In this document: piece after piece, positions 1 to 33,284 of the stretch | How positions within the stretch are numbered: position 1 is the first letter of the stretch | How the letters are laid out: each line of letters begins with the position of its first letter | NCBI GenBank assembly: GCA_937872225.1 | Contig: CALMRZ010000095.1 | Span: forward strand, 1-33,284 | Direction: 5' to 3' | DNA length: 33,284 nucleotides | Source of the DNA: an uncultured Spirochaetota bacterium | Lineage (GTDB): Bacteria > Spirochaetota > UBA4802 > UBA5550 | Made by a program: the position numbers and the translations under genes | Notes under the pieces: generated by a model | What the model saw: the letters and a program-made list of their open reading frames with translations, nothing else | Database searches by the model: none | Told to the model about the DNA's origin: nothing

Positions 1-96
1 TTTTCCGGGATGCGTCAATTGCCGGATATTGCTATTTGGCGTTAACAAAAAATGATGAGTGAAGGGGGTATGGATTCTGTTACAATATTCCATTTC

Positions 97-1014
97 TTAT
101 TTTTGCGGCCTGTACTCGGAAGCGTTGTAATCGACTTCAAACCTGGCGGGTTTTCCCTTCATGATATGGAATTCAACGCTGAAGGGGGCATCGTCGCCGT
201 TCCTCAGCACGGACTGACCGATGAAGCCGCCTGCGTGGCCGATGATTCGTCCTGAGTCGTCAAATGCCGTTACCGCCACCTGGACATGCTGCGCGTCCCG
301 TCCCGAGCCGTTCCTGACCCTGCCGGAGGCCCGGTAATAATCATAGCGGTGGGCCGGACTGGTCATTTTCAGTCTCGTGATCCCAAGCCTCGGCCTCGGC
401 CGATAATAGGACGGGCTTTCCGGTATGCCGACAGACTTAACGGTCTTATAGGCCGGGGCGCGCATGACCAGGACAGATACAGGCGTCCTCTCGCCCGGCA
501 TGATGTAGCCGCGGATGCCGTATCCCCGCCCGACCGCCACTTTCTCCCCCTTCGCGTCATACAGGGCGATTTCGGCCCTGGGATAGACCGGGGTCTCCCC
601 GGTGTTCCGGAACATACCCACGAAATAGATATTGCCGATGACATCGTTCAGGGGGGCGATATCGGTGAACTCCGCGCTCACCTTCTTATCAGGCTCAATG
701 GCTTCTTTCCCGGCTTCGACCTGTTTTACGGGCCTATCCGCGTGAACGGATGTGTCACGTCCGGCAGGTCCGGCGGAGCGGTTTATGATGAAGAGGCCCG
801 CGACAAAGAGCGCCAGGAAGGCGGCCGCCGCTGACACGACCACGGCCGTTCTGCTCCTCGTCATCATCTCGACAATGGCATTGAATAATTTCCCGCCGGC
901 ACCGGCGGCGCCGTAATGGACCGTGCCGCAGTAATGGCACACGTACCGGCCCTGTTCCAGCCTGAGGTCGTGACTCCCGCACTGGCGGCAGAGGAGAGGT
1001 TTGATTTCTTTCAT
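97..1014 (-). CDS. Zinc-ribbon membrane protein with FxLYD-type domains
   Basis: No specific function is recognised. From the start at 1014 (305 aa) the protein opens with a zinc ribbon, two CxxC pairs 13 residues apart (CRQCG ... CHYCG), then one membrane helix near residues 56-77 (rich in Ala, Val, Leu, Phe) and a large extracytoplasmic part. That part appears to hold two FxLYD-like beta domains, each with an RNTG/RNGSG-type turn followed by an ALYDAKG or AFDDSG strand. Such proteins usually sit in the inner membrane with the ribbon in the cytoplasm. An in-frame ATG at 1086 overlaps the upstream stop by 4 nt (ATGA) and has GGAG just before it, so the longer 329-aa form is possible. I prefer 1014 because the ribbon then starts right at the N terminus, after a GGGG sequence. 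It probably forms an operon with the upstream membrane protein. Confidence 0.75.
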   Translation of the reverse strand: MKEIKPLLCRQCGSHDLRLEQGRYVCHYCGTVHYGAAGAGGKLFNAIVEMMTRSRTAVVVSAAAAFLALFVAGLFIINRSAGPAGRDTSVHADRPVKQVEAGKEAIEPDKKVSAEFTDIAPLNDVIGNIYFVGMFRNTGETPVYPRAEIALYDAKGEKVAVGRGYGIRGYIMPGERTPVSVLVMRAPAYKTVKSVGIPESPSYYRPRPRLGITRLKMTSPAHRYDYYRASGRVRNGSGRDAQHVQVAVTAFDDSGRIIGHAGGFIGQSVLRNGDDAPFSVEFHIMKGKPARFEVDYNASEYRPQK

Positions 1015-1082
1015 TATGGAACCCCGCATGTATTCACAGCGGATGGCAATCACCGATCTTCTTTCAAGTAATTTTTCAAGGA

Positions 1083-1583
1083 TCATTTCTCTCCGGAAAA
1101 AATCCGCTGGTATTCCCCGGCCCGCCTGGTGGCAAACGAAAGAACCCTTGACGTCTTTCCTCCAGAATCACGAATATCGATGGTTACGGATGCGCCTGAT
1201 CCTTCCGGGGTCACCGTGACCTGTTGCGGCCGCACGCCGGCCGGCACGTATCCCTTTTTAATCATGGCGGCAAGGTCAATGCCCGGCTTTGAAGCATGAT
1301 AATCGATGACAAATCGCAGCAAATAGCCAATAGTCGACAGGGGAAGTTTCTGTGCAATGACTATCCGCCGGTCCGTGAGGCGCGCCAGGCAGCGCCCGTA
1401 CCGGTAGTACCGGATACGCTTCTCGACCACGGCGACGTCCCTCTCTTCGCAGATCACGATCTCCCCGGGAATTGCCGCCAGGCGCTGGAGGGCCGACCGA
1501 CGGTAAAGGAGATAGAGGATGAACGCCGCAGCGGAAAGGAAGCATACTGTTACAATGATAATCATCTGAGGCGAAAAGCTCAT
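1083..1583 (-). CDS. Single-pass membrane protein with PH-like domain
   Basis: This 166-aa protein has one N-terminal membrane helix (about residues 6-27) followed by a soluble domain. The pattern of a basic RYYRYGRCLARLTDRRIVIA stretch and then strands looks like a bacterial PH domain, where 'LTdrRi' is typical. That match is by eye only and no function can be named. The start at 1583 is chosen over the upstream ATG at 1622 because AAGGTGG lies about 9 nt before it, and because the extra 13 residues (Arg and Cys) do not look like a membrane-protein N terminus. Its stop overlaps the possible ATG of the zinc-ribbon gene, so the two are probably co-translated and may work together at the membrane. 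Confidence 0.7.
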   Translation of the reverse strand: MSFSPQMIIIVTVCFLSAAAFILYLLYRRSALQRLAAIPGEIVICEERDVAVVEKRIRYYRYGRCLARLTDRRIVIAQKLPLSTIGYLLRFVIDYHASKPGIDLAAMIKKGYVPAGVRPQQVTVTPEGSGASVTIDIRDSGGKTSRVLSFATRRAGEYQRIFSGEK

Positions 1584-1710
1584 CGGACAACGCCACCTTA
1601 TATTGTATATAATGTCATGCATAGTGCGTATTCTGCACGTTGATCTGCGATCAGCCGAAACGACAGTGTCGCAAACCGATCATTAACAGTCAATCGGTTC
1701 CTGCGAAGAA

Positions 1711-1750
1711 AACAAAAAACTTCCGCGCTTTCTGCATCTCCGCGCAGAAA
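1711..1750 (-). terminator. Possible terminator after ndh
   Basis: Reading on the minus strand after the NADH dehydrogenase stop, TTTCTGC and GCAGAAA form a 7-bp stem (1744-1750 with 1729-1735). After nine bases comes GTTTTTTG. The gap between stem and T run is longer than usual, so this is only a candidate. The rest of 1584-1806 shows nothing else I can name. Confidence 0.3.
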
Positions 1751-1806
1751 TCAAGGTTACACGCACCGGAGGGTCAGCTGAAAAACACGAATCTGAATGC
1801 CCCGCC

Positions 1807-3111
1807 CTATCCGCACCGGCTGCCCCGGTGCAGGCACCCCATGCCGTTGGGATTGTCGCAGCACCCGGGAAGGATCAGCCTCACCGAGCGTTCGAAGAAG
1901 AGATAGTCCCAGATCCAGTTCACGACGACAAAGAGCTTGTTCCTGAAACCGATGAGGTTCATGATGTGGATCACGATCCAGATGAGCCAGGCCATGAAGC
2001 CCTGGAACTCACGCTTCCCGATGCGGGTCACGGCGGCGTTGCGTCCGATAGTGACCATGGCGCCGCGGTCCCTGTAGGCGAAGGGAAGCGGCGCTTCACC
2101 CCGCACCTGGCGGAGTATGTTCTCCGCGGCCCATCGTCCCTGCTGGATCGCCACCGGGGCGATCATCGGCAGGGGGGCGCCCTCTTCCTCAAGATAGGCC
2201 AGGTCCCCCGTGACGTACACTTCCGGCCTGCCCTCCATCTGCAGGGACTTCAGGGTTTTTATCCTTTTGTTGTTTGAAAGGGACATGTCGGCGTTTGATT
2301 CGGGCACCATGCCGCTGACCCCGGCGGTCCAGATGACCGTTTCCGTGTCGATGGACGAGCCGTCGCCGAAGGCCACGCCGGCGGCGGAGATTTCCTTTAC
2401 CCTGGCCCCGAGCCTGACATCGACTCCCATGCGGGAGAGCCTGCCGGCGGTGTAGGCGCTCAGCTTCGGCGAGAGCATCGACAGCACCCGCTCCGCCCCT
2501 TCCACCAGCACCACGGAAACGTCACCCGCCGAAATGCCGGGAAAATCCTTTTTCAGGGGGCCCCGCACCAGCTCGGACAGGGCGCCGGCAAACTCGACGC
2601 CGGTGGGGCCGCCTCCGGCGATCACGAAGGTGAGGAGCTTTTTCCTCCGGGCCTGATCATCGATGTAGGCGGCCCGCTCGAAGCAGGTGAGGATGTGGTT
2701 CCGGAGCACCATGGCGTCGTCCAGGGTCTTCAGCGGAAAGGCATAGCGTTCCGCCCCGGCCACGGCAAAGTAATCGGTCTTGCTCCCGGTGGCCACAATG
2801 AGGTAGTCGTAGCTAATCTTCTGGTTGTTGCACAGCATGTATTTTTCATTGTAATCGATACGGCCCGCCTCGGCGCGGAGATACGACACGTTCCGGCTCT
2901 TCCTCAAAAGAGAGCGTATCGGGTAGGCGATCTGCTCCGGCTCTATCTCTGCGGCTCCCACCTGGTACAGGAGTGGAAGGAAGGTATGGTAATTGTTTTT
3001 ATCGATGAGGGTAACCGTGACCCCCTTCTTACCCGCCAGGGACTTGACCGCCCAGAGGCCCGCGAAGCCGGCGCCGATGATGACCACGTGTTTTCCGTTT
3101 TCCTGATCCAT
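1807..3111 (-). CDS. ndh: Type II NADH dehydrogenase (NDH-2)
   Basis: Non-proton-pumping NADH:quinone oxidoreductase at the inner face of the membrane. It is a two-dinucleotide-fold flavoprotein: FAD-binding GAGFAG at residues 13-18, the ATG/ATGS region near 106-110, NAD-binding GGGPTG at 166-171, the second FAD motif VTGD at 300-303, and the quinone-site segment APVAIQQG at 318-325, where many homologues have AQxAxQ. The C-terminal part (about 373-412) is rich in Trp, Ile and Leu and fits the amphipathic membrane anchor of the family. At 434 aa it is of normal length. The start is supported by AAAAGGAA upstream. It stands alone, and a FNR-type box and a TATAAT lie upstream, which suggests oxygen-linked control of respiration. 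Confidence 0.92.
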   Translation of the reverse strand: MDQENGKHVVIIGAGFAGLWAVKSLAGKKGVTVTLIDKNNYHTFLPLLYQVGAAEIEPEQIAYPIRSLLRKSRNVSYLRAEAGRIDYNEKYMLCNNQKISYDYLIVATGSKTDYFAVAGAERYAFPLKTLDDAMVLRNHILTCFERAAYIDDQARRKKLLTFVIAGGGPTGVEFAGALSELVRGPLKKDFPGISAGDVSVVLVEGAERVLSMLSPKLSAYTAGRLSRMGVDVRLGARVKEISAAGVAFGDGSSIDTETVIWTAGVSGMVPESNADMSLSNNKRIKTLKSLQMEGRPEVYVTGDLAYLEEEGAPLPMIAPVAIQQGRWAAENILRQVRGEAPLPFAYRDRGAMVTIGRNAAVTRIGKREFQGFMAWLIWIVIHIMNLIGFRNKLFVVVNWIWDYLFFERSVRLILPGCCDNPNGMGCLHRGSRCG

Positions 3112-3140
3112 TTCAATCGAATTCCTTTTATATGATTGTT

Positions 3141-3146
3141 ATTATA
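3141..3146 (-). promoter_or_regulatory. -10 element of the ndh promoter
   Basis: TATAAT on the minus strand. The -35 position at 17-bp spacing reads TGCTAC, a poor match, as expected for an activator-dependent promoter. The predicted start of transcription is near 3134, giving a leader of about 22 nt. Confidence 0.55.
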
Positions 3147-3188
3147 TACAACCCAGGGTTAACGTAGCACATTAGAAAATCCATGTCA

Positions 3189-3202
3189 TTGATTTAAATC
3201 AA
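3189..3202 (-). promoter_or_regulatory. FNR/CRP-family operator upstream of ndh
   Basis: TTGATTTAAATCAA is a perfect copy of the FNR consensus TTGAT-N4-ATCAA. Its centre (3195.5) is 61.5 bp upstream of the start of transcription predicted from the TATAAT at 3141-3146. This is the standard position of class I CRP/FNR activator sites. Activation by an oxygen- or redox-responsive FNR-family protein is inferred; no such regulator gene is in the window. Confidence 0.65.
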
Positions 3203-3214
3203 GACATCATTTTT

Positions 3215-3449
3215 CAACGCAGAGTCGCAGAGGACGCTGAGATCGCAGAGGGTTTAGGGTTGTCTTTAATTAATTACAGAGTTTTTCTATTATAACAATC
3301 ATTTCTTCTCACCCATGAAAGCGGAATCCGCAAAGACATTCACCGAATATTTTTCATCTGTCTCGATATGCGCGCCATACATATCAATGATCAAACAATC
3401 CGCCATAAACCCTGCGCTCTCCGAGTCTCCGCGCTGCATCTTTGGGTTT
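3215..3449. repeat. CGCAGAG-type inverted repeat pair
   Basis: Two arms of about 45 bp face each other: 3215-3260 carries AACGCAGAGTCGCAGAGG and GATCGCAGAGGGTTTAGGG, and 3404-3449 carries the imperfect inverse (AAACCCTGCGCTCTCCGAG, then CTCCGCGCTGCATCTTTGG). About 140 bp of AT-rich, non-coding sequence lies between. CGCAGAG arrays of this kind are scattered in intergenic DNA of many unrelated environmental bacteria. Together with the ndh promoter, this accounts for most of the gene-free stretch 3112-3474; I see no gene there. Confidence 0.55.
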
Positions 3450-3474
3450 GTTGATTGCAACCAGCCGATGCCGA

Positions 3475-4329
3475 TCAATCGAATGGCGCGAGCTTCATTT
3501 TTTTCCCCTTGACCGTCACCGCGGGCGCCCCGCCCGACACATCCAGGGTAAAGGCATCGTTTTCACCGGTGCAGACCCTGCCCGCCCGGTTCAGTTTCGG
3601 ATCATAGGTCCCCCGGCAATGCTCGAGAGCGCGGCATTCGTACCTGTTTTTTCCCAGGGGCCTGCAGCTCCCCGTGGTTTTCATGGGACACGTCTCGTCG
3701 CCGCAGGGCACCACATCAATGGAGAAGAGATACCCCCGGTAAAAGACCAGCTGGCCACCGTCAATCGAGGACATCCCTTCCGCTGACATCCAGTTCTTCC
3801 CGGCTATCTTCGCGTAATTGTCCCGGCGGTTGAAGGCGTCTCCCGGATCCGAGAGGGCCACTTCGGCCAGGCAGGTGTCATTCCACTTATCGCCTTTATA
3901 TACTGATTGAATAGTGAGCGTCAGCGTATCTGTCGCCTTACCCGCCAGCGGGACAGACTGGAATCCCTGTTCGTCCTTCAGCGTATAGGTGCTCCCGTTG
4001 ACCTTTAATTGTTTTACCCGGTTATTGGCGGCCCAGTATTTTGCAATACCCATGCCGTTCTTGATGAACAGTTTTTTCATTGCCGCGGGCGCGTTGAGTT
4101 TTACGGTTATGTTCTCCCCTATCCCGGCATCTTTCTTTCCCTCGCACCAGGAGTCGTCGGTCATGTCCATGATGTTCCCCTGGTCATAGGTCCCTTTTTC
4201 AGGGTCGAGTACCGATGTGGCGTCAATGGACTTTATCCACACGCCCTTTTCAGCCGCCGATATCGAATGCACCAGGATCATGACAAAACACGAGACGATA
4301 AGAAATGCTGAGATTATAAGTCTTTTCAT
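3475..4329 (-). CDS. Secreted NADase-type glycan-binding domain protein
   Basis: A 284-aa exported protein. The signal peptide covers about residues 1-26 (MKRLIISAFL start, cleavage after SISA). Next comes a discoidin-like domain with the pattern of the NADase-type glycan-binding family: a variable N-terminal strand, TDDSWCEG, GIGENITVKL, a KKLFIKNGMG strand, then NNRVKQLKVNG. The C-terminal half (about 185-284) is separate and carries seven Cys, probably disulfide-bonded. The family assignment rests on motifs; the bound ligand is unknown. The start at 4329 is fixed by AAGGAG 8 nt upstream and by the signal peptide; the longer reading from 4398 would bury it. It follows the cyclase gene on the same strand with 68 nt between. 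Confidence 0.8.
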   Translation of the reverse strand: MKRLIISAFLIVSCFVMILVHSISAAEKGVWIKSIDATSVLDPEKGTYDQGNIMDMTDDSWCEGKKDAGIGENITVKLNAPAAMKKLFIKNGMGIAKYWAANNRVKQLKVNGSTYTLKDEQGFQSVPLAGKATDTLTLTIQSVYKGDKWNDTCLAEVALSDPGDAFNRRDNYAKIAGKNWMSAEGMSSIDGGQLVFYRGYLFSIDVVPCGDETCPMKTTGSCRPLGKNRYECRALEHCRGTYDPKLNRAGRVCTGENDAFTLDVSGGAPAVTVKGKKMKLAPFD

Positions 4330-4397
4330 ATATATTCTCCTTATTGTATTGCAGATTACAGGACCCTTGGCCATCCGATCGGGTCCGGGACTCATCA

Positions 4398-5036
4398 TTA
4401 TTTCTTTTCATATAATAACGCCCGCACCGGAGCACCCTCGACCCCGGAAAGCTTCATCGGCAGACAAACCAGCTCATATTCTCCCGCCGGAACAGCCGAT
4501 AAATCAACACCCTCGAGGATCATGATATTGTTTTTCAATAACATGTTATGCACCGGGTTTCCCACTTCGGCATGATAGGTTTCGATTGAAAGATAATCAA
4601 TGCCGACAAGGGCCACGCCCTTCTCCGCCAGGTGGTCGGCCGCGCTCAACCCCAGGGCCACGAAGTCTTCCCTGAAGGAGGCAACGTTATTCTTCCAGAA
4701 GTCTGAATTCCTGGTTTTAAACAACACCCTTTTACATCCGGCAAGGGGGATTTTCTCAATATGCTTCTTTTCGATTAACGGGTCCGCGTCCGTTGCGATG
4801 ACGCGGCAGGGCCCGACAAGCACCTCAAGGGGCATGTCATCGACTGTCCTCCCGCCATCGATAACATGGAGCGGCGCGTCGATGTGCGTGCCGGAATGGA
4901 CGCCCATGGTCAGCGCAGTAAGGTTGCACAGGTCTCCCTGCGGGATTGATTTTTTTCTTTCCAGCCGCACTTTCGGATCGCCGGGCCATACCGGCATCGT
5001 GTTAGAAACGGGAACGGTTATATCGTATCGTTTCAT
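4398..5036 (-). CDS. Cyclase family protein (kynurenine formamidase-like)
   Basis: A metal-dependent hydrolase of the cyclase/KynB family, 212 aa, cytoplasmic. The family signature HSGTHIDAPLH is at residues 47-57, with His47, His51, Asp53 and His57 as expected metal or catalytic ligands. The N terminus (YDITVPVSNTMPVWPGDP) and the C terminus (EGVDLSAVPAGEYELVCLP, then GAPVRALL) are typical. Members hydrolyse N-formylkynurenine or related amides and esters; no tryptophan-breakdown genes are nearby, so the substrate is open. The start at 5036 matches family N termini. An in-frame ATG at 5078 would add residues encoded by the G-rich leader element and is not preferred. There is no clean Shine-Dalgarno; the nearest G-rich sequence is the run of G 14 nt upstream. 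Confidence 0.85.
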   Translation of the reverse strand: MKRYDITVPVSNTMPVWPGDPKVRLERKKSIPQGDLCNLTALTMGVHSGTHIDAPLHVIDGGRTVDDMPLEVLVGPCRVIATDADPLIEKKHIEKIPLAGCKRVLFKTRNSDFWKNNVASFREDFVALGLSAADHLAEKGVALVGIDYLSIETYHAEVGNPVHNMLLKNNIMILEGVDLSAVPAGEYELVCLPMKLSGVEGAPVRALLYEKK

Positions 5037-5049
5037 CTGTCTTATTTTG

Positions 5050-5074
5050 CCCCCCCCTGTCCCCCTGAGAGGGC
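5050..5074 (-). repeat. G-rich leader element, copy 1
   Basis: On the minus strand this reads CCCTCTCAGGGGGACAGGGG and continues as G. It lies in the 5' leader of the cyclase gene, ending 13 nt before its ATG. Copy 2 (18695-18717) shares GGGGGACAGGGGGGG and the CCCTC stretch before it, and copy 3 (5225-5247) shares the CCCCTCC/GGGG core. Confidence 0.6.
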
Positions 5075-5098
5075 ACATAAAATTTTAGCAGCCGCTCC

Positions 5099-5127
5099 AT
5101 TATATGCTTTAAAACATTTCAAATCAA
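5099..5127 (-). promoter_or_regulatory. Sigma-70 promoter of the cyclase gene
   Basis: TTGATT at 5122-5127 and TATAAT at 5099-5104 are 17 bp apart on the minus strand. Transcription should start near 5092, which places the G-rich element inside the 56-nt leader. Confidence 0.65.
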
Positions 5128-5144
5128 ACATGTTGCATAACTAT

Positions 5145-5191
5145 TAGACTTCTTGCATGACTGCTTAAAATTAAGTATTGCAACAAGTCTA
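5145..5191. repeat. 47-nt imperfect hairpin
   Basis: TAGACTTCTTGCA (5145-5157) and TGCAACAAGTCTA (5179-5191) pair with one mismatch, and the loop contains a CTTAA/TTAAG inner stem. It is AT-rich, with no run of T on either side, between the gnd stop and the cyclase promoter. It could be a termination or processing structure, or the remnant of a small element. Confidence 0.4.
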
Positions 5192-5224
5192 TTGATATTT
5201 ACCAATAGTCGAGTGTTGTCCTCG

Positions 5225-5247
5225 CCCCCCTCCGGGGGGGGTGGGGA
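5225..5247. repeat. G-rich element, copy 3
   Basis: CCCCCCTCCGGGGGGGG followed by TGGGG lies just past the gnd stop. C6 and G6-8 can pair as a stem with a TCC-type loop. It resembles the first half of the other two G-rich elements but lacks the GACAG spacer. It could also act as a gnd transcript end, though no T run follows. Confidence 0.45.
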
Positions 5248-5252
5248 ACTCA

Positions 5253-6671
5253 CTATCTCTGCCACTCTGTCCGGAATAATGTGCCCGCCGGGGCGTCGAC
5301 GCGCTCGTAGCCGTGGGCGCCGAAAAAGTCCCGCATGGCCTGGAGCAGGTTCGCCGGCAGGCGTTCCGACCGATAACTATCGAAATACGCCAGGGCTGAT
5401 GAAAGCACCGGCGCCGGAATGCCGTGTTTCACCGCCGATGCAACGGCGTTTCTCCAACCCTGCTGTTTTTCCCTTACTGCGCCGGCAAAGGGCTGTTCCG
5501 CAATGATATGCCCGGCGTCAGGCTTTTTCCTGAACAGGGCCTCAACATCATTCATCATCTTCGATTGTATGATGCACCCGCCCCGCCATACGCGGGCTAT
5601 TGTACCGCGGTCAAGGCCCCATCCGAATTCCAGCGACGCTTTCTGAATAAGTGAAAAGCCCTGGCCATGGGCAACTGCGATGGAGCAGAAGAGGGCGTCC
5701 TCCAGGTCCTTCACAAGGGCTTTGCCGTCGCCGGTAAAGCCTGTTCCGGAGGGGAAAACGCCGGCCCAGCGGCGCCGCTCCTCTATAAGCGACGATATAC
5801 ATCGCTCTGAAACCGCCCCGTCAATGGCCGGCACCGGTACGCCCAGGCCGAGGGCGGCAATGGAAGCTTCTTTCCCGGTGCCCTTCTGGAAGGCCCGGTC
5901 CAGAATCGAGTCAACCAGAAGACCGTTGCCGTCCTTCATTTTCAGCACCCGGGGGACGATCCCCACCAGGTAGCCGCCGAGGCGTCCGCCGTTCCACCGG
6001 TCAAACACGCCGGCAATTTCATCGGCCTTCATCCCGAAGAGCCGCTTCATCATGTCATAGGTTTCGGCGATGGCCTGCATCATGGCGTACTCGATGCCGT
6101 TGTGGACCATCTTCACGAAATGCCCCGATCCGCCGGGCCCGATCCATTCGCAGCAGGGGGTCCCGTCATCGAGCCGTGCCGCGATGGACTGGAGCAGCGG
6201 CCGCACTCTTTCCCATGCCCCTGCCGTGCCCCCGGGCATGAGGGACGGACCGCGGAGCGCCCCTTCGCCGCCGCCGGAAACGCCGCATCCCACGTAGAGC
6301 AGGCCCTGCTTTTCCACCGCCGCCGCCCGGCGGGCCGTGTCCAGGTACTGTGAGTTGCCGCCGTCGATGATGATATCGCCGGGCTCCAGGCGCGGCGCGA
6401 GTCGGTGGATCATGTCATCAACCGGGGTCCCCGCCTTCACCATCATCAGGATGACGCGGGGCCTGCGCAGCATGGCGACAACGTCGTCGAGAATGCGGGC
6501 ACCGGCAATGCCGTCGCACCCGTGGGCCTCCAGGAAAGCCGCCAGCAGGTCCCCCTCCCCGGCGACATCGGGATTGAACACGGCAACGGCATTGCCGCGG
6601 CGGGAGAAATTGAGGGCCATGTTTCTCCCCATGATCCCGAGACCCACTATGCCGATGTCGAAATTAGCCAA
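5253..6671 (-). CDS. gnd: 6-phosphogluconate dehydrogenase, decarboxylating
   Basis: Converts 6-phosphogluconate and NADP+ to ribulose 5-phosphate, CO2 and NADPH in the cytoplasm. At 472 aa it has the length of the long, dimeric enzymes. The N-terminal Rossmann motif GLGIMG is at residues 11-16, IIDGGNS is near 101-107, the active-site stretch GVSGGGEGALRGPSLMPGG follows, and GSGHFVKMVHNGIEY carries the catalytic Lys and the His-Asn pair. The C-terminal all-helical part ends with DSYRSERLPANLLQAMRDFFGAH, the substrate-contact tail of the partner subunit. The start overlaps the gluconokinase stop by 8 nt, so the two are translationally coupled. The pair makes the gluconate-to-pentose-phosphate route; no zwf or gluconate permease is in view. 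Confidence 0.95.
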   Translation of the reverse strand: MANFDIGIVGLGIMGRNMALNFSRRGNAVAVFNPDVAGEGDLLAAFLEAHGCDGIAGARILDDVVAMLRRPRVILMMVKAGTPVDDMIHRLAPRLEPGDIIIDGGNSQYLDTARRAAAVEKQGLLYVGCGVSGGGEGALRGPSLMPGGTAGAWERVRPLLQSIAARLDDGTPCCEWIGPGGSGHFVKMVHNGIEYAMMQAIAETYDMMKRLFGMKADEIAGVFDRWNGGRLGGYLVGIVPRVLKMKDGNGLLVDSILDRAFQKGTGKEASIAALGLGVPVPAIDGAVSERCISSLIEERRRWAGVFPSGTGFTGDGKALVKDLEDALFCSIAVAHGQGFSLIQKASLEFGWGLDRGTIARVWRGGCIIQSKMMNDVEALFRKKPDAGHIIAEQPFAGAVREKQQGWRNAVASAVKHGIPAPVLSSALAYFDSYRSERLPANLLQAMRDFFGAHGYERVDAPAGTLFRTEWQR

Positions 6672-7194
6672 TGTTAAGGCTCCTGATGTAGGATTGGGGC
6701 AGCAGCTCCCTGCGGATAATCTCCGTTATTATTTCAGTGCAGATATCATCGGGCCTGGAATCTATTGAAACCGTCACGGCGTCAACGGGTTCTTCCAGGT
6801 CCCGGAACTGGCTTTCCAGCAGGGACGGCGGAAAGAAGTGGCCGGTCCTGTCCCGCAAGCGCCCGAGAATGAAATCACGGTCGCCCTTCAGGTGGATGTA
6901 GGCGACCTCTTCCTTTCCGTTCCAGTCGAGCATGTCTCGGTATTGTTTTTTTAAGGCCGAGCAGGCCAGCACCGCGCCGCCGTGCCGGTTCCACTGGGCC
7001 ACGTGCACGGCCAGGTCGAAGAGCCACGGCACGCGGTCCTCATCGGTGAGGGGGACGCCGTTATTCATCTTCTCGAGATTCCCCTGGGAGTGAAAGTCAT
7101 CGGCGTCGTGAAAGGGAAAGGCGATGCGGCCGGCCAGCAGTTTCCCCACCGTTGTTTTCCCGCATCCCGATACGCCCATCACGATGAATACCAT
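6664..7194 (-). CDS. gntK: Gluconokinase
   Basis: Phosphorylates gluconate with ATP to 6-phosphogluconate, feeding the dehydrogenase encoded immediately downstream. The protein is 176 aa, normal for GntK. It carries the P-loop GVSGCGKTT at residues 8-16, the substrate region FHDADDFHSQGNLEKMNNGVPLTDEDR (His29, Asp30 and Asp33 contact gluconate in the family), the CSALKKQYRD segment near 89-98 and a family-typical LxGDRDFILGRLRDRTGHFFPPSLLESQF lid. The start is the first Met before the P-loop; AAAGGAA lies about 12 nt upstream, a rather long spacing. It is the first gene of the operon, behind a strong promoter. Confidence 0.94.
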   Translation of the reverse strand: MVFIVMGVSGCGKTTVGKLLAGRIAFPFHDADDFHSQGNLEKMNNGVPLTDEDRVPWLFDLAVHVAQWNRHGGAVLACSALKKQYRDMLDWNGKEEVAYIHLKGDRDFILGRLRDRTGHFFPPSLLESQFRDLEEPVDAVTVSIDSRPDDICTEIITEIIRRELLPQSYIRSLNIG

Positions 7195-7226
7195 TCAGTC
7201 TGCCGTTCCTTTCATTATTCCCTTTG

Positions 7227-7254
7227 ATTCTACACCGGCATGAAATAATGTCAA
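7227..7254 (-). promoter_or_regulatory. Sigma-70 promoter of gntK-gnd
   Basis: TTGACA (7249-7254) and TAGAAT (7227-7232) are separated by 16 bp on the minus strand, a near-consensus housekeeping promoter. Transcription should start near 7220. No clear GntR-type operator was seen around it. Confidence 0.7.
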
Positions 7255-7319
7255 ATAGAAATAATAACTTTCTGGCCATGAGACTTTTACATGGTTGACT
7301 CAGTAATGCAGAATTAAAA

Positions 7320-7363
7320 ACTCGGGGAATAACAACAAGGGCTGTTCAATTATGACAACCCCT
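7320..7363 (-). terminator. Possible terminator of the ECF operon
   Basis: On the minus strand GGGTTGT and ACAGCCC form a 7-bp stem with one G-U pair and an ATAATTG-type loop, followed by TTGTTGTTATT. It lies 30-70 nt past the stop of the CsgG-domain gene. The T-rich tail is interrupted, so strength is uncertain. Confidence 0.45.
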
Positions 7364-7391
7364 GTGTTTTCCATACCATTCACAGCCACTG

Positions 7392-8375
7392 CTAAAACAA
7401 ACACCCGACCCCGATCCCGAAATCGAGGAACTGTATCCCCCTCGCCCTTTCGATGATGCAGTAGTAGCCGGCATGGGCGTTGAGGCTGACATGACTGCCG
7501 AACAGGTAGCCGACCGAGATGCCGGGATTCACCAGCGGCTCAAAGACTTTTTTCCCGGTTTCATTGATGTGATTATAGGACACGCCGCACCCCAGGAAGG
7601 GCGAGATGAGGAAATTGTTAATATTGAAGATATACTTGAACTGGGCCATGACCGGAACGATCGTGGCGTAAACATGGCTGTCTTTTTTGTGGAGGCGGAA
7701 GAATCCCGTTTTGAGGCCGATGAAGCAATTATCGACAACGGCGCCGCCGGTAGCTGAAACGTTATAGCCCCGCCCTGCCTTTGTTCCCAGGAATGCGACC
7801 GGCAGCAGGTATCCGCCGTTTATCTCGACAAAGCCCCGTACCCGCGCAGATGCCTTTACCCCTGATTCGGCGCCGCCCGTTCCCCGGGGCTCGTCCTTAT
7901 TGATTTTCTTCCCAAGGGAAACAGCGAGCCTGTCAGCGAGCTTCTGTGACGCGTCAAGGACCCCCTCCTTCTCGTCCATGGAGGCCGAATCCGCGAAGAT
8001 TATCATACCGGTGACCACATCGACTATCTTTACCGTTACCAGATACCGCCCGGCACAGGTCACATCCCCGACAACAACGTAATCCGCGGCCACCATCTTC
8101 CCCTGGGACACGGCGCAGCCGTCGTCGCGGCATACGCGGTCCCTCCCCAGCTCGAAAAGGACCCTGGAAATGTTCTTCCGCTCCAGCACGTGGAGCTCTT
8201 TCTTGTAGAGGGCTATCTCGATCTTGTTGCGCAGGGCCTTGGCGTAGGAATCGGCGATGTTATTGGCGGAAAACTCCAGCACCGCCACCCGCTTTTCCGG
8301 GAAGGCATACGTTTTAACCAGCGCCGCGTGAGCAATGAGCGCGGCGGCGCACAGGAATAACACCTTTTTGTTCAT
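7392..8375 (-). CDS. CsgG-like domain fused to an outer-membrane beta-barrel
   Basis: A 327-aa exported protein. The signal peptide is about residues 1-24 (cleavage after KTYA). Residues about 28-155 show the CsgG/LpoB/TolB-N-like fold: RVAVLEF at the first strand, a helix with ALRNKIEIAL, HVLERKNISRVL, ADYVVVGDV, and a VTVKIVDVVTGMIIFADS strand pair. After a linker, about 180-327 alternates hydrophobic and polar residues with many aromatics and Gly and ends in Phe, as in small outer-membrane barrels. No exact homologue is recognised. It is the third gene of the sigma operon, 3 nt after the probable anti-sigma gene, whose own periplasmic part has the same fold. A role in sensing or shaping the envelope under sigma control is inferred. 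Confidence 0.75.
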   Translation of the reverse strand: MNKKVLFLCAAALIAHAALVKTYAFPEKRVAVLEFSANNIADSYAKALRNKIEIALYKKELHVLERKNISRVLFELGRDRVCRDDGCAVSQGKMVAADYVVVGDVTCAGRYLVTVKIVDVVTGMIIFADSASMDEKEGVLDASQKLADRLAVSLGKKINKDEPRGTGGAESGVKASARVRGFVEINGGYLLPVAFLGTKAGRGYNVSATGGAVVDNCFIGLKTGFFRLHKKDSHVYATIVPVMAQFKYIFNINNFLISPFLGCGVSYNHINETGKKVFEPLVNPGISVGYLFGSHVSLNAHAGYYCIIERARGIQFLDFGIGVGCLF

Positions 8376-8378
8376 TCG

Positions 8379-9110
8379 TTACTGGATGTTGCCTGCGACA
8401 GATTGGGCGAACCTTACGGCCAGATCACGAAGACCTTCGGCCGTGGCGGATTCTTCCGAGGCAGCGAAGATTATCCGTCTCGTTCGCCTTTCGGTAAGTC
8501 TTATCGAAAAAAGGTATTGTCTGTCAAGCTTTTCTACTGACCCGGTGAGGACCAGGCCGGCGCGGTCCGGTACAGCGGAAACCGCTATCCTGTCACGGCC
8601 CTTCAGCCGTATAATTTCGCTTCGCATGGCATCGGAAACCTGCGCAACCAGCGTTCCATCGGCGCCGTTATTCTCGAGGCCGTAAAACTGTAGCCGGTAC
8701 CGGTACGCGATGGAGCTGTTCCCGCCGGTGACATCGCCGCTTTTCGCATCCGGTTCTGCCGCCGGTGCGGCCTTTTTCTCATGCTCCTCATAAACGGAAG
8801 GACTTTTTACCACAACATTCCCGACCAGCAGGTATCCGCCGGCGGCAACAGAGGAGACGACAACGGCCGAGGCCGTGAAAAAAAGAACGGCGCTCTGCAT
8901 GATGCTGAGGCCGATACCGAGTTTTTTCAGGAAAAAGTATAACGAAAGGATCATCCCGTAGAGGGGGGAATAGATCCCAAGCTTCTTCATAACGCTTACC
9001 AGGTTCTTCCTCTTCATCCGCATGGCCCGACGCTGAACGTCCCCGGACAATGGACTGGAAACCCGGTACCGGTCAAAGACACGCCGCATGAGGGCAATTT
9101 CATCTATCAT
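8379..9110 (-). CDS. Membrane protein, probable anti-sigma factor, with CsgG-like periplasmic domain
   Basis: A 243-aa membrane protein. The N-terminal 45 residues are cytoplasmic and basic, hydrophobic segments follow at about 48-62 and 72-97, and an Ala/Pro/Glu/Asp-rich linker (about 105-130) leads to a periplasmic domain at about 135-243. That domain has the order of the CsgG/TolB-N fold: a strand, a helix with AMRSEIIRL, a DRIAV strand, AGLVLTGSV, QYLFSIRLTERRTRRIIFA, and a final helix LRDLAVRFAQSVAG. It parallels the domain in the downstream gene. The start overlaps the sigma factor stop by 4 nt (ATGA), the classic arrangement for a cognate anti-sigma factor. There is no ZAS zinc motif, so anti-sigma function is inferred from context and topology. 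Confidence 0.7.
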   Translation of the reverse strand: MIDEIALMRRVFDRYRVSSPLSGDVQRRAMRMKRKNLVSVMKKLGIYSPLYGMILSLYFFLKKLGIGLSIMQSAVLFFTASAVVVSSVAAGGYLLVGNVVVKSPSVYEEHEKKAAPAAEPDAKSGDVTGGNSSIAYRYRLQFYGLENNGADGTLVAQVSDAMRSEIIRLKGRDRIAVSAVPDRAGLVLTGSVEKLDRQYLFSIRLTERRTRRIIFAASEESATAEGLRDLAVRFAQSVAGNIQ

Positions 9111-9736
9111 AACAGGTCCTCGATGTTGGTGATCCCTTTTTCATTGAGAAAGCCCCGGATGTTCTTCACGATCAATGAATAGCGGTACTCCGCCTGGCGT
9201 TTTGAAAAGCCCAGGTGCTGTCCCGCCAGCTCATAGGTCAGGTTCTGGACCGCTACCAGGTCAAAAAGTATCCGTTCAGGTTCGGTTAACCGGCCCACCG
9301 CCTCATCTATGATGATCCGCGTGTCCCTGAAGCCGTTGACGAAGGTCAGGGACACGTCTCCCAGGTAATTCTCGATGTCCTCGTCACTGGAAAATTTTTT
9401 CTTCTTCCGGTAGTAATTCATCAGGACATTATTGATGGTTCCGAAGAGCCATGCCCGGGTGTTATCGACCTCGTTCATCCTGGAATAAAAATGCATGAAC
9501 ACTTCCTGGGTCAGGTCGTCCGTGTCATCAGGGTTGGAGATTTTCGAGCAGATCGTGCCGTAGACCACCTGGTAGTAGTCAGCGTAGGCTTCGGTAAACT
9601 TTATTTTTTGTTTTTCAAGAAGAGGCATGACTCGCTGGTATGATATCCCGCCAATTCCCGCCGGAATTGCGCTTTCATTTTTCTCAACCGGAATATACAT
9701 CGAATATCTGCCGGATAAAGTCAATATCTTTTCCAT
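9107..9736 (-). CDS. RNA polymerase ECF-type sigma factor
   Basis: A sigma-70 family factor of the extracytoplasmic-function group with regions 2 and 4 only. From the start at 9736 (209 aa) region 2 covers about 47-113 (FTEAYADYYQVVY, then DDTDDLTQEVFMHFY in the 2.1-2.2 helix and TRAWLFGTINNVLMNYYRKKKK for 2.3-2.4). Region 4 covers about 148-200 (RLTEPERILFDLVAVQNLTYELAGQHLGFS, helix-turn-helix). The start is uncertain: GTG at 9772, ATG at 9769, 9745, 9736 and 9700 are in frame. I use 9736 because GGGAA precedes it and because a promoter candidate would start transcription near 9772. It heads a three-gene unit with the membrane protein and the CsgG-barrel protein. Confidence 0.9.
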   Translation of the reverse strand: MEKILTLSGRYSMYIPVEKNESAIPAGIGGISYQRVMPLLEKQKIKFTEAYADYYQVVYGTICSKISNPDDTDDLTQEVFMHFYSRMNEVDNTRAWLFGTINNVLMNYYRKKKKFSSDEDIENYLGDVSLTFVNGFRDTRIIIDEAVGRLTEPERILFDLVAVQNLTYELAGQHLGFSKRQAEYRYSLIVKNIRGFLNEKGITNIEDLL

Positions 9737-9778
9737 TACCGCCATTCCCGCACATCGTAGTCCAGACATCACCCTCTC

Positions 9779-9806
9779 AAAATAAGCAGTGTCTGGAATA
9801 ACTCAA
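9779..9806 (-). promoter_or_regulatory. Candidate promoter of the ECF sigma operon
   Basis: TTGAGT (9801-9806) and TATTTT (9779-9784) are 16 bp apart on the minus strand. The predicted start of transcription is near 9772. This is a modest match, and a second autoregulated ECF promoter could not be picked out by eye. Confidence 0.35.
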
Positions 9807-9957
9807 AAAAACAATAATATTTGATGCGTCTGATTTTGTTCTTGAAAAAAAATATGCAATGCCCGCAGGCTACGATATATAGAAAAAGGCGCATACCCTA
9901 TATAAAGCGCCCGGGACTCCGGCCCCGAAACAGTATTACCATTTTTAGGAGGATACC

Positions 9958-11232
9958 ATGCCTGTAGATCATACGGCTTCTACACGTCTGCCTTCGCCCG
10001 CCCATTACACCGATCCGGCCCCATTAAAGGAACAATCAGCCGGCAGCCGGAAAAAAGACATGCACATGGGCGAGACCGGCCTGCTGCACAAGCTTTTCCG
10101 GCGGCGCAGGCTGGAAGGAGTTTTCCTTTTCATCACGTCGCGGTGCAATTCGAAGTGCCGCACCTGCTTTTACCATGAAAAACTGAACAGCGATGACGAT
10201 CTGACCTTCGAAGAAATCAGGCGCATATCGGAAACCGCGCCGAAGTTCGACAAGCTCTGGCTCTCCGGCGGCGAACCGTTCCTCCGGAAGGAGCTGGTGG
10301 AGATAGTAAAGCTCTTTTACGACAACAACGGCGTGCGGGTGGTGAACCTTCCCACCAACGGCCTCTGCGGCGGGCTCATCATCGATGAAACGGCGCGGCT
10401 CCTCGAAGCCTGCCCCGAGCTCACGGTGCACCTTAACTTTTCCCTGGACGGTCCGGGCAAGCTGCACGACGAAAACCGCGGCATCCCGGGCAACTTCGCG
10501 AAGACCATCGCCGTCATGGAACAGGCCGCCGACCGGTTCAGGGGGAACAAGCGCCTCCTGATGAACGCCGTCACGGTCATCACCCCCGACGCCTACGACC
10601 GCCTCTTCGACCTGGGCGTCTACATCCTGAACAAGGACATTGTGGCCACCCATTTTTACGAGATCCCCCGCGGCGACACCCGCGACCCGGCCATCAAAAC
10701 CCTGACGCCGGGGCGCGTGAAAGACCTCAGGAGGAGGATACTCCCCCTTTTCGAGAAGCAGGCCGACGGCATTTTCCGGGACTTCGGCGGCTTGAAAAAG
10801 AAGTTCGCCAAGTTCTTCTTCCTTGGCTTCATCAAGTTCGTTAACGACATCCAGGACGCCAACTACGCCGGCCCCTCCGACTGGAAGATGGCCTGCACGG
10901 CCGGGATGACCACTTTCGTCATCGACCACAACGGCGACTTCCGGTCCTGCGAGATGCGCCCTCCCATCGGCAACCTGCGGGACTACGACTGCAACCTGAC
11001 ATCGGCCCTTTACTCCCACGCCATGAAGCGTGAAATCGCAGAAATCGGCGGCGGCTGGAAGGCCAACTGCTGGTGCACCCACGGCTGCTGGATCATGTCC
11101 TCCATCAAGTTCAGCCCCCGGGCGCTCCTCTTCCGTATACCGGCGGCGTACCGCCGCTTCAGGAAGGAGACCGACCCCGGCTTTGTCCTCCCGGTGATCG
11201 ATACGGCCCGTATCGAGAACTACCGCTCATAA
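9958..11232 (+). CDS. Radical SAM/SPASM domain protein
   Basis: A 424-aa iron-sulfur enzyme of unknown substrate. The SAM-cluster motif CNSKCRTC (Cys63, Cys67, Cys70) has the normal CX3CX2C spacing, and GGEP, which binds SAM, is at 104-107. A C-terminal SPASM-like region carries Cys313, Cys331, Cys371, Cys373 and Cys377, with the typical VIDHNGDFRSCEMRPPIGNL before the last group; these should hold one or two auxiliary clusters. The first 45 residues are extra and low in structure. The start is supported by a perfect AGGAGG 7 nt upstream. The glycosyltransferase gene follows after 24 nt, so the two enzymes probably act on the same product. SPASM enzymes modify peptides, other proteins or sugars; no precursor peptide was found next to it. 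Confidence 0.88.
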   Translation: MPVDHTASTRLPSPAHYTDPAPLKEQSAGSRKKDMHMGETGLLHKLFRRRRLEGVFLFITSRCNSKCRTCFYHEKLNSDDDLTFEEIRRISETAPKFDKLWLSGGEPFLRKELVEIVKLFYDNNGVRVVNLPTNGLCGGLIIDETARLLEACPELTVHLNFSLDGPGKLHDENRGIPGNFAKTIAVMEQAADRFRGNKRLLMNAVTVITPDAYDRLFDLGVYILNKDIVATHFYEIPRGDTRDPAIKTLTPGRVKDLRRRILPLFEKQADGIFRDFGGLKKKFAKFFFLGFIKFVNDIQDANYAGPSDWKMACTAGMTTFVIDHNGDFRSCEMRPPIGNLRDYDCNLTSALYSHAMKREIAEIGGGWKANCWCTHGCWIMSSIKFSPRALLFRIPAAYRRFRKETDPGFVLPVIDTARIENYRS

Positions 11233-11256
11233 GCCGCGCGGCGGGAGGAACAAACC

Positions 11257-12510
11257 ATGAAAGTCGTACTGTCAAGCCGCGGCTCCCGCGGCGACGTATA
11301 TCCCATCATTGAGATCGGAGCGGCCCTGAAGCGGGCCGGCTTGAAGGTTTCGATCTGCGTTCCGGAGATGTTCGGTACCAGGGCGCGCGGCAAGGGACTG
11401 AAGCCGCTCCTCTATTCAGAGGACAGCGCCATGGTCATGGAGGAGATGGGAAGCGGCATCGGAGCGATAAAAACGGCGATAGACTGGTTTTCCCGGGCCA
11501 TCGACGAGCAGATGGAATACCTGCTTGCCGAGACCGCCGATGCGGACCTCCTGGTCACCAGCGTCAACGAGGTGGCGGTGCCCACCGTGGCCGAATACCG
11601 TGACATCCCCCATTACCGTATCGCCTACACTCCGGTGCTCCCCGGCTACCATCCGCCGCCCCTTATACCGTGGCAGAGGCTGCCCCGCATCGCCAACCGG
11701 GGGCTCTGGAACGCGGTCAACGCCATGACGGGGTTCATGTTCAGGAAGCACATCAACGGCGCCCGGCGGAAGCTGGGCATGGCTGGAATGGGCGGCGTGA
11801 ACGATTACTTTACCGGCCGCAGCCACACTATCCTTGCCATAAACCCGGTGCTGGCTCCACCCTGCAGGACATGGCGGAGAAACTATGACTACAGCTACAC
11901 CGGGTACTGTTACGGAGACATCGACGGCGGTCTCGGACCGGACCTGGCCCGGTTCCTTGAAGACGGCCCGCCGCCGGTCTATATCGGCTTCGGCAGCGTC
12001 AGCGTCGACGATTCAGCGGCCTTCACCCGCGTCATACTGGAGGCCGTGAAGCGGGCCCGGTGCCGCGCCGTCCTCGGCACCGGCTGGACGGGGCTGGGCA
12101 ACATGGAGCTCCCCCCGGAGATATTCCCGGTGGGAGACTCGAACCACGCCACCCTGTTCCGCTTCTGCGCCGGGGCCGCCCATCACGGGGGCAGCGGCAC
12201 CACCCACACTGCGGCGCGGGCCGGGGTGCCTCAGTTCATCATGCCCCAGATAGCGGACCAGTTCTACTGGGGCCACCGGGTACACCGCCTGGGGCTCGGA
12301 CCGGCGCCGGTGCCTCCACGCAGGATATCGGCCGGAAAGCTTGCCCGGGCACTGTCTGAGATGATAGAGAACCGCGCCTACGCGGAGAACGCCCGTGCCC
12401 TTGGAGAGGAGATGAAGCATGAAGACGGGGTTCCCGGTGTCGTGGATATTGTAACGGGCCGCGGCATCGGCGCCGAACTGTCCGTCGGCGCGGGGGGGAT
12501 GTCAAGATAA
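11257..12510 (+). CDS. GT1-family glycosyltransferase (MGT/UGT type)
   Basis: A 417-aa GT-B glycosyltransferase related to macrolide, sterol and rhamnosyl transferases. The N-terminal domain starts with VVLSSRGSRGDVYPIIEIGAAL, the GT28-like acceptor domain in which the SRGDV-type loop follows the first strand. The nucleotide-sugar domain shows the donor motif HHGGSGTT at 309-316, then GVPQFIMPQIADQ with Asp334-Gln335, which contact the sugar in this fold. It is predicted to be cytoplasmic or membrane-peripheral and to move a hexose onto a lipid or small hydrophobic acceptor. The ribosome-binding site is GGGAGGA. It is the second and last gene of a two-gene unit with the radical SAM enzyme and ends one base before a strong terminator. 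The acceptor is unknown. Confidence 0.88.
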   Translation: MKVVLSSRGSRGDVYPIIEIGAALKRAGLKVSICVPEMFGTRARGKGLKPLLYSEDSAMVMEEMGSGIGAIKTAIDWFSRAIDEQMEYLLAETADADLLVTSVNEVAVPTVAEYRDIPHYRIAYTPVLPGYHPPPLIPWQRLPRIANRGLWNAVNAMTGFMFRKHINGARRKLGMAGMGGVNDYFTGRSHTILAINPVLAPPCRTWRRNYDYSYTGYCYGDIDGGLGPDLARFLEDGPPPVYIGFGSVSVDDSAAFTRVILEAVKRARCRAVLGTGWTGLGNMELPPEIFPVGDSNHATLFRFCAGAAHHGGSGTTHTAARAGVPQFIMPQIADQFYWGHRVHRLGLGPAPVPPRRISAGKLARALSEMIENRAYAENARALGEEMKHEDGVPGVVDIVTGRGIGAELSVGAGGMSR

Positions 12511-12548
12511 ATGCCGGAGGCGGGGTCACACGACCCCGCCTCCGGCAT
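12511..12548. terminator. Bidirectional intrinsic terminator
   Basis: A perfect 17-bp stem, ATGCCGGAGGCGGGGTC against its exact complement, with a 4-nt ACAC loop. It sits between the convergent glycosyltransferase and SDR genes. ATTGTTACTT follows on the plus strand and TTATCTTG on the minus strand, so it can stop transcripts from both sides. Confidence 0.85.
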
Positions 12549-12552
12549 ATTG

Positions 12553-13362
12553 TTACTTCTTCCTTTCCGTGAAATGGTCCATGCTGCTCAGCAGTCCCGT
12601 GGCCCTGGCCAGCTGGTCCTGGACCCTGGCCGGGAAGAGCTTCATGGACGGTATCAGCTTCACGATGAAGGGCAGTTTCAGGTAGGTCCATTCGCTCTTG
12701 ATTGACTTCAGCGTTCTCCGGGCAACTTCCTCCGGTTTCAGGATCGGCGACAGGAGCGGCGCCTTGTAGCCGGGGAACATGCCGGTGTCTATGCCCGAGG
12801 GACACACGCAGAGGGTCTTAACGCCGTTGCAGCCGTACTTGTTCAGTTCCATCCTCATGGTGTCCACGTAGCCGACGATGGCGTGCTTTGACGCCACGTA
12901 AGCACCCATGCGCGGCACGCCGGTAAGCCCCATGGCGGAAGCCACGAAGACTATATGGCCGGAGTTCCTCTTCATCATAGCGGGGAGGATGAGCCGCGTG
13001 AGGTAGGCGCCGCCGACGAAATTCACCGTCATGGTATTCAGGATGTCCTCGTAATCGTATTCGTGGGTGAATTTTCCCGACACGATGCCGGCGTTGTTGA
13101 TAAGGACATCGACCCTGCCGAAATCCTTCGTCACTTTCTTGACCGTCCCTTCTATGTCCTTCTTGCTCGATATATCGCATTCATAGGCCTTCGCGACAGC
13201 ACCCCGTGCCGCGCATTCCTTCCGCGTTTCTTCCAGCTTCTTCAAGTTGACGTCGACGAGGGCCAGGTTCGCTTTTTCATCGGCCATCATGAGGGCCATC
13301 AGCCTGCCGATGCCGGTAGCCGCGCCGGTAAGAAGAACATTTTTATCATTGAAAGACTTCAT
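12553..13362 (-). CDS. Short-chain dehydrogenase/reductase (SDR)
   Basis: A classical SDR of 269 aa, NAD(P)-dependent. The cofactor motif TGAATGIG is at residues 12-19, Asp37 at the end of the second strand suggests NAD(H) preference, NNAG is at 89-92, and the catalytic set is Ser142, Tyr155 and Lys159 (YVASK). The C-terminal extension (about 200-269), with hydrophobic LKLPFIVKLIPSMKLFP, resembles the membrane-associated 17-beta-HSD11-type SDRs that act on lipids, steroids or retinoids. The start follows GAGGGGGA at about 9 nt. It converges on the glycosyltransferase gene. The substrate cannot be named; a lipid-like alcohol or ketone is the best inference. Confidence 0.88.
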   Translation of the reverse strand: MKSFNDKNVLLTGAATGIGRLMALMMADEKANLALVDVNLKKLEETRKECAARGAVAKAYECDISSKKDIEGTVKKVTKDFGRVDVLINNAGIVSGKFTHEYDYEDILNTMTVNFVGGAYLTRLILPAMMKRNSGHIVFVASAMGLTGVPRMGAYVASKHAIVGYVDTMRMELNKYGCNGVKTLCVCPSGIDTGMFPGYKAPLLSPILKPEEVARRTLKSIKSEWTYLKLPFIVKLIPSMKLFPARVQDQLARATGLLSSMDHFTERKK

Positions 13363-13769
13363 GGGTATTCCCCCTCTTTTTTTGTAGCGATTCTGCGCCG
13401 TTCGTGCCCTGCGGGTGCTGGGGCCGCGACATAGTGACCCGGGCTCCCGACCGCACCTTCACGCTCTTTGAGCATGTCACGAGATTAACGCCCCCGGTCA
13501 AGAATATTTAGTGCCCGCTCCGCCGAGGGCGGCGGCATTTTCCCTGTTTTTTTCAGACCCGCGGCTCCAATTGATCATCCTATATTGGATTGTCCATCAA
13601 TATTTTGGTTAATTGTTCAATTCTTGCCGTTTTCGACAAGGAGGTCATCGCATGAGCCCGCACACCCGCCCTTCCTGATTGTCGTTATCCCCGGAGAATT
13701 CCCTGAATAAAAGGCTTCACGATCCGGCTGAAATTCCGGGCGACTGCGTTCAGCCCGGACGCTCCGCCG
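13363..13769. other. 407-bp gene-free interval before the SDR gene
   Basis: No gene is supported here. Near the SpoIIE gene end, TCCGGGC/GCCCGGA (13735-13759) forms a 7-bp stem that could act as its transcript end, without a good T run. An imperfect inverted repeat at 13580-13610 (ATATTGGAT ... ATCAATAT) is a possible operator. On the plus strand an AAGGAGG is followed by an 8-codon reading frame at 13652-13678 (MSPHTRPS), unlikely to be a gene by itself. No clear promoter for the SDR gene stands out. Confidence 0.6.
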
Positions 13770-16142
13770 TCAGATCACTTCCATGCCGATGATGGTAACA
13801 TCGTCACGCATCGGATTACCATGACGATATGCAGCCAATTCCTTGATAATAGCATCGAGCATCCGGGATAGATCCGGGCCCTCTGCTTTCCGGAAAATAT
13901 CGAGCAGTTCTTCACCAAATCCGATCGGCTCCCGCGAGGGATTGAGCGTTTCAGGGATCCCGTCGGTGTATATAAAGACCCTATCCCCCGGCAGAAGGTT
14001 AACGGCATTATCGGTATAGGCCACATCGCCGGACAGCCCTATGATATCGTTTGAAACGCCTGAAAACTTGAAATCACCGCCAAGCCGCTTGATTACCGGG
14101 AAGGGATGAACTCCCACGGTAAACTTGAGCGAGATTGAACCGTCGCCGCCGCAGGGATCGAAAAGCCCATAGATCCCGGTCACGAAATACGACGACATGT
14201 AATCAAGCAACTCGTCATTGAGGTTTTTCATGAAGAGGGACGGCGTATGACCGTATTCCCTAGATACGCGCGTGGTCGCCGATTTCAGGAGGGCGATAAA
14301 CAGGGCGGACGCTATCCCGTGACCGGCCACGTCACCGATAAAAAAGCCCAGCGAGTCATCACTATAATTGAAAAATGAAAAATAATCACCGCCGACCTCA
14401 TCGAGGGGCTTGTACCGTACGTCGACAGCCAGCCTGGGGCATGCAGGCCGGGCAAACTTCATGATGGCTTTCTGGACCGACCGGGCAATCTCGAGGTCGG
14501 CCTGCATCTTTTCATTCCGCTCTTTCAGCAATTTTTCACTGACCGTCAGTTCGTTGAGGAATTTTTCCCGTTCCAGCAGAGCCGACGCCAGCTGTTCCTC
14601 GGAACGCTTTCGCTCGATGATCTTCCACAGGCCATCCATGAAAAGCTGAAGCTGACGGACGTCTGCATCGTTGTAGGGGGTCTGCTTGTTGGCAACCCCC
14701 GATATGGCTTCGACCCTGTTCTTGTAAATGATGGGAACGCTCATGTGGCGCACGATATGGGAATGTCCTTCCGGGTATCCCTTGCGTTCGGGAAGACTCT
14801 GATAGTCATTATGGACGGCCGGATGTTTTGTCCGTGCACAGTCCGCCCAGACCCCGGCCATACTCAACGGATAATGCCGGTCGGTCACCGTCGTGCAGCT
14901 TTTCATAACTTCCCCTGACCAGGTTACCAGCTCGAGGTTCTCCTGATCTTCCTTGACAAGGTGAAAATACCCGTATCTGCTTCCCGTCAGACGCACGGCC
15001 TCATCCAGGGCATAATCAATGGTTTCCTTCTCCGTCGCAAACTCGGTTTGGTTCAGCTTATAGAGGGCATTAAGGCGGGCCTCGCTCAACTTGTGGTCGT
15101 TTTCGATGAGCTTCCTGTCTGTTATGTTCCTCAGAACGGTAATTCTGCCATTTTGATGGAGTCCCCTCTTTAAAAGCGGTGATATTTTCAGGTCATAATA
15201 CTGCTCCGCGCCTCCGATTGACAATACGACCTCCTCCTGGAAGCCGGGTAAGGTCACAAACTTCTCGACTAAATCACGCCACGGAGCCAGCAGCATTGCC
15301 ACCGGCTGTCCGATCATGTTCTCCGGTGCCGGGATTCCCTTCTCCGACAGGGCGTCGGTCAGAAGGGCCCGCATTGGCGGATTTATGTCAACGATCCTGT
15401 TCTGCTCGTCAAGGACAAGCATGCAGTCTTCCATGCTGTCGATAAGCATATCACGGGCAACGGGCACGATATCGAGAAACCGGAACCGGAAGGTTGCCCA
15501 GGCGAAAAGAAGAGCGCCTACCGTAAGAGCCTGAATGACCGGGTTTACCCTGAGCCACGGTATGAGCTTGAACGTCGGGATCGCCGAGCCTGCCGTCATA
15601 ATGATCATGCCGATCCAGAGGGCCATGGCCTGGACCCGATAGAACCGCATCATGTGGTAGGACCATTGAAAAATGAGGGCTATGCCGAAACCAAGGCAGA
15701 GATATCCATAGATGGTATGAACCATGAACCAGGGGCCCTGGACGCGGACACCCGTGTCGGCAATCAGGAACACGCCCCAACGGATGAACCCGACATCATG
15801 GGCCACCCACAGGCCATGATGGCTGTTGGTCCAGAGAATGATCTGTGTCAGAACCGGGACTGTGAAGAGCATGACATAGCGGGCCGGCGTGAGACGGTTC
15901 CCTAGGCCCGTATAATGGAGGGTGAACACAAGCCACATGGGCGGAACACCGGCCAGGGTGATAAATCTCAGCGAGAATAATACAAGGGCCAGGTCTTCGT
16001 CCGGACTGACCATGGCAAGTCCGTCCGTCAGTATTCCCCATGACAGAAGGAGGGCAAGGGCAATGAAGGATTTCGCCCCGGCAACAGACCGGTTCTTCCA
16101 AGAATAGACAATCACCGCCGCCATGACGGCGAAGGCGATCAC
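13770..16142 (-). CDS. 7TM-PAS-GAF-SpoIIE protein phosphatase (5' end interrupted)
   Basis: A membrane-bound PP2C-type phosphatase. From the GTG at 16142 (790 aa) it has the histidine-kinase-type 7TM N-terminal domain (about 1-222, ending FRFLDIVPVARD), a PAS domain (about 232-342), a GAF-type domain (about 355-512, with AGVWADC and NDYQSLPERKGYPEGH), a coiled coil (about 512-558) and the SpoIIE/RsbU phosphatase (about 560-790) with metal ligands Asp586 (VGGD) and Asp604 (GDVAGHG) and a closing DDVTIIG. Such proteins dephosphorylate anti-anti-sigma factors or similar partners. The first helix is incomplete at 16142. Upstream ATGs at 16186 and 16177 would supply MEPMSWLYNL but are in another frame, because a run of ten T lies between; one base more would join them. 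No anti-sigma partner gene is adjacent. Confidence 0.88.
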   Translation of the reverse strand: MIAFAVMAAVIVYSWKNRSVAGAKSFIALALLLSWGILTDGLAMVSPDEDLALVLFSLRFITLAGVPPMWLVFTLHYTGLGNRLTPARYVMLFTVPVLTQIILWTNSHHGLWVAHDVGFIRWGVFLIADTGVRVQGPWFMVHTIYGYLCLGFGIALIFQWSYHMMRFYRVQAMALWIGMIIMTAGSAIPTFKLIPWLRVNPVIQALTVGALLFAWATFRFRFLDIVPVARDMLIDSMEDCMLVLDEQNRIVDINPPMRALLTDALSEKGIPAPENMIGQPVAMLLAPWRDLVEKFVTLPGFQEEVVLSIGGAEQYYDLKISPLLKRGLHQNGRITVLRNITDRKLIENDHKLSEARLNALYKLNQTEFATEKETIDYALDEAVRLTGSRYGYFHLVKEDQENLELVTWSGEVMKSCTTVTDRHYPLSMAGVWADCARTKHPAVHNDYQSLPERKGYPEGHSHIVRHMSVPIIYKNRVEAISGVANKQTPYNDADVRQLQLFMDGLWKIIERKRSEEQLASALLEREKFLNELTVSEKLLKERNEKMQADLEIARSVQKAIMKFARPACPRLAVDVRYKPLDEVGGDYFSFFNYSDDSLGFFIGDVAGHGIASALFIALLKSATTRVSREYGHTPSLFMKNLNDELLDYMSSYFVTGIYGLFDPCGGDGSISLKFTVGVHPFPVIKRLGGDFKFSGVSNDIIGLSGDVAYTDNAVNLLPGDRVFIYTDGIPETLNPSREPIGFGEELLDIFRKAEGPDLSRMLDAIIKELAAYRHGNPMRDDVTIIGMEVI

Positions 16143-16148
16143 ATTTGT

Positions 16149-16158
16149 AAAAAAAAAA
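16149..16158 (-). repeat. Homopolymer T10 tract (coding strand) at the phosphatase 5' end
   Basis: Ten A on the plus strand, ten T on the coding strand. It splits the reading frame that begins at 16186 or 16177 from the frame of the phosphatase. It could be a sequencing error, a phase-variable switch, or a natural slippage site. Confidence 0.6.
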
Positions 16159-16207
16159 GATTATATAACCATGACATGGGCTCCATCACTATCGTTTACA
16201 AGGAAAC

Positions 16208-16233
16208 ATTATACAGATAGCGGAAAATGTCAA
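16208..16233 (-). promoter_or_regulatory. Candidate promoter of the SpoIIE phosphatase gene
   Basis: TTGACA (16228-16233) and TATAAT (16208-16213) are both consensus on the minus strand but only 14 bp apart, shorter than usual. The predicted start of transcription near 16201 fits translation from 16186 or 16177 better than from 16142. Confidence 0.5.
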
Positions 16234-16283
16234 GGTTAATATTGATAAAGTAGATAATGATGTATACTACCGTTGCCCATGCA

Positions 16284-16883
16284 TCAGGGAACCGGGACGG
16301 CATTATCCTTCACAAAGGAGTCGATATTGAGACGGTAATCCTCAATCTCATCCATCATTTGTTCCAGCACCGCGGTCATTTCCTCCCGGCTCTGGCCGAT
16401 ATATCCGAGGGCCCGGGTCCGACAGCTGCCGTCAGGGTCCTCCAGCTTGGTGACGTCCTCCGGATCGTCATTGCCGGTCATGGCGCATACGATCCGGCAG
16501 TCCGAGCTGCAGCCGTCGAAGATCAACTCGCCGCCGTCGGTCAGCCAGAACGGATAAGTTCGGCATATGAGGGGCCGCACCGGGTATATCCGGCACATAC
16601 CGTCCGCCGCCTGGAAGAAGCATGAGCCGTCGGACTGCTCCCTCAGCTGGAGAAGCCTGCCGTCACGCAGCGTCAGGTCATAGTAATAGCTCTGGTGCTT
16701 GTGAATATAAATGTATTCTTCTTTGTCCTTTTCATTCAACTCACCGTACAGGGCGAACGAATCGATATCCTCGCCCAGAAAATCGGCGATGCGCCGGGCG
16801 TCCTTCAGCGTCAGGAATTTCGCATGGGCCTCCCGGCAGCAGTCCAACCCCCTCTTCGAGCATTCAAGGCAATAATTAGACAT
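16284..16883 (-). CDS. YkgJ-family cysteine-cluster protein
   Basis: A 199-aa cytoplasmic protein of the YkgJ/zinc- or iron-chelating cluster family. Cys are at 5, 8, 15, 16, 88, 97, 107, 125, 129 and 133. The family core is present: CLECSKRGLDCC at the N terminus, GSCFFQAADGMCRIYPVRPLICRTYPFW (residues 86-113), then the Cys125/129/133 group. The N-terminal CxxC and the CRxYPxRPxxCRxYPFW box are diagnostic. The metal and the biochemical role are not known. The start is supported by GGGGGGAA 7 nt before it. It is transcribed away from the thiolase gene, and a consensus promoter about 260 bp upstream could drive it with a long leader. Confidence 0.85.
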   Translation of the reverse strand: MSNYCLECSKRGLDCCREAHAKFLTLKDARRIADFLGEDIDSFALYGELNEKDKEEYIYIHKHQSYYYDLTLRDGRLLQLREQSDGSCFFQAADGMCRIYPVRPLICRTYPFWLTDGGELIFDGCSSDCRIVCAMTGNDDPEDVTKLEDPDGSCRTRALGYIGQSREEMTAVLEQMMDEIEDYRLNIDSFVKDNAVPVP

Positions 16884-17052
16884 AGGTGTTCCCCCCGTGC
16901 ATCTCCCCCTGCGCGCGCGCAGATGCCGACGCGCAGCGTGTTTTCTTTCTGTAGTGTGTTTTTAAACAAAAGATAGGCAAGGTTCGTCGCGGCAAGATCG
17001 AATCAAGTGGCGGATAACATCGGTCACAAGCGTCAGGCTCTGAGCCATCCAT
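16876..17052 (-). CDS. Possible small upstream ORF in the ykgJ leader (58 aa)
   Basis: An ATG at 17052 with GAGGGGGA about 8 nt upstream opens 58 codons (MDGSEPDACDRC...) ending at a TAA that overlaps the ykgJ start by 8 nt. The peptide has four Cys, is basic and has no recognisable domain. The overlap suggests translational coupling if it is real. Composition and low structure leave it doubtful; it may be only a leader sequence. Confidence 0.3.
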   Translation of the reverse strand: MDGSEPDACDRCYPPLDSILPRRTLPIFCLKTHYRKKTRCASASARAQGEMHGGNTYV

Positions 17053-17148
17053 GTGTAACGTCCCCCTCTTTTTTTCCGCTGCCTTTCCGACAGCGGGAAT
17101 TAAGGCGTGTCCGTCGGCCAACTGGACACTTGCAAATTATTGCGCCGC

Positions 17149-17176
17149 ATTATACAACAGGCCAGAATTTTGTCAA
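17149..17176 (-). promoter_or_regulatory. Consensus sigma-70 promoter toward ykgJ
   Basis: TTGACA (17171-17176) and TATAAT (17149-17154), both perfect, are 16 bp apart on the minus strand. Transcription should begin near 17142, leaving about 259 nt before the ykgJ ATG. Confidence 0.7.
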
Positions 17177-17421
17177 GAAGAAATGAGACATAAACCGGAA
17201 ATAAATCTTTATCACTTTCACCATCATTACCGCGCCTTCCCTCCTGCAAATTCATACCGGGAAGATTTATAACTCCCGGACACGATACCGAGGCTCATGC
17301 TTGCCGGATCAGTAAAAAATTATACACAATATCAACAAGAAAATCAAATTTTTGGTGTTTCAGCGCCTGCCTGGACCGGCGGGTTGCCGGCACCACAATT
17401 TTGGCAGGACCGATATTTTTT

Positions 17422-17452
17422 ATTTGACTTATTGTAATACAATATGTCAAAT
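17422..17452 (+). promoter_or_regulatory. 31-bp palindromic operator upstream of the thiolase gene
   Basis: Left half ATTTGACTTATTGTA and right half TACAATATGTCAAAT mirror each other around a central A with a single mismatched pair. It lies 26 bp before the thiolase ATG, and TACAAT within it resembles a -10 box. The size and symmetry fit a dimeric repressor, such as a TetR- or GntR-family regulator of fatty-acid genes; the regulator is not identified. Confidence 0.65.
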
Positions 17453-17478
17453 AACGACATAGCAAGGGAGGTGCCATC

Positions 17479-18651
17479 ATGAAAGATGTATATATCATTA
17501 GCGCCGCGAGGACGCCCGTGGGAAAACAGAAAGGATACCTGCGCGAATACTCCGCCCCGCAGCTGCTGGCCATGGTCCTCAACGAGGTCGTCAGCCGTGC
17601 CGCTCTGGATGTGAGCCAGGTGGATGACGTCATCACTGGATGCGTATACCAGATCGGCGAGCAGGGATTCAATCTCGCCCGCATGGCCGTGCTTGAGTCA
17701 AACCTGCCCGTGACTATCGGCGGCATCAGCGTGAACCGCCAGTGCGGGAGCGGGCTTTCGGCGATCCAGCTTGCTTCAGGCATGATCGCTTCCGGTGAAA
17801 TGGACACGGTGATAGCCTCCGGCTGCGAGATCATGTCGAAATACGGCATCGCCTCCGACTTGAACTGCACCCTGTCAAACGGGCAGAACGCCGGCCATCC
17901 CATCAGCAAGGGCTACATGGAACGGTACGGCATACCGAACCAGATGGTAGCCGCCCAGGCCATTGCGAACCAGTGGAAAATCACCAAGGAGGAATGCCAG
18001 GACTTTGCCATAGCCAGCCACGAAAAGGCCCTGCGGGCCATCAGGGAAGGATACTTCAAGAAAGAGATACTCCCGACGAGGGGACTCGACAAGGACGGCA
18101 ACTCCTTTGTCTGCGAGACCGATGAGCCGGTCCGCGCCGGCGTCACCCGCGAAGGCCTGGACGCCCTCAAGGTGCTCCCCGGAACCGACTGGATGTCGGC
18201 CGGCCTTTCCAGCACCGTGACCGACGGCGCGTCGGCGGTACTGCTCATGTCCGGTGAGAAGGCGAAGCAGCTCAAGGTTCCCCCGCTGGCCAGGGTCGTC
18301 GCCAGCGCCGTGGTCGGCTCGGACCCGAAGCTGATGCTCACCGGACCGATAACGGCAACTCCCAAGGTGCTGGCGAAGGCCGGGTTGAAAATGTCGGACA
18401 TAGACATTTTCGAAGTCAACGAGGCCTTCGCGCCGATACCGCTGGCATGGGCGAAGGAGCTCGGGGCGGACATGGAAAAGCTGAACGTCAACGGCGGCGC
18501 CCTTGCGCTGGGCCACCCGGTAGGCAATAGCGGCTGCCGCCTCACGGTCACGGCCATCCATGAGCTCATGCGCCGCAAGGCGAAATACGGCCTTGTCACC
18601 CTCTGCACCGGCGGCGGCCAGGCGCCGGCGACGATATTTGAAAGGGTATAG
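17479..18651 (+). CDS. Thiolase (acetyl-CoA acetyltransferase family)
   Basis: Forms or cleaves 3-ketoacyl-CoA in the cytoplasm. The protein is 390 aa, normal for the family. The nucleophile Cys89 lies in VNRQCGSGLSA, His346 in GGALALGHPVGNSGCR, and Cys376 in LCTGGGQA, the complete catalytic set, and the N-terminal SAARTPVGK is typical. Whether it is biosynthetic (acetoacetyl-CoA) or degradative cannot be told from sequence alone. AAGGGAGGTG upstream supports the start. A crotonase gene follows on the same strand after 83 nt, making a fatty-acid or related acyl-CoA pair; no acyl-CoA dehydrogenase or 3-hydroxyacyl-CoA dehydrogenase is next to it. A 31-bp palindrome in the promoter suggests repression. 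Confidence 0.93.
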   Translation: MKDVYIISAARTPVGKQKGYLREYSAPQLLAMVLNEVVSRAALDVSQVDDVITGCVYQIGEQGFNLARMAVLESNLPVTIGGISVNRQCGSGLSAIQLASGMIASGEMDTVIASGCEIMSKYGIASDLNCTLSNGQNAGHPISKGYMERYGIPNQMVAAQAIANQWKITKEECQDFAIASHEKALRAIREGYFKKEILPTRGLDKDGNSFVCETDEPVRAGVTREGLDALKVLPGTDWMSAGLSSTVTDGASAVLLMSGEKAKQLKVPPLARVVASAVVGSDPKLMLTGPITATPKVLAKAGLKMSDIDIFEVNEAFAPIPLAWAKELGADMEKLNVNGGALALGHPVGNSGCRLTVTAIHELMRRKAKYGLVTLCTGGGQAPATIFERV

Positions 18652-18661
18652 GCCGCGGCGG

Positions 18662-18675
18662 CACGGCATGCCGTG
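18662..18675 (+). other. Perfect 14-bp palindrome after the thiolase gene
   Basis: CACGGCATGCCGTG, followed by TCTTT. It can fold as a small hairpin and may attenuate read-through into the crotonase gene, but the stem is short and the T run weak. Confidence 0.35.
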
Positions 18676-18694
18676 TCTTTAAACAACATTTCAT

Positions 18695-18717
18695 GCCCCT
18701 CCGGGGGACAGGGGGGG
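18695..18717 (+). repeat. G-rich leader element, copy 2
   Basis: CCCCTCCGGGGGACAGGGG, continuing as G, ends 17 nt before the crotonase ATG. It shares GGGGGACAGGGGGGG with copy 1 upstream of the cyclase gene. In both places an ATG at the head of the element is in frame with the gene and encodes M(C)PLRGTGG. Confidence 0.6.
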
Positions 18718-18734
18718 TCTACGGGAGGCCGACC

Positions 18735-19535
18735 ATGGCGGAAGAAAAAAGAGAATACGGCAGCTGCTTCGTAACGGTGAAGGAAAACTACGCGATCGTG
18801 ACCTTCAACAGGCCCGACAAGCTGAACGCCTTCAGTCCCGACCTGTTCGAGGGACTGCAGAAGGCATGGATTGACACAAAGAAAGACAAGACGATACGTG
18901 CCCTCATCTTCACCGGCGCGGGCGACCACTTCTCCGCCGGCGGCGATGTCGCCCTCGACATAGACCCGCTGAAGGACCTCGGCCTCAGGGAATTCAAGGA
19001 GTACTTCGAGCCGCTGGTGGAGCTCTACATGGACCTCTACAACCTTGAAAAGGTCACCATCGCCGCCATCAGGGGCTTCGCCCTGGGCGCCGGATTCGAA
19101 ATGACCCTCCTCTGCGATTTCCGCATCGCCGCGGACACGGCCCAGCTGGGAGAGTTCTTCGTGCGCATGGGCCTGGTCCCGGAAATAGGCATGTGCCTTC
19201 TGCCGAAGATCGTGGGCCCCGGCATGGCCCGGTACATGTGCTATACCGGAGAGCTCATCAACGCCCAGGAGGCATACCGCATCGGCCTGGTGGAAAAGGT
19301 GGTGCCGGCCGACCAGCTCATGCCGGAGGCCGAAAAGCTTGCCCGGAGGCTCGCCCGGGGCCCGGCGGCCGTTGGCATCATCAAGAAGGCCATGAACCAG
19401 ATCGGCGGCCAGCCCCTGGAACTGTCAACCGACGTGGGCGTCAGCTACCAGTTTGCCGCCACCAGGACCCAGGACCATGCCGAGGCCGTAAGGGCTTTCC
19501 TTGACAAACGAAAACCGAGTTTCACCGGAAGATGA
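18735..19535 (+). CDS. Enoyl-CoA hydratase/isomerase family protein
   Basis: A crotonase-fold protein of 266 aa acting on acyl-CoA. The oxyanion-hole motifs are FSAGGD (66-71) and GFALGAGFE (114-122). Glu122 corresponds to the first catalytic Glu of enoyl-CoA hydratase, but the second (in QPE of the rat enzyme) aligns with Phe142 in LGEFF. GLVPEIG follows, like the GLVPDSGG of PaaG-type isomerases. So a plain hydratase is less likely than an isomerase or another crotonase reaction; this is inference. The start at 18735 is set by GGGAGG 6 nt upstream; an in-frame ATG at 18693 would only add the G-rich element. It is in tandem with the thiolase gene and probably shares its control. Confidence 0.9.
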   Translation: MAEEKREYGSCFVTVKENYAIVTFNRPDKLNAFSPDLFEGLQKAWIDTKKDKTIRALIFTGAGDHFSAGGDVALDIDPLKDLGLREFKEYFEPLVELYMDLYNLEKVTIAAIRGFALGAGFEMTLLCDFRIAADTAQLGEFFVRMGLVPEIGMCLLPKIVGPGMARYMCYTGELINAQEAYRIGLVEKVVPADQLMPEAEKLARRLARGPAAVGIIKKAMNQIGGQPLELSTDVGVSYQFAATRTQDHAEAVRAFLDKRKPSFTGR

Positions 19536-19547
19536 CAAACAAAAATC

Positions 19548-19576
19548 TTGACTCGGGACGGCTGACGGGTTAAATT
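19548..19576 (+). promoter_or_regulatory. Sigma-70 promoter of the histidine kinase gene (leaderless)
   Basis: TTGACT (19548-19553) and TAAATT (19571-19576) are 17 bp apart. The expected start of transcription, seven bases after the -10, is exactly the A of the ATG at 19583, and there is no Shine-Dalgarno. Confidence 0.6.
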
Positions 19577-19582
19577 GCAATA

Positions 19583-21841
19583 ATGATCTGGCCCGGCCGC
19601 AACAAAAGCAAACAGCCCGTAACCGCAGCTATCAGCCGGCTCTGCACCATATGCGTTTCTGTTATCGTGCTTATCGCATCATCGAACAGTCCTCTTTTTT
19701 CGACACCCCTCTCAATCAGCGATTCATTCACCAGCCAGAAAATGGGCGGCCACCTTGATTTCTATCTTGACCCCGGGGGTAAAGCCGTCATCAGCGACAT
19801 GTCCTCGAAGCATATCCAGGGAAGATTCCGGCCGTTGCCGAAAGAGGATTACAGCTTCGGGTTCACCAGGGCCGCCGTCTGGCTTCGCGCAACCATTGTA
19901 AACCGGTCAAACCATGACATATCCTGGCTCCTCGAATGCTCATACCCCCTTATCGATGACATCTGCTTCTATGCGCCTGAAGGCAGCGGTCATGCAACCA
20001 TCTGTACTGGAGACAGAAGATCTTTTACCGCAAGGCCCCATGATTACCGTACTTTTTTATTCCCCGTTGCGACACCTCCCGGGGAAAAGGTGTATTATAT
20101 CAGGATTAATACCAGCGGTTCATTGAACATTTCCTTCACGGCATACAGCCCGCAAGCCCTGCAGAAGCATCAAGCCCATGAGTCCATTCTGTTATGGATG
20201 TATTATGGAATTATGGCGGCCCTGTTCCTTTATCATCTCTTCATTTATGTTTCAGTCAGAGAATCGAGCTACCTATTCCTCTCCCTGTTTACTCTGAGCA
20301 TCTCTCTGCATTCAATGTCATATAACGGCCTGGCGTTTCAGTACTTATGGCCGGGTATGCCTGAATGGGGGAACATCGCGAATATTGTCATGGCCAATTT
20401 CGTTGATGTATTCGCAATTATCTTCACCCGAGCATTTCTTGAGACTCGCTCATCAATTCCACGGTTCGATCGATTTCTTCTCATTATAACGGCCATTGTT
20501 GTCGCCACACTCGCCCTCCCTTTCATGCTGGATTATAATTTTGCTGCGCCAGTTATCGCCTTTCAAACCGGAGCAATCCTGGTAATACTCATACTATGCG
20601 GCGTTATAATGACCGCAAAGGGATCAAGACAGGCCATGTTTTACGTTGCCGCATGGATCAGCCTTCTGTTCGGGGCGCTCCTGCTGGTTTTCCATTCTTT
20701 CGGCCTTATCCATGAAGGTTTCCTGAGCACCTGGGGCGTACAGATTGGCTCATCGCTTATGGTGATTCTCCTTTCCCTTGGGATTGCGGACAAGATCAAC
20801 GCCATGCGCCGCGACCGGGAGCAGGCGCTTGAGGATACCCGAGAGGCGGAGGAAAAATACCGGGCCCTCATTGACACGACCGACACCGGCTACGTCATCA
20901 TTGACGGCCGCGGCAGGGTCCTGGACGCCAATGCCGAGTACGTGCGCCTTACCGGCCATCTGACCCTTGACGACATCATGGGTAAAAGCGTCACCGACTG
21001 GACCTCTCCGGCAGACAGGGAGCGGAACGCCGCGGCCGTTGAGGCGTGCATGCGGCAGGGATTTATCAGGGACCTCGAGATAAGCTATATCCAGCCTGAC
21101 GGTAAAACGGTCCCCATCGAGATCAATGCCACGGTCATCGACAGCAAGGCGGGAAGCCGGATACTGACCCTCTGCCGCGACATCACCTACCGGAAAACGG
21201 TATTCGACAACCTGCAGGCGTCACTCCGTGAAAAGGAAGTTCTTCTGATGGAGATACACCACCGGGTAAAGAACAACCTCCAGATCATCAGCAGCCTCAT
21301 CGCGCTCCAGGCGGGGAAGATAACCGACAGGGAAGTGCTCATGCTCTACGAGGACCTGAACAGCAGGATCAAGGCGATGTCGCTCATCCACGAGCGGCTC
21401 TACCAGTCGGGGGACTTCGCGCGGATCGATTTCGCTGAATATATTACCATCATAACCAGCGACCTCCAGAACACCTACCGTCTCTTCTGCGGCAATTGCA
21501 CCGTGGAATACGACACCGACCACATAGAGCTGGACATCGTCAAGGCCATACCCTGCGGCCTTATGCTCAACGAAATAATATCAAACAGCTTCAAATATGC
21601 CTTCCCTTCCTCGTTCAGCGGGCAGGGAAAGATCAGAATTTCCTTTCATGAACTGGACAACAACACCATCGAGCTCATAGTTGGCGATAACGGTGTAGGA
21701 TTGCCCCGGTCAATCGACCCGGAAAAGATAAAATCCCTGGGACTGTCACTCATCTATCTCCTGGCGGATCAGATCCAGGGGACGATACGCATCGACCGTG
21801 AAGGCGGCACAAAATATACGGTGCTGTTCAATAAGACGTAA
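19583..21841 (+). CDS. 7TMR-DISM sensor histidine kinase with PAS domain
   Basis: A 752-aa inner-membrane receptor kinase. The signal or first helix is about residues 17-42. A periplasmic 7TMR-DISM extracellular domain follows (about 55-190, with the family's FGFTRAAVWLRATIVN), then the 7TM domain (about 200-405), a short coiled coil (about 405-425), a PAS domain (about 425-538), a HisKA_2-type dimerisation box EIHHRVKNNLQIISSLIALQA (phospho-His 559 or 560) and a HATPase_c domain with LNEIISNSFKYAF and GDNGVGLP. The periplasmic domain probably binds a carbohydrate-like ligand. The start at 19583 keeps the signal helix; there is no Shine-Dalgarno, but a promoter sits right before it. No response regulator is adjacent. 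It converges on the second SpoIIE phosphatase gene, 31 nt away. Confidence 0.9.
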   Translation: MIWPGRNKSKQPVTAAISRLCTICVSVIVLIASSNSPLFSTPLSISDSFTSQKMGGHLDFYLDPGGKAVISDMSSKHIQGRFRPLPKEDYSFGFTRAAVWLRATIVNRSNHDISWLLECSYPLIDDICFYAPEGSGHATICTGDRRSFTARPHDYRTFLFPVATPPGEKVYYIRINTSGSLNISFTAYSPQALQKHQAHESILLWMYYGIMAALFLYHLFIYVSVRESSYLFLSLFTLSISLHSMSYNGLAFQYLWPGMPEWGNIANIVMANFVDVFAIIFTRAFLETRSSIPRFDRFLLIITAIVVATLALPFMLDYNFAAPVIAFQTGAILVILILCGVIMTAKGSRQAMFYVAAWISLLFGALLLVFHSFGLIHEGFLSTWGVQIGSSLMVILLSLGIADKINAMRRDREQALEDTREAEEKYRALIDTTDTGYVIIDGRGRVLDANAEYVRLTGHLTLDDIMGKSVTDWTSPADRERNAAAVEACMRQGFIRDLEISYIQPDGKTVPIEINATVIDSKAGSRILTLCRDITYRKTVFDNLQASLREKEVLLMEIHHRVKNNLQIISSLIALQAGKITDREVLMLYEDLNSRIKAMSLIHERLYQSGDFARIDFAEYITIITSDLQNTYRLFCGNCTVEYDTDHIELDIVKAIPCGLMLNEIISNSFKYAFPSSFSGQGKIRISFHELDNNTIELIVGDNGVGLPRSIDPEKIKSLGLSLIYLLADQIQGTIRIDREGGTKYTVLFNKT

Positions 21842-21872
21842 TTCGGTATGACCGGGACCGCGAAAGCCTGCC

Positions 21873-23333
21873 TCAGATAAGGTCAACGACCAGGCAGGTG
21901 ATATCATCCGAGAAAATCGTCGCACCGCTGAAATTCCTGATTTCGTCCAGAAGCGCGTCAAGGAAAGACCGCGGCGGATCATTGCCGCGAAGCGTTATAA
22001 AATTGAAAAACCGCTCTTCCCCGAACAAATCCCCTTCCTCATTCCTGCATTCCACGATCCCGTCCGTGTATAGTATCAGCCGGTCTCCCGGTTCGACCGG
22101 GACCTCCCGCTCTCCCAGGGAGAGACCCGTGAACCATCCCAGCGGGGACCCCATGGAGGGGAGCCCGATACATTCCCCCCTTCCCTTCCGAAACAGCACC
22201 TGGGTGGGATGGCCTGCGCTGCAATACCTCATGCGGCCCCGACCGCGGTCGACGGTACAGAAAAACGCCGTCACAAAATTATGATGCACCGTTGCCCGGC
22301 AAATGACCTTGTTAAGGTTGATGAGGACCTCAGCGGGCCCCGTCCGTTCATCAATCCCGTCAAGAGCCACTTTTGTGACCGTTGCGAGGAAGGCGCCCGG
22401 CAGTCCGTGCCCGGACACGTCAGCGATGAAGAACTCAACGACCCCGTTGCGCTCGCCGTAATCGAAAAAATCGCCGCCGACCTTGTCCACGGGGATATAG
22501 GCCGCGTGAACGGTGCAGCCCGGCGCAGTCCTTCCTTCTTCAGGCAGCAGCCGCCTCTGGAGCTGACGGGCCGTTTCAAGATCATCTTCGATCTCCCGAT
22601 TCCGCCGGGCTATGATATTCAGAAGATGCTCCATGGTCCAAGCCCGGTCTCCCAGAATCGTGAAGGAAATGGCAACGAGACTGACCAGCAGCGGCAGGAG
22701 GGAGTATTCCTCATACCCGCTCATTCCCGCCATGGTCAGGATATTGCTCAGGATATACACGCCGCACGCACCGAACAGAATCGACACCAGAACGATGCCT
22801 ATCCTCCGGCGACGCGCCGGATCACGCTCCCTTCTGTACCCCCGGACCAGCACGGTGACGGCTGCCGCAAATCCCGCCAGAATGTTCGTCGAGTAGATGA
22901 TGTACATGCGTGTGGGCTCCCGATGAACGCGGCCGTTGATGATGCTGAAATCCCGCTCAAAACCGGGGACAGGGCCGGGCCAGAAGAGTATGACGGCATA
23001 ATATGCCGCTATAAGTGCCGATGAAATAAGTAGCAACTTTTCAGGCTGCCTGATCCGGTGGTTTTCATCGATAAAGGCCCGGGAAAATAAGTAAAAAACC
23101 GTTCCGAAGGAAGAGCCGATGCACAGCTGGAATGGAAGCAGAAAGGACGCTGTGCTGCTGTGGGTGAAATAGACGACCCCGGCGAAAAGCCATAGCGACA
23201 CGCTGACCATAAAAACCGAAAAGAGCCTGTTGGCCCTGCTTCTGCGGTTATGGTAATAAACAGTGATTCCCAGCGCCATGATGAACATGGGCAAGATGAG
23301 GGCCAGATATGATTTAAAACAGGGTGAAGACAT
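21873..23333 (-). CDS. 7TM-SpoIIE protein phosphatase
   Basis: A 486-aa membrane protein phosphatase. Seven hydrophobic segments lie between about residues 8 and 230, with long polar loops, followed by a short helix (ARRNREIEDDLETARQLQRRLLP) and a SpoIIE/RsbU-type PP2C domain (about 250-486). Metal ligands are Asp288 (VGGDFFDY) and Asp305 (DVSGHG), with TDGI later and DDITCLVV at the end. The membrane part is simpler than in the phosphatase at 13770, with no PAS or GAF. It probably switches an anti-anti-sigma or STAS partner encoded elsewhere. The start at 23333 is chosen because CGGGGAA lies 6-7 nt before it; ATG at 23339 is immediately after that sequence and the one at 23381 has no ribosome-binding site. 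Confidence 0.88.
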   Translation of the reverse strand: MSSPCFKSYLALILPMFIMALGITVYYHNRRSRANRLFSVFMVSVSLWLFAGVVYFTHSSTASFLLPFQLCIGSSFGTVFYLFSRAFIDENHRIRQPEKLLLISSALIAAYYAVILFWPGPVPGFERDFSIINGRVHREPTRMYIIYSTNILAGFAAAVTVLVRGYRRERDPARRRRIGIVLVSILFGACGVYILSNILTMAGMSGYEEYSLLPLLVSLVAISFTILGDRAWTMEHLLNIIARRNREIEDDLETARQLQRRLLPEEGRTAPGCTVHAAYIPVDKVGGDFFDYGERNGVVEFFIADVSGHGLPGAFLATVTKVALDGIDERTGPAEVLINLNKVICRATVHHNFVTAFFCTVDRGRGRMRYCSAGHPTQVLFRKGRGECIGLPSMGSPLGWFTGLSLGEREVPVEPGDRLILYTDGIVECRNEEGDLFGEERFFNFITLRGNDPPRSFLDALLDEIRNFSGATIFSDDITCLVVDLI

Positions 23334-23420
23334 CGCCATTCCCCGCTTTCGGCACCATATTATAACCCACGATAAAGACAAGAATATTTCACTGGGCCGG
23401 CGACCACGCCAGGTGTTACC

Positions 23421-26400
23421 TCATCGCTTCTTTTTCGCCTTCCGCGCCGGCTTTGTATTAACACTGCCCAGGAACCATTTCTCCTCCCGGCTCCTGCTGA
23501 TCGAGTCCCTGACGGTCACCGTAAAACCCTGTCTCTCCATTATGCGTGCCAGTTCTTCAGCGGACCGGTAGTAAACCGGCAGGCCCCTCATCCTGGTCCA
23601 GAGCAGCTCGATCGTCCTGAGTATCGTCCGCCTTTCACCCGGGACGGTCCCCCTGATGATGATTGTTCCCTTCGGCGACAACTTCTTCACCGCCCGTTCG
23701 AGAAGGAGTTTCAGGTCTCCATCGTCCAGGTAGTGTATCATGTCTATGGCGATAACGGCGTCCGCCCTGCCAGGAAATTCCGGCAGATCAGGCGCCTTCC
23801 CCTGCTCCACGGTGCCCCGGTCGCCCAGGGCCCAGGACGCTATCCTGAGCCTCGTTTCATCCGGCTCTATGCCATAGAGGCGCGCGTCGGGGAAAAGCTC
23901 GGCCAGCCATGCCGCAGGGACCCCGTAGCCGGTCCCGATATCGACGATGGTTTTCGGCGAACCGAGCAACTGATGCAGCTCTGAAAACATGGGGTCAAAC
24001 CTCATCTTGTACCGCGCAAAGAGCCGGGGGTATGGCTCAAGGGTGCGGTAACGGCCCTCGACCCGGGCCGCATGCTCCCGGGAAGCCGGCTCAAAGGGCC
24101 CGGTGGGTATAGAGACAGGGCCATAGACCCGCCGCAGCAGCGGCGGCACGATGAGGGCCGTGCCCGTAAAGGAATAACCGATCCCCAGGAGGAGCGTGAT
24201 GCCGGCGTTCCTCAGCAGCGCATGGTCGGCTATGGCGAGGACCCCGAAGCCGATCATGGTGGAACAGGCCGAAAGAAAGACCGTGAGCCGTATCAGCCCC
24301 ACCGAGAGGTGGGCCTCGTCCCTGTAGCGCTGGTGCGCCCTGACCAGGTAAAGGGCGTAATCCGTTCCCATCCCGATGACAATGACCGCGACGATAATGG
24401 CCGGGATGCCGGGACGCATCCCCAGAAGCTTCATGGTGCCCAGGGTGCAGACGAGGGAAAAGAGCGTCGGCGCGAGGGAAATGAAGGTGAGCTTCAGGTC
24501 AAGAAGATACAGCAGGGCCACGGCCGCCGTTATGGCCCCGACGATCAGGGCCATCCTGATGAAGCTGGAGAGAATGATGCCGCCGAGACGCTCGGCAAAA
24601 AACGACGGGTCGAAGAGTTTCGTGTCCGGTCCGGAGGACACCCGGGCGTAAAAACTTTCGGCGCGGTATGACGGTCCGGGCTTCAGCACCGAAAACTGAG
24701 CCCAGCTCCTCCCGCCTTCCATTTGATGGATCCCGAGCATTGAGTAATATTTCTCCGGAATCCCGCGGTGCCTGAAATCCCCGCGGCCCACGGTCTTGAA
24801 AAACCGATCAAAGGCGCCGGAGGCGAACCCGGTTTCACGTGCCGCCTCGCCCATGTCCCTCTTCAGGGCCGCCACGCGGGCCGGGGTCCAGAAGGCCTTC
24901 CATGCGGCGAGGTTTTCCCGCATGCGGTCCCTGCCGGGGAAAATCATGGACGGCACGAAGGCCGCTGACAGCACGCCCGATTCGACTTCCCTGTTGAGTC
25001 CGTCGGCGGCATGGTCTCCCCTGCGCTGGAGGTCGTCGACGCTCCGGGCCTCGGTCATCAGGTACAGGTTGGCGAGGACATTGCCCCATGTTTTCGTCAC
25101 CAGCGCCTCGGCCTTGAGGGTGGCCGTGCTGACCGTGTTCATCGAGGCGAGGTCGACCTTGAAATCCGTCCGGGCGAACAACAGCATAAAAACGAATATC
25201 GCCAGGGCGGCGTAGACCTTGAGGAGAGAACGCGAGTCCATGATGCGATCGACAAACCGCTGGAGCGGCACGAAGCCCTTGCGCTTTGCCGGGGGCATCA
25301 CCGGGAAAATCACCGGGAAAAGGGTATGGACGAATATATAGGTGAAGACGACGCCCATGGCGGCGAAAAAGCCGATCTGCGCCAGGGCGGAAAAACCGCT
25401 GATGAACAGGAAGGCGAAACTGACCGCGGTGGTGAGCATCGACAGGAGTCCGAGGCCCCACACCTCTTTCGTCGCCTCCATCCCCTTCGTCTCGTAAGGC
25501 CGGTCCAGGAACAGGAGGTAGGCAATGCCGTAATCAACGGTGAAGGATATGATGGTGCCGCCGAACCCTATGGCCAGGATCGACATGTCCCGGGAGAAAA
25601 GTGAATACACGAACGACGCCGCAATGGTGCCCAGGACCGCCGGCAGCAGGGCCAGAACTCCTATGAACGGGCGGGGAAAACCGACGAGGAGCAGGATGAT
25701 GATGCCAATGGTGGCGATGAGGACCGCCTTTTCCGTGTCCTTCCGGGCCGTGTCCTCATTGTCGAGGGCCGCCCGGTAGGCCCCCACCGGCGTGAGGGTG
25801 AAGGAGGTGCCCTGCGGCCTGTATGTCTTTTCAAGGTCTGCGGCGCAGGACCGGATCAGGGCGTCTATCTTCCGGGCCACCGCCGTATCCGTGGCCGAAC
25901 CCTTCGGTTCCGCCGTTATCAGGAGGTGCTTTCCGTCGGAAGAGACCAGATGCCCCTGCACAACCTGTATATTCCGTGACGGCGCCAGGTGGGCCATCCG
26001 GGCCAGTACCAGGTTCTTAAGGCCCAGGGGGTCTGCCGCCATCATGTTCACCTGCCCGATCCCTTCCAGGTTAAGGAGCTGCGCATAGTTATCGGCAAGG
26101 GTTTCCCTGACCTTCGCGGGATCGAGAAGGGGCTTTACCTTCTCTTCGAGCTCCCGCGCGGTGAACAGGACCGGCAGGTTCTCCATTATATACGATATGA
26201 GTTCCGGGAATATGGACCGGTACTCATCAAGGCCGACGCTCCTGAAAAGTCCGCTTTCCGCGAACCGGCGTTCTATTGCCAGGGCGCCGGCGACAAGGGT
26301 GTCCGTGTCGCCCCTGGAGCTGCTCAGGTCAATGACGATCCGGTCCTTGACCGGGTGCCGGGTCATGACATATTCGGCGTCGGCTATGACCCGGTCATTG

Positions 26401-26522
26401 ACCGGCAGGGACTTCGTGATGTCCATGTCGATGGAAAGACGCGATTTGCTCGCATAGGACATGGCCGCGGCCGCGGCTATGACGAGAATGACATAGGGCC
26501 ACCTGATGCTTTTCCGGATCAT
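23421..26522 (-). CDS. RND/MMPL-family exporter fused to a methyltransferase
   Basis: A 1033-aa protein in two parts. Residues 1-800 are an MMPL/RND-type exporter: TM1 at the N terminus, a periplasmic domain, five helices including the conserved GTIISFTVDYGIAY stretch, a second TM plus periplasmic domain, then GMGTDYALYLVRAHQ and the remaining helices. The C-terminal part (about 840-1010) is a class I SAM-dependent methyltransferase, with motif I VDIGTGYG (about 859-866), IEPDE after strand 2 and ADAVIAIDMIHYLDDGD as motif IV. A Lys/Arg-rich tail closes it. It lies 3 nt after the Cys-rich gene, in the same operon. Exporters of this type move lipids or lipid-linked polyenes; cargo methylation before export is inferred. 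Confidence 0.88.
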   Translation of the reverse strand: MIRKSIRWPYVILVIAAAAAMSYASKSRLSIDMDITKSLPVNDRVIADAEYVMTRHPVKDRIVIDLSSSRGDTDTLVAGALAIERRFAESGLFRSVGLDEYRSIFPELISYIMENLPVLFTARELEEKVKPLLDPAKVRETLADNYAQLLNLEGIGQVNMMAADPLGLKNLVLARMAHLAPSRNIQVVQGHLVSSDGKHLLITAEPKGSATDTAVARKIDALIRSCAADLEKTYRPQGTSFTLTPVGAYRAALDNEDTARKDTEKAVLIATIGIIILLLVGFPRPFIGVLALLPAVLGTIAASFVYSLFSRDMSILAIGFGGTIISFTVDYGIAYLLFLDRPYETKGMEATKEVWGLGLLSMLTTAVSFAFLFISGFSALAQIGFFAAMGVVFTYIFVHTLFPVIFPVMPPAKRKGFVPLQRFVDRIMDSRSLLKVYAALAIFVFMLLFARTDFKVDLASMNTVSTATLKAEALVTKTWGNVLANLYLMTEARSVDDLQRRGDHAADGLNREVESGVLSAAFVPSMIFPGRDRMRENLAAWKAFWTPARVAALKRDMGEAARETGFASGAFDRFFKTVGRGDFRHRGIPEKYYSMLGIHQMEGGRSWAQFSVLKPGPSYRAESFYARVSSGPDTKLFDPSFFAERLGGIILSSFIRMALIVGAITAAVALLYLLDLKLTFISLAPTLFSLVCTLGTMKLLGMRPGIPAIIVAVIVIGMGTDYALYLVRAHQRYRDEAHLSVGLIRLTVFLSACSTMIGFGVLAIADHALLRNAGITLLLGIGYSFTGTALIVPPLLRRVYGPVSIPTGPFEPASREHAARVEGRYRTLEPYPRLFARYKMRFDPMFSELHQLLGSPKTIVDIGTGYGVPAAWLAELFPDARLYGIEPDETRLRIASWALGDRGTVEQGKAPDLPEFPGRADAVIAIDMIHYLDDGDLKLLLERAVKKLSPKGTIIIRGTVPGERRTILRTIELLWTRMRGLPVYYRSAEELARIMERQGFTVTVRDSISRSREEKWFLGSVNTKPARKAKKKR

Positions 26523-26525
26523 GCG

Positions 26526-26867
26526 TCAATCTTCCATATCTTTGAAATCGTCGTCATTGTCAAGATCATCGTCCTTGTCGAAATCCTCATCGGCGTCGTC
26601 AGTGTCATTGTCCTCGTACTCGGCATCGTCATCGGCCGCGTCGCTCCCGTCCGGCTTGACGCTCTGGCAGGTGCCGAGGCAGCGGGCGCTTTCCTTCACG
26701 CACCGTTCTTCGCAGCCGGTATTGTCCGCGGCCATGACCATGCAGCGGTTCGAGCATTGCGTCTTCTGTTCCTGGCATTTTTTCTGGCAATCGGCCGTCT
26801 GGCCGTGAAGGGTCCTGAATGAAATCAGCAGAAGGAACAGCACTATCGCAGTAAACCGGTTTTTCAT
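26526..26867 (-). CDS. Small secreted Cys-rich protein with acidic tail
   Basis: A 113-aa exported protein, not recognised. Signal peptide about residues 1-22 (MKNRFTAIVLFLLLISFRTL, cleavage near HG/QT). The mature protein has eight Cys in two copies of C-x3-C-x6-C-x3-C (27, 31, 38, 42 and 52, 56, 63, 67) separated by nine residues, suggesting a disulfide-linked helical hairpin. Residues 73-113 are almost only Asp, Glu, Asn and Lys, strongly acidic and probably disordered; the tail may bind divalent metal or calcium. The codons there are largely repeated GAT/GAC. The start at 26867 fits GAGGT at 7 nt and the signal peptide. It sits between the EmrB gene and the MMPL-methyltransferase gene and may be a periplasmic accessory of the exporters. 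Confidence 0.75.
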   Translation of the reverse strand: MKNRFTAIVLFLLLISFRTLHGQTADCQKKCQEQKTQCSNRCMVMAADNTGCEERCVKESARCLGTCQSVKPDGSDAADDDAEYEDNDTDDADEDFDKDDDLDNDDDFKDMED

Positions 26868-26981
26868 GGGTCGACCTCTGGTTCCGGGATTGCTCGATGA
26901 CGGCATTTCATCACGAGGACAGTACTGTACGGCAATGCCTTTAATTTACAACAAAAATTTTTCCGCAAGCTGCCGGGGAGA

Positions 26982-28601
26982 CTACTCCATCATGACGGGC
27001 CCTTTCCCGGATCCGCCAGAAGCCGACGGACCTTCCTTTTGCGCATTGCTGCGCCGGGGGAGGAAGAATGCCGGGATCAGTGCTATGCTTACGATGATGG
27101 CGCCGACGATGAAGGCGTCCTGGAAGGACATGATGATCGCCGCCTGGGAGAGCTTTTTGAAGACAATGACTCCGGCAACCTGCTTTGAAAGCGCGTAGGG
27201 ATATCCCAGGTCATGGGCTCGGTAAAAGACCTGACGCGACGCTTCCATGAAGGCCGGCGTATTCACCCTGGCCGCCGCCCCGACGGCGCCGAGATGGAAA
27301 TGGATCCGGTTGCTCAGCACCGTTGCGAGCAGCGCTATGCCGATGGAGCCGGCCACCTGCATGATGATATTCAGCATCGACGAGGCCATGCCCGCCTTGT
27401 TGCGAGGGACGGAATTCAGCGCCGCCGCCATGATGGGGGCCATGAGAAAGGCCATGCCCACGCCGCGGACCAGGGTCGGTTTGATAAACTGGAACACGCT
27501 CATGGTCACGTCCATGTTGCGGTACATGAACATGGACCATCCCAGGAGAACGATGCCGAACACCGAGGGGAGCATGGCCCCGACGCGGTCGCCCACGCGT
27601 CCCGCGATAGGCATGAAGAACATTATCATCAGGGCCCCGGGCATCATGATGAGGCCGCTCTGCATCTCGTCGAAGCCCATCTGCTGCTGTAAAAACAGGG
27701 GCATGAGGAACACACCTCCGAAAAGGGCAATGGAGCGCACCAGGACCACCAGGGAGCATATGGAAAAAACCGGGAGCCTGAATAGTTTAAGGTCAATGAT
27801 GCCGTGATCGGTCGCCCCCTCAGCGACGAGGAACAGTACCAGGCTTACCGCCGATATGGCTGCGCAGGTAAGGATATAAGCCGACGTCCATCCCTCCTTT
27901 TCCCCCTTGGACAGGCCGAGGAGGAACGAGACCAGGAAGGCCGTGAGGAAAATGAATCCCCACAGGTCAAAGGGACGGTGGCTGCTTTCATGGGGTTTGT
28001 CCTTGACAAGAAAGGCCGAAGCGACGATGAGGGCGATGATGCCGATGGGAAGGTTCACCAAAAAGATCGATCTCCACCCGAAGGTCTTGGTCAGGTACCC
28101 GCCCAGGGTCGGGCCGAAGGTGGGGCCGAGGATGACGCCGACCCCCCAGATGCCGATGGCCTTGCCCCTCTCTTCAGGCGGGAACACCTCGGAGATCATG
28201 GCCATGCCGGTCGGGGTTATGGCCCCGCCCCCGAAGGCCTGGATGATGCGCGCCCCGATGAGGGATTCCAGGTTCCAGGCGGCGCCGCAGAGCACCGATC
28301 CAAGGGTGAACACCAGGAGGCTCCCCATGTACAGGTGCTTGTAGCCGATATGGTCCCGGATCCACGCGGTCAGGGGCATGAGGGTGGCGAAGGCGATCAT
28401 GTACCCCGTGAGGACCCACTCGATGTCGTCCACGTTGGCGCCGAAATCCGCCATGATCGCCGGTATCGATACATTGACGATGCTTGAGTCCAGGGTCGCC
28501 ATCATGGTCCCGATCATAACGATGCCCATCACGATCCACCGGTAGTTGTGCGGCAGGTCCGAGGGGAGGTTTCCTTTTACTGCATGCGCGTCATTCTTCA
28601 T
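26982..28601 (-). CDS. emrB: DHA2-family MFS drug/proton antiporter (EmrB-like)
   Basis: An inner-membrane antiporter of 539 aa with 14 predicted helices, the EmrB/QacA type. Family motifs are LDSSIVNVSIPAI in helix 1 (motif D1), AWIRDHIGYKHLYMGSL in the loop after helix 2 (motif A), RIIQAFGGGAITPTGMAMI in helix 4 (motif B) and GPTFGPTLGGYL in helix 5 (motif C). With the HlyD-type protein and TolC encoded in the same unit it should form a tripartite pump carrying toxic hydrophobic compounds across both membranes. The start is the only Met in a good position; an AGAGGAA lies about 13 nt upstream. The cytidylate-kinase-like gene is 32 nt upstream on the same strand. Confidence 0.92.
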   Translation of the reverse strand: MKNDAHAVKGNLPSDLPHNYRWIVMGIVMIGTMMATLDSSIVNVSIPAIMADFGANVDDIEWVLTGYMIAFATLMPLTAWIRDHIGYKHLYMGSLLVFTLGSVLCGAAWNLESLIGARIIQAFGGGAITPTGMAMISEVFPPEERGKAIGIWGVGVILGPTFGPTLGGYLTKTFGWRSIFLVNLPIGIIALIVASAFLVKDKPHESSHRPFDLWGFIFLTAFLVSFLLGLSKGEKEGWTSAYILTCAAISAVSLVLFLVAEGATDHGIIDLKLFRLPVFSICSLVVLVRSIALFGGVFLMPLFLQQQMGFDEMQSGLIMMPGALMIMFFMPIAGRVGDRVGAMLPSVFGIVLLGWSMFMYRNMDVTMSVFQFIKPTLVRGVGMAFLMAPIMAAALNSVPRNKAGMASSMLNIIMQVAGSIGIALLATVLSNRIHFHLGAVGAAARVNTPAFMEASRQVFYRAHDLGYPYALSKQVAGVIVFKKLSQAAIIMSFQDAFIVGAIIVSIALIPAFFLPRRSNAQKEGPSASGGSGKGPVMME

Positions 28602-28633
28602 TGAAGCCGTTTACGTTCCTCTTATTAATACAA

Positions 28634-29257
28634 TTATATTGATTCCAGGTAATCTGCTGTCAACTCCACGGTCTTTTCTATCCCCGCCCTTGCGGTATCT
28701 ATGGAAAGATGATAATTTCTCGCATCCGCCCAATCCTTTCCCGTGATCGACTTGCAGTAGGCGCTCCGTTCCCTGTCGCTCCGGGCTATCATGGTAGCGG
28801 CAGCCTCCGGCGATACGTCATAGATCTCCTGGATCCGGCTGATCCTGAATTCAGTGCCGGCGTAAAAAAACAGGCTGACATGATTCTTCATCTTGCGGAG
28901 GACATGAAAACCGCAGCGGCCTATGATGACCGCCGAATGCTTCCGGGCAAAACACCTGATTATTTCCGCTTCCGCTTCAAACAGCTCATGGTCCCCCGGG
29001 GCCTTCATCCTGGGGGGCACGTAGAGATCCTGGGTAAAAGGGCTGGCCTTCAGGAGGGACTGCCAGAATGACAATATCCTTTCATCACAGGATACGATGT
29101 CCGCTTCACCCACGGAGAATTTTTTTGCTGCTTCGCTGATTATTTCCCGATCGGCATACATCATGTCCATTTTTTTCGCTATCTGCGTCCCGATATATGC
29201 CCCGCCGCTCCCCAGCTGGCGGCTGATGGTGACAACCAGTTGCTTTTTCTGTTTCAT
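28634..29257 (-). CDS. Cytidylate kinase-like family protein
   Basis: A 207-aa cytoplasmic P-loop protein of the cytidylate-kinase-like family (a distant relative of Cmk). The nucleotide-binding loop is SRQLGSGGAYIG at about 12-23, followed by YADREIISEAAKKFSV, then HSAVIIGRCGFHVLR (second conserved strand, near 107-121) and ARSDRERSAYCKSITGKDW, the Arg-rich lid. The true substrate of this family is unclear. It lies between emrA and emrB, an odd place. GGGGGGT 6 nt upstream supports the start. Whether it belongs to the pump function or is a passenger cannot be told. Confidence 0.82.
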   Translation of the reverse strand: MKQKKQLVVTISRQLGSGGAYIGTQIAKKMDMMYADREIISEAAKKFSVGEADIVSCDERILSFWQSLLKASPFTQDLYVPPRMKAPGDHELFEAEAEIIRCFARKHSAVIIGRCGFHVLRKMKNHVSLFFYAGTEFRISRIQEIYDVSPEAAATMIARSDRERSAYCKSITGKDWADARNYHLSIDTARAGIEKTVELTADYLESI

Positions 29258-29297
29258 AGCAGACCCCCCGTCATGATCTCACGCCCGGCAGATGCCC

Positions 29298-30170
29298 CTA
29301 ACGCACTTTAATCCTGATCTCAACCGACTGCCCTACCCTCAGTACCCTGCCGGGATGGGGATCCAGGGCGATTTTTATGGGAATACGCTGCACCAGCTTG
29401 ATGAAGTTGCCGGCTGCATTATCCGAAGGAATCAGGGCGAACTGGCCGGCCGCGGCCCTGCGCACCTCGAGGACCCTGCCGGTAAGGGAACCGCCCTCGT
29501 CCACCGATATCTTGACCTTCTGGCCCGGCTTCACCGGACCGACATCGGTCTCCTCGATGTTGGCGGAAACCCAGGCATGCTCGATGTCAACGACAGTTAT
29601 GGCGGCCTGGTTCATTTCCAGCATGTTGCCGGTCTTGGCGAGCTTCTGCACCACCACGCCGTCCACCGGGCTGGCAAGGCGCGTGTTGTCCAGGGCTATT
29701 TCGGCCAGGCGCAGGTCTGCGGCTGCAGTCTGGGCGTCGGCGCGTATGCGGTCAAGCTGCTGCTTAGAGAGGCCGCTCTGGGACGCCAGCGCCTCGGCGC
29801 GGCGGAGGTCCATTTCGGTGAGCCGGGCGCGGGCGCGGGCCCGGTCAAGCTGGGCCTCGGCAACCCGCCGGTCAAGCTCAACCAGGAGATCACCCTTCTT
29901 GACGCGGTCACCCTCGGTGACATGGACCGCCACGACGCGCTGGCTCGCGCCCTGGTTCGCCACCCGTATGATGTCGGCATCGACCCTGGCGTCGTCGGTT
30001 GAGACATAGGGGTGAAAATAAAAAAGCCATATGAAAAAGCAGATGACGGCCACGATGCCGATGCCCGCTCCGGCTATCCGCGCCCGGGGCGTCTTCCACC
30101 AGGGGACCTCCCCGCCGTTTGAAAAATCCGCCTGATTGAACTGCATATCCTGTTTTCTTCCTGGTTTCAT
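29298..30170 (-). CDS. emrA: HlyD/EmrA-type membrane fusion protein
   Basis: A 290-aa periplasmic adaptor linking the EmrB-type antiporter to TolC. One membrane helix (about residues 32-52) follows a short cytoplasmic N terminus. Then YVSTDDARVDADIIRVANQGASQRVVAVHVTEGDRVKKGDLLVELD gives the EmrA/HlyD lipoyl half-motif, a coiled-coil hairpin spans about 108-165, and the second lipoyl half (SPVDGVVVQKLAKTGNML) and beta-barrel regions complete the fold. GAGGTAATGC upstream supports the start at 30170; Met9 is an alternative. It sits between the TolC gene and the cytidylate-kinase-like gene. Confidence 0.92.
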   Translation of the reverse strand: MKPGRKQDMQFNQADFSNGGEVPWWKTPRARIAGAGIGIVAVICFFIWLFYFHPYVSTDDARVDADIIRVANQGASQRVVAVHVTEGDRVKKGDLLVELDRRVAEAQLDRARARARLTEMDLRRAEALASQSGLSKQQLDRIRADAQTAAADLRLAEIALDNTRLASPVDGVVVQKLAKTGNMLEMNQAAITVVDIEHAWVSANIEETDVGPVKPGQKVKISVDEGGSLTGRVLEVRRAAAGQFALIPSDNAAGNFIKLVQRIPIKIALDPHPGRVLRVGQSVEIRIKVR

Positions 30171-30214
30171 GCATTACCTCACATTATTCATCACGCATGC
30201 GGCATATTCCCTGC

Positions 30215-31654
30215 TCAGTGCCGGAATCTGAAATAATCATATCCAATGGCCCTGTTCAATTCCGCCTTGGATGATTGAAGGTCATAGAGGGCCTGTATAT
30301 AGAGCGTCTTGGCGTTGGAAAGCTCTACGTTGGACTCGAGGAACTTCGTGTTATCGATCATGCCGTTCTTGAACTGCACGGTTGCGACACGCTGGGACTC
30401 CTCGGCCGAAGCGATATTGTCTTTCTGTGACATGATCGCATTCGATGCCGACACCAGCTTAAGCACTCCCTGCTGGATGTCAAGGCGCACGCCCCTGACG
30501 AAATCGTCCATCTCCATGTCAACCTGCTTTGATTGGCTCATCACCTGGTCGGCCCTGGCGTGGGCCGGGTCGAAGGGAAGAAGACCTCCCCACCGGTACG
30601 TCGCCCCGATGGTGACGGTCCAGTTCTTGCTCCAGCCCGAAGGCTCCAGCACCTTGCCTATCTCGTACAGGGCGTAGTCTGCGTGGATATCCCCGGTGCT
30701 GGACACCCCCATGTCTTTCTTCATGATCTTATTCATGCCGTAATTGGCGCTGGCGAATAAGGTCGGCCAGAGATAAATCGATTCGCCGGCCCGGGCGCCG
30801 TGGATCAGGGCTTCTTTTCTTGACTTGATCTGGATGATCTCCGGCCTGCTCTTCAGGGCCCCGGCTGTCATGGCGGCGACCTTATCCTTTCTTTCCATCT
30901 CGGTCCAGCTGATGATGGAGTCCTCCTCGCCGGGCCGTACCGCTATGGCCTTTTCGTCCAGGACCAGGGGCGAATCGATCTCTCTGCCCAGGTGGATATT
31001 CAGGGCCGCCTTGGCGTTCAGGTAATCATTCTGGGCGTTGATAAGCCGCGTTTTTTCATTGGCCGCCGCCACCTTGACGCGAAGATAATCAAGCCTGGTG
31101 AAGGTGCCTATCTTATACCCGGCGGTGACGACCCTTAAGTTCTCCTCAAGGGCCTTGATAGATTCGGTGCGCATCTTGATGATCTCATTGGTCAGGAGAA
31201 TGCGGTAATAGAGCCGGATGGTCATGACGGTGGTATCGAGCTTAACCCGCTTTTCATCGTTCACTGCTATGACATGGCCGTCCTGGGAGTTCCTGAGGCT
31301 GTTGTAGAATATGCCGGGGTTCAGGGCTATGGATGCCTTCACGAACTTGATGTCATACTGGCCGTCGCTCATCGACATGACGCCCTTGTCGGCGCCGAAC
31401 CAGGTTATGGTGGCATCGGATCCCAGCTCGGGCCAGAGCCTGCCCCATGCCTCGCGCACCCTGAGCCTGCTCTCCTCCACCTTTTCATGGGCTATCTTGT
31501 AGCGGTTGTTGTTTTCAAGGGCCAGGGAAATCGCCTTCCCCAGGTCCATGACCTCGCCGGAGGATGCCGGTACCGCCAGCACGAGCATCATCATGACGGC
31601 AGCAAAGGCATTCCTTGCGTCTTTTCCGATCCTATGCATCAATCCATGTATCAT
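30215..31654 (-). CDS. tolC: TolC-type outer membrane efflux protein
   Basis: An outer-membrane channel of about 479 aa from the start at 31654. The signal peptide covers about residues 1-33 (rich in Met, Ala and Leu, cleavage near ASSG). The rest shows the two-fold TolC repeat: LGKAISLALENNNRYKIAHEKVEESRLRVREAWGRLWPELG at the N terminus and SASNAIMSQKDNIASAEESQRVATVQFKNGMIDNTKFLESNVELSNAKTLYIQALYDLQSSKAELNRAIG near the C terminus. Its position just before the HlyD/EmrA gene fits a dedicated tripartite pump. In-frame alternatives are GTG at 31663 and ATG at 31639; 31654 is kept as the first ATG. TetR precedes it by 17 nt. Confidence 0.9.
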   Translation of the reverse strand: MIHGLMHRIGKDARNAFAAVMMMLVLAVPASSGEVMDLGKAISLALENNNRYKIAHEKVEESRLRVREAWGRLWPELGSDATITWFGADKGVMSMSDGQYDIKFVKASIALNPGIFYNSLRNSQDGHVIAVNDEKRVKLDTTVMTIRLYYRILLTNEIIKMRTESIKALEENLRVVTAGYKIGTFTRLDYLRVKVAAANEKTRLINAQNDYLNAKAALNIHLGREIDSPLVLDEKAIAVRPGEEDSIISWTEMERKDKVAAMTAGALKSRPEIIQIKSRKEALIHGARAGESIYLWPTLFASANYGMNKIMKKDMGVSSTGDIHADYALYEIGKVLEPSGWSKNWTVTIGATYRWGGLLPFDPAHARADQVMSQSKQVDMEMDDFVRGVRLDIQQGVLKLVSASNAIMSQKDNIASAEESQRVATVQFKNGMIDNTKFLESNVELSNAKTLYIQALYDLQSSKAELNRAIGYDYFRFRH

Positions 31655-31671
31655 AATAATCACACGCCATC

Positions 31672-32259
31672 TTAATTTTTCACTGCCATGGCCCGGAGGC
31701 CATGATAGAAAATCGTGCAGACCCTGACCAGGTCGCGCTGCAGCCGTTCATCCTTCCTGTCCCTAGACCCGAACACAACGCCCCTGAGGGACATGCTCAG
31801 GAGCTCTGCCGCGCTCTCGATGTCATCCCTGCCCGCCAGGTGCCTGTCCCCGTGCAGGATCCGCGCTATGGCGGCTATATGAAGTTCCATTACCCGGCTC
31901 TTAATGGCGGCGGAGAGTTCGTAGTGCACCAGCATGTCCTCAAAGGTAAGCTTGTAGGTATTGATGAATTTCTTCCTCAGGCTTATCGAATTGGACGCCA
32001 GGGCGACCAGTTTTTTTTCCGGCGTATCCTCCCTGTCGACACAAGCGGTCATTTCGCTTTTATAGAGACCCAATTCATGATTTATAACTTCAATGAAAAT
32101 ATCTTCCTTGTTTTTGAAATAATAATACAACGCGCTTCTGGTCATATCAAGCTTTCCGGCAATATCATCCATGGTCACTTTTTTAAAACCGTATTCAGCA
32201 AACACCGACCTGGCTGCGCTGAGAATCTCACTCTTATGATCGATTTCCTGTTTTCCCAT
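31672..32259 (-). CDS. TetR-family transcriptional regulator
   Basis: A 195-aa repressor of the TetR type. The DNA-binding N terminus (about 8-55) reads EILSAARSVFAEYGFKKVTMDDIAGKLDMTRSALYYYFKNKEDIF, a typical helix-turn-helix; the rest is the ligand-binding helical part. It heads the export operon, ending 17 nt before the TolC start, and is expected to repress it until a pump substrate binds. The start at 32259 is supported by AAAAGGA 6 nt upstream. A TTG at 32292 lies inside the operator and is not credible. The palindrome at 32285-32311, just upstream of the start, is probably its own binding site. Confidence 0.92.
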   Translation of the reverse strand: MGKQEIDHKSEILSAARSVFAEYGFKKVTMDDIAGKLDMTRSALYYYFKNKEDIFIEVINHELGLYKSEMTACVDREDTPEKKLVALASNSISLRKKFINTYKLTFEDMLVHYELSAAIKSRVMELHIAAIARILHGDRHLAGRDDIESAAELLSMSLRGVVFGSRDRKDERLQRDLVRVCTIFYHGLRAMAVKN

Positions 32260-32284
32260 AAGCGTCCTTTTAACGAGGAGCCGT

Positions 32285-32311
32285 TTTGACAAATTTTGTT
32301 AAATTGTCAAA
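32285..32311 (-). promoter_or_regulatory. TetR operator at the export-operon promoter
   Basis: TTTGACAA and TTGTCAAA form 8-bp inverted arms with 11 bp between them. The upper arm provides a TTGACA -35 box on the minus strand, so binding would block the promoter of tetR and the downstream export genes. Confidence 0.65.
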
Positions 32312-32331
32312 TGGTTTTTTAATAAAAAATC

Positions 32332-32360
32332 AAAAAAAAACCTGTTTGCAGGGGCTTTTT
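32332..32360 (-). terminator. Intrinsic terminator of the UbiA-like gene
   Basis: On the minus strand, CCTG-CAAA-CAGG is followed by nine T, and AAAAAG before it can extend the stem by pairing with T. It ends the UbiA-like transcript before the tetR promoter. Confidence 0.7.
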
Positions 32361-32396
32361 CGACGTGTTTCGGTTAATGGCTGCTTATTTCTTCGT

Positions 32397-33284
32397 TTAG
32401 CCCATATTAAAAAAGAAGACCGCGGATGTTATCAGGACCGCCAGCGAATAGAGTGCGCCGGTCATTTCTATGACCTTCGAGGTCCTGCTGTCCCGCTTCA
32501 CCAGGAAGGCCACTTCGGTAGCGAGGAACAGGAGGTAGGCGCTGCAGACGATCAGGGTATACACGATGGAGCGGGGTATGGATATGTAAAAATAGAGGAA
32601 CGACGTCCCGGCCAGGATCGCGACGGACTGGTTAACGATAACGGCGCCGCCGATTCCCCAGACCTTGGTGTAGGAATCAGCCTGATCATGCTCGCGGTCC
32701 GGAGACCAGGTCTTGCGAGCGATCTCGTAATTTATGGTGGCCATCATGGTCCCGAAGAGAAACAGGGCGAAGGAAACCGGGTGCACCGTTTTCAGGTACA
32801 GGAGGTCGATCCGCTGGGATATGCCGAAGAGGAGCGCCAGAGGCACCGATACCTGGTGGCTTATGAGGTAGAGGCCCATGTGCCTGTTGAGGAAGTCGGG
32901 GACGAAGAACTCCTTGAACATAAGGAGGGCGAAGACCTGAATGGCGAGCCAGACAACGAAGGGCGCCGGCCCGAGGTAAATCGCCATGACGGCCTGGAGC
33001 GCCGCCATGGCATAGAGGAGCTTGCGCAGTTCCTTGAGGGTGATCTCGCCCCTGCTCAGCATCCGCCCGGGATGGGCGATCACGTCTTTCGCATAATCCT
33101 TGTGCTCGTCCAGGAGCCTGATCTCAAACAGGGCCATGTAGAAGACCAGGCACCCGATTATTGATTCCGCCGGGTCAAACGGACTCCTGTTCTGGATGAT
33201 GTTGGTAAAAAAATATGACAGGTAATAGAGCGCCGCGGCGTAAGCGAAGGTCGCCGGTATCGGGAAGCGCTCCTTGGTGTAGAG
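32397..33284 (-). CDS. UbiA-like membrane prenyltransferase (5' end beyond window)
   Basis: A polytopic membrane protein of the UbiA superfamily, at least 295 codons here and open to the edge, so the true N terminus is missing. The first Asp-rich region reads RLLDEHKDYAKDVIAHPGRMLSRGEITLKEL, matching the family's R-x2-DE-x-KD ... hP-x-R-xL-x-xG pattern. The second is YEIARKTWSPDREHDQADSYTKVWG, the expected second motif. About seven to nine hydrophobic segments are visible. Members transfer prenyl groups to aromatic or other acceptors, as in quinone or lipid synthesis. The substrate is unknown. It is followed by a terminator, separate from the export operon. The Met at 33137 is internal, since the frame stays open upstream. 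Confidence 0.8.
   Translation of the reverse strand, partial: LYTKERFPIPATFAYAAALYYLSYFFTNIIQNRSPFDPAESIIGCLVFYMALFEIRLLDEHKDYAKDVIAHPGRMLSRGEITLKELRKLLYAMAALQAVMAIYLGPAPFVVWLAIQVFALLMFKEFFVPDFLNRHMGLYLISHQVSVPLALLFGISQRIDLLYLKTVHPVSFALFLFGTMMATINYEIARKTWSPDREHDQADSYTKVWGIGGAVIVNQSVAILAGTSFLYFYISIPRSIVYTLIVCSAYLLFLATEVAFLVKRDSRTSKVIEMTGALYSLAVLITSAVFFFNMG

Follow-up and report, generated by a model that had tools for sequence, protein, structure and literature searches.

How could a sigma factor regulator of the inner membrane be linked to a small outer-membrane barrel that bears a periplasmic domain similar to its own? This question is raised by three adjacent minus-strand genes of the window (the whole analysed stretch of 33,284 nucleotides from an uncultured Spirochaetota bacterium), which constitute one operon and encode an ECF sigma factor, a membrane protein and a predicted outer-membrane barrel protein. 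The analysis relied on 58 sigma-regulator loci classified from 46 draft genomes of this spirochaete order, many and perhaps all of which come from uncultured organisms.

Gene order and parts of the regulator

The preliminary description had located an ECF sigma operon at positions 7392-9772, and all three ORFs do lie there on the minus strand. The sigma factor gene was recognized by its matches to TIGR02937 (E 6e-15), TIGR02985 (5e-15) and Sigma70_r2 (1e-8). Its longest ORF spans positions 9107-9772; since the relatives are 172-175 aa long, the start was placed at the ATG at 9628, so that the gene is likely to occupy positions 9107-9628 (minus strand). The 50 aligned members of the sigma family are 31-50% identical to the window sigma factor. 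The gene of the inner-membrane sigma regulator, a probable anti-sigma factor of 243 aa (positions 8379-9110, minus strand), begins with an ATG that overlaps the sigma stop codon (ATGA), the identical 4-nucleotide overlap being present in 26 of 28 operons. The gene of its partner, an outer-membrane protein of 327 aa (positions 7392-8375, minus strand), starts 3 nucleotides downstream of the regulator. When searched singly, the window regulator and partner gave only weak database matches. As to a shared ECF promoter, the regions upstream of 55 sigma genes yielded only A/T-rich words, which establish neither autoregulation nor a regulon.

The N-terminal region of the regulator, predicted to be cytoplasmic (residues 1-66, positions 8913-9110, minus strand), is common to paralogues with other sensor domains; its profile matches 53 loci, and it comprises three predicted helices (residues 2-14, 23-44 and 49-63 of the AlphaFold model, pLDDT 50-69). 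Then come a single transmembrane helix (residues 69-97, positions 8820-8906, minus strand), supported by hydropathy in 53 homologues and placed at residues 70-90 in the model, an uncertain linker and, at the C-terminus, a putatively periplasmic CsgG/TolB_N-like domain (residues 134-243, positions 8382-8711, minus strand). The latter is modelled at residues 140-241 as a beta-alpha-beta-beta-beta-alpha domain with pLDDT mostly 66-87, and its fold matches those of TolB (Z 12.1), PelC (Z 10.5) and CsgG (Z 9.4). The related FlgO model of Pfam matches 8 of 51 regulator homologues.

A regulator crossing the membrane once, with its C-terminal domain in the periplasm, is the most likely topology. Residues 45-66 form an amphipathic stretch, which contains Arg or Glu in several homologues, while the segment 69-97 is strongly hydrophobic throughout; besides, in 8 of 51 homologous regulators the same membrane segment is followed by a FecR domain (best match 4e-15; absent from the window regulator), and in known regulators this domain is located in the periplasm (PMC11637429, PMC12155086). 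A two-helix hairpin was judged unlikely on the same grounds, as it is in the FecR-class homologues that Arg or Glu occurs within the first hydrophobic segment. Such a hairpin is possible for some short paralogues, since many positive residues follow their membrane segment.

It had also been noted that the anti-sigma candidate has no zinc motif, and this is correct: HxxxCxxC is absent and the first 65 residues contain neither Cys nor His, which indicates that the regulator is not a zinc-type anti-sigma factor (ZAS). In Pfam, profile and PDB searches, the N-terminal region showed no homology to known anti-sigma domains, and the regulator profile retrieved no informative match among PDB sequences. 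A Pfam match of the regulator, as a single sequence, to the S8_pro-domain model was taken as chance.

The partner protein and the homology of the periplasmic domains

The partner begins with a signal peptide that has no lipobox (residues 1-24, ending in ...KTYA before a Phe; positions 8304-8375, minus strand), as read from the sequence and in agreement with the hydrophobic N-terminal leaders of its homologues. It is followed by a CsgG-like domain, predicted to be periplasmic (residues 26-156, positions 7908-8300, minus strand), which is assigned from its alignment to the regulator domain and from the homologues: the CsgG model of Pfam matches 22 of 25 family partners (best 3e-10), and the LpoB and TolB_N models also match many of them. 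Together with the fold matches of the regulator domain, this bears out the label "CsgG-like", under which both domains had been described initially. In the model, the partner domain has the order beta-alpha-insert-beta-beta-beta-alpha, the insert being helical and missing from the regulator domain.

The remaining part of the partner (residues 178-327, positions 7395-7844, minus strand), terminated by Phe, is predicted to be an eight-stranded outer-membrane beta-barrel. Eight long strands are present in its low-confidence model (mean pLDDT 52; this model and that of the regulator were each built on a three-sequence alignment), the best structural matches of which are OmpA, NspA and OprF (Z 16.9-18.3). 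The OprF barrel is also the best PDB match of the barrel profile (E 0.006), and the match of the window partner to the Pfam OMP_b-brl model falls below its cutoff. The placement of the partner among outer-membrane barrels is thus supported by prediction. The window partner has no match to TonB-receptor models of Pfam, and the STN model has none in the window proteins at E up to 10. About 5 of the 28 CsgG-class partners keep the CsgG domain and possess helical membrane segments in place of the barrel; these are L080:210-1190, L081:2808-3815, L082:2586-3593, L086:4144-5355 and L101:2800-3786.

The periplasmic domains of the two proteins (residues ~134-243 of the regulator and ~28-155 of the partner) are homologous. 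Taken alone, the two window sequences show only marginal similarity (E 0.012-0.023), so that family profiles were needed to establish this; to avoid circularity, the profiles were built from one protein set and searched against the other. An HMM derived from the barrel proteins only recognized 27 of 28 CsgG-class regulators and 0 of 25 others, the window regulator being matched with E 2e-7 and the best shuffled control with E 0.6. In the reverse search, the regulator-only profile matched all the partners (33/33). The hhalign comparison of the regulator and partner domains gave 99.1% (E 3.9e-19), with a score of 104.5 for the real profile pair and of 19.7 at most for column-shuffled profiles. 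The same strand order in both domains, which the preliminary description had read from short strings quoted from each, therefore reflects homology; the strings are present in the sequences, and the possibility that the domains belong to different folds, named there as a ground for refutation, is countered by the profiles as well as by the same order of elements in the models.

Domain matching across the order

The membrane regulator gene lies beside an ECF sigma gene in 57 of the 58 loci, the sigma gene being missing from one. Among the 29 regulators with a CsgG-like domain, 28 adjoin a gene of a CsgG-domain partner; the partner of the 29th is cut by the contig end, with a barrel fragment where it would be expected. 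Such a partner adjoins none of the 29 other regulators (Fisher p 2e-15, the loci not being independent; 13 genomes hold both classes). Conservation of the three genes together, proposed initially as a check, is thus found for the CsgG class. In 24 operons the partner gene follows downstream of that of the regulator, and 5 (including the one at the contig end) have it upstream of the sigma gene, which indicates that the link between regulator and partner has outlived rearrangement. This linkage is present in 20 genomes of several families. Members of the family complete with the N-terminal region were found only within this order; among the matches listed from the rest of the phylum, the C-terminal domain type alone is represented.

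The two domains also co-vary. In a partial Mantel test on 26 operons, the regulator-domain and partner-domain distances are correlated after removal of the sigma distances (r 0.43, p 0.0005); the control, for which the cytoplasmic N-terminal part of these regulators was used, gave a partial r of 0.11 (p 0.15). Such co-variation speaks for a connection of the two domains, short of showing their contact. Similarity is slightly greater between cognate than between non-cognate domains (mean rank 9.6 vs 13.5), a difference too weak to prove specific pairing. Only a small share of the genes in these genomes encode CsgG-domain proteins, mostly outside sigma operons; since barrel proteins with CsgG-like or Sm-like domains (for the latter, see below) are common there, the domains should have other uses too.

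Some loci depart from the usual arrangement. At L208:2869-5145 (minus strand) and L118:3319-5829 (plus strand), membrane-anchored proteins with FecR and CsgG-like domains adjoin a CsgG-domain partner, with neither the N-terminus of the sigma regulators nor a sigma gene; here a like pairing of domains may connect the inner and outer membranes independently of any sigma factor. At L121:3902-4701 (minus strand), a truncated sigma gene overlaps a CsgG-like fragment in another frame, which looks like an operon copy that has decayed or been misassembled.

The genome of the window itself encodes three more pairs of sigma factor and regulator, with only the N-terminal ~95 residues in common with the window regulator. 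Across the family, the regulators without a CsgG-like domain mostly end in a motif of ~42 residues, xLyNGxxixGaIisrG...T..G...iP...Ik.v, unrelated to the CsgG-like domain and called here "Sm-like" for convenience; eleven longer ones align over a FecR-like region. The barrels of this class adjacent to the regulator (7 loci; one more, at L212, lies further along) begin with the same kind of motif. Profile-profile comparison of the regulator motif with the N-terminal domain of these barrels gave 97.1% (E 7e-11), whereas the cross-class comparisons of CsgG-like and Sm-like domains gave 1.0% and 0.6%. A matching barrel is found nearby in only about 8 of 22 Sm-class regulators. Many barrels with fn3-like domains and an Sm-like motif at the N-terminus stand alone (for example, G000:C27:45016-46446, and 15 matches in the genome G009), and for this reason the regulators without an adjacent barrel could form pairs in trans. 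Longer operons occur at L111:614-5232 and L108:1663-4911 (both on the minus strand), with a sigma factor, a FecR+Sm regulator, a small Sm protein and a second FecR+Sm protein; that at L111 also has a barrel with Sm and fibronectin-like domains.

Possible mechanism and relation to known systems

We suppose, as the probable though by no means certain reading, that the three-gene unit serves TonB-independent cell-surface signalling through like-with-like periplasmic domains and a small barrel. The N-terminal cytoplasmic domain of the regulator would hold or stabilize the ECF sigma factor, while its CsgG/TolB_N-like domain, beyond a single membrane crossing, would be displayed to the periplasm. 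The partner would sit in the outer membrane by its eight-stranded barrel and expose the related CsgG-like domain to the same compartment, where the two domains could pair like with like. A change of the barrel, be it in ligand binding, amount or assembly, could then alter the regulator and hence the amount of free or active sigma factor. Direct pairing is favoured because, in two unrelated classes, the domain type of the neighbour can be told from that of the regulator, and because the domain distances co-vary. Thus, from the signal path through matching domains that had been put forward in the preliminary description, the matching has proved to be real, conserved and repeated with a second domain class, which fits the idea that the domains touch, and the passage of a signal keeps its place as a proposal.

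A broader version is conceivable, to which we would give somewhat less than an even chance: regulators and partners may swap whole periplasmic domain types together, so that domain identity serves as a pairing code in a modular TonB-independent signalling of spirochaetes, the same code being used by the FecR-CsgG proteins that lack the sigma-regulator domain to link inner and outer membrane.

The regulator domain could alternatively sense the state of assembly, joining or capping ring-like CsgG assemblies of unassembled or excess partner, in which case the circuit would control barrel or envelope quality. Relatives of this fold do form rings (CsgG, as well as PelC, whose dodecamers are among the best matches), the regulator domain is a shortened partner domain without the helical insert, as a capping subunit might be, and the partner and sigma genes share one operon. 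However, rings are only presumed for the window proteins, and the Sm-like class obeys the same matching rule with a domain that is not known to form rings here, so that we regard this explanation as unlikely. A rather lower probability still is assigned to a shared third partner, that is, to both domains binding one periplasmic ligand (a peptidoglycan synthase, a Tol-Pal-like protein or a glycan) instead of each other. LpoB and TolB, which have this fold, bind periplasmic proteins, and it is their models that match many of the partners; yet, with a common ligand, it is hard to see why regulators of two unrelated classes should each have a neighbour of their own class and why the domains should co-vary beyond the operon phylogeny. 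Finally, that the regulator domain was copied from the neighbouring gene and that the genes stay together with no signalling link is very improbable, since, for all the wide occurrence of the domain in these genomes and the slightly greater likeness of cognate domains, the linkage, which is seen in several families (20 genomes), has persisted through changes of gene order and the loss of the barrel part, and the same matching recurs with another, unrelated pair of domains.

Signalling through like-with-like domains, as proposed here, has close counterparts. It had been stated initially that no described system is built this way; however, the general design is known in principle, since homologous periplasmic domains are already paired in PupR/PupB, where the terminal STN subdomain of the sigma regulator binds its structural homologue, the signalling domain of the transducer (PMC7186176), and in FoxR/FoxA, which interact through STN-like domains (PMC11637429). 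Like FecI-FecR-FecA, PupI-PupR-PupB and FoxI-FoxR-FoxA, the window operon combines an ECF sigma gene with a membrane regulator and an outer-membrane barrel, and, like PupR/PupB and FoxR/FoxA, its regulator and barrel bear homologous periplasmic domains, which in those systems bind each other. Some of the paralogous regulators carry a FecR domain, as in FecIRA, whereas the window regulator does not. The transducer of the FecIRA type is TonB-dependent, with a plug and a 22-stranded barrel, in contrast to a partner of 327 aa with eight predicted strands and no plug, and the matching domains are STN there and CsgG/TolB_N-like or Sm-like here. The phylum differs as well, the present family being seen in one spirochaete order only.

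By sequence and fold, the window domains belong to the same superfamily as those of the CsgG, PelC, TolB_N, LpoB and FlgO proteins, which are secretion, envelope or flagellar proteins, none of them fused to a sigma regulator in the literature searched. The CsgG pore is a lipoprotein whose own hairpins form a multimeric barrel, in contrast to the window partner, which has no lipobox and a separate barrel with eight predicted transmembrane strands, as in OmpA-like barrels (according to the low-confidence model). No description of such an operon was found in the open-access literature searched; the use of CsgG-like and Sm-like domains appears to be undescribed, as do the small barrel and the two domain codes.

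Within the same phylum, the FecR-like protein LIC12756 of Leptospira is an anti-sigma factor that binds and inhibits its sigma factor LIC12757 (PMC12155086, PMC13118517). It resembles the window regulator in its short cytoplasmic N-terminal domain, one membrane helix and periplasmic sensor, although no N-terminal match to the present regulator family outside the order was among the matches listed. Unlike the window operon, this pair has no known outer-membrane transducer, and TonB receptors of Leptospira are noted to lack signalling extensions (PMC13118517). The operon described here thus suggests a specific kind of protein that could provide the outer-membrane input still missing for spirochaete sigma regulators such as those of Leptospira (PMC13118517), and the presence of two domain classes in one family provides a natural test of pairing specificity. 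More generally, the comparison suggests that the homologous-domain logic of iron-uptake signalling depends neither on TonB receptors nor on STN and has been rebuilt with other domains.
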